From: Comamonadaceae bacterium
GTDB lineage: Bacteria > Pseudomonadota > Gammaproteobacteria > Burkholderiales > Burkholderiaceae_C
NCBI GenBank assembly: GCA_015999985.1
Contig: JAECRA010000004.1
Span: 45,595-109,594, forward strand
Direction of reading: 5' to 3'
Length of the DNA stretch: 64,000 bases
Below the pieces are notes generated by a model. That model saw nothing but the letters and a program-made list of their open reading frames with translations. It was not told the DNA's origin and made no database searches. How positions within the stretch are numbered: position 1 is the first letter of the stretch; each line of letters opens with the position of its first letter. The position numbers and the translations under genes are program-made. Below are positions 1 to 64,000 of this stretch, piece by piece.

Positions 1-227
1 GCCACGGCAAGGCCAGGCAAGGTTCGGGCGAAGCCCACCAGTTCTGCCGTGTCCGCCATCTGGGGAAGCACGTGGGAGGGCACGAAGGAGCCCACTTCAA
101 TTTCCCGGAGGCCGGCTTCGAACAAGGCACGAATCCACGCCTTCTTTTCAGAAGTACCCATGATCCGCTCAATGCTTTGCAGGCCATCACGCGGGCCGAC
201 TTCGCTGACGAGGATGGAGGCGCTCAT
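1..227 (-). CDS. Hydroxymethylglutaryl-CoA lyase-like protein, N-terminal part only (runs off the left edge)
   Basis: Reverse-strand reading from ATG at 227 gives MSASILVSEVGPRDGLQSIERIMGTSEKKAWIRALFEAGLREIEVGSFVPS, the HMGL-type EVGPRDGLQ motif. Not in the ORF track because it is truncated. Confidence 0.85.
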   Translation of the reverse strand, partial: MSASILVSEVGPRDGLQSIERIMGTSEKKAWIRALFEAGLREIEVGSFVPSHVLPQMADTAELVGFARTLPGLAV

Positions 228-350
228 GAGCACGCTCCGGTGTCGATGTATTTCAAGACAGTCTCCTGATTTTCTACACTCCGGGAACCGCGCTCGAAGA
301 AAGCGCCTGCCCCGAAAGATGAGGGCGCGAAAATGAACGTCCCCTAAGTC

Positions 351-1550
351 TTACTGAATGGTTTCAGATTCACGCAAGCTGCTGATCATTGAAGTCTCCA
401 GCAGGTACTCGGTCGCCAATGCTTTGTCGGATGCCTTGCGTTGCAGCTCGGTCAAGGAGCGCCTGCGCTTGTCGGTGTCTCGCTCCTGCATGCGAGCGCG
501 GTTGCGGCCAGACTGCTCAAGCACATGCTTGATGGCGATGGGACGGCGTTGCCGCTCGTACAGCCCAAGCAGTTCGACGCTTTCGCCGGCATAGATCCGG
601 TTCAATTTTTCGGTGAGGTTGAACGCATCATGAATGCCGCCGTTCATGCCCATGCCACCACTCGGACTGTTGATGTGGGCCGCATCACCGGCCAGCACAA
701 CGCGGCCATGCACGTAGCCGTTCACGACGCGCTGGTGAATCCTGTAGGGCCGGATCTCCATCACCTCGTAGGGCTGGGCGGTAGGAAAAATTTCCTGGAG
801 CTTGGACTGCACGGAAGCGGGTGTGATGGCCTCCTCGTCGGTTTCGCCGTCTCTTGGATAAAGGCTCGCACGCCACAGATCCTTGAGCCGCAGCAAGCTG
901 AATGTGCCTGACTCCTTCCAGCAGTAATTGATATACGACAGATTGGGAAGGTGGTCGTGAAAAGGGAAGCGGGTCGTGGCGAGTACCGTGGTTTCAGGAA
1001 AGGTGTGCCCCTCGAACGTAAGGCCCAACTGCGTACGAATGACGCTCCTGGCACCATCCGCCGCAATGATGTAGGCACCCGCAAATGAATGCAGCTCACC
1101 CGCCGGGTCTTGCGCCACAACTTCCACACCCTCTCCGTTCTGGGTGAAACTTTGCACACGATGTCCGCGCAACACTTCAATGCCGGGCAGTTTGTCCCGT
1201 ATGTATTCCAGCTGAAATTCAGCCAGTCTCCATTGCTCGCATTGCAAGCGATAGGGATGAGCGGTGTGTTCCTTCAAAACACCAAGGTCGAATTCGGCAA
1301 ACTCTCCCGTGGTGTGCCACCGCACCTGCCAGGTAGGCGCCACCAGGCCGGCGTCAATCAGCCGTTGTGTAATGCCGAATCGGTCCAGCATGTCCAGCGT
1401 AGGCGGGTGGAAGGTAGAAGCGCGCAGATCGCGCGGGACTTCAGTGTCAGCCTCCAGCACCAGGCACTCGATGCCGTAGTGACCCAGAAGAATAGCGGCC
1501 GTAAGGCCTACCGGGCCCCCACCGACAATGATCACGCGTTGAGATTTCAT
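351..1550 (-). CDS. FAD-dependent aromatic monooxygenase (PHBH/UbiH-like, FAD_binding_3)
   Basis: N-terminal Rossmann motif VIIVGGGPVGLTAAILLG and GRVVLAGDAAHINSPSGGMGMNGGIHDAFNL; start taken at MKSQRV. Confidence 0.9.
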   Translation of the reverse strand: MKSQRVIIVGGGPVGLTAAILLGHYGIECLVLEADTEVPRDLRASTFHPPTLDMLDRFGITQRLIDAGLVAPTWQVRWHTTGEFAEFDLGVLKEHTAHPYRLQCEQWRLAEFQLEYIRDKLPGIEVLRGHRVQSFTQNGEGVEVVAQDPAGELHSFAGAYIIAADGARSVIRTQLGLTFEGHTFPETTVLATTRFPFHDHLPNLSYINYCWKESGTFSLLRLKDLWRASLYPRDGETDEEAITPASVQSKLQEIFPTAQPYEVMEIRPYRIHQRVVNGYVHGRVVLAGDAAHINSPSGGMGMNGGIHDAFNLTEKLNRIYAGESVELLGLYERQRRPIAIKHVLEQSGRNRARMQERDTDKRRRSLTELQRKASDKALATEYLLETSMISSLRESETIQ

Positions 1551-1686
1551 CTTGATTTTTGAGCTGTCAGATTGAACGGAACGGGCGCATCCTGACGACA
1601 TTCACGAAAGACTGACCGCCCGACCTTCTGGTATTTTTCATCTCATATGAGACATGGAGAAGTACTGCGCTTGCCTGAAACGGGTT

Positions 1687-2454
1687 TCAGTGGCGCAGGG
1701 CCTCCAGGCGCGGACCCCAATGATCGCCTTGAAGCCAGCTTTGAAGCGAGTAGTCGCCGGGTTTGACCAGTTCCACCGCCTTCCATGCCAGGCAGAACAT
1801 GCAGGACAGCACGGGCACCCCTTGGCCAGCACGGTTGGCATTGAGCATGGGCGCCAAAGTGGGCATGCCTGTGCCCAGCATGACCACAGCGTCCACGCCT
1901 TTGAGTGAGCCCAGTTCCTCCAGGATCCCCCCGGCTTGTTCGGCGCTGAGGGAGTAGATAGGATGGAAGTTGGTGGCAGCGTCGTTGATGGTCGACGCTG
2001 CCTTCACCACGGTCAAACCATGCGACTCCCAGTAGGTGACGCTCTTTTGGGTCAATGCGTCAGGATAGGGGGTAGCCAACGCAATGCGTTTCGCTCCCAT
2101 GGCCGCCAGGCAATCCACCAGCGCAGTGGCCGCCGTGTAGGCCGTCACGCCCCTGGCGACGCCCAAACGCTCCAGCAAACGTTCCTCGTTAGCGCGCCCC
2201 GCCAGATAGGACGCGCCCGTGCACCCCAGTGCAAGCGCCTGGATCGGCGCATTGGCAAACTGGCCAGCCACCTGTTCGGCCACCTCCAGGTAGTCGAGCA
2301 AGCGCTCTTCAATGGTGCCCTTGTTGCTGACAAGCCTTGCATTGATGTGCGCATAGCCCGGCGGCAGCAAGATGGAGAACTCAGGCTCGACCGTTGTATT
2401 GGCTTGGGGCGTGAGCAGCCCAATCAACCCTTTGGGCGCGTATTCAACACTCAT
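1687..2454 (-). CDS. Asp/Glu racemase superfamily protein (maleate cis-trans isomerase / arylmalonate decarboxylase-like)
   Basis: GLLTPQANTTVEPEF, LALGCTGASYLAG and a second conserved Cys region CMFCLAWKAVEL. Confidence 0.8.
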   Translation of the reverse strand: MSVEYAPKGLIGLLTPQANTTVEPEFSILLPPGYAHINARLVSNKGTIEERLLDYLEVAEQVAGQFANAPIQALALGCTGASYLAGRANEERLLERLGVARGVTAYTAATALVDCLAAMGAKRIALATPYPDALTQKSVTYWESHGLTVVKAASTINDAATNFHPIYSLSAEQAGGILEELGSLKGVDAVVMLGTGMPTLAPMLNANRAGQGVPVLSCMFCLAWKAVELVKPGDYSLQSWLQGDHWGPRLEALRH

Positions 2455-2500
2455 GGATTCATCTCGACAGTATGGTTTCTGGGGTGCGCAGAGGCGAGGC

Positions 2501-3505
2501 TCATTCGGCAGTGATGTTTTTGTCCTTCAGCACTGCTGTCCACTTGACGATTTCCTTGCGCAGGAAACCATCAAAATCCTTAGGGCCGAGACCCAGGGGC
2601 TGCACACCAGACTTCAGAAGCTGCGCCCGCACATCAGGGCTTGCAATGGCTTTGGCCGCTTCAGCGCGAATCCGCTCAACCACGTCCGCAGGCGTCTTGT
2701 CCGGCACCGAAATACCGAACCACGCATCGCCCACTGTGCCGGGATACGTCTCGCTCATGGTGGGCACATTCGGGTAGTCGCTGGCCCGTTGCGCGCTGCT
2801 GACAGCCAGCGCCTTAAGCTTTCCGCTTGAAATCTGCGTGGCCGCAACTGCAGGGCTTGTGAGCATGGCGCCAATGGTGCCGCCCACGAGGTCGGTCAGC
2901 GCCGGGCCGGTTCCCTTGTAGGGGACGTGGACCATGCGAAACTGAGCCTGCTGCTGCAGGAGCTCACCGGCGAGGAAGCCAGCAGAACCCACCCCGGCGG
3001 ATCCCCAGCTCACCCCTTTGGGCTCTTTGCGCGCGTATTCAATGAACTGTGCCAAGGTCTTGGCCGGATGGTCTGCTCGCACCACCAGCATATTGGGGAA
3101 ACTCGCAATCAGGAAGACGTGGACAAAATCCTCCATCGGCTTGTAGGCCAGCTTCTGGCCAATCAAGGGCGCCGTGGTGATGGCTGCACCATTGGAGATG
3201 GTCAAAGTGTAGCCATCCGCCGGGGCCTTGGAACCCGCGTCAGTGCCGATGATGGACGCCCCGCCACCCCGATTTTCAACAAATACACTTTGCCCCAGGC
3301 CTTCAGACATCTTGGTGGCCATCAAGCGGCCTACGATGTCGCCGGTACCACCAGGCGAGAAAGGGACGATCATCTTGATCGGCTTGTTCGGGTAGGGATC
3401 TGCCGCCATGGCGGTGCCAATGGGCACCAGTGCAGAGGCAAGAACAAGCGCGGCGGAACGGCACGTACGGCCCAGATTAGCCCTAAGGCGTGGTGAGGAG
3501 AACAT
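2501..3505 (-). CDS. Bug-family (TctC) tripartite tricarboxylate transporter substrate-binding protein
   Basis: Signal peptide, then YPNKPIKMIVPFSPGGTGDIVGRLMA, VENRGGGASIIGTD, VPYKGTGPALTDLVGG. Confidence 0.93.
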   Translation of the reverse strand: MFSSPRLRANLGRTCRSAALVLASALVPIGTAMAADPYPNKPIKMIVPFSPGGTGDIVGRLMATKMSEGLGQSVFVENRGGGASIIGTDAGSKAPADGYTLTISNGAAITTAPLIGQKLAYKPMEDFVHVFLIASFPNMLVVRADHPAKTLAQFIEYARKEPKGVSWGSAGVGSAGFLAGELLQQQAQFRMVHVPYKGTGPALTDLVGGTIGAMLTSPAVAATQISSGKLKALAVSSAQRASDYPNVPTMSETYPGTVGDAWFGISVPDKTPADVVERIRAEAAKAIASPDVRAQLLKSGVQPLGLGPKDFDGFLRKEIVKWTAVLKDKNITAE

Positions 3506-3610
3506 GAATCGTTTACCCTGTCGTGGTTGAATTCGAATAGACAGCCAAGCCGCTTTGAACCAGCTGAACTGCCGGGACCATCAAGATTGCCCTGCACTGT
3601 TTGTCTTAAT

Positions 3611-3637
3611 GTATTTACGATCATACAAATAAAATAC
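3611..3637. promoter_or_regulatory. Possible GntR operator: inverted repeat GTATTT-N15-AAATAC between divergent Bug and gntR genes
   Basis: Sequence gtatttacgatcatacaaataaaatac in the divergent intergenic region, just upstream of the regulator start. Confidence 0.35.
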
Positions 3638-3642
3638 GGGTC

Positions 3643-4428
3643 ATGCAAATTTCCATGCCTTTGCCGAAGTACCACCGCATATACCTTGTGCTCAAGGAGC
3701 GGCTGCTCGAAGGCCTCTACAACAACGGACTTCCGGGCGAGATGGAGTTTTCGTCGGAATTCGAGGTATCCAGGGTCACCATACGAAAGGCCTTGGGCAA
3801 CCTGGCAGCAGAAGGGCTGATCGAGCGAACTGCCGGCCGCGGGACACGGCGGCTCGGGGCACAGGGTGCGGCCAGCAAAACCGCGCCCGGATCAGCGCCC
3901 CCTCACCTGCTGGACAACCTGGTGGACATCAGCCGAAGCACCACAGTCAAGGTTCTGGAGCATGGGCGTCAGCCTGCCACAGAATCCGTAGCAGCGGCCT
4001 TGCAAGTGGAAGTGGGTACCGCTGTACTCCGGGTAGTGAGACTGCGCAGCACCACGGACGGGCCGGTCTCACATATCGTGACCTGGCTGCCATCTGCCGT
4101 TTTTCCGGGGCTCACCAAAGCCAAACTCGAGCGCAAGCCCATTTTGACCTTGATGGAAGAAGCGGGCGTGGAGATCGCAACGGCCACGCAGACTGTCTCA
4201 GCCAAGCAGGCCGACAGCGTAGTCGCTCGGCACCTGGCCGTTCCTGTCGGCACTGCCTTGCTTGCAGTCAACCGCTTGGTGTTCGACAAGAATGCCCGAC
4301 CCGTTCAGTGGCTGCAAGGCCTGTACCGCCCTGATCGCTACGAGTATGAAATGAGTCTTTCTCGTGCAGACGAAGCCGACACCACGAGTGTGTGGATCAG
4401 CCGCGAGTTGAACGCCCGCATTCAGTAG
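3643..4428 (+). CDS. GntR family transcriptional regulator with UTRA domain
   Basis: N-terminal wHTH (PLPKYHRIYLVLKERLLEG...FEVSRVTIRKALGNLAAEGLIERTAGRGT) and UTRA-like C-terminus. Confidence 0.9.
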   Translation: MQISMPLPKYHRIYLVLKERLLEGLYNNGLPGEMEFSSEFEVSRVTIRKALGNLAAEGLIERTAGRGTRRLGAQGAASKTAPGSAPPHLLDNLVDISRSTTVKVLEHGRQPATESVAAALQVEVGTAVLRVVRLRSTTDGPVSHIVTWLPSAVFPGLTKAKLERKPILTLMEEAGVEIATATQTVSAKQADSVVARHLAVPVGTALLAVNRLVFDKNARPVQWLQGLYRPDRYEYEMSLSRADEADTTSVWISRELNARIQ

Positions 4429-4483
4429 TTCAAGCTAGGGGCGTACAAGCTGCCTTGTGCCGGTTTTTGTTAGTAGAAATGCC

Positions 4484-5098
4484 CTAGGCAAGCGCTTGAG
4501 TGAAATCCTGGCAGCTCATCACCTCTGCCACGTTGCGCATATCAGCCAATGAGGTGTTGTGTCTTTCCTCACCGAAAGCTGCGCATCCATCGCTCAACAC
4601 CACGGCGTGATAGTCCCGCATATGTGCATCACGCACTGTGCTCGCCACGCCACCGTTGGTCACGATGCCACAAACGGCCACGGTATCGATGCCGGCGCGG
4701 CGCAGCACCCAGTCAAGCTGGGTGTTGAAGAAGGCGGAATAGGCCACCTTGTTGACGGTCACGTCGACCAGGCCTTGGAGTTCATCCACGTTCGCATGGC
4801 CCCAGCTGCCTGTAGCGAAGTCGCCTTTGTTCAGATAGGGGCGCAGCGCCTTGAGATGCGGCGACACCATGGGTTCCCCCGCGGCATCGGGCCAGAGCGT
4901 AAATTGGCTGGTCGCCACCATGCCACCAGCGGCTTTGAGAGTCCTGGCCACCTCGGCCACACGCGCTGGAAGCAACAGTGCCGGTGGATTGGAGTCGCCC
5001 CCCCGGGTATAGGCGCCCTGGGGATGCAGGAAATCGTTTTGCAGGTCGATGATGATCAGCGCGGTCCTAGCCGGAATGATCGCTTTATCTTTACTCAT
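4484..5098 (-). CDS. Isochorismatase-family cysteine hydrolase
   Basis: ALIIIDLQNDFLHPQGAY and VAVCGIVTNGGVASTVRDAHMRDYHAVVLSDGCAA; start taken at MSKDKA. Confidence 0.88.
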   Translation of the reverse strand: MSKDKAIIPARTALIIIDLQNDFLHPQGAYTRGGDSNPPALLLPARVAEVARTLKAAGGMVATSQFTLWPDAAGEPMVSPHLKALRPYLNKGDFATGSWGHANVDELQGLVDVTVNKVAYSAFFNTQLDWVLRRAGIDTVAVCGIVTNGGVASTVRDAHMRDYHAVVLSDGCAAFGEERHNTSLADMRNVAEVMSCQDFTQALA

Positions 5099-5238
5099 GA
5101 TCTTGGGGAAAAAGGTCTTTTCGGCGCAATGCCAAAGGATCTGTGCAGAAGCCAGGCTCCAGCCAGATGGCGGGGTCGGCTTGGGAACCACAAGGACAGG
5201 TGTAGCCCCAACCGGCCCGAAGCATACAAGCCCCCGGG

Positions 5239-6111
5239 TCAGGTTGCGCGGTGATTCAGCGCCTTGGCATCACGCGCGACACCTTGATCGAACCAGTTCA
5301 GGAAACGGTCCATCTCAAAATACCTGTTTGGACGGTTCTCAGGAAAGAGAGGCTGCATGTACATCTCTCGGTAGGCGTCGTCATCCTGGTCCAGCGCGAT
5401 GATGGCCCGGATGAAGTCGTGATCGTCTTCATAGTCGTGCCAATTGAGGAATGCCTTGGGATTGAAATCTAAAGCGACCGTCGGGCTTCCCCAGTAGATG
5501 GGAATCGTACGGGCACACAAGGCTTCAAGAAGCTTTTCGGTCACATACCCTGGGTGGCTGGAGTTCTCGAAACAAAGGTTGAATTTGTAGTTGTTCAAGA
5601 AAGCGATCTTTTCCGGAACGCTACCCCCGACGGTCTGGCCCATGTTGTTGAACAGCGGACCTCCCGCGTCCACGCGCTTGTAGTTCTGCAGGGCCTCAAA
5701 GTACAGGTTTCGTTTCGCGCAGCGCGGGTTCTTGACCAGAAACGAGCAGAATTTCTTTTCCTCGAACCCATCGTCGGCTTGACGCCTGCGCTGCTGTATC
5801 AGATTGAAGTCGTGGTCGTAGATGACGTACAAGGGCAATCTGCGGTGCCTGTCGGTTTCGAAATGATCGAAGGTCACCGCGTAATCGCACTGGTAGCGCC
5901 AAGCGCGGTGATTCTCAGGCGTATAAAAAAGCTTGATGCAATTCGATCCGTCGAACTTCAGATTGTTGAGCCCATGAATGACATCTCCGAAGATGAGAAT
6001 CTCGGGTTGAACGTCATCCCTGATCACGGTGTAGCGTCTCGATAGCATTTCGACAAAGAATGCTGCTATCGCTTCGGGGAGATCGGTGAAGCCGATTCTT
6101 AAGGTGAGCAT
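5239..6111 (-). CDS. Glycosyltransferase family 10, alpha-1,3-fucosyltransferase-like
   Basis: FNLCFENSSHPGYVTEKLLEALCARTIPIYWGSPTVALDFNPKAFLNWHDY matches the GT10 donor motif of H. pylori FutA-type enzymes. Confidence 0.88.
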   Translation of the reverse strand: MLTLRIGFTDLPEAIAAFFVEMLSRRYTVIRDDVQPEILIFGDVIHGLNNLKFDGSNCIKLFYTPENHRAWRYQCDYAVTFDHFETDRHRRLPLYVIYDHDFNLIQQRRRQADDGFEEKKFCSFLVKNPRCAKRNLYFEALQNYKRVDAGGPLFNNMGQTVGGSVPEKIAFLNNYKFNLCFENSSHPGYVTEKLLEALCARTIPIYWGSPTVALDFNPKAFLNWHDYEDDHDFIRAIIALDQDDDAYREMYMQPLFPENRPNRYFEMDRFLNWFDQGVARDAKALNHRAT

Positions 6112-6118
6112 GCTGGAT

Positions 6119-7381
6119 TCAAAAAGGGAAGCTCAAGTTTGCACCTTCTGCAGCCGGGTCAGCCCCGACAGGTGCGGACAACGCGCTGAACACTTCAAGA
6201 AGGTCGCTCACAATGGCGGTTTCTGCATAAGCGCAAGCAATTTCAGCCGCAGCTCGCCGGGCCCTGGCCGCATGTGCATCCCGTGTTTTGACTGCCTCGC
6301 GCATGCGCGCAATGGCGGAGTCTATGCTTGGCAGGGCCCACTGTTGGTCAGGCCAGTTCAAGGGCGCTGATGGAGGCCAGACCGGGGTAGGTTGCAACCT
6401 GTAATCGATGGCTCCGGGCCAGTCACTGCCAAGAAAATCACACTGCCCGCCCCACTTTGTCATCACAACAGGATTGCCACGCAGCGCAGCCAAGTAGGCC
6501 ATCATGTCCCAGGCGGTTCCATGAGACAGTGAGACATAGCAGTCACCCAAGTGATGCAGTGCGTCCATCGCCAAACCATTCAAGGTATAAGGCAGCAGGC
6601 AGATGGAAGGCAGCTCGGTGCTCCTTTCCTTGATGAGCCGGTCGAGCTCTGTCTGTAGCAACGCGTCCGTGGCTGATTTGCTGTACCACGGTGGCACGCC
6701 AAGTCCCTCCTCGGAGGTGTTCAGAACCAATGTCACTGGATCTTCAGCATCGAACGCTTGGGCGAATGCGCGAACCAGATCTCTCTGGTTGTTTTGTGGC
6801 AACCAGGGGCCCATGGAATAGAAAACGAAAGTGCTGTTGGGAAGCTCCAACGCTGACCGAAGCGCTTCGCCCGCCTCCGCAAAACCGTGCGCATTAATAA
6901 CCGAAAAGATAGGCGGTATGCGAAACAGCGGGAGTTCCGAAGCGCTCCGCTGCATAGCCTCCAAAGTGAACTTGCTAGGAACACATATGGCATCAACCTG
7001 CTCCAGAATGCGCACCCAATGTGTCGGCAACCTGTCAGAGTCCCAGAGAATGTAGCCCGCGTGCCGCTTACCGCTCTCAAGCAATCGCGGCCAATGTTCC
7101 GGCTCGGTACAAAGGAAAACCACATCATGGTGGACCGAGGGGGCAGTCGATTTGACCAAATCCGCCAAATCAGCAACACTGCTCAACTGCTGAATAGCGG
7201 ACAGGCTGGCCTGCACCTCATCCGCCGCCATGGCGATGACCGACTGAGCGCCCACGCGCTTCAGTGGCACCCATTGAACTGATACACCCGCTTTTCGCAG
7301 GCTATTCACAAATCCTATGCCGATCAGGCCATAGTCGCTGCTGTCGAGTAGCGAAAAAACCTTAAGGCGCAGGTTACTCAT
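6119..7381 (-). CDS. Glycosyltransferase (GT4/GT-B-like)
   Basis: MSNLRLKVFSLLDSSDYGLIGIGFVNSLRKAG; GYILWDSDRLPTHWVRILEQVDAICVPSKFTLEAM; SLSHGTAWDMMAYLAALRGNPVV. GT-B pattern. Confidence 0.72.
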   Translation of the reverse strand: MSNLRLKVFSLLDSSDYGLIGIGFVNSLRKAGVSVQWVPLKRVGAQSVIAMAADEVQASLSAIQQLSSVADLADLVKSTAPSVHHDVVFLCTEPEHWPRLLESGKRHAGYILWDSDRLPTHWVRILEQVDAICVPSKFTLEAMQRSASELPLFRIPPIFSVINAHGFAEAGEALRSALELPNSTFVFYSMGPWLPQNNQRDLVRAFAQAFDAEDPVTLVLNTSEEGLGVPPWYSKSATDALLQTELDRLIKERSTELPSICLLPYTLNGLAMDALHHLGDCYVSLSHGTAWDMMAYLAALRGNPVVMTKWGGQCDFLGSDWPGAIDYRLQPTPVWPPSAPLNWPDQQWALPSIDSAIARMREAVKTRDAHAARARRAAAEIACAYAETAIVSDLLEVFSALSAPVGADPAAEGANLSFPF

Positions 7382-7885
7382 CTTTTTTTCGTTTACGCAG
7401 GCGCATCGCCAACAATGCGAGCGAGGCGGAGAGCAATCCGGTGGTGCCCGGGTCCAATGTCGGCACGGCAACAGGAGCAGGAGGAGCCGGTGGCGCGATC
7501 ACAGTGATATCTACGGTCGCCACGCTGTTTCCCGCCCACTCCTCAGCCAGCACATACGTGAACTGATCGGGGCCCGAATAACCCGGGTTCGGCGTGTACA
7601 CGAAGTTGCCTGCTATATCCAACGTCACGGTCCCATGCGTAGGCATGGCCGACAAGATAGTTGCAAACGTATTCGCGTAGAGATCGTTGTCGGTCACATT
7701 GTTGCCAGCGAGAACCGTGTTTGCCGGCGTGGTGTAGGTGTCGTTTTGCGCTTGGGCCAACGCTGAGCCGGACGCTCCGGCGGCCATAAGGCCCAACCCA
7801 ACCATGACTGACGGCAGGGGTTTACTGAAGCTGCCCTTGGCTTTTTGACCGCTGAGATCTTCTGGCATGTGCTTGTCTGTCATAT
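7374..7885 (-). CDS. Exported Ig-like (Big_9/cadherin-like) protein with IPTL-CTERM-type C-terminal sorting signal
   Basis: GTVTLDIAGNFVYTPNPGYSGPDQFTYVLAEEWAGNSVATVDITV repeat-type domain, Pro/Ala linker, then VPTLDPGTTGLLSASLALLAMRLRKRKKDE. Start near MTDKHMPED (approximate). Confidence 0.75.
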
Positions 7886-8313
7886 TTGCCCTCTCAATTG
7901 TTGGATAAATCCCCTCAAGTATGTTGCTATCAACATAGGCCAGCATCTACGAAAACTGAATTTGTGTGATTTTCCAGAAAAAAATCACATTAATCAAATG
8001 ATGCTCCTCCAGGCATTTCCAAGCAAGTGGGTCAGGTCATGCAATAGTTTTCACCTCATCTCTGACGAGGTGCAGCGGCCCCCCTTGGTCCGGAAAGACT
8101 ATTGCATCTGGCCGCAGGATCCGCGAGACCCATGGGCGTTGAGCCATGCAGAACGTCGCGAGAAGTCGACCGCGCCACGCTGGAATCCTGAGCCGCCTGC
8201 AATGACATTACCAGAGAGAGCCTGCATTCGGTCAGCTTGACCGAGACCATGGAACCTCAGGCCGAAAGAGTTTTCGTGGAGCCGGAAATAAAGATGTCTC
8301 GCTTCACTGCAAT

Positions 8314-8943
8314 TCAAATCCAGGGATTGTTGGAAGTGTGCGCAGCCTCAAAGTCCGCAATGCGCTTTGCGTTCATGAGCGTCGAGCCAACGTCGTCGAT
8401 CCCCTGTAGCAATGCCTGCCTCTGTACTTCGGGAACAGCGAATCTAAAATCGCCAAGGCGTGGATGCGTCACACGACAGTCGCGCAAATCTACGGTCAAA
8501 CTGGTGGAGGCGTCCTCGGCCAAGGCGTTGAACAATGCCTGCACTTCGGTAGATTCGAGAACAACGGGCAACAGCCCATTCTTGAAAGCGTTGGCTGTGA
8601 AGATGTCGGAAAACGACGGTGCGATGAGGGCACGAAAGCCGTAGTCTTTCAACGCCCACGCGGCGTGTTCCCGGCTGGACCCACATCCGAAGTTCTCTCG
8701 CGCCAAAAGGATTGTGCTGTTCCGATAGGGCAAACGATTCAGTATGAAATCCGGGTTCTCGCGGCGCCGTACCGCAGATCCCTCGACATGTGGATCCAGG
8801 TATCGCCAGCCATCAAACAAGTTGGGGCCGAACCCCGTTCGAGATATGGACTTTAGAAACTGCTTGGGAACCAGAGCGTCGGTATCCACGTTGGCGCGGT
8901 CTAAGGGCAGCACCACCCCGGAATGTGAGATGAACGGAGTCAT
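8314..8943 (-). CDS. 3-isopropylmalate dehydratase small subunit-like (LeuD family hydro-lyase)
   Basis: [71 protein letters not shown]. Confidence 0.92.
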
Positions 8944-10364
8944 GTTGGCAACCAACCTTCACGGAGATCGACGAAGGTGCCCGCGATCGCGGCTGCGGCC
9001 GCCATCTGAGGACTCACCAGGTGGGTGCGCCCCCGGTCTCCTTGACGCCCTTCAAAGTTCCTGTTCGAAGTAGACGCGCAGCGCTCACCCGGCCCAATTT
9101 CATCGCCGTTCATACCCAGGCACATCGAGCAACCTGATGCGCGCCACTGAAAGCCCGCTTCAATAAACACCTTATCCAAGCCTTCGCGGGAAGCCTGCTC
9201 AGCGACCAGGCCAGAACCAGGCACAACCAACGCCTGTTTCACGCGGGCCGAAACTCTTCTACCTTCAACGACTTGAGCCGCAGCTCTAAGATCTTCGATC
9301 CTGGAGTTGGTACACGAACCGATAAAAACATGATCAATCTGAAGGTCGCCCAATCTGGAGTTTGGATGTAGCCCCATGTAAGCCAGCGCACGCGCCATGT
9401 CTGCACGGCGGGTTGGATCTTCAACCACCTGCGGGTCCGGAACAAGGTCCGACACCGCACCCACCATGTCCGGAGAGGTGCCCCATGTGACTTGAGGTGC
9501 AATAACTTCAGTTTCGATAAACAGTTCGGAATCGAAGGATGCACCAGCATCCGACACCAACTCTTGCCATTGAGTCAGAGCCTTTTGCCACATGGCGCCT
9601 TTGGGAGCGAGGGGACGGCCCTTGACATAGGCAATAGTCTTCTCGTCCACGGCCACCAATGCCGCCCGAGCGCCCGCTTCAATCGACATGTTGCAAAGCG
9701 TCATGCGGCCCTCTATAGAAAGTGCCGTCACTGCTTCTCCGTCAAACTCGATCACGTGGCCTGCGGCACCGCTCGTTCCTACCAGACCAATGAAGAAAAG
9801 TGCCATGTCCTTTGCAGACACACCCCGCCCAATTTCCCCACGAAAGCTTACCCTCATAGTCTTGGGCATCGGCATAAAAACGGTCTGGGTCGCCATGACA
9901 TGCTCGACTTCGGACGTCCCTATTCCGAATGCCAAACATCCGAGCGCTCCATGGGTGGTCGTGTGCGAGTCTCCACAGACCACCGTTAGGCCCGGCAGCG
10001 TGAAACCCTGCTCTGGTCCCACGACATGAACGATCCCTTGTCGGATGTCATTCAGAGGAAAGTACCGGAGTCCGTTGGAAACGGCGTTGTTGTTCAGAGT
10101 GTCAAGCTGGACCTTGGAGAGACCCTCGGGCACTCCGGTAGTGCGATCTGTCGTCGGGACATTGTGGTCGGGAACCGCAAGAATGGACTCTCGCCGCCAG
10201 AGCGGGCGGGCGGCATCGCGGAGGGCTTCAAAAGCCTGTGGGGAGGAAACCTCGTGCACCAAATGGCGGTCAATGTAGATCTGCGAGATTCCGTCAGAAG
10301 TTCCTACGAGGTGGGAATCCCAAAGCTTCTGGAAGAGCGTTCGGGGCGATGTACCTGTTGTCAT
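8940..10364 (-). CDS. 3-isopropylmalate dehydratase large subunit-like (LeuC family hydro-lyase)
   Basis: [85 protein letters not shown]. Confidence 0.93.
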
Positions 10365-10373
10365 TGCCAAGTC

Positions 10374-11300
10374 CTACGAAGATTCAGCCAGAAAGGCAGT
10401 TCGCCGCGCGTTGGCCCACGACATTGAGCGCCCGCCCAACGTTCTGCCAGTGATCTGACTGGCGAACCCCACTGCATCGTAGAGTGCTGGCAGATCTACG
10501 CCAGTTGGATATCCGCACGACTCAGCCATAAGCACAAGATCCTCTGTTGCAAGATTTCCAGCAGCGCCAGGGGCAAACGGGCATCCACCGAGCCCGCCGG
10601 CGCTGGCGTCGAATCGTCGGATTCCCGCTGAAATGCCCGCCCACGCGTTTGCGACACCCATTCCCCTGGTGTCATGCAGATGCAGCCCGATGAGATCGCT
10701 TGGTATTGAGCGTGTGAGAATCCGGCAAAGCTCCTGAACCTGCGCAGGGCCCGCAGCTCCAATGGTGTCTGCAATCACCAACTCGGTTGCACCTGCGTTC
10801 AACATGCGCGATGCGAGGCTTACGACCACATCCGAGGGGACCGCTCCCTCAAATGGACACTCAAACGCAACTGCAATGTACGCACGAGTTGAAAGCTTCT
10901 GGGAGGCCGCCCGCGCAATCACATCTTCACTTGCAACGATTGCTTGATCAAGGGACATTCCAAGGTTCTTTCGATTCATGGTGTCTGTGGCAGCAAGCAC
11001 CACTGCAACCTCATGAACGCCGCTAGCAATCGCCCGCTCAACGCCTCGAACATTCGGAGCGAGTGCCGAGAGACGCACATCGGGCAACTCACGAGACCGT
11101 GCAATAAGCTCCTCGGCATCCGCAAGTTGAGGTATCGCTTTCGGAGACACAAAACTGGTTGCTTCGATGCTGTTCAACCCGGCTTTCGACAATAGTCTCA
11201 GAAGGCTCAGCTTCTGCTCGGTCGGAATGAAAGTCGCATGGCCTTGAAGTCCATCTCGCAATGCAACCTCTGTAATTCGAATACTGGGGTCTGATGACAT
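10374..11300 (-). CDS. Hydroxymethylglutaryl-CoA lyase-like (HMGL/DRE-TIM family)
   Basis: ITEVALRDGLQGHATFIPTEQKLSLLRLL, DTIGAAGPAQVQ, GLHLHDTRGMGVANAWAGISAGIRRFDASAGGLGGCPFAPGAAGNLATEDLV. Confidence 0.92.
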   Translation of the reverse strand: MSSDPSIRITEVALRDGLQGHATFIPTEQKLSLLRLLSKAGLNSIEATSFVSPKAIPQLADAEELIARSRELPDVRLSALAPNVRGVERAIASGVHEVAVVLAATDTMNRKNLGMSLDQAIVASEDVIARAASQKLSTRAYIAVAFECPFEGAVPSDVVVSLASRMLNAGATELVIADTIGAAGPAQVQELCRILTRSIPSDLIGLHLHDTRGMGVANAWAGISAGIRRFDASAGGLGGCPFAPGAAGNLATEDLVLMAESCGYPTGVDLPALYDAVGFASQITGRTLGGRSMSWANARRTAFLAESS

Positions 11301-11309
11301 ACCAAGCTC

Positions 11310-12509
11310 CTACTGAATCGCACCTGCGGCGTGAAGCTGGTCAATCTTTTCCTGGTCATAGCCAAGACTTTCTGAAAGCACTTCTTTCGTATGTTGACCA
11401 AGGACAGGCGGACTGCTGAAGCTGGTGCTATTGGTGTCACTGAACTTGATGGGAACGCCGGGCATTCGGACACTGCCTCCGCTTGCCAATTGCACTTCGA
11501 CAACCATGTCTCTCGCAATCACCTGCGGATCGGTGGTTGCTTGTTCGAAGTCATTGACAGGGGCGCACGGAACTCGTGCAGCGGCAAGCTTTTCCAGCCA
11601 GTAGCCATTGGGGTGTTTCAACACCTCCTCCCCCACAATCGCCTCTATAAGCGCCTTATCGGCGTAGCGTGCCGGCTGCTTCTTATAAGCGGGACTCGCG
11701 AGCTCGGGACGATCGATGACTGTCAAAAGTTTCTCGAAAAATGCGTCGCCAATGCATGCGATGACCAGATAGCCGTCGCTCGACTTGAAGGTGTTGTAGG
11801 GGACATGCACAAAGTGTCCGTTGCCAATCCTCTCAGGGACGTGCCCCGACATCAGATGCATAGTTGCCATGTAGTTGAGCAGGGAGATCTGCGCATCAAG
11901 CATGGAGACATCTACATGCTGGCCCCTGCCCGTGACACTTCGCGCCTGAAGTGCAGCGAGCACGCCCATGGCCCCAAAGATGCCTCCGCCTAGGTCGCCA
12001 ATGGCGATTCCAGAACGTACAGGTGGCTGGTCGGGAAATCCAGTGATGGACATGCCGCCTCCCATTGCCTGAACCACTTGATCAAATGCTGGTCGATTGG
12101 CTCCCGGTCCGTATCCACCGAATCCAGTGACCGAGCAAGTGATGATGCGGGCATTGACTTTAACGAGGTCTTCGTAATGGATGCCAAGACGCTTGGTCAC
12201 GCCTACAGCAAAATTATCGAAAACCACGTCTGCCTCTCGGACCAAGTCCATGAACACTTCGCGACCTTGCGCTGATTTGAGGTCAATGGCGACACTCTTC
12301 TTACTTCTGTTCAGCGTCAGAAAATAGGCGCCCATCCCATGACGAGAGTAGTTTTCGTCCGTGGCCAGTAGCTCACGCGTTCCTTCTCCTGAACCGGGTG
12401 GCTCCACCTTAATCGTGCTTGCACCCAGGTCCGTCAGCATCATGGTGCCGTAGGGACCCGAAAGCATGTGAGTAAGGTCAAGAACTTTGATACCTTCAAG
12501 CGGGGCCAT
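11310..12509 (-). CDS. CaiB/BaiF family CoA-transferase
   Basis: MAPLEGIKVLDLTHMLSGPYGTMMLTDLGASTIKVEPPGSGEGTR, FLTLNRSKKSVAIDLKSAQGREVF, VFDNFAVG. Confidence 0.95.
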   Translation of the reverse strand: MAPLEGIKVLDLTHMLSGPYGTMMLTDLGASTIKVEPPGSGEGTRELLATDENYSRHGMGAYFLTLNRSKKSVAIDLKSAQGREVFMDLVREADVVFDNFAVGVTKRLGIHYEDLVKVNARIITCSVTGFGGYGPGANRPAFDQVVQAMGGGMSITGFPDQPPVRSGIAIGDLGGGIFGAMGVLAALQARSVTGRGQHVDVSMLDAQISLLNYMATMHLMSGHVPERIGNGHFVHVPYNTFKSSDGYLVIACIGDAFFEKLLTVIDRPELASPAYKKQPARYADKALIEAIVGEEVLKHPNGYWLEKLAAARVPCAPVNDFEQATTDPQVIARDMVVEVQLASGGSVRMPGVPIKFSDTNSTSFSSPPVLGQHTKEVLSESLGYDQEKIDQLHAAGAIQ

Positions 12510-12553
12510 GGTCGATCTCTCTCTCTTGGGTTGGACGCAGTAGTCGCTGACGC

Positions 12554-13285
12554 TCAGGCGATGACAGGCAGTGCAAACTCATCCACGTGTCCGTGCGCAC
12601 TGACCGCGACAGACTCGGGCGGCAACTCAACCTTGAAGTGCCGCTTCAATACATCGGCAATGAGTTCGTAGCAGGAGCCAACTCGAACGACCTTCATGGT
12701 CTCGAAGTTGATCAGAGTCGCCGAGCGCTTGTACGTGTGGTACTTGCGCAGCCCGTAGTCGATCGTGACATCTGCAATCGCCCTCAATTCGGGCTGAATG
12801 TCTTCCACGCGAAACTTTGTGCCCGTTCCGGTCAGATTCGCTGAGGAGCCGAACAGCGGATGGTTCTCCTCTCTACTCAGGCGGCAGATCTCCGCATGAA
12901 ACGGACCAGCATTCACCAGCATCGCCAGCGTTCCACCGGCCGTGCTTCCCACCAGCGAATCTGGATCAATCTCACGCATCAACGGATGGTCAGCGCGGTA
13001 AGGTGCGATGGGGCCGATCGGCAGGTTGTAGTCCTGCGTGATCGCTTCGATCATTTCCTGCTTTCTAGTGTCCAGAATCTGCAGCTCGCGTTGGGTCTCC
13101 ATGTCGCAGATGAGGGCGTTGCGCTTGTGACCACCCCTCTCTTTGGTCTTGAAGATGCGCTTGAGCGACTCTTTGGATCCACCAATCATGGAGTAGCCGA
13201 CATCCACGGGGAATATCACGATACCCCCATTTTTTGCCACGTCGAATGCACGGCGAGCGTCGCCGGCGATGTCAAGAATAGCCAT
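12554..13285 (-). CDS. Sua5/YciO/YrdC-family protein (L-threonylcarbamoyladenylate synthase-like)
   Basis: GGIVIFPVDVGYSMIGGSKESLKRIFKTKERGGHKRNALICD, HPLFGSSANLTGTGTKF; start at MAILD. Confidence 0.8.
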   Translation of the reverse strand: MAILDIAGDARRAFDVAKNGGIVIFPVDVGYSMIGGSKESLKRIFKTKERGGHKRNALICDMETQRELQILDTRKQEMIEAITQDYNLPIGPIAPYRADHPLMREIDPDSLVGSTAGGTLAMLVNAGPFHAEICRLSREENHPLFGSSANLTGTGTKFRVEDIQPELRAIADVTIDYGLRKYHTYKRSATLINFETMKVVRVGSCYELIADVLKRHFKVELPPESVAVSAHGHVDEFALPVIA

Positions 13286-13295
13286 AACAGTCCTT

Positions 13296-14303
13296 TCAGT
13301 TGGTAGGTTTCGGTGCAAGCTTTGCGTTACCAAAGATGGGGCCCCATCGCTCGCGCTCTCTTTGAAGAAGCATGTCTGTGCTCTTCGAAGTAGTGCTCAG
13401 GGCTTCGAACCCCATCTTTGATAGTTGATCCCGGAAGGCAGGCGTGCGGGCAATCTCTGCAACTTCCTCTTCGAGACGATTCACGATGACTTTCGGTGTC
13501 TTCGCAGGCACCATTAGCAAGTAGCGGCTGCTCATATCGACACTCGGCAGACCCGCCTCGGCCATGGAAGGAACTTCAGGTGCAAGAGATGTTCTCTCTT
13601 TGCTAGTGATGGCGAACAGCTTCAATCTTCCAGCTGCCGCATACGCCTGAACTGAAGACAGCGTGAACATGCCAATCTGGACATGGCCAGCAACCACATC
13701 GGCAAGCGCGGGACCATTTCCTTTGTAGGCGATCTCGTTGAGCTCCACTTTGGCAGCCCGGCTGAACAGCGTAGCGGCTAGATCGTGAGGTGTTCCCAGT
13801 CCCGAGGTCGCCAGCGTGACGGCACCGGGTTGACTGCGAGCCAACCCAACGAGTTCTGCGATGTCCTTCGCTGCAACTGAAGGATGAGCCACCAAAACTA
13901 TCGGAGCTGAAGCAAAGAAGGAGATGGGCGTCAGATCATTTCGGACATCAAACTTCAAATTTGGATAGATCAGAGGAAATATGCCAACGGTATCTGCATT
14001 GACGAGCAGGGTGTACCCATCGGGTTCCGAGCGAACAACCTGCTCAGTGCCAACCGCACTGCCCGCCCCGCCCTTGTTCTCTACAACCACCGGCTGACCG
14101 AGGCGAGTTTTCAAGTAATCTGCAAACACGCGGGACACGGTGTCGGTCCCGCCGCCCACAGAGAATGGAATGACAAGCTTGACCGGCCGCTTGGGGTACC
14201 CCGTCTCTGCTACTGCAGCCGATGCGCCAATAGCACCCGCCAGCAATGTCAGGACTACCCTAACTGCGACTAATCGCCGGTTCATCATCATCGTTGTCTC
14301 CAT
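13296..14303 (-). CDS. Bug-family (TctC) substrate-binding protein
   Basis: GYPKRPVKLVIPFSVGGGTDTVSRVFADYL, VENKGGAGSAVGTEQVVRSEPDGYTLL, YKGNGPALADVVAG; start at METTMMMN. Confidence 0.93.
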   Translation of the reverse strand: METTMMMNRRLVAVRVVLTLLAGAIGASAAVAETGYPKRPVKLVIPFSVGGGTDTVSRVFADYLKTRLGQPVVVENKGGAGSAVGTEQVVRSEPDGYTLLVNADTVGIFPLIYPNLKFDVRNDLTPISFFASAPIVLVAHPSVAAKDIAELVGLARSQPGAVTLATSGLGTPHDLAATLFSRAAKVELNEIAYKGNGPALADVVAGHVQIGMFTLSSVQAYAAAGRLKLFAITSKERTSLAPEVPSMAEAGLPSVDMSSRYLLMVPAKTPKVIVNRLEEEVAEIARTPAFRDQLSKMGFEALSTTSKSTDMLLQRERERWGPIFGNAKLAPKPTN

Positions 14304-14498
14304 GTTTTTATTCCAATGAGAGCAATGATAGAAAGCATGAACCGCAAAGAAAAGCTTATTATTCTTATTGATTGATTTGAAAATCGTATCTGCAAATATC
14401 TTTGGCGATGCTGGGTTTCCGCTCAAACCGTGAGACGGATACGTTCACACTGACCATCGAACGATTCGCTCATTTTCCGAACTCAATAGGTCACTGCT

Positions 14499-15407
14499 AT
14501 GCATTACACGCTCAGACAGTTACGTGCCGCCCAGGCTGTGGCACACCATGGAAGCTTTCGCCGCGCGGCCGACGCCGTTTCGCTTTCGCAGCCCGCTTTG
14601 TCTCTAGCGGTGAGTGAACTGGAAGGCGTGCTCGGCGTGACTTTGTTTGACAGGACTTCTAGGATGGTTCGGCCAACCGTGGTTGGCGAAGCCTTCTTCT
14701 CAAGCCTCGGACGTTCGCTGAGCAACTTGGATGCTCTGGTCAAAGAGGTTGGAATGATTGCGCAATCGCGGCGCGGCCAAGTGGTGATTAGCAGCATTGC
14801 ATCAGTAGCGGGAAGGCTGATGCCCAACGTGCTGATGGAGTGCGCAAACCAGTTCCCAGAAGTCGAACTCACGTTGAGAGACGATGTGGCGTCCAGAGTC
14901 GTCGAAGTGGTGCGCTATGGCGAAGCAGACTTTGGCATCGTCGCAAAAGTGGAGGGTTCCCTGCCCGAGGATTTGATCTTTGAGAAGATCGTCGAAGAAC
15001 CGTTCTATCTGGTTTGCGTCAAGAATCACCGGCTGGCACGCAAACGGAGCGTGATGTGGTCGGAACTCGACAATGAGAGCTATGTTTCATTCACTACCGC
15101 TAGTGGGGCGAACGCTGTTGCGGACCAGCAAGTGCTTCTAAGCGGCGTCAAATTCTCTCGGGTCTTCTCTGCATCGCAGCTTTCTACCGTGCACGCGATG
15201 CTGGAAGCACCCCTCGGTATTGGAATTCTTCCGCGCCTTGGCTTACCCACCGAACATCATCCCAATTTGACTTACCGACCCCTGGTCCGTCCTGTTTTGA
15301 ATCGCACCTTAGGAGTCGTGCGGAGAAAGGACCGTTCGTACTCGCCCGCTGCAGCTGCGGTCAAAGACATCTTGATGTCGGTCGCGCGGGCCAAAGTACG
15401 CAAATAG
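14499..15407 (+). CDS. LysR family transcriptional regulator
   Basis: MHYTLRQLRAAQAVAHHGSFRRAADAVSLSQPALSLAVSELEGVLGVTLFDRTSRMVRPT. Confidence 0.95.
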   Translation: MHYTLRQLRAAQAVAHHGSFRRAADAVSLSQPALSLAVSELEGVLGVTLFDRTSRMVRPTVVGEAFFSSLGRSLSNLDALVKEVGMIAQSRRGQVVISSIASVAGRLMPNVLMECANQFPEVELTLRDDVASRVVEVVRYGEADFGIVAKVEGSLPEDLIFEKIVEEPFYLVCVKNHRLARKRSVMWSELDNESYVSFTTASGANAVADQQVLLSGVKFSRVFSASQLSTVHAMLEAPLGIGILPRLGLPTEHHPNLTYRPLVRPVLNRTLGVVRRKDRSYSPAAAAVKDILMSVARAKVRK

Positions 15408-15603
15408 AAAGACGGCCTCTCCACCCAATGCCGGTGAACTTTGTACCTTCATGCACCCAGAAGAACCCGGGCGAGAGAGGCCCCCGGCGCAACGGAGTTT
15501 GCCTCTTTCAACCTACCTTGCTCGCCATGCCAAGCTCAAGCCACGGAACACATTCTTTCGATGGACAATCCTGTTGAGTTCAGCAAGCTGTTCACGCCGC
15601 ATG

Positions 15604-16929
15604 TCATGGGCGCCAATGAAAAAACTCAGCATCCTGCATGGCACGCGGGGTCTGAGAGACGAAAAGCACCAGCCTCTGGCCGTCGGTGAAATAAGGGTCT
15701 TCTGCCAAGTTAGTGCGAGGTTGATCCTGGCTCGCAGGGCCTACACCCGGCACGTACCCCCATCGCATCACGTTGCTGGTCATCAGCATGTCTTGCAGCA
15801 AGTAATCTCGCGATTCATCCACATCAGGATCGATCACATGGGTGGTCAGCGTAGGTGAGTGGGTGGTGACTTTCACTCCTATATCCCGACTGATTTGGCC
15901 TATCCATACCGGAGTGTTGTTCACCTGAATCGGCGTCAGCCAGAGACGCAAGTGATTGCGTTGCGAAATGCTGGAGCGTGCACGCTGCATGGCGAAATCC
16001 TGGGGACGACCTTCAAAATGCAGCGCACTGACGGGCGAGTTGCGGTAACTGTTACCGAAGATATACGCACCTACCATACGGCTGACGCTTGAGGCGTTGA
16101 TGGTTTCGGTGAAGTCCCAGCCGGCACGCACAAGAGACACCAACACATCATGTTCGGAACCCACCATCACCAAGTTAAGCGGATCTCCTTGTGCGTTGCC
16201 GTTGAGGTTGGTCGTGCAACACGGAAGCTTTTGCAATTCGGTCCCAAGCGAATTCAGTCCAACTTGAACGTGGCGAGCCGACGGATAAAGCCGATCCGCT
16301 TGAAGTGTCTGGTAGTCAAACCGACCACTGGGTTGCTCCCTTGCAAAATCGAAGCGCAGCACATGCCCGGCACCTAACAGTTCGACGTTGATCAGCTTTA
16401 TGCCACGTGTGAGGTTGGTATAGACGAACCCACTCACAGTTTCATTCGGTGCGACGTGCACCTTGATCTGGCGCTCGACGAGCTTGCGCTCAATCTGATC
16501 AGAGGACCCCGCGGAGCGAAAGAGGTGCGCCGTTTCACGGGCCGAATAGAAGTCGCGATCCATGAATACCGGCATGAACCAATAGGGGCGAGCGCTGCGA
16601 TTCTCAATACGAACCCAGACGGGCTGAACACCTCGGTCAGCCATGGCGAGACCGAAACTACCTGCGCTTTCTTCATCGCGCAGCGCTGCCACACTCACAG
16701 TCACATGCTCGCGCGTTGATGACTGGCGGCTTGCTCGTTCCATGAAGCTGGCTTCAGCTTGCCCCTGGTCCATGGGAGCGACATCGCTTTTGACACGATC
16801 CCCTGCTCCCGCACAAGCCGATAGAAGTGAAATGAAGAGCACACTCAAAATGACTCGCAAGACACTGCTACCCTTCATCCATTCAATTACAGGCGCGGCG
16901 TACCGCCCTCTAAAAACCAGGCCCCTCAT
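15604..16929 (-). CDS. Putative lipoprotein with LssY-like C-terminal domain
   Basis: Lipobox-like LFISLLSAC; GDPLNLVMVGSEHDVLVSLVRAGWDFTETI, RPQDFAMQRARSSISQRNHLRLWL, TTHVIDPDVDESRDYLLQDMLMT, as in the LssY_C family. ATG at 16929 overlaps the upstream stop. Confidence 0.78.
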   Translation of the reverse strand: MRGLVFRGRYAAPVIEWMKGSSVLRVILSVLFISLLSACAGAGDRVKSDVAPMDQGQAEASFMERASRQSSTREHVTVSVAALRDEESAGSFGLAMADRGVQPVWVRIENRSARPYWFMPVFMDRDFYSARETAHLFRSAGSSDQIERKLVERQIKVHVAPNETVSGFVYTNLTRGIKLINVELLGAGHVLRFDFAREQPSGRFDYQTLQADRLYPSARHVQVGLNSLGTELQKLPCCTTNLNGNAQGDPLNLVMVGSEHDVLVSLVRAGWDFTETINASSVSRMVGAYIFGNSYRNSPVSALHFEGRPQDFAMQRARSSISQRNHLRLWLTPIQVNNTPVWIGQISRDIGVKVTTHSPTLTTHVIDPDVDESRDYLLQDMLMTSNVMRWGYVPGVGPASQDQPRTNLAEDPYFTDGQRLVLFVSQTPRAMQDAEFFHWRP

Positions 16930-17357
16930 TGATTGACTCTGGGAAGCGCGCATTGCAAGGCCTCCTGCTCACCTGCACCTCTGCCACAAGCCAAATGGTT
17001 TTGTAGTTCAAGCACACGCGTACGCGTCAACCTGGTCAGGCAGTCATTCACTTGCATGGCGTGCATACTCCCTCCCGACGAACGCACTGCCGAAAATGCG
17101 CATTCACTATCCCGGAAGCTCATCCATTTTCGCTCGGTATCTACGAGCAACGCTTTGGCCTGGGAATCGCTTCTCAGCCGATCTTGCATGCGTCGGTACA
17201 GTGAATTGAGCTCGTCGTCTGCTGCTTTGAGCGAATTGGCTGAACATTCGTTCAGCTGCGCCTGAGTCTGAGCTCTTTCGTAACACATGTCCGTAGAAGC
17301 CTGAGCTGATGCAGTGAACAGCAGCAACAAGGCAAATGCAGCCGGGATTTTTAGCAT
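16926..17357 (-). CDS. LprI/DUF1311 family exported protein (lysozyme-inhibitor-like)
   Basis: Signal peptide, then CYERAQTQAQLNECSANSLKAADDELNSLYRRMQDRL...DTERKWMSFRDSECAF...CLTRLTRTRVLEL. Confidence 0.85.
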   Translation of the reverse strand: MLKIPAAFALLLLFTASAQASTDMCYERAQTQAQLNECSANSLKAADDELNSLYRRMQDRLRSDSQAKALLVDTERKWMSFRDSECAFSAVRSSGGSMHAMQVNDCLTRLTRTRVLELQNHLACGRGAGEQEALQCALPRVNQ

Positions 17358-17611
17358 GGGTAATCTTTCGATAAATATGAGAATTTAGGCCAATACCTCG
17401 CCTAGTCGGAAAGCTATGACAGCAGATACGCTAAGCGAATACTGCTACACGCAAGTGACGTAAATGCTTGAGCGCGAGTGCACGCATTTACGCGACGAAC
17501 GAGACAAGCCACATAGGCGAGGGTGAAAAAGCAGGTATCAAATTTTCCAACTTCGATTGACGCAAAGCAAGCGATCACTGCCATGGGCAGGAACCGCCTG
17601 CGGCATGTACG

Positions 17612-18124
17612 TCAGCGCATGTCAAGTTGACCTGGTTCAGACGGGCCGTCGTCATCTGGGTCATCCACCAAGCAACCTGTGCCATGGCAGCCGTCATACC
17701 CACTATTCGAATTCTCTCGAGGGGGAGAGCTACTCGACGAGGCTGCAGCACCCAGGATTGCGCCCAGTACTAAACCGCCAATCACAGCGCCAGCATCGTT
17801 GCCTCGCGAGTCGTAGTGGCGTGCATCTTCATCGTAAGTGTCGCCGCGGCCATGGTGATAACCACCTACGTCAGCAAACGTGCCAGCACAACCATCACCC
17901 ACCCATATGTACCCGCTACGCGGGTTGTATCCCCACGTGCGATTCAAGATGCAGGAACTGCTGGAAATTTGATGGATCAGTTGGGGACGCGAGAGATCTC
18001 GAGCTGAACACTCGGTGTATTGGTAGTCGCGTGATCTGCACTCCACGGTAGTCTGGGCCATGGCGTCCGCAGGATGAAGAATGGCACCCACAACTAGAGC
18101 GGCCATCGTATACAAACTTCGCAT
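17612..18124 (-). CDS. DUF3011-family exported protein
   Basis: MRSLYTMAALVVGAILHPADAMAQTTVECRSRDYQYTECSARDLSRPQLIHQISSSSCILNRTWGYNPRSGYIWVGDGCAGTFADVG. Confidence 0.78.
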   Translation of the reverse strand: MRSLYTMAALVVGAILHPADAMAQTTVECRSRDYQYTECSARDLSRPQLIHQISSSSCILNRTWGYNPRSGYIWVGDGCAGTFADVGGYHHGRGDTYDEDARHYDSRGNDAGAVIGGLVLGAILGAAASSSSSPPRENSNSGYDGCHGTGCLVDDPDDDGPSEPGQLDMR

Positions 18125-18473
18125 ATTCACTCCTATCTTTGATACCTGCATCACTAAAAGTGATGTTGAAAATCTACGCACAGAGGTCAATTTACACCGT
18201 GCGCGTGACCATCAAGTACGAAGACCGCCATCGCCGTTGCCTCTGCTCCGGTACTCGACATTGCCGCCACACTGAAGCGTTTGAGGTGCCCGCAAGATAG
18301 CGCCATCGGGGCGCGGTCGGGGTGGAATCATACTCACTAGACGTTCATGGATCCATATGGATTTCTTATCGCTCGATCAGAACAATTAACTTCAATGTAA
18401 GGGAGCTAAAGGGCAAACTCAGTGCTGTAGCAGGCACCGCCAATCACGTCATAAGAATTACTGGAGACAAAAA

Positions 18474-19682
18474 ATGCGAATGAGAACTTGGAAGTTTGTT
18501 CCGATGCTTGCACTTTTTCTTGTGGTTCATGAGGCTGCTGCAGCCAACAAGGTGAAAGTCGGCGTCTTGACGTCGATGTCCAGCTTCATTTCAGATTTCA
18601 CCGGCCAAGGTTCAGTGGAAGCAGCCAAGCTCGCAGTAGAGGACTTTCGCGTACGTCACCCTGGCACGACGGTGGAACTGGTTTCCGCTGATCAGCAAAA
18701 TAAGCCGGACGTTGCCACTGGGATAGTGCGTGAGTGGTTCGATCGCGGCTCAGTGGATGTCCTGGTTGATGCGCCTCCTTCGCCAGTCTCACTGGCAGTC
18801 ACCGACATCGTCAGAGACAAAAACAAAGTTTTCCTTGCGACCAGTTCTTCGCATTCGGATCTGAGCGGCAAGAAATGCAATCCCAACACCATTCAATGGA
18901 CATACACCAACTGGGCTTTCGCGAACGGAACTGGGAAAGCAGTTGTCCGGCAAGGTGGAGATACGTGGTATTTCCTGACGGCTGACTATGCCTATGGACA
19001 TTCGCTCGAGAAAGAGACGGCAGATATTGTGAAAGCCGCAGGCGGCAAAGTGATAGGGACGGTCAGGCATCCAGTCAGTGCCTCTGACCTATCGTCATTC
19101 CTTCTTCAAGCCCAGGCATCCAAGGCCAAAATCATCGGCTTGGCAAATGCCGGTGGCGACACCATCAACTCGATCAAACAGGCTGCGGAGTTTGGCGTCG
19201 TCTCAGGCAAGCAAAATCTCGCTGCCCTTGCGCTCTTCATCACCGACGTGCACGCCATGGGGCTCAAGGCCTCGCAAGGCCTCATGTTTACTACTGCGTT
19301 CTATTGGGACTTGAACGAAAGCACCAGGACATTCTCAAAACGCTTCGCCAGTCGCATGAACGGAAAGATGCCCACCCAGGCACAGGCCGGCGTGTATTCC
19401 TCCGTCCTTCAGTACCTTTTGGCAGTGGAACGCGTCGGCTCGCCCGCTGATGGCGCGAAGGTCGTCGCAGAGATGCGCAAAGTGGGCTGGTTCGATGACC
19501 CTCTTTTTGGCCGAACCCGGGTCCAGGAAAACGGGGGAGTGCAGCACGCCATGTATCTCGCACAGGTGAAAACGCCAGCGGAATCTCGAGCGCCTTGGGA
19601 CTACTACAAGATCCTGCAGAAGATCCCTGAAGACCAGGCCTTTCAGCCGAAAGAGCAAACGGGGTGTGCGTTAGTTAAGTGA
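18474..19682 (+). CDS. Branched-chain amino acid/amide-type ABC transporter substrate-binding protein (copy 1)
   Basis: Peripla_BP_6-like: KVKVGVLTSMSSFISDFTGQGSVEAAKLAVEDF...ADYAYGHSLEKETADIVKAAGGKVIGTVRHP. Confidence 0.93.
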   Translation: MRMRTWKFVPMLALFLVVHEAAAANKVKVGVLTSMSSFISDFTGQGSVEAAKLAVEDFRVRHPGTTVELVSADQQNKPDVATGIVREWFDRGSVDVLVDAPPSPVSLAVTDIVRDKNKVFLATSSSHSDLSGKKCNPNTIQWTYTNWAFANGTGKAVVRQGGDTWYFLTADYAYGHSLEKETADIVKAAGGKVIGTVRHPVSASDLSSFLLQAQASKAKIIGLANAGGDTINSIKQAAEFGVVSGKQNLAALALFITDVHAMGLKASQGLMFTTAFYWDLNESTRTFSKRFASRMNGKMPTQAQAGVYSSVLQYLLAVERVGSPADGAKVVAEMRKVGWFDDPLFGRTRVQENGGVQHAMYLAQVKTPAESRAPWDYYKILQKIPEDQAFQPKEQTGCALVK

Positions 19683-19741
19683 GACGGAGCTTCGGCTTCG
19701 TCATTGCGGAAGTCCGCGCCGCTTCATCCGATTCGGTGCGA

Positions 19742-20035
19742 CGCATTTCAAATTGACCTGGTTCAGAGGAGCCGGCGTCGTCAGAGTTGTCAACCAGGCA
19801 AGCTGTGCCACGGCAACCGTCGTATCCACGGTCTGAATTTCCTAGATGAGCCTTAGAGCTCGGCGAGGACGCAACTTGCAAAATCGTGCCAAGAACTAAA
19901 CCGGAAATCAAGGCGCCAGCATCGCTTACTCGAGACTCGTAGTGGCGTGCATCTTCGTCGTCAATGTCGCCAGGGCATGGTGGGAACCGCCCACATCGGC
20001 AAAGGTGCCTGCACAGCCAACTCCTACCCACATGT
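19742..20035 (-). pseudogene. Degenerate, frameshifted and truncated copy of the DUF3011 gene
   Basis: DEDARHYESRVSDAGALISGLVLGTIL...GYDGCRGTACLVDNSDDAGSSEPGQFEMR mirrors DEDARHYDSRGNDAGAVIGGLVLGAIL...GYDGCHGTGCLVDDPDDDGPSEPGQLDMR. GCAGTFADVG is recoverable only in another frame. The original stop is lost and the N-terminus is absent. Confidence 0.85.
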
Positions 20036-20349
20036 GAGCGCTCAAGGGAGCACCAACCGCCGGTGTCTGCCTAGCGGGCATCCACTTGCCCGCCCCTGGT
20101 GAAACCTGTGAGGTCTATCGCGCAAAGATGGCGGGGTTCCAACGGCCTACCTTGGCGATCGCAGTGAGCGAGCAGCGATTCTTGCCCTTTCTTAGCCGGC
20201 CATTCCGCTCGCAGCGAGGAAACTTAAATCTATACGACTTTCTTATCGCTCTATCAGAACAATTAACTTTTACATAGATAGATCAAAGTGCAAACTTGGT
20301 CCCGTACTGAGCCCCGTCAATCACGGTAGAAAAATTATTGGAGACAAGA

Positions 20350-21558
20350 ATGCGAATGAGAACGTGGAAGTTTGTGCCGATGCTTGCACTGTTCCTTGTG
20401 ATTCACGAGGTTCCAGCAGCAACCAAGGTGAAGGTTGGCGTCTTGGTGTCAATGTCTAGTTTTATTTCAGATCTCACAGGACAGGGCTCGGTAGAAGCCG
20501 CCAAACTCGCCATTGAGGATTTCCGCAAACGTCACCCGGGCACGACGGTAGAGCTAGTTTCCGCCGATCACCAAAACAAGCCGGACGTTGCAACTGGAAT
20601 TGTGCGTGAGTGGTTTGATCGCGAGTCGGTGGACGTTCTAGTTGACGGCGCTCCTTCTCCGGTCTCGCTCGCAGTAACCGACATTGTGAAAGACAAGAAC
20701 AAGGTTTTCCTTGCGAGCAGTGCATCGCATTCGGACCTGAGCGGCAAGAAGTGCAATCCCAACACGGTTCAATGGACCTATACCAATTGGGCATTCGCAA
20801 ACGGAACCGGAAAAGCCGTTGTCAGACAAGGTGGAGATACATGGTTCTTCATGACGGCTGACTATGCCTATGGACATTCGCTCGAAAAAGAGACTGCTGA
20901 CACTGTAAAAGCGGCTGGCGGCAAAGTGGTGGGCACTGTCAGGCATCCCGTCAGTGCGGCCGACCTCTCCTCGTTCCTGCTTCAAGCTCAGGCATCCAAA
21001 GCAAAAGTGATCGCCCTGGCAAATGCCGGGGGCGACACCATCAACTCGATCAAACAAGCCGCAGAGTTCGGCGTAGTACCAGGCAAGCAAAATCTCGCCG
21101 CGCTGAACTTGTACATCACCGACGTGCACGCCATGGGGCTCAAAGCCGCACAAGGCCTCATGTTTACCACCGCGTTCTATTGGGACCTGAACGAAAGCAC
21201 CAGGAGTTTTTCCAAACGCTTCGCCAGCCGCATGAACGGAAAGATGCCTACTCAGGCCCAGGCCGGGGCGTATTCCTCCCTCCTTAATTACCTTATGGCA
21301 GTAGAGCGCGCCGGCTCTCCTGGGAACGGCGCGAGAGTGGTCGCCGAGATGCTCAATGTGGGATGGTTTGAAGACCCTCTATTCGGCCGAACCCGTGTTC
21401 AGGAGAACGGCGGAGTGCAGCACGCCATGTATCTCACACAGGTGAAGACGCCGGCGGAGTCGCGTGCGCCTTGGGACTACTACAAGATCCTCCAAAAGAT
21501 TCCAGAAGAACTGGCCTTTCAGCCGAAGGAACAGACGGGGTGCCCGCTTGTGAAGTGA
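20350..21558 (+). CDS. Branched-chain amino acid/amide-type ABC transporter substrate-binding protein (copy 2, close paralogue of 18474-19682)
   Basis: Near-identical protein to copy 1 along its whole length; upstream region also similar. Confidence 0.93.
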   Translation: MRMRTWKFVPMLALFLVIHEVPAATKVKVGVLVSMSSFISDLTGQGSVEAAKLAIEDFRKRHPGTTVELVSADHQNKPDVATGIVREWFDRESVDVLVDGAPSPVSLAVTDIVKDKNKVFLASSASHSDLSGKKCNPNTVQWTYTNWAFANGTGKAVVRQGGDTWFFMTADYAYGHSLEKETADTVKAAGGKVVGTVRHPVSAADLSSFLLQAQASKAKVIALANAGGDTINSIKQAAEFGVVPGKQNLAALNLYITDVHAMGLKAAQGLMFTTAFYWDLNESTRSFSKRFASRMNGKMPTQAQAGAYSSLLNYLMAVERAGSPGNGARVVAEMLNVGWFEDPLFGRTRVQENGGVQHAMYLTQVKTPAESRAPWDYYKILQKIPEELAFQPKEQTGCPLVK

Positions 21559-21633
21559 GACCGGCGTCAACATTTTCGCCACCGTAGAAGCTAGCCCTTC
21601 TGCGGTCTTCTCAAACATCTATTCCCATCCCAC

Positions 21634-22476
21634 ATGCTTCCTACAAAGTCAGACGAGATTGTGCTTAAGACCGTAGGCCTGACCAAGGAATTCGGCACTT
21701 TCTGCGCAGTAAAGGACGTGAATCTGCAGATTCGCAAGGGCGACATTCATGCATTGATCGGGCCCAATGGCGCTGGCAAAACGACTTGCTTTCATCTGAT
21801 TACCAAATTTCTGAGCCCGACTCGCGGAAAGATTCTTTTTAAAGATCAGGACATCACGCACAAACGCGCTCCTGAAGTGGCCCGTCAAGGCCTGGTTCGG
21901 TCATTCCAGATTTCCGCTGTTTTCCCCGAAATGTCGGTCCAGGAGAACGTTCGGATCGCCGTACAGCGTCGGCGAGAACCGTTGAAGTATTCATTTAGGT
22001 CAGATCTCTCGTTATCGAACCTGAACGAACGCTGCGACGAACTTCTTGAAGAGGTCGGGCTCAGAGGATTCGAGAATTCGAAAGCCGGTGGGCTGTCTTA
22101 TGGCAGAAAGCGCGCGCTCGAACTGGCCACGACGCTGGCTCTCCAGCCGGAATTGCTTCTTCTGGATGAACCTTTGGCCGGCCTTGGTCAAGAGGACATC
22201 CATCGTGTCGCAGGACTTATCCGCAAGGCTGCCATCGGACGCACTGTCTTGATGGTCGAACACAACCTGTCCGTCGTTGCAACCCTATGCGATCGCATCA
22301 CTGTGTTGGCTCGTGGAGAGATTCTTTCGGAAGGCGATTACAAGCATGTTTCGAGCGACCCTCGGGTCGTTGAGGCGTATATCGGCGGAGACAAAAGAAA
22401 CGCGTCTACTTGCCCTAAGAATGCTGCCGCCAATGACGACCTATCGCCGACCGCGCGTATCGAGCAGGAGGCATAA
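21634..22476 (+). CDS. livG: ABC transporter ATP-binding protein, LivG type
   Basis: GPNGAGKTTCFHLITKFLSPTRGKI, GLSYGRKRALELATTLALQPELLLLDEPLAGL. Confidence 0.93.
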   Translation: MLPTKSDEIVLKTVGLTKEFGTFCAVKDVNLQIRKGDIHALIGPNGAGKTTCFHLITKFLSPTRGKILFKDQDITHKRAPEVARQGLVRSFQISAVFPEMSVQENVRIAVQRRREPLKYSFRSDLSLSNLNERCDELLEEVGLRGFENSKAGGLSYGRKRALELATTLALQPELLLLDEPLAGLGQEDIHRVAGLIRKAAIGRTVLMVEHNLSVVATLCDRITVLARGEILSEGDYKHVSSDPRVVEAYIGGDKRNASTCPKNAAANDDLSPTARIEQEA

Positions 22477-23208
22477 GTGAGCGATTTGGCAACATCGACG
22501 ATCCAGGACTCAAAGGTTCTCCAAGTCTGCGACCTCAACGCTTGGTACGGAGAATCTCACGTCCTGCACGGAGTGGACTTCAATGTGTCACGAGGCGAGG
22601 TGGTGACTCTGCTGGGACGCAACGGCGCGGGCAAAAGCACTACGCTAAAAGCCATCGTGGGGTTACTTCGAACACGCAAGGGATCGGTCCTCATCGAGGG
22701 CACCGAAACCATGAATTTGCCTTCGCGCCGCGTCGCCGGGTTAGGTATCGGCTATGTCCCGGAAGATCGAGGTATCTACGCCACTCTTACGGTCCAGGAA
22801 AATCTGATGCTCCCACCCCAGGTGCGGCCAGACGGCTTCTCCGTAGAGCAAATCTTCAACCTCTTCCCCAACCTGAAAGCGCGGTTGACTTCGTATGGCG
22901 ACAGGCTTTCGGGCGGTGAGCAACAGATGCTCGCTATTGCAAGAGTGCTGCGAACCGGAGCCAAATTCCTCCTGCTAGATGAACCCACAGAAGGGCTTGC
23001 GCCGGTGATTGTCGAGCAGATTGGAAACATGCTTGAACAACTGAAGAGACAGGGGTATTCGATCCTTCTCGTCGAACAAAACTTCGAATTTGCACAGCGT
23101 CTCGCTGATCGGCATTACATCGTTGATCAAGGACGCGTAGTAGATGCCTTCACCACCGCATCGGCAGACCGCGAACAAGCCAAGATTCGCCGTTACCTCG
23201 GCGTCTAA
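22477..23208 (+). CDS. livF: ABC transporter ATP-binding protein, LivF type
   Basis: LLGRNGAGKSTTLKAIVGLL, YVPEDRGIYATLTVQENL, LSGGEQQMLAIARVLRTGAKFLLLDEPTEGLAP. Confidence 0.95.
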   Translation: MSDLATSTIQDSKVLQVCDLNAWYGESHVLHGVDFNVSRGEVVTLLGRNGAGKSTTLKAIVGLLRTRKGSVLIEGTETMNLPSRRVAGLGIGYVPEDRGIYATLTVQENLMLPPQVRPDGFSVEQIFNLFPNLKARLTSYGDRLSGGEQQMLAIARVLRTGAKFLLLDEPTEGLAPVIVEQIGNMLEQLKRQGYSILLVEQNFEFAQRLADRHYIVDQGRVVDAFTTASADREQAKIRRYLGV

Positions 23209-23223
23209 CCAGAAAGACAGGAC

Positions 23224-24117
23224 ATGAACGAAATCATGGGCATAGCGCCTCAGGTGCTTTTCGGGCAACTCCTCCTCGGCCTTATCAATGGCTCCTTCTA
23301 CGCCATCCTGAGCCTGGGACTCGCCATCATTTTTGGGCTCCTGGGCATTATCAACTTCTCGCACGGCGCCCAATACATGATGGGAGGCTTCGCCGCATGG
23401 ATGTGTTTGAACTATTTGGGCGTCAATTATTGGTGGGCTCTTCTGATTGCGCCAATTGCCGTTGGACTCTCGGGCGTCGTGTTGGAGCGCCTATTGATCT
23501 CACGGATGTACGGGTTGGACCCACTGTACGGAATGATTCTGACGCTTGGCGTCGCGTTGGTAATTGAAGGGCTGCATCGAAACGCTTTTGGTTCCTCCGG
23601 TCTGCCCTACCCCGTACCCGACGCGCTAAGGGGATCCCAGAATCTCGGCTTGCTTATCGTTCCCAAGTACAGACTTTGGGTGGTAGGGGTCAGCTTGGCG
23701 GTTTGCCTGGCGGCGTGGTTCCTCATCGAAAAGACTTCACTGGGCTCCTATTTGCGAGCAGCCACCGAAAGGCCGGGGCTCACAGAGGTGTTCGGCATCA
23801 ACGTTCCTGTTCTTGTCACTTTGACGTACGGCGTCGGGATTGCATTAGCTGCTTTCGCAGGCGTTCTTGCCGCTCCGATCTACTCGGTGAGTCCCGGCAT
23901 GGGCGCCGATCTCATCATCGTGGTTTTCGCGGTGGTCGTCATTGGCGGTATGGGATCCATCAAGGGGGCGATCCTTACCGGATTCGGTCTGGGGATGCTG
24001 GAAGGCCTCACAAAGGTTGTCTATGCCGAAGCCTCCGCGACGGTGATCTTTTTGGCAATGGGCGTGATGCTGCTGGTACGCCCCTCCGGGATTTTTGGTC
24101 AGAAGGAATCGGTATGA
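23224..24117 (+). CDS. livH: Branched-chain amino acid ABC transporter permease, LivH type
   Basis: GLINGSFYAILSLGLAIIFGLLGIINFSHGAQYMMGGF; VFAVVVIGGMGSIKGAILTGFGLGMLEGL. Confidence 0.95.
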   Translation: MNEIMGIAPQVLFGQLLLGLINGSFYAILSLGLAIIFGLLGIINFSHGAQYMMGGFAAWMCLNYLGVNYWWALLIAPIAVGLSGVVLERLLISRMYGLDPLYGMILTLGVALVIEGLHRNAFGSSGLPYPVPDALRGSQNLGLLIVPKYRLWVVGVSLAVCLAAWFLIEKTSLGSYLRAATERPGLTEVFGINVPVLVTLTYGVGIALAAFAGVLAAPIYSVSPGMGADLIIVVFAVVVIGGMGSIKGAILTGFGLGMLEGLTKVVYAEASATVIFLAMGVMLLVRPSGIFGQKESV

Positions 24118-25100
24118 AGAGCGCTTCCATGTCAAACGGCATTTCAGTGCCGGCGATTAGCCTGCCTCGTGTGCAGGAGCATCAACGGTATGTTCTGTAC
24201 ACGGGCCTGTTTCTCGCTTCAATCGCATTGCTTTCTGTGTTCGTGTACCCGCTCTTCCTTATGAAGATACTGTGCTTCGCGATGTTCGCGGTGGCGTTTA
24301 ATTTGCTCTTTGGCTACGGCGGCCTGATGTCGTTCGGTCACGCAGCCTTCTGGGGTGTGGCTAGTTACGTCTCTGCCTACACGGCCAAAGCGATGGGCGG
24401 ATACCCGGAGCTGGCGATCTTGATGGGCACATTGGCAGGCTCCGTTCTCGGCCTGGTGATCGGCGCCTTGGCCGTCCGTCGGCGCGGCATATCGTTCGCC
24501 ATGATCACGCTTGCCCTTGCACAACTGGTCTACTTCTTCTGTGCTCAAGCAAAGTTCACAGGGGGTGAAGACGGCATTCAATCGGTACCGCGGGGCAATC
24601 TTCTGGGGTTCATTCCCCTAGCCGACGATCGTGTTCTCTTCTGGTTCGTTTTCGTGCTCTTCGCGTTGACCCTGCTCGTGTCATACCGCGTCGTCCACTC
24701 TCCCTTCGGGCAAATTCTAAAAAGCATCCGCGATAACGAGCCCCGAGCCGCTTCGCTTGGCTTTGAAACGACGCGCTACAAGCTTGCGTTGTTCGTCATC
24801 TCGGCCGGGATCGCTTCGTTAGCCGGCGCGACCAAGGCCATCGTTTTTCAGTATGCAACGCTCACGGACGTCCATTGGACGATGTCGGGCGAACCCGTTC
24901 TCATGACGCTCATCGGTGGGTTGGGGACGATCTTTGGTCCGGTCGTGGGAGCGGCCTTCGTGGTTGCGCTTATGAAGTATCTAGCAGGGTTTGGCTCGTG
25001 GGTGATGGTGATCCAGGGACTCATCTTCATCGCCAGTGTTGTGCTGTTTCGCCAGGGCATCGTCGGATTCATTCAGCGCTGGACAGGCCGGCGGCTTTAA
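24114..25100 (+). CDS. livM: Branched-chain amino acid ABC transporter permease, LivM type
   Basis: FNLLFGYGGLMSFGHAAFWGVASYV...LMTLIGGLGTIFGPVVGAAFVVAL. ATG at 24114 overlaps the livH stop; the longer track ORF start is spurious. Confidence 0.93.
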   Translation: MKSASMSNGISVPAISLPRVQEHQRYVLYTGLFLASIALLSVFVYPLFLMKILCFAMFAVAFNLLFGYGGLMSFGHAAFWGVASYVSAYTAKAMGGYPELAILMGTLAGSVLGLVIGALAVRRRGISFAMITLALAQLVYFFCAQAKFTGGEDGIQSVPRGNLLGFIPLADDRVLFWFVFVLFALTLLVSYRVVHSPFGQILKSIRDNEPRAASLGFETTRYKLALFVISAGIASLAGATKAIVFQYATLTDVHWTMSGEPVLMTLIGGLGTIFGPVVGAAFVVALMKYLAGFGSWVMVIQGLIFIASVVLFRQGIVGFIQRWTGRRL

Positions 25101-25143
25101 GAAATCTCTTCTTTCAAACATCTTTGATAACTGAGGAAATCAT

Positions 25144-26067
25144 ATGACGGCAGTTGCATTTATCGGATTGGGGAACATGGGGCGCCCGATGGCGATTAAT
25201 CTTGTTCGCGCGGGCCATGAGGTTCGTGGCTTTGATGTTTCGCCAGGAGCGTTAGAGGCATTTGGGGCTGCAGGCGGCACACCCACAGCCACATTGCGAG
25301 AGGCGCTTGCAGGTGCGAGCATCGTGATCTCTATCTTGAGAAACGCGCAAGAGGTCACCGAACTCTACTGCGGAGAAGCTGGCGTCCTCAAACATGCCGA
25401 CAGCGGCACGCTGCTCATCGACTGCTCGACCATTGGCCCCAAAGCCGCGCGTGCTGTGATTTCCGCAGCCGATGCGGCGGGGTTTCAAATGCTTGATGCA
25501 CCAGTTTCAGGCGGCCAGCCGTGGGCTGAAGAAGCAAAATTGTCGTTCATTGTCGGGGGCGACCGCGCCGCCGTCGAGCGAGCTGAACCAGTCTTGCGCA
25601 CCATGGGTCAGAGAGTCTTCCATGCAGGGATCGCCGGGAATGGGCAGGTGGCCAAAGTCTGCAATAACCTGATCGCCTGCGTTAGCACGACTGTGGTCGC
25701 CGAGGCTTTTGTGCTTGGAAAGAAGCTTGGCCTGGATCATCAGACGCTGTTCGATATCGTTTCCACCTCGTCGGGCCAATGCTGGGGCCTCACTACGTAT
25801 TGTCCGGTGCCAGGGCCGGTGCCCACGTCGCCGGCAAGCCGCGACTATGCCCCTGGATTTGCTACGAATCTCATGCTGAAGGATATGTTGCTCGCCGTCA
25901 CCGCGGCGCAGGAAGTAGAGGCATCTCTGCCTTTGGGAGACGAAGTTGTCGAGATCTACAAGAAAGTGGTCCAGTGCGGCTATGGCGACCGTGACTGGAC
26001 CATTGTGGCTCAGGCACTAGAAAGTGGCCTGTACCAGCAGCAAGCGACTGCATTGGAAAGAAGCTGA
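25144..26067 (+). CDS. NAD(P)-dependent 3-hydroxyisobutyrate dehydrogenase-like oxidoreductase
   Basis: MTAVAFIGLGNMGRPMAINLVRAGHEVRGFDVSPGAL, DAPVSGGQPWAEEAKLSFIVGG, GNGQVAKVCNNL. Confidence 0.93.
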   Translation: MTAVAFIGLGNMGRPMAINLVRAGHEVRGFDVSPGALEAFGAAGGTPTATLREALAGASIVISILRNAQEVTELYCGEAGVLKHADSGTLLIDCSTIGPKAARAVISAADAAGFQMLDAPVSGGQPWAEEAKLSFIVGGDRAAVERAEPVLRTMGQRVFHAGIAGNGQVAKVCNNLIACVSTTVVAEAFVLGKKLGLDHQTLFDIVSTSSGQCWGLTTYCPVPGPVPTSPASRDYAPGFATNLMLKDMLLAVTAAQEVEASLPLGDEVVEIYKKVVQCGYGDRDWTIVAQALESGLYQQQATALERS

Positions 26068-26137
26068 TCAAGCAGCGTACGGTGTACCAATATTTCCACG
26101 AACTTCGGATTTTCATCCAACTAGAAGGAACTGTGAC

Positions 26138-27649
26138 GTGAACGATTCAATAGAAATTTCGCATCAACCCGTGCTCGACCCCAGGCAGCTCGCGCGGCAG
26201 TTGAGCAACAAGCTCCTGATAGGTGGCGCTTTTCAAGCGGGCATCGAAGGAAGAACATTTCAGATCCGCAGCCCATCAACTGGCGAGCACATTGGGGACG
26301 CAGCGGAAGCGACAGCTCAAGATGTTGATTTTGCTGTCGATATTGCAAAGCGTGCTCAGATCACTTGGGCCCGGTTGTCAGTTCGAGAGCGCGGCAAGCT
26401 GGTGGCAGACGCCGGACAGGTGCTCGTGGACCATACGGAGGAACTGGCTCGCCTCATCGCGCTGGAGACAGGCAAGGCTATAAGAACCGAGGCCAGGGTG
26501 GAGGCCACATGGGCTTCAGATTGTTTCGCGTTCTTCGGTGGGCTGGGCCCTGCACTCAAGGGAGAGACGGTCCCCTTCAAGCCGAACATGTTGACGATCA
26601 CCAAGCGGGAGCCGATCGGGGTGGTGGCTGCAATCCTCCCATGGAATGCTCCCCTCGCTCTGATGGGATTCAAGATTGCGCCAGCACTTGTCGCTGGGAA
26701 CAGCGTCATCGTCAAATCAGCAGAAGAAGCGCCACTGTGCGCGCTGAGGATGGTGGAGCTCTTGAATCGTGTGTTGCCCCCGGGCGTGCTGAATATTCTG
26801 TCGGGCGATGGCCCTGTGTGCGGGGCGCCTCTCGTGGCCCATCCGGACGTCGCCAAGGTGACATTCACCGGCTCGGTAGAGACGGGGAAAATCATCTACC
26901 GCGCCTCCGCAGAAAAACTAGCGCCCGTGACGTTGGAACTTGGAGGCAAGAGCCCGATGATCGTCATGGGAGATGCCGACATAGCGAAAGCCGTCGATGG
27001 CGCGGTCTACGGCATGCGATTCACACGGCAAGGGCAGAGCTGTTCAGCGGCAAGCCGAATCTTTGTCCATGCGTCCGTCTTTGCCGATTTTGTGAAGAGA
27101 CTAAGAGCGCGCGTCGATGCGCTGAAGATGGGGGATCCGCTGGATGAATCCACCGATATTGGGACCATCATCTCACGCACGCAGTTCGATAAGGTCAAGG
27201 GCTACATCGCCCATGGCCGGGAGATCGCGGGCGATAAAGCAATCGCTTGCTCGGCGCTTCCTTCGGAGCCGCACCTTAAGGATGGGTTCTATGTACAGCC
27301 CATGCTTCTTGTGGGAGTTGACAATGAAAGCCGCGTCGCACGCGAAGAGATATTTGGTCCAGTGACTTGCATCATGGAGTTCACGGAGTATGAAGACGCA
27401 CTTCGGATGGCGAATGACACCGAGTTCGGTCTATGTGCGACGATCTGGACAAAAGATCTGGGAACAGCACTTGATGCGGCCGACCGGCTGGAGGCCGGGT
27501 ATATCCAAGTCAACCAGAACATTGTGGCCGGCATCGGGACCGCATATGGCGGGTACAAGTCTTCTGGTCTAGGAAAAGAGCTGTCCGTGTCTTCGATGCT
27601 GGAACACTTCACACGCGAGAAAACCATTATCTTCAACATGGACAAGTAA
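26138..27649 (+). CDS. Aldehyde dehydrogenase family protein
   Basis: ILPWNAPLALMGFKIAPALVAGNSVIVKSAEEAPLCA, FTGSVETGKIIY, ELGGKSPMIVMGDADI, RQGQSCSAASRIFV. Likely GTG start at 26138. Confidence 0.93.
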   Translation: MNDSIEISHQPVLDPRQLARQLSNKLLIGGAFQAGIEGRTFQIRSPSTGEHIGDAAEATAQDVDFAVDIAKRAQITWARLSVRERGKLVADAGQVLVDHTEELARLIALETGKAIRTEARVEATWASDCFAFFGGLGPALKGETVPFKPNMLTITKREPIGVVAAILPWNAPLALMGFKIAPALVAGNSVIVKSAEEAPLCALRMVELLNRVLPPGVLNILSGDGPVCGAPLVAHPDVAKVTFTGSVETGKIIYRASAEKLAPVTLELGGKSPMIVMGDADIAKAVDGAVYGMRFTRQGQSCSAASRIFVHASVFADFVKRLRARVDALKMGDPLDESTDIGTIISRTQFDKVKGYIAHGREIAGDKAIACSALPSEPHLKDGFYVQPMLLVGVDNESRVAREEIFGPVTCIMEFTEYEDALRMANDTEFGLCATIWTKDLGTALDAADRLEAGYIQVNQNIVAGIGTAYGGYKSSGLGKELSVSSMLEHFTREKTIIFNMDK

Positions 27650-27799
27650 AGCGGGGTGGGCGGTCGCTACGCGGCCTCCTGCAGCCCCTAATAGCACTAC
27701 TCAACTCGTCGCGGCCGTGAGGTTTTACTAATGGTCGCAACACACTTGGTACCAACTTGGTACGCGCTTAAAGCACTCGAGTGATCCAAAAAGCTTGCT

Positions 27800-28636
27800 T
27801 CAGCGGTTCTGCCAGCCAGCCAGCACATTGGCTGCTGGGTCGCCAGAAGGAGCGCTCATGATGTAGATCATTTGATCGGGATCCTCCGCGCAGCCGAGCA
27901 TCTGCCAGTCAAGAGTTAGCAGGCCCTTTACAGGATGCATGACGCTTTTCTGCCCGCAGGAGGGAATTGCAACCTGGTGAGACGTCCACCAGGTTCGAAA
28001 ATCGGCGTCTTTCTCAGACAGCTCGCTGACCAACGCGCTCAACCGCGCATCATCGGGATAGCGAGCCATATCCATGCGCAGATAGGCAACGCATTGCCTG
28101 CCGGACGTTTCCCAATCGACATAGCGAGCACGCACCTCCGGGTCGAGAAAAGCCATCCGAATGAAATTGCGCTCGCTAGCTGGGCACGCCGAAAAGTCTC
28201 CTAACAACTCCGCGGCGACGGCATTCCAACCCAGAACGTCTAAGCACCGCCCAAAAACCACAACGGAAACCGGGCCCAATAGAGCTATGAGCCGCGCAGT
28301 CTGCGGTCCGACCGTCTGGAGAGGCTTGGAGACGGAACCATGCGGTGCGCCCTGTACCAAGCGCCGCAGGTAGGCAGTTTGATCAGTATCCAACCTCAAG
28401 CCGCGTCCAATGGCTGCCAAGACCGGCGCAGAGGGCATCAACCGCCCCTGCTCCAAGCGGTTGTAGTAGTCGGAGCTGATACCCGCGAGTTGCGCGACTT
28501 CTTCGCGGCGTAACCCCGGCACTCTGCGGGCATTCACGCCGAGCGGCAGACCCACTTCTGCGGGTCGCACCTCGGCGCGTCGAGCTCGCAGGAAATTACC
28601 AAGTGCATTCTTTTTGAGCGGGAGAATTTCTGACAT
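27800..28636 (-). CDS. Helix-turn-helix (XRE-type) regulator with MmyB-like ligand-binding domain
   Basis: ALGNFLRARRAEVRPAEVGLP...RRVPGLRREEVAQLAGISSDYYNRLEQGR; C-terminal YVDWETSGRQCVAYLRMDMARYPDD. Confidence 0.92.
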   Translation of the reverse strand: MSEILPLKKNALGNFLRARRAEVRPAEVGLPLGVNARRVPGLRREEVAQLAGISSDYYNRLEQGRLMPSAPVLAAIGRGLRLDTDQTAYLRRLVQGAPHGSVSKPLQTVGPQTARLIALLGPVSVVVFGRCLDVLGWNAVAAELLGDFSACPASERNFIRMAFLDPEVRARYVDWETSGRQCVAYLRMDMARYPDDARLSALVSELSEKDADFRTWWTSHQVAIPSCGQKSVMHPVKGLLTLDWQMLGCAEDPDQMIYIMSAPSGDPAANVLAGWQNR

Positions 28637-28819
28637 GGGTCAATCCTACTTTCTAAAGCTGCGCACAGGAATGGGCTGGAGGGTAGGAATTATTTTCCTA
28701 GGATGCGCCCGACCTGTTGCAATCCGGACCACAAACCTAGACTCCCTCCATCCTTGGGGGCTCACGACTCTCAGTCGACGCAGTGCCTTCGATCGGTAAT
28801 CGTCCAAAAAAAATCACCC

Positions 28820-29575
28820 ATGACACGAAGAACTGCACTCTTGTATCGACACCTGGCCTTCTGCGCCACGTTGTTGTCGTTCACGGCGACGGCGACAGCG
28901 GCCTCGGCGACAGGGACATTCGAGCCGACGCAGGTCTCGGCCACTCCGAACCGAGGTGCCGGGTTACAAGCGTTCGCTCAGATAGAGCGGGTGCTGTCGC
29001 ATCCGCGCTGTCTAAACTGCCACGTGCCCGATGCGCCGCTGCAAGGTGATTTCAAGCGCGTGCACTACCCACCTGTGCAACGAGGGCTTGATGGCAGAGG
29101 CGTAGCTCCCCTGCAGTGCGCCACGTGCCACTCGACCCAGAACAGCCCGCTTGCCAACGCACCGCCTGGACTGAACACCGACGGCAAACCCGGTTGGCAT
29201 ATGCCGCCCGCACATATGAAGATGTCATGGCTTGGGTTATCAGGTCCAGCCTTGTGCAAGGTGTTCCGTGACCCGAAGACCAATGGGGCGCGATCGCTCG
29301 CGATGCTGGAGGAGCACATGGCCACTGACCATTTGGTCCTCTGGGCCTGGGAGCCCGGCCCGGGCCGCCAGTTGCCACCAATGGATAAGCCCTCCTTCGA
29401 CGAGCAGGTACGCGCATGGATCAGAAATGGAGCGCCATGCGATTCGCGCGAACCTCTGCGCTCCTCAGCCGGACGCACTCGTGCCGACTTGAACGCCGAT
29501 TTCGCCAAGAGCCTGCGAGTTGTCTCCAATTCAGGCGTTTTGATTAACCAGACCCCTGCCAGGAGCCAACCATGA
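28820..29575 (+). CDS. Exported protein with two c-type heme motifs, likely electron-transfer partner of the adjacent oxidoreductase
   Basis: Signal peptide from MTRRTALLYRHLAF; CLNCH and CATCH motifs; stop overlaps the next ATG. Confidence 0.8.
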   Translation: MTRRTALLYRHLAFCATLLSFTATATAASATGTFEPTQVSATPNRGAGLQAFAQIERVLSHPRCLNCHVPDAPLQGDFKRVHYPPVQRGLDGRGVAPLQCATCHSTQNSPLANAPPGLNTDGKPGWHMPPAHMKMSWLGLSGPALCKVFRDPKTNGARSLAMLEEHMATDHLVLWAWEPGPGRQLPPMDKPSFDEQVRAWIRNGAPCDSREPLRSSAGRTRADLNADFAKSLRVVSNSGVLINQTPARSQP

Positions 29576-30033
29576 TCTCGTTCCAATTGAACGGCCAACC
29601 GCAGAGCGTCGACGTGCCGGGCGATACGCCGGTCCTTTGGGTGCTGCGCGACACGCTTGGCCTGACGGGCACCAAGTTCGGTTGCGGCATTGCGGTGTGC
29701 GGTGCTTGCACCGTGCATATCGACGGTCAGCAGCGTCGGTCCTGCGTGACGCCCGTCGCATCCATCGAAGGCCAACATCTTCGCACCATAGAAGCCGTGG
29801 CCGAGCAAGACGAAGTGGGGCGCGCAGTGCAGGAGGCCTGGGTCCGCCACGATGTGGTGCAGTGCGGCTATTGCCAAAGCGGCCAGATCATGGCGGCGGT
29901 GGCCCTGCTCAAGGTCAACAAGCGGCCGTCCGATGCCGACATTGATCGTGCGATGAGCGCAAACTTGTGTCGCTGTGGCACCTATGCCCGTATCCATGCC
30001 GCCGTATTGGACGCGGCGAAATCCATTGCCTGA
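29572..30033 (+). CDS. Isoquinoline 1-oxidoreductase alpha-like [2Fe-2S] subunit (xanthine oxidase family)
   Basis: GTKFGCGIAVCGACTVHIDGQQRRSC and VQCGYCQSGQIMAAVALL...NLCRCGTYARIHAAV. Confidence 0.93.
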   Translation: MISFQLNGQPQSVDVPGDTPVLWVLRDTLGLTGTKFGCGIAVCGACTVHIDGQQRRSCVTPVASIEGQHLRTIEAVAEQDEVGRAVQEAWVRHDVVQCGYCQSGQIMAAVALLKVNKRPSDADIDRAMSANLCRCGTYARIHAAVLDAAKSIA

Positions 30034-30046
30034 AAGAGTAGCAACC

Positions 30047-32233
30047 ATGAAACGCATGCAAGCTTCTTTCGGCGCCAGTGAGATGGGGCGCCGGCACTTC
30101 CTCAAACTGGGCATCGGCTCTGGCTTCGCGGTATACGCAATGTCGATCGATGCGCAGACACAACCTGGGGCGTCGGAAAGTGGACTCACGCCACAGCAGC
30201 AGCCCAGTGCCTTTGTGAGCATCGATGCAGATGGCATCGTGACGGTCACCATCGGAAAGACCGACATCGGACAAGGTGTGCAAACCGCGTTGCCGATGTT
30301 GGTGGCCGAGGAACTGGATGCTGACTGGACCAAAGTACGTTGTGGTCTGGGTCCGGCTGGCGAGGCCTACATGGACCCCGTGTACAAGATGCAGATCGTC
30401 GGCGGTTCTACCTCGATGAAACACTCATGGGTGCAGTATCGCGAGATAGGTGCCCGCATGCGCGCGATGCTGATAGGCGCGGCGGCTAAGCGCCTGGGCG
30501 TATCTCCTTCGCTGCTGAAGACTGAGGCTGGGATGGTGATCGCGCTTGATGGCCGCCGCCTTCCCTATGGTGAACTTGCCGCCGCGGCACTGGCGGAGCC
30601 CATTCCGACGCGGGTGCAACTTAAATCACCCGATCAGTTCAAGCTCATCGGCAAACCAACCGGCCGACTTGATGCGCGAGACAAGTCTAGCGGTCAGCAG
30701 ACGTTCGGGATCGACTTCAAATTGCCCGACATGCGCACTGTGGTCATGCTCCACCCGCCTGTGTTCGGCGCAAAGGTGGCAAGCTTTGACGCGACGCAAG
30801 CCAAAGCGATTGCAGGCGTAGAAGACGTCTATAAGGTGCCGCTCTACAACGGGGGCACCGGTCTCGCCGTGGTGGCCAGCGGGTTCTGGCCTGCGTGCAT
30901 GGCGCGCAAGGCACTGAAGGTCGAGTGGGATACAGCCGGCGTTGAAAAAGCCGACACCGACGCCTTGTGGACAAGGTATCGCGCCTTGGCTCGTCAGCCC
31001 GGCAAGAAAGCCCACGCGGCCGATATCTCCGCGCTAGAGAACGCTCCGCTAAAGATCGTGGCCGAGTACACCTTCCCGTACCTGGCGCACACGCCGATGG
31101 AGCCGCTCAACTGCAACATCGACTTTCGCGGTGATCAATGCACAGTGTGGGTGGGTTCGCAACTTCAGATGGCTGACCAGGCTGCGGTGGCGACCGTCTT
31201 GGGTCTGAAACCCGAACAGGTCACCTTGCACACCATGATGGCCGGCGGAGGGTTTGGACGGCGCGCCACGCCAACTTCCGATTACGTAGTCGACGCCGCG
31301 CAGGTTGCCAAGGCGCGCTATGCCGCCGGACACCGCGAACCTATCAAAATGATCTGGACGCGCGAGGATGACGTTCGTGGCGGTTACTACCGGCCGATGC
31401 ACCTGCACCGCGTCGAGATAGCCCACGATGGCAAAGGCACCGTGCTGGCTTGGAAGCACATGATCGTCGGCCAGTCCATAACGGGCGGAACCGTGCTTGA
31501 GCCGTTCACGGTAAAAGATGGTGTCGACGAGACGATGGTCGAGGGCGTGGCCGGGACCCCTTACCCCTTTCCGATCGCACTCGAGGTGCACCATCCGAAG
31601 GTGAACGTGCCGGTGCTGTGGTTCCGTTCGGTGGGACACAGTCACACCGCCTTCGTGATGGAGACCTTGGTCGATGAACTGGCGCGTGCCGGGGGCATTG
31701 ACCCCGTCGCGTACCGCCGCCGGCTCCTCGCGAAACATCCGCGCAATCTCGCCACGTTGGACCTCGCAGTTGAGAAATCCGGTTACGGCAAGAAGCGGCT
31801 ACCTCGCGGGCACGCATGGGGAGTGGCTGTGCATGAATCCTTCAGCAGTGTGGTGGCCTATGTGGTCGAGGTTTCGATGCGCGGGAACGAGCCTGTGCTG
31901 CACCACGTGACTGCCTCGGTCCATTGCAACATGCCGGTGAATCCACGCACCATCGAGGCTCAAGTGCAAGGCGGCGTGTTAATGGGTCTGGGCATGACGA
32001 TTCCGGGCGCGGAGATCACGCTCAAAGATGGCCATGTGCAACAACATAATTGGAACGACTATCGCGTGCCCACGCATGCGCACATGCCGAAGATGACGGT
32101 GCATATCGTGCCCTCGGCGGAACCCCCCACCGGCATCGGCGAGCCCCCGGTCCCGCCCATAGCGCCTGCCATGGCTAATGCGATCGCTGCACTCACCGGC
32201 AAGAAACATCGAAGTCTGCCATTCAGTGCATGA
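30047..32233 (+). CDS. Isoquinoline 1-oxidoreductase beta-like molybdopterin subunit
   Basis: Tat-like RRHFLKLGIGSG; TVTIGKTDIGQGVQTALPMLVAEELDADW; TMMAGGGFGRRATPTSDYVVDAA; PTGIGEPPVPPIAPAMANAI. Confidence 0.92.
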   Translation: MKRMQASFGASEMGRRHFLKLGIGSGFAVYAMSIDAQTQPGASESGLTPQQQPSAFVSIDADGIVTVTIGKTDIGQGVQTALPMLVAEELDADWTKVRCGLGPAGEAYMDPVYKMQIVGGSTSMKHSWVQYREIGARMRAMLIGAAAKRLGVSPSLLKTEAGMVIALDGRRLPYGELAAAALAEPIPTRVQLKSPDQFKLIGKPTGRLDARDKSSGQQTFGIDFKLPDMRTVVMLHPPVFGAKVASFDATQAKAIAGVEDVYKVPLYNGGTGLAVVASGFWPACMARKALKVEWDTAGVEKADTDALWTRYRALARQPGKKAHAADISALENAPLKIVAEYTFPYLAHTPMEPLNCNIDFRGDQCTVWVGSQLQMADQAAVATVLGLKPEQVTLHTMMAGGGFGRRATPTSDYVVDAAQVAKARYAAGHREPIKMIWTREDDVRGGYYRPMHLHRVEIAHDGKGTVLAWKHMIVGQSITGGTVLEPFTVKDGVDETMVEGVAGTPYPFPIALEVHHPKVNVPVLWFRSVGHSHTAFVMETLVDELARAGGIDPVAYRRRLLAKHPRNLATLDLAVEKSGYGKKRLPRGHAWGVAVHESFSSVVAYVVEVSMRGNEPVLHHVTASVHCNMPVNPRTIEAQVQGGVLMGLGMTIPGAEITLKDGHVQQHNWNDYRVPTHAHMPKMTVHIVPSAEPPTGIGEPPVPPIAPAMANAIAALTGKKHRSLPFSA

Positions 32234-32372
32234 GCCCCAAAGCTTCTAGAATTAGATCAAGTCGATCCAATCCAAGTGCCGTGCGGGGATTTCGCTTATG
32301 CAAAATCAAGCAGATTCAATCACAACTTGATTTTTCCGGCGGATTCGGACGCTGAGCCAGCACCCGCGTGCG

Positions 32373-32394
32373 AGGACCCTAAGAGGTCCTTTTT
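32373..32394 (+). terminator. Hairpin followed by T tract (AGGACC-ctaaga-GGTCCT-TTTT)
   Basis: 6-bp perfect stem, 6-nt loop, T-run immediately downstream. Confidence 0.55.
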
Positions 32395-32425
32395 AAGTTT
32401 GAAATTTTGATAATTAGGGGCTTTT

Positions 32426-32542
32426 ATGCACGTAGCAGTAGTGAGGGGCGCAGGGGTTCTGCTGCTCGTGGGACTCGTAATTATCGGTTGCCTGCGGGGC
32501 GCGAGCGCCGCCATCTCAGCTTCGCAACTTTCACACGGCTGA
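32426..32542 (+). CDS. Small putative membrane protein (38 aa) directly upstream of kefC
   Basis: atgcacgtagca...cacggctga gives MHVAVVRGAGVLLLVGLVIIGCLRGASAAISASQLSHG, one hydrophobic helix. It ends 4 nt before the kefC ATG and has taaggggc-like purines upstream (taattaggggc). Below the ORF-track length cutoff. Confidence 0.5.
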   Translation: MHVAVVRGAGVLLLVGLVIIGCLRGASAAISASQLSHG

Positions 32543-32546
32543 TCCT

Positions 32547-34346
32547 ATGGCTGTCGAAGGAAGCGCGGGCGACCTGATCAAGGTCGTAAGTTTGTTGGGC
32601 GCGGCCGTGGTGGCGGTGCCTCTGTTCAAGAAGATTGGCTTGGGCTCGGTGCTGGGATACCTGGCTGCGGGCTTGGCCATCGGGCCGTTCGGCTTCAAGC
32701 TGTTCACCGATCCGCAGGCCATCCTGCACGTGGCCGAACTGGGCGTAGTGATGTTCCTGTTCGTGATCGGATTGGAAATGCGGCCCTCCCACCTGTGGAG
32801 TCTGCGAAAGCAGATCTTCGGGTTGGGCAGCCTCCAGTGCCTGGTATGCGGCCTACTGCTCACACTCGTTAGCATTGGCTTCGGCTTCCCGCTGGCCGTG
32901 TCCTTCGTCTGTGCAATGGGATTTGTTCTCACCTCGACGGCCATCGTCATGCAACTGCTGGGTGAGCGGGGCGATATTGCCGCTCCGCGGGGCCAACGCA
33001 TAGTCTCCATCCTCCTGTTTGAAGACCTGCTGATCGTGCCGCTGCTGGCCATTGTGGCTTTCATTGCGCCTCCTGCGCTGGATGCCTCCGCTGTGGCAGC
33101 ACCCTCTCGTTGGGGCGTGATTGGACTGGCGCTGGCCTCCTTGGCAGCCCTGGTGGCCGCAGGGATATGGCTGCTGAACCCATTCTTCCGTGTGCTGGCG
33201 AACGCCAAGGCACGCGAGGTCATGACTGCGGCGGCGTTGCTGGTGGTCCTCGGAGCTGCTCTGCTGATGCAGTTGGGCGGTTTGTCGATGGCCATGGGCG
33301 CGTTCCTGGCTGGCGTGCTGCTCTCTGAGTCCACCTTCCGGCACCAATTGGAGGCCGACATCGAGCCCTTCCGCGGGTTGCTGCTGGGGCTGTTCTTCCT
33401 TGGCGTAGGGATGTCGCTGGACCTGGCCGTGGTGGGTCGCAACTGGCAGTTGATCGTTGCCGGCGTGCTGGCGCTCATGGCGACCAAAGCAGCCTGCATT
33501 TATGCGGTGGCGCGCCTCGCCAAGAGCTCCCATGCAGACGCGTTGGATCGTGCCGTTCTGATGGCGCAAGGCGGAGAGTTCGCCTTCGTGCTGTTCGCAG
33601 CTGCGCTCGGCGCAGGCGTGATCGACGCCACCGTCAACGCCAACATGACGGCCGTCGTGGTGCTGTCGATGGCGCTGACGCCGCTGGTCGTGTTGGCACA
33701 CCAGCGCTGGGGCCCCCGCATCGCAGAGTCGATGGAGGGCGTGGAGGCGGCGCAGGACCAACAGGCCAGCGTACTGGTGATCGGCTTCGGCCGCGTCGGC
33801 CAGATTGCCAGCCAGGGCGTTGTGGCACGCGGCGCCTCGCTCACTGTAATTGACAACGACACACAGGTAATCCGCGATGCGCAGAACTACCTGGGCTTCA
33901 AGGTCTATTACGGTGACGGCGGGCGGTCCGATGTGCTGCACGCGGCTGGCGCGCACAACGCAACAGCCATACTGGTTTGCGTGAATGACAAAGACGCCGC
34001 AACCCGCATCGCTCAGAGCGTAAGGGCCGAGTGTCCACATGCACGCGTGCTGGTGCGGGCATACGACCGCCAGCACGCGGTCGAACTGGTCAAAACCGAT
34101 GGTGCGGACACCGTGATTCGTGAGACATTCGAATCTGCCATGAAGATGGGCTATGAAGCCATGCTGGCCACTGGCGCCACTGTGGAAGAAGCCGGCGCCG
34201 TCATCTCAGACTTGCGCCGCCTGGATGACGAGCGTTTCGATTTGGAAGTGGCTGGCGACGCATTCGCTGGTCGCGCACTGCTGCAGGCCGGGCTGCGAAA
34301 TGGAGGTAAGCGAGATGGAAAACGCGCGCAGGCACCGGTGGCTTGA
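32547..34346 (+). CDS. KefC/CPA2-type monovalent cation:proton antiporter with TrkA-N (RCK) domain
   Basis: GYLAAGLAIGPFGFKLF, FLFVIGLEMRPSHLWSLRKQIFGLG, VLVIGFGRVGQIASQGVVARGASLTVIDNDTQVI. Confidence 0.95.
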   Translation: MAVEGSAGDLIKVVSLLGAAVVAVPLFKKIGLGSVLGYLAAGLAIGPFGFKLFTDPQAILHVAELGVVMFLFVIGLEMRPSHLWSLRKQIFGLGSLQCLVCGLLLTLVSIGFGFPLAVSFVCAMGFVLTSTAIVMQLLGERGDIAAPRGQRIVSILLFEDLLIVPLLAIVAFIAPPALDASAVAAPSRWGVIGLALASLAALVAAGIWLLNPFFRVLANAKAREVMTAAALLVVLGAALLMQLGGLSMAMGAFLAGVLLSESTFRHQLEADIEPFRGLLLGLFFLGVGMSLDLAVVGRNWQLIVAGVLALMATKAACIYAVARLAKSSHADALDRAVLMAQGGEFAFVLFAAALGAGVIDATVNANMTAVVVLSMALTPLVVLAHQRWGPRIAESMEGVEAAQDQQASVLVIGFGRVGQIASQGVVARGASLTVIDNDTQVIRDAQNYLGFKVYYGDGGRSDVLHAAGAHNATAILVCVNDKDAATRIAQSVRAECPHARVLVRAYDRQHAVELVKTDGADTVIRETFESAMKMGYEAMLATGATVEEAGAVISDLRRLDDERFDLEVAGDAFAGRALLQAGLRNGGKRDGKRAQAPVA

Positions 34347-34459
34347 ACGCCCAAAGCGCGCGGGAATCATGCTAGCCCGACGTAGCCATACCGGTGCAGC
34401 CTCTATAGGCAAGGTAATCGTGCATAGCGTTGGCCAGGAGGGGAGCTCATTGCAATAGG

Positions 34460-35164
34460 CTACTTGCTTGGAGGGATCGCTTTCCGCTTCGGAGGCATCA
34501 ATACTTCTGCACGAACTCCGAGCAATACCAGTTGTAGAAGTTGATCGGCAATTGACTCTACGTCCAGGTGCCCCTCACCCATCAGAAAGCGTGTGGAATG
34601 GTGTTCAATTCCACCGAAGATCATGTCACGTACAAGTCGAACAGGGGTCTGCGGCCGAAACTCCCCATTCTGGACACCAGCTTCGATCGTCGACCGCAAG
34701 TAGCCGGTGTACCGCTGATTGAGTTTCCCCACAATTTCGCGAAACTCTGCATCGTTTGCACGTCCTTCGCGGAGAATGAGCCGCAGGAGTGCGGGGCTGT
34801 CCCGCATATTGCGAAGGTGTGCCGCAATGAGGTAGCGAAGTCGGCTCTGCACAGAGGCTATTTGAGCAAACTCCTTCTCGAGTTCATCGTTCTTCCTGCT
34901 GTACCACTCCGAGATCACGTGTGCCAGCAGCTCGCGCTTTGACTTCACGTAACGGTACACGTTTCCCTCGACGACGCCGGCACGTCGTGCAATCTCGGCC
35001 ACGGTCGCAGCTTCAAAGCCGGCTTCGCAGAAAACCTGTTCAGCCGCAACGAGAATTTCCTCAAATCGCGCCTCCTTTGACAGCCGACGCCTCCGCGATG
35101 GCACCTCCGGTGTAGCGCGGGAGGCAGTTTGCGCCTTTTCTAAGACCGATGATTTCGCTTGCAT
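34460..35164 (-). CDS. TetR/AcrR family transcriptional regulator
   Basis: RFEEILVAAEQVFCEAGFEAATVAEIARRAGVVEGNVYRYVKSKRELLAHVISEW; start at MQAKSS. Confidence 0.93.
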   Translation of the reverse strand: MQAKSSVLEKAQTASRATPEVPSRRRRLSKEARFEEILVAAEQVFCEAGFEAATVAEIARRAGVVEGNVYRYVKSKRELLAHVISEWYSRKNDELEKEFAQIASVQSRLRYLIAAHLRNMRDSPALLRLILREGRANDAEFREIVGKLNQRYTGYLRSTIEAGVQNGEFRPQTPVRLVRDMIFGGIEHHSTRFLMGEGHLDVESIADQLLQLVLLGVRAEVLMPPKRKAIPPSK

Positions 35165-35174
35165 TGGCCAAATG

Positions 35175-35951
35175 CTATCGTGGGGGAAGCCGAAACGCTC
35201 CGTCCAGTCGAAGACACTCACCGTTCAAATAGGAATTTTCGGCAATATAGCAACAGAGGCTAGCGATCTCTTCCGGCTCCCCGAAGCGCTTTGGAAACTG
35301 AAAACCTGAGGCAATGTCGTCGACAACCCGCTGAGGCAGGCTTGCGAGCATGGGCGTCCAGAATGCTCCGGGCGCGATGCTGTTGATACGAATTCCCAAC
35401 GGTGCCAGTTCACGGGCGGCGGGTAGACACAGACCCACCAACCCTGCCTTGCTTGCGGAATACGCAGACTGGCCAACTTGACCGTCAAATGCGGCGCCAG
35501 AGGAAATCGCCACTAGCACACCGCGCTCTCCACCAGCGTTTGGTTCGTTGCGCGCCATGTGCTCGGCACATGTTGCCAGTAGATTGAATGTTCCAACCAG
35601 GTTTATGCGGACGGTTCGCTCGAAGTCTTCCAGTGCACTCGCCTTGCCCGAACGATCGAGAATTCGCATAGGACCCACGACGCCCGCAAAGCTAAAACAT
35701 GCGTCGATCGAGCCAAATTGGCTGATCGCCGCTTCGAGCGCGGAAGCCACCTGCGCCCGATCTGCAAGATCCGCTTCTAGGAACATGCTCCGTTCTGGAT
35801 CTAACTCTGCCGCGCGCAACCGGCCTTGAATGCCATCGCGATCTAGAAGCACAACGCGCGCGCCCTTCACCTCGGCCGCGAATCGTGCCGCGCCCCAGCC
35901 CAGCCCGGACGCAGCGCCAGAAATAACTATGACCTTGTCTTTCAGTTCCAT
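35175..35951 (-). CDS. Short-chain dehydrogenase/reductase
   Basis: DKVIVISGAASGLGWGAARFAAE, YSASKAGLVGLCLPAARELAPLGIRINSIAPG. Confidence 0.95.
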   Translation of the reverse strand: MELKDKVIVISGAASGLGWGAARFAAEVKGARVVLLDRDGIQGRLRAAELDPERSMFLEADLADRAQVASALEAAISQFGSIDACFSFAGVVGPMRILDRSGKASALEDFERTVRINLVGTFNLLATCAEHMARNEPNAGGERGVLVAISSGAAFDGQVGQSAYSASKAGLVGLCLPAARELAPLGIRINSIAPGAFWTPMLASLPQRVVDDIASGFQFPKRFGEPEEIASLCCYIAENSYLNGECLRLDGAFRLPPR

Positions 35952-37192
35952 GATGTCGATCCATAAATGCCAATGTGCGCCACCGATTCCTCGATGCCCC
36001 AGATCCCGCCGCCGTTTTCATGAACAGCCATGCGCGCACCCTTGACTTGTCTTGCGCCACACTCGCCTCGCAATTGACTCACCAATTCATACACCTGCCC
36101 TAGTCCCGTCGCGCCGATTGGGTGCCCCTTGCTCTCAAGCCCACCCGAAGGATTGATCGGGATGCGACCTCCGATGGTGGTCTCACCATGCTCGGCCATG
36201 GCGCCACCTTCACCCAGAGGGCAAAAGCCAAGATTTTCCGACTGGATCAGCTCGCCCATGGCAGTTGCGTCGTGCACTTCCGCGACATGCATGTCTTCGG
36301 GTCCGAATCCAGCGGCTTCATACGCTTGATTTGCGGCCAGCCGTGTCAAGTGATTGTCCAAATCTTCAGGATCGCGTGCGGTCGCCGTCCGAAGGACACT
36401 GGCATGAACCTGTATTGCGCGGTTAAGGTTTCCCTGAAGCTTGCGCAATCCAACCTCAGTGCAAAGCACCGCCGCACTAGCACCGTCGGAAATGGGCGAA
36501 CACATGGGCAAGGTGAGTGGCCACGTAATCGGGGGTGACGCCAGCACTTCGTCCACGCTCATTGGCTTCCTGAATTGCGCTCGCTCGTTCGCAGCCGCAT
36601 GCGTTCGATTCTTGGAGGCAATGACCGCAAGCTGTCGCTGAGTGACACCAAATCGGCGCATGTACTGCCGAGCAAAGCCCGCGTACACATCCATGAACGG
36701 GCTGTAGCCATTTTCACTCTGAGCGCCAGCGGGGATGGCAAGTCCCTCCGCTAGCGCTAGAAAGCGTGCATGATTTTCTTCGGGCGATCGCACATCCCAC
36801 GCACTGTCAAAGATCTGGAAGCGGCGTTCGCGCTCCGGTGTGAACAGCTTATCGACGCCCACGGCCAGTGCAATGTCGCACGCGCCGGCGCGCAGATACT
36901 GCACCGCCAGGTGCAAGGCCGTGCTTGCAGTAGCGCATGCATTCTCAACGTTGAAGATCGGAATGCCTTGCAGCCCCATGGGCAATAGGCTCATTTGGCC
37001 CCGGACCAAGTGCTGACCTTCAAGAAGACCTTGGGCGCAATTGCCAAAGAAGGCCGACTGAACTTGCTCTGGCGCGCAGCCAGCGTCTTCCAGAGTCTCA
37101 CGTACCGCCCAGGCGGTGAGTTGCCCGACACTCAGTTCGGGGTGGCGTGTAAAGGGCGTCATCCCAACGCCTGCTATGTAGATGGTGCTCAT
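35942..37192 (-). CDS. Thiolase family protein (acetyl-CoA acetyltransferase / SCPx-like)
   Basis: NVENACATASTALHLAVQYLRAGACDIALAVGVDKL; NPSGGLESKGHPIGATGLGQVYELVSQL. Confidence 0.93.
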   Translation of the reverse strand: MSTIYIAGVGMTPFTRHPELSVGQLTAWAVRETLEDAGCAPEQVQSAFFGNCAQGLLEGQHLVRGQMSLLPMGLQGIPIFNVENACATASTALHLAVQYLRAGACDIALAVGVDKLFTPERERRFQIFDSAWDVRSPEENHARFLALAEGLAIPAGAQSENGYSPFMDVYAGFARQYMRRFGVTQRQLAVIASKNRTHAAANERAQFRKPMSVDEVLASPPITWPLTLPMCSPISDGASAAVLCTEVGLRKLQGNLNRAIQVHASVLRTATARDPEDLDNHLTRLAANQAYEAAGFGPEDMHVAEVHDATAMGELIQSENLGFCPLGEGGAMAEHGETTIGGRIPINPSGGLESKGHPIGATGLGQVYELVSQLRGECGARQVKGARMAVHENGGGIWGIEESVAHIGIYGSTSWN

Positions 37193-37207
37193 AGGATCAA
37201 TAGGCCG

Positions 37208-37984
37208 CTAGGTGCCTGTGTAATGTGGGACTCTCTTTTCGACGAAGGCAGAAGTTCCTTCGCGCATGTCGTTGGTGGTCATCTGCGCACGCAGCTGTTG
37301 CAACTCCTCCTGCAACGCCGCATGCAAAGGCATGTCGTTGGTCGTATTGGCAGAGGCTTTGAGCCTGCGCAACAACACGGGACTCCTTGTCGCAAGTTCA
37401 TCAGCGAGCGCCTGCGTTTGTGACTCGAGTTTCTCCAGAGGTACAAGTCGATTCACGATGCCCATCTGCTGCCACTCATAAGCAGAAAGCAGCCGCCCAG
37501 AGAAAAGGAGATCCTTCGCCTGGTTGAGGGACATGCGGCGCGGTAGCATTGCCGAGGAGCCGCCGCCCGGGAATATTCCGAAGTTGGAGTGTCCATCGCC
37601 AAGGCGCGCACATTCCGACGCGACCACTAGGTCGCAATGCAGTGCCAACTCGAGGCCACCGCCAACGGCCAATCCGTTGACACAGCCGATAAGCGGCTTA
37701 CCCAACGCACGGACTGCTGTAAAAGCACGTGAGACCGAATCGATATAGCTCGGCGCATCGATGGCCCCGTCCATCTCCCTCAGAAGCTGGTGAATGTCGC
37801 CTCCGGCACTAAAAGCGCGGCCGGTACCGGTCAGCACCACAACACGGGCCGCCGGGTCGATCTCGGCCCCCAGGAACGCCGACTCCAAGGCCTGAAGCGT
37901 GTCGATATCGAGTGCATTCAGCGCCTCAGGACGATCGATCCGGATCCAAGCGACTGGCCCGCGCAGTTGGTAGTGAACTGTCAT
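37208..37984 (-). CDS. Enoyl-CoA hydratase/isomerase family protein
   Basis: WIRIDRPEALNALDIDTL, VVLTGTGRAFSAGGDIHQLL, GCVNGLAVGGGLELALHCDLVVASE. Confidence 0.95.
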   Translation of the reverse strand: MTVHYQLRGPVAWIRIDRPEALNALDIDTLQALESAFLGAEIDPAARVVVLTGTGRAFSAGGDIHQLLREMDGAIDAPSYIDSVSRAFTAVRALGKPLIGCVNGLAVGGGLELALHCDLVVASECARLGDGHSNFGIFPGGGSSAMLPRRMSLNQAKDLLFSGRLLSAYEWQQMGIVNRLVPLEKLESQTQALADELATRSPVLLRRLKASANTTNDMPLHAALQEELQQLRAQMTTNDMREGTSAFVEKRVPHYTGT

Positions 37985-37991
37985 CAGCCAA

Positions 37992-39194
37992 TCACCGGGA
38001 GGTCTTGCTATAAGGCACGAAGTCGGTCACGGCCTTGACGCTTCCATCCTTCGCTGTCACACGAAACGTTTTCAACTCGGGAGATGCGTGTCCCTGCGGG
38101 TTGTCCAAGGAGATAGGCCCACTCAAACCGCCGGTATCGAACCCCTTCATGCTGCCAAGTTGACCGGTGACGCACGTCCGCGTAGGCTGCGCACCACAGC
38201 GACGAATCGCCTCCGCCATGGTCTTGATAGCGACATACCCGCTGACAGAGTAACGGCTAAGCGACTGCTGCTCGTCGGCTGTCAAATGCTTGCGTGCGAT
38301 GCCGAGAAACCGTTCGCCCGCCGGATCCTGCAGAGCAGCATAGTAGTCATTGAAGAAGTAGTCGTAGCCATGAGGACTTGCTAGCTTGATGCTGGCCGGA
38401 AGTCCTGCTGCCCAGTTGCCCATTACAGTCAGCTCCACACCAAGACGGCGCGTCTCCGAAAGAATTGCTCCCGGCTCCGTCACAGTGGTCCCCAGATACA
38501 GGACCTCAGCTCCGGAGTTCTTGATCTTCAATGCCTCCGCGCTGAAGTCCTTTGCACCTCGCTGGTAAGGTACTTCTGCAACGATCTGAAAATTGAGGTC
38601 TTTGGCCGCCTTCTGAAATCCGCGTAGAACGCCCTTGCCATAGTCGTCATTCTGATAGAGCACCGCGAATTTCGCTTTGGCTTTGCCTTGTTTCTCGACG
38701 AGATACCTGAGTGCCTCGTAGGCAGCCACATCGTAGTCTGGGCCGATCATGAACACCGAGGTTCTACGCGGCTCGAGAATGGCAGAGTTCGGGGCCACAT
38801 GAACGATGGTGGGCACCTTGGCCTGGTCGATCACCGGCATGATTGCTGTGACACCTGAGCCTCCGGTGGTTCCGGTAATGGCGAATACCTTATCCACATC
38901 GATCAGCTTGCGCACTGCAGACACGGCGCGTGCGGGGACGTAACCATCATCCTCGTACAAAACCTTGACCTGGCGCCCATTAATACCGCCCGTCGCGTTG
39001 ATCTCGGCGGCTGCAAGCTTGGAACCCACGTATGAAGACTTGCCGATGAATGCAGCGGGCCCGGACAGCATCAGGACCTCTCCAATCAGTATTTCCTTGG
39101 CGGCAACGCCGGGCTCTTGCGCGAATGCAACCGCAGCAAGTAGCGCGGTTGTGCCTGCCACGATGGCACGGATAGGGATAGTAAGTCTCGTCAC
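37992..39194 (-). CDS. ABC transporter substrate-binding protein, LivK type
   Basis: KEILIGEVLMLSGPAAFIGKSSYVGSKLAAAEINATGGINGRQVKVLYEDDGYVP. Confidence 0.94.
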   Translation of the reverse strand: MTRLTIPIRAIVAGTTALLAAVAFAQEPGVAAKEILIGEVLMLSGPAAFIGKSSYVGSKLAAAEINATGGINGRQVKVLYEDDGYVPARAVSAVRKLIDVDKVFAITGTTGGSGVTAIMPVIDQAKVPTIVHVAPNSAILEPRRTSVFMIGPDYDVAAYEALRYLVEKQGKAKAKFAVLYQNDDYGKGVLRGFQKAAKDLNFQIVAEVPYQRGAKDFSAEALKIKNSGAEVLYLGTTVTEPGAILSETRRLGVELTVMGNWAAGLPASIKLASPHGYDYFFNDYYAALQDPAGERFLGIARKHLTADEQQSLSRYSVSGYVAIKTMAEAIRRCGAQPTRTCVTGQLGSMKGFDTGGLSGPISLDNPQGHASPELKTFRVTAKDGSVKAVTDFVPYSKTSR

Positions 39195-39219
39195 ATTGTT
39201 CTCCTAGGTATGGATGGTC

Positions 39220-40260
39220 TCAGCGGGAAAGCGGCCAATTAACAGCGAAGCGCTTTAGCTTCCGCCAGATGCCCGATATACCCTCGGGCTCGAAGCGTAG
39301 AAATAACAGGATCACTGCGCCGTACAACAACTCTTTAACCTCATAAGCGTGCGTGGAAAGCAGAACCTCAAGGTAGGAGCCCGGCCCCCCTACGGACCAT
39401 CGCAGCATTTCTGGCAGCAGCACGATGAACGCGGCGCCAAGTACAGCACCTGTCACATGCCCAAGGCCGCCTACGATCAGCATGGCGACGAGCTCGATGC
39501 TCAGAAGGATGCTGAAACTGTCGACGTTCACGTACTGCGTCTGGGAGGCCATCAGTGCCCCCGCTACTCCGGCAAGAAAGGCGCTTGCGACGAAAGCAAG
39601 CAGTTTGTAGACCGTCAGGTTGATTCCCATGGCGCGTGCCGCAATGTCGTGCTCGTGCAGCGCGAACCATGCGCGGCCGACACGACTGCGCGCAAGATTC
39701 AAACTCATCACAACAGCGAGCACCAGGATGATCACCGCTGTGAAATATGCATTCTGGTCTGCACTGACCGGAAGCGCGACCAGCGGAGCAGAAGGCATGC
39801 CGCTGGGGCCCCGGGTCACGCTTTCCCACTCGACCAGAACGTGTGTGACGATCGCTGAGAAGCCCAAGGTGGTAAGAGCCAGATAGAGCCCCCGCAATCG
39901 CAACGAAGGAATTCCCACTACCAGACTTAATGCTGCGGACACGAGTCCGGCGACCGGCAGGGCGAGTAAAGCAGGCCATTGGTAATCGGTCGTCAGGATG
40001 GCTTGCGTGTATGCGCCCGCTGCCATGAACCCTGCGTGTCCCAAAGAGAGCTGACCAGCTACGCCAGTTAGAAGATTTAGCCCAACTACCGCGATGGCCG
40101 CGATAGCGAGAGTGGTTCCCAAGTTGAGTGCGTAGCTGTTCGCAAAGATGGGCAGCAGCAGCGTCGCGAGCAAGGCGACCGCGGCCCATGCCCACTTCGC
40201 GGGATTGTCAGTCAGCGTAACAAGCTCGCTGTACTGTTGCTTGAAGGTTCCGCTTCGCAT
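39220..40260 (-). CDS. livM: Branched-chain amino acid ABC transporter permease, LivM type
   Basis: GLNLLTGVAGQLSLGHAGFMAAGAY, SIELVAMLIVGGLGHVTGAVLGAAFIVLLPEML. Confidence 0.94.
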   Translation of the reverse strand: MRSGTFKQQYSELVTLTDNPAKWAWAAVALLATLLLPIFANSYALNLGTTLAIAAIAVVGLNLLTGVAGQLSLGHAGFMAAGAYTQAILTTDYQWPALLALPVAGLVSAALSLVVGIPSLRLRGLYLALTTLGFSAIVTHVLVEWESVTRGPSGMPSAPLVALPVSADQNAYFTAVIILVLAVVMSLNLARSRVGRAWFALHEHDIAARAMGINLTVYKLLAFVASAFLAGVAGALMASQTQYVNVDSFSILLSIELVAMLIVGGLGHVTGAVLGAAFIVLLPEMLRWSVGGPGSYLEVLLSTHAYEVKELLYGAVILLFLRFEPEGISGIWRKLKRFAVNWPLSR

Positions 40261-41132
40261 TACACCCTCTCAATTCGGCGTGTGCCGAAAAGTCCGTATG
40301 GCTTGATCATCAGCACGAGGATGATCAAGAGAAATCCCACGACATCCTTCATTCCTCGTCCAAGATAGCCGCCGGCATAGCTCTCGAGAATGCCGATCAA
40401 CAATCCGCCTAAAGCCCCCCCAAGTACTGAATCCAGGCCTCCCAAAATGGCTGCTGGAAACGCGCGCAGGCTCAGCGACGACACAGTTGGATCGAGGTTG
40501 AACAGTAGCGCGCAGGCCAGCCCGGCCAGCGCGGCGTAAGCACCTGCCAGCGCCCAGGCGATTGCGTACACGCGGCGCACAGATATTCCAGCGAGCAGGG
40601 CCGCTCCCTCGTCGCAGGCTGCGGCCCGCATCTCGATTCCCAGACGCGACCGGTTGAACATCAAGCTTGTTGCGATAACGCTGGCCGCGAGCATCAGCAG
40701 GACAGCCAACTGAGCGGGATACAGCGCCACCGTTCCGATACGCAAGATCGCGGTTCCCAGCATGGGCGGTACGGCGAGCGGCTCAGCCCCATAGAACATC
40801 ACGACTGCCGCACGGATCATGATGGCGAGTGCGATGGTCACCATGACCTTGGAGAACAGCGGCTCAGCCGCCATTGGACGGATGAACAGATACTCCAACG
40901 CGACACCGACGACCACTCCGGTTGTGAGGCTCGCAAGTAGCACCATTGCAAAGCTCCCTTGAGCCGTGCTCGCGACGCTATAGGCCGTGTAGGCCACAAG
41001 CAACATCAGGTCGCCCTGCGCGAAGTTCAGCACCCCGGTGGCTCTATATATTGAAGCAAAGCCCATGGCCACAAGCGCATACACGCAGCCGACCACCAGT
41101 CCGCTGACGGTTAGATTCAAGAGCGTGTCCAT
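40260..41132 (-). CDS. livH: Branched-chain amino acid ABC transporter permease, LivH type
   Basis: VYALVAMGFASIYRATGVLNFAQGDLMLLVAYTAY; FPAAILGGLDSVLGGALGGLLIGILESY. Confidence 0.94.
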   Translation of the reverse strand: MDTLLNLTVSGLVVGCVYALVAMGFASIYRATGVLNFAQGDLMLLVAYTAYSVASTAQGSFAMVLLASLTTGVVVGVALEYLFIRPMAAEPLFSKVMVTIALAIMIRAAVVMFYGAEPLAVPPMLGTAILRIGTVALYPAQLAVLLMLAASVIATSLMFNRSRLGIEMRAAACDEGAALLAGISVRRVYAIAWALAGAYAALAGLACALLFNLDPTVSSLSLRAFPAAILGGLDSVLGGALGGLLIGILESYAGGYLGRGMKDVVGFLLIILVLMIKPYGLFGTRRIERV

Positions 41133-43033
41133 CAGGCAACTTCCTTGAGGGCACCAGGCCCGTAGATCGACTCGATCTCGTTGCGGAACTTGCGCTCGAC
41201 GGCACTTCGCCGGACTTTCATGGTGGCGGTCACTTCGCCATCATCGTGGTCAAGCTGTTTTCGAAGGACCACGAATTTGCGCACGTTCTCAACGCGAGCG
41301 AATCGAGCATTCACCGCTTGTACCTGACGATCCACCAAGTCATACACTTCCTGCAGTCCGGCGAGGTGTGCGTAATTTGTATAGGCAAGTCCGCGCTCCT
41401 GCGCCCACTGACCTACGGTAACAAGGTCGATCTGAATAAGAGCGGCAAGGAAGTGGCGTCCGTCGCCGAGCAAGATGGCTTCTTCCACGTAGATGCTCTC
41501 CTTTAGCGCGTTCTCGATCAGAGATGGCGTGATGTTCTTACCTGCACTCGTGATCAAGATGGACTTCTTCCTGTCAACGATGCGAATGTCTCCGGTGACA
41601 TCATCGCGTTCTGCGATGTCGCCCGTGTGCAACCAGCCTCCTTCCATCGCCGCGCGGGTTGCTGGCTCGTCATGCAGGTAGCCACTAAATACCATGGCCC
41701 CCCTGACCAGCAGCTCGCCGTCTGCCCCGAGGCGTTCCTCGATCCCCTGAACCGGCGGTCCTGCCCAACCGACGCGGAGCGTTCCTGGTCGCTGCACATT
41801 GATGAGGCCGCAGGTTTCAGTCATCCCATAAACCTCATGGACCTGCAAGCCAATGGCGCGAAAGAAGCGGGTCGTGTGCTCAGGCACCGGAGCTCCTCCA
41901 GCTGCTGCAAAAAACATGCGATCTAAGCCCAGGCCCGCCAGCAAATTGCCGAAGAAAGCCACATGCAACAAGCGCTCCTGCAGACGATGCCATACCGACA
42001 GGGGGACTGGGTCGCCACCGAGTGCCGATGTCGCAAGCCTCTCGCCTTGCCGCAGTGCGAAGCGGAAGGCGGCACGGGCGAGGGGGTGCGCCTCGCGCGC
42101 CGCGATCTGGGTGTCGCGCTGAATTTTCTCCCAGATGCGTGGCACGCCAAGAAAGTATGTGGGAGCAGTCTCTCGAAGATCGGTTGCGACGGTCTCGATC
42201 GATTCTGCGAAGTTGACCACGCCGTTCCAGACGAGCTGAGTCACCGTCGAAAACAAGCGTTCAGCGACGTGGCACAGCGGCAGATAGGACAGCGCAGATA
42301 GCGCACAACCTTCGAATCCATACACCTCGCCAAGTCGCAGCGATGCTGTCAAGATGCTGCGGTGGCTGATCCGCGCGCCCTTGGGCATGCCAGTAGTGCC
42401 GGACGTTTAGACGATGATTGCGTCCTGCTCCGGACGCAATGTTTCTATGCATCGCCCAAGCCGCTCGCCGGCCCCGGCTTGCAAGGCGAGTCTTGCACCT
42501 TCCTGTAGAGCGTCGCTCAGGCGCACCAAGTTCGGCTCTTCGTAGTGGAGCATGCCCTTGGCGTCGACTACAAGGATCAATTCCAGGGCCGGCAATCCAC
42601 CATCTTCGCGCATCGCATCCAAGACCTTGTCGACCTGCTCTTGGTCACCGCAGACTACAGCGCGTGCTCCGCAATGTCGAACGATGTATTGCAACTCAGG
42701 CCAAGGGTTGGTCGGATAGACCCCAACGGAGACTCCCCCAATTGTTTGAATCGCAAGATCCGAATAGAACCAGCTCGGCGTGCCGTCTCCGACGATGGCC
42801 ACCGCGTCGCCAGCCCCGATGCCGCGAGACTCCAGGAACAGGGCCAGCTCGCTAACGCGACGATAGTAGTCCGACCATGTGATCGGATTCCAGACGCCTC
42901 TCTCCTTGTGCCGCAATGCAAGGCGCTCTGGTTCCATCGTGGCGCGATAACGCAGAAGCGCCGGTAAAGTCGCGCTTCCTTCGCGCGCTTGAATAGCGAG
43001 CGATGCAATTGGATGTCGTTTACGCTGCTTCAT
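41132..43033 (-). pseudogene. AMP-dependent (long-chain) acyl-CoA ligase interrupted by an in-frame TAA at 42407-42409
   Basis: ORFs 42407-43033 and 41132-42388 are in one frame and join as DAIIV-stop-TSGTTGMPKGARISHRS; downstream half has YGMTETCG and TGDIAERDDVTGDIRIVDRKK. Confidence 0.92.
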
Positions 43034-43812
43034 GGTGAGCCTCGCTTTCCGAGGTAAGCTTCGATCACCGCCGGGTCTTGAGCGATGCTCCCGGGCGTTC
43101 CGTCAGCAATCTTTCGGCCGAAATTCAAGACGACGACGTGATCCGAGATGTCCATCACGATGCCCATGTCGTGCTCGATCATCAGCACCGTCATTTCTCT
43201 TTGCTCACGCACATCAAGGATGAACCTGGCTATGTCCTCGGTCTCCTCCTGGTTCATGCCTGACACCATTTCATCGAGCAACAGAAGGCGTGGCCTTACA
43301 GCGAGCGCGCGACCCAACTCAACGCGCTTTTGCAATCCGTACGACAAGCTTCCAACGGCATGATCCCGTATAGCCTCGATCTCCAGGAACTCGATGATTT
43401 CCTCCGCCTCCTCTCGGGCGGCGATCTCCGCTCGCCGGACTGAAGGCAAGAAGCATGTCGCGCCGAGCAACCCTGTTCGCAGCCGCGCATGCATGCCCAC
43501 AAGGATGTTCTCAACGACGGTGCGGTGCTTGAATACCGCAAGATTCTGAAAAGTCCTTGCAACGCCAAGGTGGCCCATTTGATGTGCGCGGCAACGTGCG
43601 AGTGGCCGACCATCGAAATGAAGTACCCCTTCGTCTTCATTGAAGAAGCGCGAGATCAGATTAAAGAGAGTCGTCTTGCCTGCGCCATTTGGCCCAATGA
43701 CGGAGCAAATCTCTCCACGCTGCACGTCGAGGCTAACCCCTGAGAGCGCTTGGACTCCGCCGAACCTGCGAGACACTCCTTCGAGCGAGAGCAACGCGCT
43801 CATGCGAGCCAC
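43030..43812 (-). CDS. livG: ABC transporter ATP-binding protein, LivG type
   Basis: GPNGAGKTTLFNLISRFFNEDEGVLHFDG, LSYGLQKRVELGRALAVRPRLLLLDEMVSGM. Confidence 0.94.
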   Translation of the reverse strand: MARMSALLSLEGVSRRFGGVQALSGVSLDVQRGEICSVIGPNGAGKTTLFNLISRFFNEDEGVLHFDGRPLARCRAHQMGHLGVARTFQNLAVFKHRTVVENILVGMHARLRTGLLGATCFLPSVRRAEIAAREEAEEIIEFLEIEAIRDHAVGSLSYGLQKRVELGRALAVRPRLLLLDEMVSGMNQEETEDIARFILDVREQREMTVLMIEHDMGIVMDISDHVVVLNFGRKIADGTPGSIAQDPAVIEAYLGKRGSP

Positions 43813-44591
43813 CTTTTGCGGCGCCGGTAGTGCTTGATATCTCTCATGCTCCGTCGCGCACCCTGCGTTCCCACGCCTAGATAAAACTCGCGCACGTCGT
43901 CATTGTCGAGCAGGCTTTGTGCGGACCCCTCCAGCATCACGCGCCCCCGTTCCATGATGTAGCCGTGGTCGGCCATTGCGAGCGCTGCTTGCGCGTTTTG
44001 CTCCACCAACAGCACGGTGATGCCTTCTTCGCGACTTAAGCGTGCGACCGTTCCGAGGATTTTTTCAGATATCTGCGGCGCCAGGCCAAGAGACGGCTCA
44101 TCAAGCATCAGCAACCGCGGAGACCCCATGAGCGCGCGTCCGATAGCGACCATTTGCTGCTGGCCACCAGACAAAAGCCCCGACGTTCGCCGCCGATGGT
44201 CAGTCAGTTCCGAGAACAAACCGAAGACGCGATCGATCCCATCACGTGCTCTGGTCGCGCTCTGTCCGGCTGCGCCTGCAAGAAGGTTCTCTTCAACCGT
44301 CAAGGTATCAAAAAGACGCCTTCCCTCAGGCACTTGAACTAAGCCTGCACGCACTACTTGCTGGGCGGACATGTGTGTGACGTCTTGCCCATCAAAAGTG
44401 ATCCGTCCGTCGGCGATCTCTCCGTGTTCGGCATAGAGCACCTGCGAGATCGCTTTTAGCACCGTAGATTTGCCTGCACCGTTTGCGCCAAGCAGTGCAA
44501 CGATCGTGCCTGCAGGAACATCCAAAGACACATCTCGAACACCTTCGATCACGCTGTCATAAAGCACTCGCAAATTGGATAAGCTGAGCAT
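43800..44591 (-). CDS. livF: ABC transporter ATP-binding protein, LivF type
   Basis: LLGANGAGKSTVLKAISQVL, LVQVPEGRRLFDTLTVEENLLAG, LLSGGQQQMVAIGRALMGSPRLLMLDEPSLGLAP. Confidence 0.95.
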   Translation of the reverse strand: MLSLSNLRVLYDSVIEGVRDVSLDVPAGTIVALLGANGAGKSTVLKAISQVLYAEHGEIADGRITFDGQDVTHMSAQQVVRAGLVQVPEGRRLFDTLTVEENLLAGAAGQSATRARDGIDRVFGLFSELTDHRRRTSGLLSGGQQQMVAIGRALMGSPRLLMLDEPSLGLAPQISEKILGTVARLSREEGITVLLVEQNAQAALAMADHGYIMERGRVMLEGSAQSLLDNDDVREFYLGVGTQGARRSMRDIKHYRRRKRWLA

Positions 44592-44671
44592 TAGTGAATG
44601 ACACCCATTAAGGTTTTCATATTTACAACCACTCCGAAGAAAGCTCTTTTATCTGCCTTCTCAGTCAATGT

Positions 44672-44690
44672 TAATGACGAACACTCATTA
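44672..44690. promoter_or_regulatory. Candidate operator: perfect inverted repeat TAATGA-N7-TCATTA upstream of the livF-led operon
   Basis: taatgacgaacactcatta lies ~80 bp upstream of the livF start; a TetR gene is encoded at the far end of the same gene block. Confidence 0.5.
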
Positions 44691-45116
44691 GTAAAAAGAG
44701 GGATTACCCTAGGCATGGTGGAAGGTCACATCGCCCGGAGACGGCTCGAAATGGGCAGACGTTTTGATCACGTACTGCAGTTAAGCCCTGTAGTTGGACC
44801 ATCGGGCTCATCCGAACTCAGCCGCCTTCCAAGCTAGTCAGGATTCAAACTCGTTGATTGGATAGCCGCCCGACAAGTGAGGTCGCATTGCGTTGCAGAC
44901 CTCTTCAATGAAGCGGGGAAGCTGTGCATCACACGTCGTGCTATCTAGGGCACTAAGCGGTGCAAAATAATCTTCGACCGCGATGCACACGGTCACGCCG
45001 CGAAGAAATCCAGCTTTCGTCCCACATCGATTTGCGGCGCAGGCCCATTGCGAACTTATCGCAATATGGGCCCGGTGCAGTAGGTGTGTCGGTCCGGTCA
45101 GGACCGTGCATCCATC

Positions 45117-46052
45117 CTATGCAAGAGCAGTATCGAGCACCATCATCAGCACGAATCCCGCCATCAGCCCACCAGTGGCGAACACCTCATGGCCTTTGCG
45201 GTGAGACTCCGGAATGATTTCGTGGCTGACGACGAACAACATGGCTCCTGCCGCCAATCCCAAGCCCCAAGGCAATAGCCCCGAATAGCCCATGATGGTG
45301 GCACCCATGACTGCGGCCACGGGCTCCACCAAGCCGGACGCCGCGCCCAGCGCCACGGAAAAGCCTCGCGTGTAACCCGCTGCCAGCAGCGCAGCGGCCA
45401 CGATAAAGCCCTCTGGCACGTCCTGTATCGTGATGCCTATCGCCAGGGCATGGGCCATCATGCCTTCGTTCGCACCATAGCCGACGCCAATGGCCAGTCC
45501 TTCAGGCACGTTGTGCAGCATGATGGCAATGACGAACAGCCAGGTGCGGCGCAGCTTGGTGGCTTCGGCGCCTTCACGCCCTTTGATGAAGTGCTCGTGA
45601 GGAAGCAGTCGGTCCAGTGCCAACATGGCTGCGCCCCCCAACATGATCGCGGTCCCAATGATCGCGCCCGCTCCCCATCCCCCTCCTCCCAGGAGGTTGG
45701 ATTCTCGCGCCGCCTGCAATCCCGGCATCACCAGAGAGAACGCGCATGCGGCCAGCATGACGCCCGCGCCAAATCCGAAGAGCGTGTCTTGCACGCGTTC
45801 AGAAGGCTTCTGCGCCATCAAGACGGGCAATGTGCCCAGTGCAGTAGCCAATGCGGCCATGGACCCCGCGATGAACGCACCCCGGACCGCGGGTTGAGTC
45901 AGAAAGCCGTTCCAGAAAAACAGGCATAACGCTGGCACCCCTATGGCGTAGATGACCAGGCCGATCAAGGTTCGCACGAGAGGCGTTCGTAGCGGCCACA
46001 TATTTCTTGCGCGCGGTGACGGGGCGACGGGGGTGGGCGAAGCCTGGGCCAT
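45117..46052 (-). CDS. ZIP family divalent metal transporter
   Basis: GFGAGVMLAACAFSLVMPGL, AIMLHNVPEGLAIGVGYGANEGMMAHALAIGITIQDVPEGFIVAAALLAAG. Confidence 0.93.
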   Translation of the reverse strand: MAQASPTPVAPSPRARNMWPLRTPLVRTLIGLVIYAIGVPALCLFFWNGFLTQPAVRGAFIAGSMAALATALGTLPVLMAQKPSERVQDTLFGFGAGVMLAACAFSLVMPGLQAARESNLLGGGGWGAGAIIGTAIMLGGAAMLALDRLLPHEHFIKGREGAEATKLRRTWLFVIAIMLHNVPEGLAIGVGYGANEGMMAHALAIGITIQDVPEGFIVAAALLAAGYTRGFSVALGAASGLVEPVAAVMGATIMGYSGLLPWGLGLAAGAMLFVVSHEIIPESHRKGHEVFATGGLMAGFVLMMVLDTALA

Positions 46053-46068
46053 GTCTATTTGCTATTTG

Positions 46069-46707
46069 CTATTTGCTGGTGGCAGCTATGAGCGCGTCCG
46101 CGTATCGGCGAGCGACCTCAGTCCAATCGATGACGTTGTAGAACGCGGCGATGTACTCGGGGCGGCGGTTCTGGTACTTCAGGTAGTACGCATGCTCCCA
46201 GACATCAAGACCCAGAATGCCTATGTTGCCGGAACCAATTGCGCGCATGGCGGGGTTGTCCTGGTTGGCGCTGCTTTCCACGCTCAACTGGCCTTGCGGG
46301 TTGACCGTAAGCCATGCCCAGCCGCTGCCAAAGCGGGTCAATGCAGCTTGGGTGAATGCCGATTTGAAGGCGTCCAAGCCACCCAGGTCGGTATCGATGG
46401 CGCGTGCCAGTTCACCGGTGGGCGCACCTCCGCCTTGCGGGGACATCACCAGCCAGAAGAGGCTGTGGTTGGCGTGACCGCCGCCGTTGTTGCGCACGGG
46501 GGCGCGCAACTTCTCTGGCAGGGTTTCGACCTCGGCCACCAGTTTGTCCAGCGTCCAGTCGGCGTAAGGAGTGCCTTCCAAAGCCGCATTCAGATTGTTG
46601 ACGTAGGCCTGGTGATGCTTGGTGTGGTGGATTTCCATAGTCTGTGCATCGATATGGGGTTCCAGCGCGTCGAAGGCGTAGCCGAGGGGTGGCAAGGTGT
46701 AGGGCAT
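46069..46707 (-). CDS. sodA: Superoxide dismutase, Mn/Fe family (Mn-type signature)
   Basis: [74 protein letters not shown]. Confidence 0.94.
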
Positions 46708-46743
46708 ATTGATGAATGCAATGGTGGTCAAGATAGGAAAGGA

Positions 46744-47367
46744 TCAGCGCCCGCCTTCTGGCAGAGGTGCTAATGAGGAGTCAGAAATTTCAGTCGCTCC
46801 GGCGTCGTTAGGATGGATGCGCACAATGCGCAGCGCGCCGGGCTGCTCGACCAGTACACAGGTCTTGCCTGTTCGTTTGCAATGGTCTTTCACACGCCAA
46901 TAATCGCCATGGCTGATGCATCCGGTCTGGCACACCACCAGATCTGCGCCACGCAGGCTGTCTTCTAGCCAATCAGAATCACTCGCGTGGGTGTGCATCG
47001 GCGTCAAAGTGGAGGCTTGCTCCTGAAGCGCCTGGACTTCGTGTTCCGGCCAGCCGCGGATGGCGTCCAGCAACTTGCGGCGCTCTTCGCGTTCCCACGA
47101 CAGCGCGCTGTCTCTGGCGATCACGCAAGCCCGCAGGCGAACGACTTGCTGCTGCAAGCTTTCAATCTCTTGTGCCTGCGCGCGCACTTGTTGACCGCAT
47201 CGCCGTTGCAATGCGCCATATTGCCGCAGTAGCACACCATGCTCTAGCGCCAGTGAATCAAAGTCTTTGTCGGTGTACGGCATCACGCACTCGGTCTCCA
47301 GGTTGGGGCACCATGCTCTTTGGGCGAGGGGGTCTTGGACCCCTTCAATACCCTTCACAGACAGCAC
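46744..47367 (-). CDS. DUF2325 domain-containing protein
   Basis: SDWLEDSLRGADLVVCQTGCISHGDYWRVKDHCKRTGKTCVLVEQPGALRI. Start could be 47367 or the internal ATG at 47283. Confidence 0.85.
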   Translation of the reverse strand: MLSVKGIEGVQDPLAQRAWCPNLETECVMPYTDKDFDSLALEHGVLLRQYGALQRRCGQQVRAQAQEIESLQQQVVRLRACVIARDSALSWEREERRKLLDAIRGWPEHEVQALQEQASTLTPMHTHASDSDWLEDSLRGADLVVCQTGCISHGDYWRVKDHCKRTGKTCVLVEQPGALRIVRIHPNDAGATEISDSSLAPLPEGGR

Positions 47368-47410
47368 CCCAGGGAAGCTCAGGAAAGAACCCGGACATTA
47401 ATCATATTAT

Positions 47411-47425
47411 GAATGATAACCATTC
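47411..47425. promoter_or_regulatory. Putative Fur box upstream of the DUF2325-sodA-ZIP operon
   Basis: gaatgataaccattc; core AATGATAACCATT differs from the Fur consensus half-site pair AATGATAATCATT at one position and sits ~45 bp upstream of the first ORF. Confidence 0.65.
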
Positions 47426-47616
47426 GCATTTAACCATGTCACTGAGATAGGTTCACGCGTGCATTCGGGTGTAGAGGAAAGGAGAGAAAGGCGTGAGGCG
47501 CGCATGGATGCTCGCCATTCCTGTAACACCAAGCTATGCTTGTGGATGAGCCGCTGTTGCGGGTGCCAGCACTGCTGACCCTTCAATTACCAACATCACC
47601 ACAGGAGAGACACTGC

Positions 47617-48000
47617 ATGACCATTCTTGTTGCCTACGTCGCACGCCCCGAGGGCCAGGCTGCCCTGGATAAGGGCATAGAAATCGCCACTCGCCGCAAT
47701 GAGCATTTGGTCGTGGTGAACGCGGGCGCCGGTGGCCGCGACGAGTCCATCGTCGACGGCTATGAAGGCGAACGCGTCGCTGAACGGCTGACCAAGCTAT
47801 CCATACCGGCCGAGTTCAAGCACTTTGTTCGTGGCAAAAGCACGATCGAGGAAATCGAGGATCTGGTCGCCGCAATGGATGTGTCTGTCTTGATCATCGG
47901 CCTGCGCAAGCGCTCGCCCGTCGGCAAGCTGCTTCTGGGCAGCATGGCGCAGGACATCTTGCTCAACGTGTCCTGCCCAGTCTTGGCGGTCAAGGCCTGA
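47617..48000 (+). CDS. Universal stress protein (UspA family)
   Basis: MTILVAYVARPEGQAALDKGIEIATRRNEHLVVVNAG; VLIIGLRKRSPVGKLLLGSMAQDILLNVSCPVLAVKA. Confidence 0.93.
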   Translation: MTILVAYVARPEGQAALDKGIEIATRRNEHLVVVNAGAGGRDESIVDGYEGERVAERLTKLSIPAEFKHFVRGKSTIEEIEDLVAAMDVSVLIIGLRKRSPVGKLLLGSMAQDILLNVSCPVLAVKA

Positions 48001-48087
48001 AAGAGGACCTGCTCCCTTGACCGCTGAATTCAAGGGAGATGCCAAAGAAGAGTCTGAAAGTCCCAGCGGGGAAAACGGTAGTGCAAC

Positions 48088-48118
48088 TTGACCTTGAAGT
48101 GGCTTGATGGTTTTTAAT
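48088..48118 (+). promoter_or_regulatory. MerR-family-type promoter: TTGACC-N19-TTTAAT
   Basis: ttgaccttgaagtggcttgatggtttttaat; overlong 19-bp spacer typical of MerR-regulated promoters. Confidence 0.7.
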
Positions 48119-48124
48119 GGCGGT

Positions 48125-48949
48125 ATGAATGACTCCGTTCCGTTTCATCGCCGCCAATTCCTTCTGACCGCAGGGGCTACCTGCCTCTTCTGTGCGAGCG
48201 CTGCACAGGCGCAGGTGGACGTGGGCAAACCGTCGGCCATGCGGCGCCTGGTCCCAGCGCAAGAGCTGGAAGCGGCAGCCGCACAGCAGTACAAGCAGCT
48301 GCTCGCGGAAGCCAAATCCAAGGGCGTGCTGGCAGCGGAGGGTAATCCACAGTTGCAACGGCTGCGCACGATTGCGGCGCGGCTTATTCCGCTGACCGAA
48401 CAGTGGAACGACCGAGCCAGCACCTGGCGCTGGGAAATCAACTTGATCAACCTCAAGCAGGTCAATGCGTTCTGCATGCCTGGGGGGAAGATTGCCTTTT
48501 TTACAGGCATCCTGGACGAGCTGAAGCTCAACGATGACGAAGTTGCCATGATCATGGGCCACGAAATGGCCCATGCCTTGCGTGAACATGCACGTTCGCG
48601 CCTGGCCAAGACACAGGCCACCAACCTGGGACTTTCGCTAGGCTCGCAGTTGTTGGGCCTCGGTGACTTGGGAAATGCCGCCGCGGGTGTCGGCACCCAG
48701 CTCATCGCACTGCGCTTTAGCCGCAGTGACGAAACTGAAGCAGACCTCGTAGGCCTGGAATTGGCCGCGCGCGCAGGCTACAACCCCAATGCATCCGTGA
48801 CTCTGTGGCAGAAGATGGCCAAAGTTTCTGGCAACTCGGGCGGCTTGAAGTTCTTGTCCACCCACCCGTCTGGGCCCAACCGGATCAAGGAACTGCAGAC
48901 GAATGTGCCTAAAGTGCAGCGCTTCTATGATCAGGCTCGCCCGCGTTAG
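48125..48949 (+). CDS. M48 family (periplasmic, BepA/LoiP-like) metalloprotease
   Basis: Twin-arginine-like HRRQFLLTAG; FFTGILDELKLNDDEVAMIMGHEMAHALREHARSRLAK (HExxH) and RFSRSDETEADLVGLELAARAGYNP. Confidence 0.93.
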   Translation: MNDSVPFHRRQFLLTAGATCLFCASAAQAQVDVGKPSAMRRLVPAQELEAAAAQQYKQLLAEAKSKGVLAAEGNPQLQRLRTIAARLIPLTEQWNDRASTWRWEINLINLKQVNAFCMPGGKIAFFTGILDELKLNDDEVAMIMGHEMAHALREHARSRLAKTQATNLGLSLGSQLLGLGDLGNAAAGVGTQLIALRFSRSDETEADLVGLELAARAGYNPNASVTLWQKMAKVSGNSGGLKFLSTHPSGPNRIKELQTNVPKVQRFYDQARPR

Positions 48950-49056
48950 AGGCGCGCCAGTCAGAAGGAGCCAAAGAGCGCTGGCGGACCAAGGTGATGG
49001 TCCGCGCTCCAGGGGGAAAAGCACAAGTTGGCAACAAGGTTAATGGGCGGCCCCTG

Positions 49057-49087
49057 TTGACCTTGGAGTAACTACAGGGTTTCAAAT
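49057..49087 (+). promoter_or_regulatory. MerR-family-type promoter: TTGACC-N19-TCAAAT
   Basis: ttgaccttggagtaactacagggtttcaaat immediately upstream of the CadA-type ATPase; resembles CadR/PbrR/ZntR operator-promoters. Confidence 0.75.
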
Positions 49088-49093
49088 GGAGGC

Positions 49094-51403
49094 ATGAACA
49101 AAGAAACCTTGGTAATGCCCTCCGACTCCTGCTGCGGCAAGACGGCATGTGCCGAGCCATCTCTGCCTGAAATGAAAGTCCAGACAGCGCCGCAGAGCCC
49201 GGGATCCACCTTCCGAATTCCCACCATGGACTGCACCGTCGAAGAGTCCGAGATCCGTCAGTTGCTGGAGCCCATGCCAGGGATCCGATCCCTGATGTTC
49301 CGCCTCAGCGCCCGGACCTTGCGCATAGACGCCACAGACGATGCACTCGCGCTGGCGCTGACAGCCCTCAAGAAAGCAGGCTTCGACCCTACTCCGTTGA
49401 AGCCAGGCCATGCCAGTGCTGACCTTACAGGCCATGCGCACAAGCACGGAGATGGGCATTCCCATGGCGAAGACCACGACCACAGCCACAGCCACGATGA
49501 GGAGCACGACCACACGGCTGCTTTCAGTGGTGGCATCTGGCGCATGGTGGTAGCCCTGGTATTTGCGATCGGTGCCGAGACGATTTCGTTCTTCGCACCT
49601 GACACCTCCGCCTGGAAAATGGGCGGCATGGCGGTGGCGTTGGTGGCCATCGGACTCGCAGGGCTGGACACCTACAAGAAAGGGCTGTCGGCACTGCTCA
49701 GAGGCAGGCTCAACATCAATGCCTTGATGTCGGTCGCAGTCACGGGTGCCTTTCTCATAGGCCAATGGCCCGAAGCGGCCATGGTGATGGCCCTGTACGC
49801 CATCGCAGAGCTGATTGAAGCCAAAGCGGTTGACCGAGCGCGCAACGCCATCCAAGGACTGTTGGCCATGGCGCCAGAGACGGCCCTGGTCCAGGACGCA
49901 GGCGGCAGTTGGACGTCACGGCCTGTGGCGCAGGTTGCCTTGAATTCGATCGCAAGAATCAAGCCGGGCGAGCGCGTCCCGCTGGACGGGATCGTCACCA
50001 AAGGCACGGGCGCCATCAACCAGGCACCCATTACCGGTGAGAGTATTCCGGTGGACAAGCAAGTGGGTGATCCGGTGTTCGCAGGCACCATCAACGAAAC
50101 CGGTGAGCTCGAATTCCGTGTGACCTCGGCTTCTGGCAATACCACCCTCGCCCGCATCATCCATGCAGTAGAGGAAGCTCAAGGCACGCGCGCCCCAACC
50201 CAGCGCTTTGTAGATCGCTTTGCTTCAGTCTACACGCCCGCCGTATTCGCCATCGCCGTGGCCGTCGCGGTGCTGACGCCCTTCTTTTTGGGCATTACCT
50301 GGTTGGAAGCCATTTACGAGGCGCTGGTTTTGCTGGTCATCGCCTGTCCGTGCGCGCTGGTCATTTCAACACCTGTGACCGTGGTCAGTGGCCTGTCCGC
50401 AGCGGCGCGCCGGGGCATTCTCATCAAGGGCGGCACTTACCTGGAAAACGCCCGATTGCTGAACGCAGTTGCACTCGACAAAACGGGCACCATCACGGAG
50501 GGAAAACCCAAGCTCGTGGCATGGCGCGCATGGGGCGATGCCAGCAAGACAGACGTTCAAGTCCAGGCGGCCGCCATGGCAGCGCGCTCGGACCACCCTG
50601 TCTCCAAAGCCATTCGTCAGGGGCTCGACGCCGCTGCAAGTGATGTCGAGGAATTCAAGGCTCTCCCCGGCCGCGGCACTGAAGGCCTGGTGGCAGGCCA
50701 ACGCCTTTTCCTGGGCAACCTGCGCCTGATCAAGGAGCTTGGCCTCAGCCATCCACAGCTGGAGGCCAGGTTGAACGAACACGAGCAGCAGGGGCACACA
50801 CTGAGCCTGTTGGCTAGCGAATCGCGCGTACTGGGCATCTTTGCGGTTGCAGACACGATCAAGGAAAGCTCTCGGCAAGCCATTGCGGACCTCAAGGCCC
50901 TGGGCGTGACTTCCGTCATGCTGACAGGAGACAACGCCACGACTGCACAAGCCATTGGCTATCAAGCCGGCATTGCAGATGTCCGCGGAGATCTGTTGCC
51001 GGTAGCCAAGCTTGAAGCCATCAAGGACATGCAAAAACGCTATGGCCCCACCGGCATGACCGGTGACGGCATCAACGATGCGCCCGCTTTGGCGCAGGCG
51101 GATGTGGGCTTTGCCATGGGCGGCGCGGGCACAGATACCGCAATGGAGGCGGCTGACGTGGTCATCATGAATGACAACCTGATGCGTGTGGCGGAGACAG
51201 TGCGCCTGTCCAAGCGGACACATCACATTCTCTGGCAGAACATCAGCCTGGCGCTAGGGATCAAGAGCGTGTTTTTTCTGATGGCGGTCTTTGGCACAGC
51301 CACTATGTGGATGGCGGTCTTTGCCGACATGGGCGCCAGCTTGCTGGTAGTTGGCAACGGCTTGCGACTTTTGCGTGGCACCCAGAAGTCCGGAGACTCC
51401 TGA
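49094..51403 (+). CDS. cadA: Heavy-metal translocating P1B-type ATPase (Cd/Zn/Pb, CadA/ZntA-like)
   Basis: N-terminal SCCGKTACAE, DCTVEESEIRQLLEPMPGI HMA-like domain, His-rich linker, ACPCALVISTP, DKTGTITEGKPKL, GDGINDAPALAQADVGFAMG. Confidence 0.95.
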   Translation: MNKETLVMPSDSCCGKTACAEPSLPEMKVQTAPQSPGSTFRIPTMDCTVEESEIRQLLEPMPGIRSLMFRLSARTLRIDATDDALALALTALKKAGFDPTPLKPGHASADLTGHAHKHGDGHSHGEDHDHSHSHDEEHDHTAAFSGGIWRMVVALVFAIGAETISFFAPDTSAWKMGGMAVALVAIGLAGLDTYKKGLSALLRGRLNINALMSVAVTGAFLIGQWPEAAMVMALYAIAELIEAKAVDRARNAIQGLLAMAPETALVQDAGGSWTSRPVAQVALNSIARIKPGERVPLDGIVTKGTGAINQAPITGESIPVDKQVGDPVFAGTINETGELEFRVTSASGNTTLARIIHAVEEAQGTRAPTQRFVDRFASVYTPAVFAIAVAVAVLTPFFLGITWLEAIYEALVLLVIACPCALVISTPVTVVSGLSAAARRGILIKGGTYLENARLLNAVALDKTGTITEGKPKLVAWRAWGDASKTDVQVQAAAMAARSDHPVSKAIRQGLDAAASDVEEFKALPGRGTEGLVAGQRLFLGNLRLIKELGLSHPQLEARLNEHEQQGHTLSLLASESRVLGIFAVADTIKESSRQAIADLKALGVTSVMLTGDNATTAQAIGYQAGIADVRGDLLPVAKLEAIKDMQKRYGPTGMTGDGINDAPALAQADVGFAMGGAGTDTAMEAADVVIMNDNLMRVAETVRLSKRTHHILWQNISLALGIKSVFFLMAVFGTATMWMAVFADMGASLLVVGNGLRLLRGTQKSGDS

Positions 51404-51479
51404 AGGCCACCAGATCACCCGCTTGACGCGCTCCTGCGGGCATGCCCATGACACATGCGCCTGCCGGAGCGCTCCTGCT

Positions 51480-52358
51480 TCAGGCCGATTGTTCGAAGAA
51501 GTGGACGACGCCCAAGGCATCTTCTGCCGGTACTACCACTTGATCCGCCAACCGCTTGGCACGAAAGCCGCCCTGGGCCAGGAGAGTGTGGGTGTCGCCA
51601 AGATTTTTCACAGAGAAACCCACGGCGGCAATGGAGGGACCCGGTGGAAACAAGGAGCCAGGATAGAGCTTGGCGATGTGCTCAACTGACACGAACTTCA
51701 GCTTATTGCCATTGGGAAGCGTGATCTCGAAAGCGTCGGGCTGCTGAACGACGGGTAGCCCCGTCAAACCAGCGTATCGATTAGCAGTAGCACGGGGGTC
51801 CTGGCTTTGCAGCACGATGCTGGTGATGCCATTGGCTCCGTTAGCATGCTGCATATGCCTTGGCTGATGAATCAGCTCTGGCGTGCGATGGTAGGCGGCC
51901 TGCATCAAGCCTTCGGGCGATTCCCCAAGATGCACGCATTCGAACGAAGCCGTCTGTTTTCCGGTAGCTGTCTCTACATCTCTTTGCAGATGGACCACGC
52001 CTGAAGTGTTGATGCCGCTGGCTTTGGCACGTTGGTCAACAGTTGCAGGATCCTGACAGCCAAAGCAAATGATGTGCGCGCCTTGGAATTTGTCCAAAAA
52101 CTTTCCCCACCCCCAGTCGAGCTTTCCGGGGTTGACGATGCCCAGAAGCTCCACATAGTTGTTCGCGAACACAGCGCAACGGTTGCCGGTAGCCATCAAT
52201 TGAACGGGCTCACCCACCTTGGAAGCACCCGAGTGCACTGACAGCTCAGAGAGGGTAAAACCCATGCGCTCGTACAGGGACGATGCTGCATCCAAATCAT
52301 GTACCGCTACACCGACGTGGTTGATGCTGTCGATGTCGCCGCGAGAAAGATCACTCAT
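51480..52358 (-). CDS. VOC family (glyoxalase-like domain) protein
   Basis: INHVGVAVHDLDAASSLYERMGFTLSELSVHSG; ATANRYAGLTGLPVV. Confidence 0.85.
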   Translation of the reverse strand: MSDLSRGDIDSINHVGVAVHDLDAASSLYERMGFTLSELSVHSGASKVGEPVQLMATGNRCAVFANNYVELLGIVNPGKLDWGWGKFLDKFQGAHIICFGCQDPATVDQRAKASGINTSGVVHLQRDVETATGKQTASFECVHLGESPEGLMQAAYHRTPELIHQPRHMQHANGANGITSIVLQSQDPRATANRYAGLTGLPVVQQPDAFEITLPNGNKLKFVSVEHIAKLYPGSLFPPGPSIAAVGFSVKNLGDTHTLLAQGGFRAKRLADQVVVPAEDALGVVHFFEQSA

Positions 52359-52396
52359 TCCAACTCTCCTGAAAAATACTTTCGTTCTATCGGGTT

Positions 52397-53365
52397 CTAC
52401 TCGACCTTGATGTCGGCCGCTTTGATCATCTTGGCCTTGTAGTCGAAGTCAGACTGCACGAAGGCTTTGAAATCCTTCGGAGAACTGCCCACTTCGGCGT
52501 ATCCAAACGCTGTGACCTCCTTGGCAATGAATTCAGGGTCCTTGAACATCGTGACCACGTCCGCTCTCACTTTTTCCAGCACGGCTTGAGGCGTTCCTTT
52601 GGGCGCGAACAGACCGAACCACGAGCGCAGATTCAAGCCTGGAAAGCCTGCTTCAGCAAATGTCGGAACATCCGGCATGATAGGAATTCTTTTTGCGCGG
52701 TCGACAGCCAGAGGACGCAGCGTTCCTGACTTGTAGTGACCTATCCAGTTCGCGCCACCCAGTGTGACTTCGGTCTCGCCCGCAAGAGTGGCGTTCAAGG
52801 CTGGGGCGATCCCTTTGTACGGAATCTGCGCGATGGTTGCCCCCGTTTGAAGGCGCAAGGTCTCAAACAGCAAATTGGGCTGACTACCCGGACCGAACGA
52901 TGCGTAGTTCAGTTTCCCGGGCTGTGCTTTGGCAAGAGCAATCAGGTCAGACATTGTTCGCGCTTTGACCGCCGGGTTCACCACCACGATCAATGGCAAG
53001 TCAATGAGCTGGGTCACAGGCTCCAGATCTTTCAGTGCATCAAACGGCAACTTGGCGTACAGATGCGGATTGCTCGTAATGCTGGAGTCACTGGTAAAGA
53101 GCAAGGTCAGTCCGTCTGGAGCAGACTTGGCCACATAGTCTGTGCCAATGATGGTGGCAGCGCCTGGCCGGTTATCGACCATCACCGACTTGCCCCACAT
53201 TTTTCCCAGCTTGTCAGCCACTCCACGGGCCATGGCATCCACCCCACCGCCTGCAGGATAGGGCACCACCAGGCGCACAGGGCCACCTGGATAGGTTTGC
53301 GCCGCAACAGAGACGCTCAGGCTCGCAAGGAAAACGAGCAATGCTTTCTTTATAACGTTCATCAT
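52397..53365 (-). CDS. Bug-family (TctC) substrate-binding protein
   Basis: YPGGPVRLVVPYPAGGGVDAMARGVADKL, DNRPGAATIIGTDYVAKSAPDGLTLLF. Confidence 0.94.
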   Translation of the reverse strand: MMNVIKKALLVFLASLSVSVAAQTYPGGPVRLVVPYPAGGGVDAMARGVADKLGKMWGKSVMVDNRPGAATIIGTDYVAKSAPDGLTLLFTSDSSITSNPHLYAKLPFDALKDLEPVTQLIDLPLIVVVNPAVKARTMSDLIALAKAQPGKLNYASFGPGSQPNLLFETLRLQTGATIAQIPYKGIAPALNATLAGETEVTLGGANWIGHYKSGTLRPLAVDRAKRIPIMPDVPTFAEAGFPGLNLRSWFGLFAPKGTPQAVLEKVRADVVTMFKDPEFIAKEVTAFGYAEVGSSPKDFKAFVQSDFDYKAKMIKAADIKVE

Positions 53366-53398
53366 GGATCCCTAAGGTTGAATGAAAAAAGGCAGGCT

Positions 53399-54799
53399 TC
53401 AGCTCTGGTCAAAAGCCATCAAGAACGGTTGTGCGGCCTGGTACGGCGCCCAATCTTCCACGTCTGGTGCGCCTCGTTTGGCGAAGCTCAGGATCGCGTG
53501 GCTGAAACGCGCCGCCAAGGGCTTGAGTTCTTCAATGTCAAAGCCCTCCAGCATGGGTGCGTCAGACCATTGCTCCAGGTTGTCAAAGAAGAACGGCAGG
53601 TCCAGGCAATGCGGTGCGTACAGCGATGGCTGTCTTGTCTGCAGATCAAATCGGTAGGCATAGACACGGGCCTGGTCTGCGACATAGTCGGCGACGCGAA
53701 GCGCGGGCCCGACAAACAACTCGTCCGATATGCCATCGACCCATTGCGTACACGGTTTGGCACCGGGCCTGCGAGATGCGGTCAACCTGTAGGTGTGTGC
53801 AGCACTCGAGCCGTGTGTGGCTTGGTACCACGCAGTCACACTCTCGGGGTCATTCCTGATCTGCTCCGAGGACCGCCAATAAAACGCCGCCGTCTCTTCT
53901 CGGGTAAATCCGATCAGCATTTCCGAGCAATGCGTGGACGCGGGTTCGTCCACAGGCCCAAGCAGCGTTGTCTCGTCGACATAAGGCCGAAAGATGGGTG
54001 AGATGGAGCCCGCCACTGCACGGCCCTTGCTCAATGTTCCCACTGCTTCAAGGATTTTTTCTGAACTGACCGAAGCAAGGTCTTTAACGTCACTCACGCC
54101 CAGTAGACGCATCAGATCATTCGTGCTTTGCTCAGCCTCCTTCAGCGAGGAATGAATTTCCCCGGGATAGCTCATCAGGATGGCTCTCTTGAACAGACCT
54201 TTGGCCTCATTCGATTTGGCCAGGGCCAGCGTCAAGAATGCGCCTGCGGACTGCCCCGCCAGCGTGACCTTGGAAGAGTCGCCCCCGAAAGCCTGAATGT
54301 TGGACGAGACCCACCGCAGCCCGGCGAGAACATCGAGGATGGCGTTGTTGCGAGGAACTTCAGGGTTGGCGATATTTCCCCAGGCCCCCAAGCGATAGTT
54401 CATCGTCACGACGACGACTTCTCCCTTGGACGCCAGACGAGCGCCGTCATACCAGCGTACCCCTCCGCCTGAGGTGAATCCTCCACCATGAATAAAGACG
54501 ATCACAGGAAGCCCATTCGCTCCTGCTGGCGCGCTGATGTTCAAGGTGAACGCTTGATCGGATTGCACGTGCGCTTCTACGGCCCTGCCCATGATGGAGG
54601 CCAGCCGGCTCTCAGGCTGCGGAAACACAGCCGCCTGCTGAGTGCAATCGAGAATGTGGGCCCAAGGCTTGATCGCCGACACTGCACCAAAACTGCCCAA
54701 GGGACCGACGGCTTCCCCGTACGGAATGCCGCGATACGTTTCAACCCCTGCTTCCAAGACACCTTGAACTTTACCGAACGACGTTTGCACAACTGGCAT
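53399..54799 (-). CDS. Carboxylesterase type B / lipase family protein
   Basis: YRGIPYGEAVG, VIVFIHGGGFTSGGGVRWYDGARLASKGEVVVVTMNYRLG, GGDSSKVTLAGQSAGAFLT. Confidence 0.93.
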   Translation of the reverse strand: MPVVQTSFGKVQGVLEAGVETYRGIPYGEAVGPLGSFGAVSAIKPWAHILDCTQQAAVFPQPESRLASIMGRAVEAHVQSDQAFTLNISAPAGANGLPVIVFIHGGGFTSGGGVRWYDGARLASKGEVVVVTMNYRLGAWGNIANPEVPRNNAILDVLAGLRWVSSNIQAFGGDSSKVTLAGQSAGAFLTLALAKSNEAKGLFKRAILMSYPGEIHSSLKEAEQSTNDLMRLLGVSDVKDLASVSSEKILEAVGTLSKGRAVAGSISPIFRPYVDETTLLGPVDEPASTHCSEMLIGFTREETAAFYWRSSEQIRNDPESVTAWYQATHGSSAAHTYRLTASRRPGAKPCTQWVDGISDELFVGPALRVADYVADQARVYAYRFDLQTRQPSLYAPHCLDLPFFFDNLEQWSDAPMLEGFDIEELKPLAARFSHAILSFAKRGAPDVEDWAPYQAAQPFLMAFDQS

Positions 54800-54882
54800 T
54801 GGCCTTGAACCCTTCACTGTTTGCTGAGGTCAATTCTCAACAGTGCTAACGTGACGGTAAAGTGAATTTTTGGGAGCATCAG

Positions 54883-55845
54883 ATGAAGAATGTTCACATC
54901 GAGGGCAAGGCCATACCCGATGATGAAAGGATCGTGAGCCGGCTGAAGATGCGGCATCTCTCTGTCGTTCTGGCGATTGCCCGTGCGGGCAGCCTGCAAA
55001 AGGCAAGCCAGGAACTGGCGCTCAGTCAGTCCGCAGTGTCCAAGACATTGACTGAAGCGGAAGAGCTCGTGGGTCTGAAGTTATTCGAACGATCTGCCAA
55101 TGGCGTGAGGCCCACCCTGGTGGGCGAAGTCATCATCAGGTACAGCGCCAATGTCACTGCGAATACCAAGCAGGCGTCGGATGAGTTTCGCGCGTTGCTG
55201 CGTGGAGAGTCCGGAAAGTTGACGGTAGGTATCTTCACACCCGTGGCTTGGTGGGACGCGCTGTCTTCCTGCATCTACGATTTTCAGAAGCTGGCGCCCA
55301 TGGCGCGCCTTACGATTCGCCAGGGCGGCATTGAAGATCTCATGGCTTCGCTTCGCGACAACGAATTGGACATCGTGCTGGGGCGCTGGAACGAGGAACG
55401 TCCGCCTGGCAACATTTCGGTCGTTCCCTTGCTGGATGACGGTGGTCCGAGGTTCGTCACGCGCGCCGACCACCCTCTCATCGGAGGGCCAGTCTCTATG
55501 GAGCAATTGATGGCGTTTCCGTGGTTTCTTCCAGAGCCGCCCAATATCTTGCTGACCGCGCTGGAAGCCACTTTGGAGGCTGCAGGCCTGTCGCTGCCGA
55601 ATCGAGTCATCTACTCACACGCCTACACCATCAACCTCGCAGTATGTGAGCGAACAGACATGATCTCCATCTTGCCCGCTTACGTCCTTCCAAGGATCCG
55701 GACCTTGTATGGGCTGCGACCATTGGAGATTGATCTGCCGTTGAAGACCGTTCCCCTCTCTGCGTTTCTGAACGCTGACAAGCCCATAGAGCCCACCACC
55801 AAGAAATTCCTTGATCGGCTCAAGGAAATCAGCAGTGGTCCTTGA
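54883..55845 (+). CDS. LysR family transcriptional regulator
   Basis: LKMRHLSVVLAIARAGSLQKASQELALSQSAVSKTLTEAEELVGLKLFERSANGVRPT. Confidence 0.94.
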   Translation: MKNVHIEGKAIPDDERIVSRLKMRHLSVVLAIARAGSLQKASQELALSQSAVSKTLTEAEELVGLKLFERSANGVRPTLVGEVIIRYSANVTANTKQASDEFRALLRGESGKLTVGIFTPVAWWDALSSCIYDFQKLAPMARLTIRQGGIEDLMASLRDNELDIVLGRWNEERPPGNISVVPLLDDGGPRFVTRADHPLIGGPVSMEQLMAFPWFLPEPPNILLTALEATLEAAGLSLPNRVIYSHAYTINLAVCERTDMISILPAYVLPRIRTLYGLRPLEIDLPLKTVPLSAFLNADKPIEPTTKKFLDRLKEISSGP

Positions 55846-55857
55846 CATGCCCTGAGA

Positions 55858-56106
55858 ATGAAGAATCGAGTCATCGCCCGATTTGCTTGCAAGCTCACAG
55901 CCGTGCTGTTCATGTTGCTTGCGCTATGGTGCTTGCTATGGGTTGCATCCTCGTGGAGCATGGCTTTTTCCGAATGCTCCGGGACCTATGACCTGTTTTC
56001 CCCAAATCCGCGTTGCCGACAACCAGCCATCGCAGGTTTACTGGCATTGGCAAGTTTTATCGGGGCTGTCGTCGCGCTTGTCGTTGCACGCCGGTTCCGC
56101 AACTAG
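55858..56106 (+). CDS. Small hypothetical membrane protein (82 aa)
   Basis: Two hydrophobic segments (AVLFMLLALWCLLWVASS and AIAGLLALASFIGAVVALVVA). Confidence 0.45.
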   Translation: MKNRVIARFACKLTAVLFMLLALWCLLWVASSWSMAFSECSGTYDLFSPNPRCRQPAIAGLLALASFIGAVVALVVARRFRN

Positions 56107-56181
56107 GAACCCCATCAAGGTCCTTATGGCTTTATCGCCTGCATGTCTATTGCTTGCGCTTAGCGCTTTCATTGCGAAACG

Positions 56182-56439
56182 ATGAAGAAAAGATTTCTCT
56201 CGATTGTTACCCCGCTCGCGGCAACGACCCTGGGCGTCATGACCTATCTTGTTTTAGCTTATCTATCAAATATTCCACGCCTGACAATTTATATCGCGAT
56301 CCTAGTCGGACTTGTGCTTGCTTTTTTCGAAGTGCAGCTAATTCGGAAGCTTCCGCTCGACTTCATTCAATACAACCTGCTGGATGGAAAAATCTTTCCA
56401 TTTTTCTCAATAGGTATTGCCACAGGCATGATCCTTTGA
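56182..56439 (+). CDS. Small hypothetical membrane protein (85 aa)
   Basis: Hydrophobic segments IVTPLAATTLGVMTYLVLAYL and LTIYIAILVGLVLAFFEVQL. Confidence 0.45.
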   Translation: MKKRFLSIVTPLAATTLGVMTYLVLAYLSNIPRLTIYIAILVGLVLAFFEVQLIRKLPLDFIQYNLLDGKIFPFFSIGIATGMIL

Positions 56440-56664
56440 AAAGAATAGAGGCACGCTGCGAATGATCGTCAAAATGGCGGTGCCCTTGGTGCAGTCTGTT
56501 TTGTTGTGTCTGCAACAAGCCAACGCGCTGGGCTGGAATTGGGCGGCGGCTGCCATCGCGTGGGTCGTCCCGCCTGCAAAAGGCTCGCTCCGCCAACTGC
56601 TATGTCCCAAGAACTCATAACCCACAGCTCACTCTGGCACCGTTCGCCGCTTGAAATGAATATT

Positions 56665-57354
56665 TCACGAACGGCTAAGGAGTCGGTCCAGATACACGCT
56701 GTAGAGTTCTCTGGATTCCTGCTTGAACATACGTATGCGCCCCGTGTGGCTCAGAACCAGCAGGCCCACCGCGTAGGCGAACAAGGCTGTGACCTCGGCC
56801 AGGGCTTTCTCTGGTGAAAGGCCAAGGGCTTCCAAGCCTTGCTGGATGGGCTGCAGCGAGTCTCTCAGTCGTTTGTTGAGGCTTTCATTCAAGGCAGGCG
56901 TGAGACCTCGTGGCTGCATACCCTGGAACAGATAGAACCCCAGATCGAGATCCCTGGGGTTCTCGCGGTAGAAATTAAAGAAGGCTTCAGCGGCGGCTCG
57001 TGTCGTCTTGGCCGCTGCGCGGCTTGATTTTGACGCTGCCAGCGTGACACGTTCGTTCAACCGCTCCAGCGACTCCCCGAGCAGAGCGCCATAGACCTCT
57101 TCCTTGCTCGTGAAATAACTGTAGATCGCACCTGGTGTGTAGCCCGCCTGCTGTGCAATCTCTCTGATGCTGGTGCCTTCCAGACCGCGCTCAAAAAAGA
57201 CCTTGCGCGCCGCATCAAGCACCAAGGCGCGGCGGACATCCACCAGAGCCTTTTGCCGCTCTTCTTTGGCGTTACGAGCCGCCTTTGCAGGCTTCTTGCC
57301 GGCCGGTGCGCGTACACCTGAGGTATCTGGAGTTTCCGTTAAAGCCATGTGCAA
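56665..57354 (-). CDS. TetR/AcrR family transcriptional regulator
   Basis: RRALVLDAARKVFFERGLEGTSIREIAQQAGYTPGAIYSYFTSKEEVYGALLGES. Confidence 0.94.
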   Translation of the reverse strand: MHMALTETPDTSGVRAPAGKKPAKAARNAKEERQKALVDVRRALVLDAARKVFFERGLEGTSIREIAQQAGYTPGAIYSYFTSKEEVYGALLGESLERLNERVTLAASKSSRAAAKTTRAAAEAFFNFYRENPRDLDLGFYLFQGMQPRGLTPALNESLNKRLRDSLQPIQQGLEALGLSPEKALAEVTALFAYAVGLLVLSHTGRIRMFKQESRELYSVYLDRLLSRS

Positions 57355-57367
57355 ATTCTACTATTGA

Positions 57368-57379
57368 TCAATTAATTGA
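57368..57379. promoter_or_regulatory. Candidate TetR operator: 12-bp perfect palindrome TCAATTAATTGA
   Basis: In the 66-bp divergent intergenic region between the TetR gene and the HpaB/AbfD-family gene. Confidence 0.45.
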
Positions 57380-57420
57380 ACAGTGTTTAAATTACGGAAC
57401 TCACGATAAGGACAAAGACA

Positions 57421-59049
57421 ATGGACAAGACGACGCTCGCTTTCCCGAAGTCAAAGCTCATGACCGGCGATGAGTACCGCGAGTCGCTCAGGCGCTATAA
57501 GCCTGTCGTCTATGTAGACGGGCGGCTGGTAGACAGTGTGGCCGACGAACCCTCATTCGCGCCGGGGGTCAATGCCTTGGCGTTCACTTACGACTTTGCC
57601 CTGGACCCGCAATACGCCCCCATCGCCCTGGCCACTCAGACCTTCCGAGGCAAAGTGGTCAACCGGATGCTGCATGTCAATGAGTCGGCGGGTGACTTGT
57701 TGAACAAGCTTGAAGCTGTCCGGGTGCTCTGCCAGGAAACCGGTTGCGCTCAGCGCTATCTGGCGCACGACGCCATGAATGGCCTCTACCAGGCCGTGGC
57801 CCATATCGACGACGCCAGGGGTACGACCGAGCACCGAGACCGCTTCGCGGCCTACCTGGCCGAGGTGCAGGACCGCGATTTGTCACTCGGCATTGCCATG
57901 ACCGATGCCAAGGGAGACCGCAGCAGAAAGCCCCACCAGCAGTCCAACCCGGACACCTATGTCCATGTGGTCGAGCGCAACGCCAAAGGCATCGTGATCA
58001 GCGGCACCAAGGCCATCGTGACGGGAGGGCCCTACATGCACGAACTGCTGGTGATGCCCAGCCGCAACATGGGGCCTGAAGACGAAGCATTTGCCGTCTG
58101 CTGCGCGGTGCCGGTGGATGCTGCGGGGATCACCATGATTTCGAGGCCCGCAGGCCGGCCTGGCGAAAAGCTGGAACATGGCGATGCCTTGTTTTCACGC
58201 AAATACGGCCAGGCCACTGCCGTGGTCATCTTTGACCAGGTCTTTGTGCCATGGGACCGTGTCTTCTACGCAGGCGAGTGGGAATACAGCCATGTACTGA
58301 CTTACAGTTACGCCACCCACCACCGGCACAGCTGCATCGCAGCGCGTGCGGGGTTTGGCGATCTACTCATCGGCGCGGGTGCCTTGATGTGCGAAGCCAA
58401 TGGCCTGGACCCCGCCACGAAGAGCAATCTGCGTGACCCGATGGTCGAGCTCATCAAGATCACGGAAGGCTTTTACGCATGTGGGGTGGCCGCGAGTGTG
58501 TATGCCACCAAGGATGAGCACAGTGGCTCTTTCATGCCCGAGCCTGTGTTCAGCAATATTGGCAAGCTCTTGCTGGCCACGCAGATCTACGACATGCACC
58601 GCCTGGCGCATGAGGTCTCTGGTGGCCTCATTGTTGCCCTGCCCGGCCCGGACGAAGATCACAACCCTGCCACCGCCGCCAAGCTGTCGGAGGTGTTGCA
58701 GGCCAATACCAGCGTCCCCTATGAAAAGCGTATCCAGACCGCGCGTTTCATTGAAGACCTGACGGCGTCCTATCAGGGCGGCTGGTATTCGGTCATCAGC
58801 TTGCATGGCGGCGGCTCTCCCGCCGCGATGAAGCAGGAAATCTGGCGCAACTACCCCGTCGGCTCGAAGGTGGAATTGGTAGAGCGCTTGTTAGACCGAG
58901 GCGTTCTGCACGACGAGACACGCGCCATCACGAAGAACCGCCAGCCCGGCCGCTGTTGTGACACGGGTTGTACTACGCCAGGTCAGCCCGTGATGGTGCC
59001 TCTGCCTTTGAGCACCAAGGCGGCAGACTCGACGGAATCAGGCGCTTGA
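57421..59049 (+). CDS. 4-hydroxyphenylacetate 3-hydroxylase N family protein (HpaB / 4-hydroxybutyryl-CoA dehydratase-like fold)
   Basis: LMTGDEYRESLRRYKPVVYVDGRLVDSVADEPSFAPGVNALAFTYDFALDPQYA; AMTDAKGDRSRKPHQQSNPDTYVHVVERNAKGIVISGTKAIVTG; VVIFDQVFVPWDRVFYAGEW. Confidence 0.88.
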   Translation: MDKTTLAFPKSKLMTGDEYRESLRRYKPVVYVDGRLVDSVADEPSFAPGVNALAFTYDFALDPQYAPIALATQTFRGKVVNRMLHVNESAGDLLNKLEAVRVLCQETGCAQRYLAHDAMNGLYQAVAHIDDARGTTEHRDRFAAYLAEVQDRDLSLGIAMTDAKGDRSRKPHQQSNPDTYVHVVERNAKGIVISGTKAIVTGGPYMHELLVMPSRNMGPEDEAFAVCCAVPVDAAGITMISRPAGRPGEKLEHGDALFSRKYGQATAVVIFDQVFVPWDRVFYAGEWEYSHVLTYSYATHHRHSCIAARAGFGDLLIGAGALMCEANGLDPATKSNLRDPMVELIKITEGFYACGVAASVYATKDEHSGSFMPEPVFSNIGKLLLATQIYDMHRLAHEVSGGLIVALPGPDEDHNPATAAKLSEVLQANTSVPYEKRIQTARFIEDLTASYQGGWYSVISLHGGGSPAAMKQEIWRNYPVGSKVELVERLLDRGVLHDETRAITKNRQPGRCCDTGCTTPGQPVMVPLPLSTKAADSTESGA

Positions 59050-59174
59050 AAAACCATCGGGGCGCATGGACTTGATCCCATACACCCCGATAGCCCAAGA
59101 AATCGCCCTGGCTGGCATGAACCCGTCATTAAAACGCGTTTTCACCTTTCAGGGCGTGAAGCAAACCACCGTGA

Positions 59175-60500
59175 TTAGACCTTGCCTTTGCGCAGGCGCA
59201 CGGCACCTCCCACCAACGCGGCCAGGGCCAGCAACATCCAGGGTGAATCTACCGGCACAGCGGCGGGAGTCACTACAGCAGTCGTGGAGCGGCTGGTGTC
59301 GGTGGCTGTGTTGTTTCCGGGCACTGGATCCACCATGTCTGGAGGCAAGGAAACCGTAACCGTATTCGCCAAGGTGGTGCCCGTGTAGCTGGTGGGCACA
59401 GCCAGCGTCAACGTATAGGTTGCGATACCACCATTCAGCAAAGTAACGGATGTGTCTTGAATCGCGCCTGATCCGCTGGCGGCGCAAGTGGAGCCGGAGC
59501 TGGCAGAGCACACCCAGTTCGCACTGACGATGCCAGAGGGCAAGGGATCACTTACCGTGACGCCCGCGGCTGCATCAGGCCCATTATTGGTCACCACGAT
59601 GGTGTAGACCGAATTGGTACCGGGTGTGAAGCTGGCGCTGTTGTCAGTCTTGGTGACGGCCAGATCTGCCTGAGCAGGTGCGACGTTGGCCACTGCTGCA
59701 TTTGGGCAGCTCGCGCCATCGTTGCTTCCTGACGACGGAGCCGCGGAGAGGAAGGTTCGCTGGCCTGTAGCGAGATTGATCTTGAACAGACCGGAGCCGT
59801 CATTGGCAACGCCGAAAAGGCCATTAGTGCCGGAGAATTGAGCGCCCAACACGCCACCTGTGTTGTCTGGCGAACCAATCGGCAAAGTCTGGCCCAGATT
59901 GGCGCCTGGAGTGACGTTGATGGAAAAAAGCTGACCGTTGTCCGCAGTGGAGTACAGCATGCTGCCCACCCACCCCATGTCGGACGTCGTGAAAGAAGTG
60001 GACAAATTGATCGCAGTAGCCGTCGGGGTGGGCGCCAGCACATCAATAGCGTAGATCACGTTGGTGTTGCCGAACGGCTTGACGTAGTACACACCGCTGC
60101 TGCTGAATGTGCCGGTGTTGTAGGGCTGGTTGGGCAGATTGGCAACAGTGCCCAAAGACGTGGCCGCACCGGGTGTGGCGCCGTCACCGGCCACACGGAA
60201 CAACTCGTTAGCACTCAGGCCGTACAACTGGTCGTCCGTCGGGTTGTAGCCGGTCGCGTTGTAAAGCGTGGTGGTAGCACCAGGCGAAGTGAACGCCACC
60301 GGAAGGCCCGGCGGGCTGATGTAGAGCTCCATCGAACTCGGAGGAGGGCCGCCGAGGCCTTGCGACAAATAAAGAGCGCCATCACACGTCAATGCCGACG
60401 CAGAGAACGATGCAGCGACGCCGAAAGCGCCCATAGCTGCCGAGACCAGTGTACGAGCCAAGGGCCCGCGCTTGCCTTTGAACGAACCTTGATCCATCAC
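59175..60500 (-). CDS. Exported DUF11-repeat protein with N-terminal beta-propeller-like region (DUF6923-like) and IPTL-CTERM-like C-terminus
   Basis: DLAVTKTDNSASFTPGTNSVYTIVVTNNGPDAAAGVTVSDPLPSGIVSANWVC; C-terminal VPVDSPWMLLALAALVGGAVRLRKGKV. Confidence 0.82.
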   Translation of the reverse strand: MMDQGSFKGKRGPLARTLVSAAMGAFGVAASFSASALTCDGALYLSQGLGGPPPSSMELYISPPGLPVAFTSPGATTTLYNATGYNPTDDQLYGLSANELFRVAGDGATPGAATSLGTVANLPNQPYNTGTFSSSGVYYVKPFGNTNVIYAIDVLAPTPTATAINLSTSFTTSDMGWVGSMLYSTADNGQLFSINVTPGANLGQTLPIGSPDNTGGVLGAQFSGTNGLFGVANDGSGLFKINLATGQRTFLSAAPSSGSNDGASCPNAAVANVAPAQADLAVTKTDNSASFTPGTNSVYTIVVTNNGPDAAAGVTVSDPLPSGIVSANWVCSASSGSTCAASGSGAIQDTSVTLLNGGIATYTLTLAVPTSYTGTTLANTVTVSLPPDMVDPVPGNNTATDTSRSTTAVVTPAAVPVDSPWMLLALAALVGGAVRLRKGKV

Positions 60501-60794
60501 ATCTACCCCTCAGTTTTTGTTACAAATCTAGTCCAAATTATGGGTACCTATGACGTAATAGAAAACGATTTTGGTTTTTTTCTTGTATTTTTGTTGGAAC
60601 CAAATCACAACAGACACATGGAAATCACATCAAATTGCAACCTGAAGAAAATCCAGTTTTAACGTTTCAAGGCCTTCCCGGCCCGCCCTGTTTAGTTAAG
60701 TCAGTTGAAGGAATGAGCTCACCCTTTCCTTAGGTTCGCGCTCAGTGGCGAGTCACGCCAGTTAGTGATGGAAAGCTGCACCTAAAATAAACTG

Positions 60795-61703
60795 ATGACT
60801 CGCTTCGACCTGCTGTCTCTACAGATGCTGCTTTTTGTCGCAGAGACGGGAAGTGTCAGTAAGGCGGCGGAAAAAGCCAACCTTACTGTCTCGGCTGTCA
60901 GCAAACGGCTGCTTGAACTCGAAGCACAACTCGGTGTAGTGCTGTTTGATCGTTTGCCGCAGGGTGTGCGATTGACGCCAGCCGGCATCGCCGCATTGCA
61001 ACGCATCAACGAGGTCATGCCTATTCTTGGCAAGCTTCAGGTGGATTTGCAGGCGTATGTCAAGGGTGACGCGGGTATTGTTCGCATTGCATCCAACACT
61101 TCCGGGATCGCCGCCGGGCTAGCGCGTGAACTGGAAAGCTTCAAGGCGCAGTATCCGCAGGTCGACCTGCGACTGGACGAGCTGACCAGTGCGCACGTCA
61201 TTGAAGCAGTTGCGGAGGGGCGTGCCGATCTTGGGATATGCGCCGCCAGCGCTCCACTGTCCTCTCTCGCGTCCGCGCCCTACCATGCGACGTCACTCGT
61301 ACTTGCTGTACCGGCAGATCACCCATTGGCAACACGCGATTCAGTCAGCTACCAGGAAAGTCTTGCCTATCCCCACATCGGACGCACGCAAGACAGTGCA
61401 CTCGCATGGTTGCCATCTGCAGCGAGGCCTGCTCCTGTTTCGCCGACTATCACGACGCTGGTGACCAGTTTCGCCGCCGTACTCGCACTGGTACGTGCCG
61501 GCACCGGGGTGGCGGTGATTCCCATCGTGGCACTCAAGAATGATTCGCTAGGCGGCATACAAATCGTCGAATTGAGCGATGAATGGATGACGATGGAGTT
61601 GGTTGTCGTCTTTGACCCGCTTCGGGTGCTGCCACCCGCTGTCTCACGCGTGCGTGCGCATCTCGCAGCGTCAACCGAAAAAGCATGCGTTGGCGGTATC
61701 TAG
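60795..61703 (+). CDS. LysR family transcriptional regulator
   Basis: FDLLSLQMLLFVAETGSVSKAAEKANLTVSAVSKRLLELEAQLGVVLFDRLPQGVRLTPAG. Confidence 0.95.
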   Translation: MTRFDLLSLQMLLFVAETGSVSKAAEKANLTVSAVSKRLLELEAQLGVVLFDRLPQGVRLTPAGIAALQRINEVMPILGKLQVDLQAYVKGDAGIVRIASNTSGIAAGLARELESFKAQYPQVDLRLDELTSAHVIEAVAEGRADLGICAASAPLSSLASAPYHATSLVLAVPADHPLATRDSVSYQESLAYPHIGRTQDSALAWLPSAARPAPVSPTITTLVTSFAAVLALVRAGTGVAVIPIVALKNDSLGGIQIVELSDEWMTMELVVVFDPLRVLPPAVSRVRAHLAASTEKACVGGI

Positions 61704-61707
61704 TGAG

Positions 61708-61991
61708 CTAGGGCGTGTTCACACTAAATTCACCCCCGCGCCGGGGTTTTCCGGGTCGCAGTGCGAGGCGCGTCGTGCCGCCAAGGTGCGATCCTTGGCA
61801 AGAGGCGCAACGCGGCAATGCGGCGCGGCCGGCGTAGGCCCGGAAAACCCCGGCCCGAAGGGTGAGGCTCTGGCAAACTGCACTCGGCGTTGCAAATCCT
61901 CGCCGGGTGTCCAACCCGGCTGCGGTTTGCGCCTTGATTGCAGCTCGCCAGAACCTCACGCGGGGGTGAATTTAGTGTGAACACGCCCTAG
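61708..61991. mobile_element. MITE-like non-autonomous element with perfect 33-bp terminal inverted repeats ending in CTAG
   Basis: Left CTAGGGCGTGTTCACACTAAATTCACCCCCGCG (61708-61740) is the exact reverse complement of right CGCGGGGGTGAATTTAGTGTGAACACGCCCTAG (61959-61991). No credible ORF inside. Confidence 0.88.
61741..61853. repeat. Nested inverted repeat inside the MITE-like element
   Basis: ccggggttttccggg (61741-61755) pairs with cccggaaaaccccgg (61839-61853). Confidence 0.8.
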
Positions 61992-62959
61992 TCCAGCTTG
62001 ACGTTGGCGTCGGTGATCACCCTCCCCCATTTTGCTTTGTCACTGCTTACCAGTTTGGCAAACGCTGCTGGTGTGTCAAAGCTCGGTTCGAATCCGTCGG
62101 CGATCATTTTTTTGCTGATCTGCGGATCCTTCACATAAGCCACGATGGACTCGTTAAGGCGTGCGACCACTGCAGGTGGCGTACCCGTTGGTACTGCCAC
62201 GCCCCACCACTCATCGGCCACGTAGCCCGGCACTCCCGATTCCGCGACGGTCGGCACATCGGGCAGAGCGGCAGAACGGCGTTGGCCTGTGGTCGCAAGC
62301 ACTCTCACCTTGCCGCCCTGGATAAATGGCAGGGCGGCACCAAGAATGGCGAACATGACCTGAATTTGTCCCCCCATCAGGTCATTGATTGCCGGGCTGG
62401 TACCCCGGTAGGGCACGTGCATCAAGTCCACACCTGCCATCTTGTTGAACAGCTCAGCTGGCAGATGACCCGCAGCGCCGTTGCCGGCGGACCCATAGGA
62501 AAGCTTGCCGGGTTGTGCCTTGGCGAGCTGTACCAGTTCCTTCACGGATTTGACGGGCACTGCCGGATTCACGATGAGCGCAAACACAGTAGAGGCCACA
62601 CGACTGATATGGACCAACTGCTTCTCCGCGTCATAGCGCAGTTTGGGATACAAGCCTGCGTTGATAGCCGATACACCTGCAGTGGTCATCAACATGGTGT
62701 AGCCGTCGGGTGCTGCCAACGTCACAGCTTCTGCACCAATAGCACCACCCGCGCCAGCGCGATTTTCCACCACCACCGGTTGCGAGTAGGCGTCTGTCAA
62801 GTATTTGGCCAGGTGCCGCGCCAGAATATCAGTGCCGCCGCCTGCGGGAAATGGCACCACCAGCTGTATAGCCTTGCTCGGGTAAGTCCGCTGGGCCCAG
62901 CTGGTGGACTGGATGGACAACGCCGAAACGGCGGCAGTCAAGAGGTTTCGGCGGCGCAT
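61988..62959 (-). CDS. Bug-family (TctC) substrate-binding protein
   Basis: YPSKAIQLVVPFPAGGGTDILARHLAKYL, VENRAGAGGAIGAEAVTLAAPDGYTMLM, VPYRGTSPAINDLMGG. Confidence 0.95.
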   Translation of the reverse strand: MRRRNLLTAAVSALSIQSTSWAQRTYPSKAIQLVVPFPAGGGTDILARHLAKYLTDAYSQPVVVENRAGAGGAIGAEAVTLAAPDGYTMLMTTAGVSAINAGLYPKLRYDAEKQLVHISRVASTVFALIVNPAVPVKSVKELVQLAKAQPGKLSYGSAGNGAAGHLPAELFNKMAGVDLMHVPYRGTSPAINDLMGGQIQVMFAILGAALPFIQGGKVRVLATTGQRRSAALPDVPTVAESGVPGYVADEWWGVAVPTGTPPAVVARLNESIVAYVKDPQISKKMIADGFEPSFDTPAAFAKLVSSDKAKWGRVITDANVKLD

Positions 62960-64000
62960 GGCAAGTCCTTTGGAAAAGTGGGCTGTGAGGTTGTGGTTGA
63001 AGTTTGCGCCGAGAGCGCTTCGACGGGCAGATACACCTCGCCAGCAAAAAGTCGTCGAGCGGTTCTCACCAAGGCAGCAGAGGCGACGTGCAACTGGTCG
63101 TCGGTGCCACTGCGCATCTTCACCTTGACATGTATGAGGCCAGCAGGGTGCTCAATACTCAGATCTCCGCCGGATGGCGCGCCGCCCATTTCGCGCAACA
63201 GATGACTGGTGACTGTGCCTGGAATAAGACAGGATGCACCCAAGCAAACCGCGCCAGTCACGGCAAAAGAGGTGTGACACGTGTAAGGCATGAAATACCT
63301 GCCGGTGATGGTCCCGCCTTGACGCGGCGCCGCGACCAGCGTCAGCTTCGGCATCTCTAGCCTTGACACATCGCCTAAGCCCATCAGTGCCCCGACCTGG
63401 CAACGCAGCTCTTCCACGCGAGCGCACAGCGCTGCATTTGCATTGAGCTGCTCTGCCGACTCATGGCCGCTTATGCCCAGATCTGATGCCAAGGCGATGG
63501 CCATCGGTACGGCAGCATCCACACAGCTGATGCGCACACCATCAACGATATCCATGGCGCGGCCCGTGGGCAGCAGTGCACCAGTCTTTGAACCCTCGAC
63601 ATCCAGAAATTCGACGAGTACTGGGGCGGCACTGCCGTGCACTCCGTCTATGCGCGCATCACCCTGATATGAAGCTTTGCCATTGAATGTCACGACCTGT
63701 TCATCGATGCGCTTGCCCGTGTTGACGTTGAAAATTCGTACTCGGGTGATGTCTTCTCCGGGCTGTACCAGACCAGAATCCACCGCAAAGGGTCCCACTG
63801 CCGAAAGCATGTTGCCGCAGTTCACAGAGTAGTCAATGGTGTTCTTGTGTACACATATCTGGCCAAAAAGGTAGTCGACATCAACCCCTTCCCGGGATGA
63901 GCGAGAAATGATCGCGACCTTGTTGGTCAGTGAATCAATGCCTCCGATACCGTCAATACGGCGTGGTTCAAGTGCGCCCATGACCCGAAGTAAAAGCAGG
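62938..64000 (-). CDS. PrpF / 4-oxalomesaconate tautomerase-like protein, 5' end outside the window
   Basis: RVMGALEPRRIDGIGGIDSLTNKVAIISRSSREGVDVDYLFGQI, YSVNCGNMLSAVGPFAVDSGLV. Reading frame continues upstream of the track ATG to the window edge. Confidence 0.9.
   Translation of the reverse strand, partial: LLLLRVMGALEPRRIDGIGGIDSLTNKVAIISRSSREGVDVDYLFGQICVHKNTIDYSVNCGNMLSAVGPFAVDSGLVQPGEDITRVRIFNVNTGKRIDEQVVTFNGKASYQGDARIDGVHGSAAPVLVEFLDVEGSKTGALLPTGRAMDIVDGVRISCVDAAVPMAIALASDLGISGHESAEQLNANAALCARVEELRCQVGALMGLGDVSRLEMPKLTLVAAPRQGGTITGRYFMPYTCHTSFAVTGAVCLGASCLIPGTVTSHLLREMGGAPSGGDLSIEHPAGLIHVKVKMRSGTDDQLHVASAALVRTARRLFAGEVYLPVEALSAQTSTTTSQPTFPKDLPCAAETS

Follow-up and report, generated by a model that had tools for sequence, protein, structure and literature searches.

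A probable MITE with IS5-family ends and two inverted Correia-related hairpins between a LysR and a Bug gene of a Comamonadaceae bacterium

Introduction

The genome of a Comamonadaceae bacterium carries a palindromic segment of 284 bp flanked by a LysR gene and, in convergent orientation, a Bug (TctC) gene, and this locus raises the question of whether the segment is a mobile element or a structure that serves its neighboring genes. We analyzed the segment in the window, that is, the whole stretch of 64,000 nucleotides in which it lies, and compared it with the genomes of congeners, of other Burkholderiales, and of Neisseria gonorrhoeae. An earlier note on the window had proposed a MITE-like element. 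We regard it as very probable that the segment is a non-autonomous transposon (MITE) with ends of the IS5 family, and that its interior comprises two inverted hairpins related to that of the Correia element, a repeat described in 2009 as found only in Neisseria (PMC2649163).

Architecture of the element

The element occupies positions 61708-61991 of the window, and the ORFs of LysR and Bug end at 61703 and 61988, respectively (see Table 1 for the parts). The perfect terminal inverted repeats (TIRs) of 33 bp announced in the earlier note were recovered, as the two arms of 33 nt, spaced by 218 nt, are 100% complementary. A second inverted repeat, described in the same note as 15 bp long, is present inside the element but extends over 19 nt with a 95% match (61737-61755 and 61839-61857). 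The folding energies of the two strands were -200.5 kcal/mol (z -14) and -205.4 kcal/mol (z -17), far better than those of dinucleotide shuffles. The idea of a compound hairpin stood, but the interior turned out to be richer than proposed: the stem of the TIRs opens into two separate large hairpins, which are one hairpin type in inverted orientation, with a mini-hairpin between them (CCC-TTC-GGG and CCC-GCA-GGG in relatives).

Table 1. Parts of the element and their positions in the window.
Feature	Position	Strand	Remark
Left TIR, CTAGGGCGTGTTCACACTAAATTCACCCCCGCG	61708..61740	+	33 nt; presumed TA target copy 61709-61710
Arm A, divergent Correia-type hairpin	61741..61853	-	Model match 61746-61832, minus strand, 17.7 bits
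Junction mini-hairpin CCC-GAA-GGG between arms	61854..61862	.	Read directly from sequences
Arm B, Correia-type hairpin, conserved core GGCGTTGCAAATCCTCGCC..GGCTGCGGTTTGCGCCTTG	61863..61958	+	Model match 61868-61954, R1 80.4 bits
Right TIR	61959..61991	-	Presumed TA target copy 61989-61990; contains Bug stop codon 61988-61990

The 3' side of arm A carries an insert of 15 bp (61825-61839), which in other copies is located in arm B or is missing. The inserted block reads GCCTACGCCGGCCGC or its complement, apart from small variants; it was seen in arm A of the window copy and in arm B of others (copies L002, L052, and L056 of the host, G000, and the congener G011), and its placement looks as if the homologous arms had exchanged it. 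No recognizable gene was found in the element, and the ORFs listed across it are frames of 83-125 aa inside or running into the palindrome. The Bug stop codon, the reverse complement of CTA at 61988-61990, lies within the terminal CTAG as the earlier note had it, in agreement with the end of the ORF. The element had no match in Rfam up to an E value of 1, and the full element had none in the plasmid and phage collections. In a simple scan, neither a promoter- nor a terminator-like site was detected in the element, and no sigma-70-type site at its ends. Elsewhere in the window, positions 59175-60500 of the minus strand encode a predicted secreted protein, of which the C-terminal hydrophobic stretch and basic tail resemble a sorting signal.

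A dispersed family bounded by TA

The search of the host metagenome-assembled genome (MAG), which is 79% complete, yielded 38 matching pieces in about 14 places, several of which were cut by contig ends. Contigs C26, C31, C52, C66, C93, and C102 of the host stop inside or just past copies of the element; the assembly is thus interrupted by it, and the copy number is underestimated. In G011, there were at least 12 full copies with identities of 84-91%, as well as 62 TIR ends and many shortened copies; the forms of 31, 54-62, 120, 167, and 182 bp retain the TIR, and that of 31 bp, CTAGGGCGTGTTCACACTAAATTCGCCCTAG, appears to have arisen by deletion between the CGCCC motifs of the two TIRs. A second, one-armed class of elements in the host MAG (L267-L272) has the ends GAAGGTGTGAACGAATCC and the same hairpin. 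The element of the window is short, without recognizable coding capacity, bounded by TIRs, and both multicopy and dispersed, all of which are features of MITEs.

We aligned 16 copies, and TA was found at both ends in 15 of them in the setting N-TA...TA-R, the base before the left TA being mostly C or T and that after the right TA being G or A. The YTAR-type target suggested in the earlier note agrees with these edges, which probably represent target-site duplications of TA. A predicted stop codon was found at the edge of 25 of the 75 elements against 18% of the non-coding YTAR sites in the same loci (p 8e-4). Pairs of divergently oriented genes were under-represented around the elements (7/65 versus 77/293, p 0.006); both comparisons are rough because the genes were predicted by the longest-ORF rule. 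With G as the first base of the TIR behind TA, every edge reads TAG, and an insertion into TAA or TAG leaves a TAG stop. The Bug stop would have been kept intact in this way, in line with the note, and stop codons would be mild landing sites for the element.

The orthologous locus in a congener

The LysR and Bug genes of G011 are 87-88% identical to those of the window, and the stretch between them consists of CTAAGGCGTGTTCACACTA, ten unrelated bases, and CTAATCCAG. In the comparison of empty sites proposed in the earlier note, this locus of G011 lacked the full element but was not cleanly empty, as it retains an 18-nt remnant of the TIR. For a second host copy, the search for an empty site gave no usable ortholog. 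The remnant implies that the element or a relative sat at this locus of G011 too and was mostly lost. The perfect TIR of the window copy (33/33) fits badly with an insertion predating the split from G011 (flank identity of 87-88%); the two could be reconciled if the arms correct each other or if independent insertions struck the same stop codon in both lineages. In the gonococcus, a locus analyzed in 2009 displays a comparable state, with a 17-bp Correia fragment at a site occupied by the complete element in another strain (PMC2649163). The sequence that leads from the LysR stop into the element is CTAGTGAG CTAG (61700-61711), of which eight bases are missing from the G011 ortholog; this gap may reflect separate hits in the two species or the footprint of an older event.

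These data bear on the possibility that the segment is a structured RNA or a regulatory sequence kept for regulating the LysR and Bug genes. Such a proposal would account for the very strong folding, the position between convergent genes, and the compensatory changes with which the hairpin is conserved (see below), but copies of this sequence are scattered over many unrelated loci of the host and other genomes, the orthologous locus of G011 has lost nearly all of it, and neither a match in Rfam nor, by the simple scan, a promoter- or terminator-like site was found. We thus consider this explanation largely refuted and scarcely credible. An ancestral, conserved regulatory structure, which the earlier note had set against its own reading, is not what G011 displays, as only the 18-nt remnant is kept there.

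An IS5-family partner

If the segment is a MITE, an autonomous element with the same ends may be sought. Two-ORF elements of the IS5 family, which we take to be of the IS427-like group, were found in the two congeners G011 and G009 and start with TAGGGCGTGTTAACACTAA; these 19 nt also begin other copies of the MITE in the host. The element of 831 bp in G011 encodes the DUF4096 and DDE_Tnp_1 domains in its two ORFs and has the ends TAGGGCGTGTTAACACTAATGG and TAGGGCCTGTTAACACAAACC, and further DUF4096 loci of G011 and G009 have the ends TAGGGCGTGTTAACACTAATTG. The host copies on contigs C14, C26, C31, C66, C93, C102, and C108 begin with TAGGGCGTGTTAACACTAAATTC, from which the window copy differs by a C replacing one A. 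Altogether, IS5-family elements of the two congeners share at least the first 19 end bases with the MITE, the agreement between the ends of the IS and the MITE being confined to the outer 19-21 nt.

As the earlier note stated, no transposase lies in the window as regards IS5-type domains, since neither PF01609 nor PF13340 was found on its contig. In the host MAG (79% complete), no autonomous IS with these ends was found; the sole match to PF01609 was on contig C104 and there was none to PF13340. Nor did an autonomous IS turn up for the GGCAACGCTGAACAAG end class. The element of the window resembles IS5-family MITEs in its GGGCGTGTTAACACTAA ends, which are those of the two-ORF DUF4096/DDE_Tnp_1 elements of the congeners, and in TA in the YTAR context, but its interior is unlike a deleted IS and corresponds to a hairpin module that also occurs under other end classes. 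With about 14 host loci, no fewer than 12 full copies in G011, and IS ends that match, the family departs from the single-copy segment without matching IS ends that the earlier note had weighed against a MITE; the multicopy family, the TIRs, the TA edges, and the IS ends in the congeners support the MITE reading.

A hairpin module across Burkholderiales

Most of the BLAST hits in other genera span only about positions 178-229 of the query, namely arm B, and the copies of arm B in other genera sit in elements with different ends. When the collection of species genomes was scanned with a pattern, at least 119 stretches were retrieved, and nearly all of the 80 listed were labelled as Burkholderiales or unclassified Proteobacteria. 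With the covariance model R1, the hairpin was detected at E<=1e-5 in 56 of the 250 sampled Burkholderiales genomes. In a phylum-wide sample, 23 of 349 genomes matched at an E value of 1e-4, and 12 of them, the host counted, were in Burkholderiales. Weaker matches were seen in a few genomes outside the order (families f55, f79, f91, f99, and f122), which may reflect transfer, contamination, or chance. Two R1 matches in opposite orientation were present at all of the 19 two-armed loci checked, as well as in the window.

We aligned 61 varied hairpins, which share a constant core, including conserved unpaired bases, and have upper and lower stems that are variable yet paired; as a part of the set was found by a pattern fixing the core, only the loci retrieved with BLAST could contribute changes in the core. 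In this alignment, 95.7% of the cells were paired, and 100 cells were double-changed against 28.9 in shuffles. The covariation score was 0.239 versus 0.081 in shuffles, none of the 500 shuffles being as high, but covariation alone is no proof of selection because template switching in DNA palindromes can also give it.

A strict comparison of the ends of 102 elements, a few of which were entered by hand, gave 26 end clusters, eight of them with at least two members; loose single linkage merged most of the end classes, and the stricter clustering was used instead. The hairpin was found under two end classes within the host genome itself. The association of a single hairpin with eight or more recurring end classes, its two classes in one genome, and the conserved unpaired core bases are compatible with a hairpin that is itself the mobile unit in place of the TIR and was moved between differing ends by a hairpin-specific enzyme. 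RAYT transposases are presumed to act in this way on REP hairpins, and the REP/BIME systems share with our elements conserved imperfect hairpins paired in opposite orientation, but the element of the window is much larger, has TIRs with TA, and is not known to be linked to a RAYT. Moreover, among the examined copies that do not lie at contig ends, most have TIRs that match, and TA bounds the full copies at the TIR, not at the hairpin. We therefore regard a mobile hairpin as very unlikely and retain the reading of a MITE that is presumably moved by its TIRs.

Kinship with the Correia element

We took a reference copy of the Correia element from a gonococcal record, over the whole of which R1 gave 25 matches at E<=1; all of the 16 that were retrieved are Correia, with 91-98% identity to the reference copy. 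A second model, R2, was built from 64 hairpins without those of N. gonorrhoeae or Cupriavidus. Over 200 kb of gonococcal sequence, which holds eleven full-length Correia copies by BLAST, R2 gave ten matches below an E value of 0.05, all of them Correia (best 3e-5), and the next, non-Correia match was at 0.41. The form in Cupriavidus metallidurans carries a Correia-like loop, GTACTACTTGTAC, and matched both Correia by BLAST (E values of 3e-6 and 4e-6) and R2 (3.5e-8), and that in Eleftheria matched R2 at 9e-7. Cupriavidus and Eleftheria carry intermediate forms between the Correia and Burkholderiales hairpins. As models without Neisseria pick out Correia as their best gonococcal matches and intermediates exist, we interpret the element of the window as a Correia-like MITE with two arms, and Correia itself as a single branch in a group that spans the order.

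The resemblance might instead be convergent, the segment being an ordinary genus-level MITE and hairpins of similar size having arisen in elements that target TA. Consistent with convergence, the plain pairwise alignment of the Correia core and arm B reaches only weak significance (p about 0.007 to 0.02 against shuffles that preserve the stem), the TIRs are unrelated, and the Correia copies depend on one another, which reduces their model scores to roughly a single observation. On the other hand, the two models without Neisseria both rank Correia top in gonococcal DNA, the Cupriavidus form is significantly similar to both sides, and the conserved blocks GCGTTGC, CCTYGCC (CCTTGCC in Correia), CTGCGG, and CGCCTTG are in the same order in the two hairpins. 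We judge convergence unlikely, and hold with high confidence, even with the weak pairwise alignment and the non-independent copies, that the Correia core and the Burkholderiales hairpin are homologous.

The Correia element (CREE, NEMIS) is, like that of the window, small, non-autonomous, bounded by TIRs, flanked by TA, and multicopy, and its 17-bp gonococcal remnant parallels the 18-nt remnant in G011 (PMC2649163). It is of 104-108 or 153-157 bp rather than 284 bp, with one hairpin arm rather than two, and its TIR, beginning with TATAGTGGATTAA, is unrelated to and absent from the element of the window, which is accordingly Correia-like but not a Correia element. For Correia, RNase III cleavage of the transcripts and promoters at the ends have been reported (PMC2649163, PMC10969869), whereas the simple scan of the element in the window detected no promoter. 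Exact Correia patterns were not found in viral contigs.

Proposed mechanism and implications

We propose that an IS5-family transposase made elsewhere would bind the TIRs and move the element in trans, that insertion would occur at the TA of YTAR sites with duplication of TA, and that a stop would be retained whenever the site hit is a TAG or TAA codon. The copies would then decay by slippage, with deletions between inverted or short direct repeats yielding the derivatives of 31-182 bp or shorter remnants. The conserved hairpin has probably been kept because it is functional as a folded strand. As a first guess, it may act in transcripts near the 3' ends of genes, by analogy with the stem of the Correia TIRs, which is cut by RNase III in mRNA. 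Tentatively, the Correia core may be a branch of an order-wide hairpin module that was passed between, or outlived, unrelated transposon ends, its folded strand being recognized by a factor common to Burkholderiales; we put this forward as a possibility about which we are more doubtful than confident.

A MITE with IS5-like ends is ordinary. The literature searched yielded no description of this hairpin beyond Neisseria, nor of a link between Correia and order-wide elements with different ends, and an earlier partial description, as a Polaromonas MITE, is possible. The movement of bacterial repeat elements by transposases was generally hypothesised without experimental support, according to a review of 2007 (PMC2229807). 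Correia elements alter gene expression in Neisseria. If the elements described here are their relatives, the group would be much older and wider than Neisseria, with ends that vary and a hairpin that stays constant, and the matching IS5-family elements in the same genus would offer a tractable system for the movement of these elements and the role of the hairpin.
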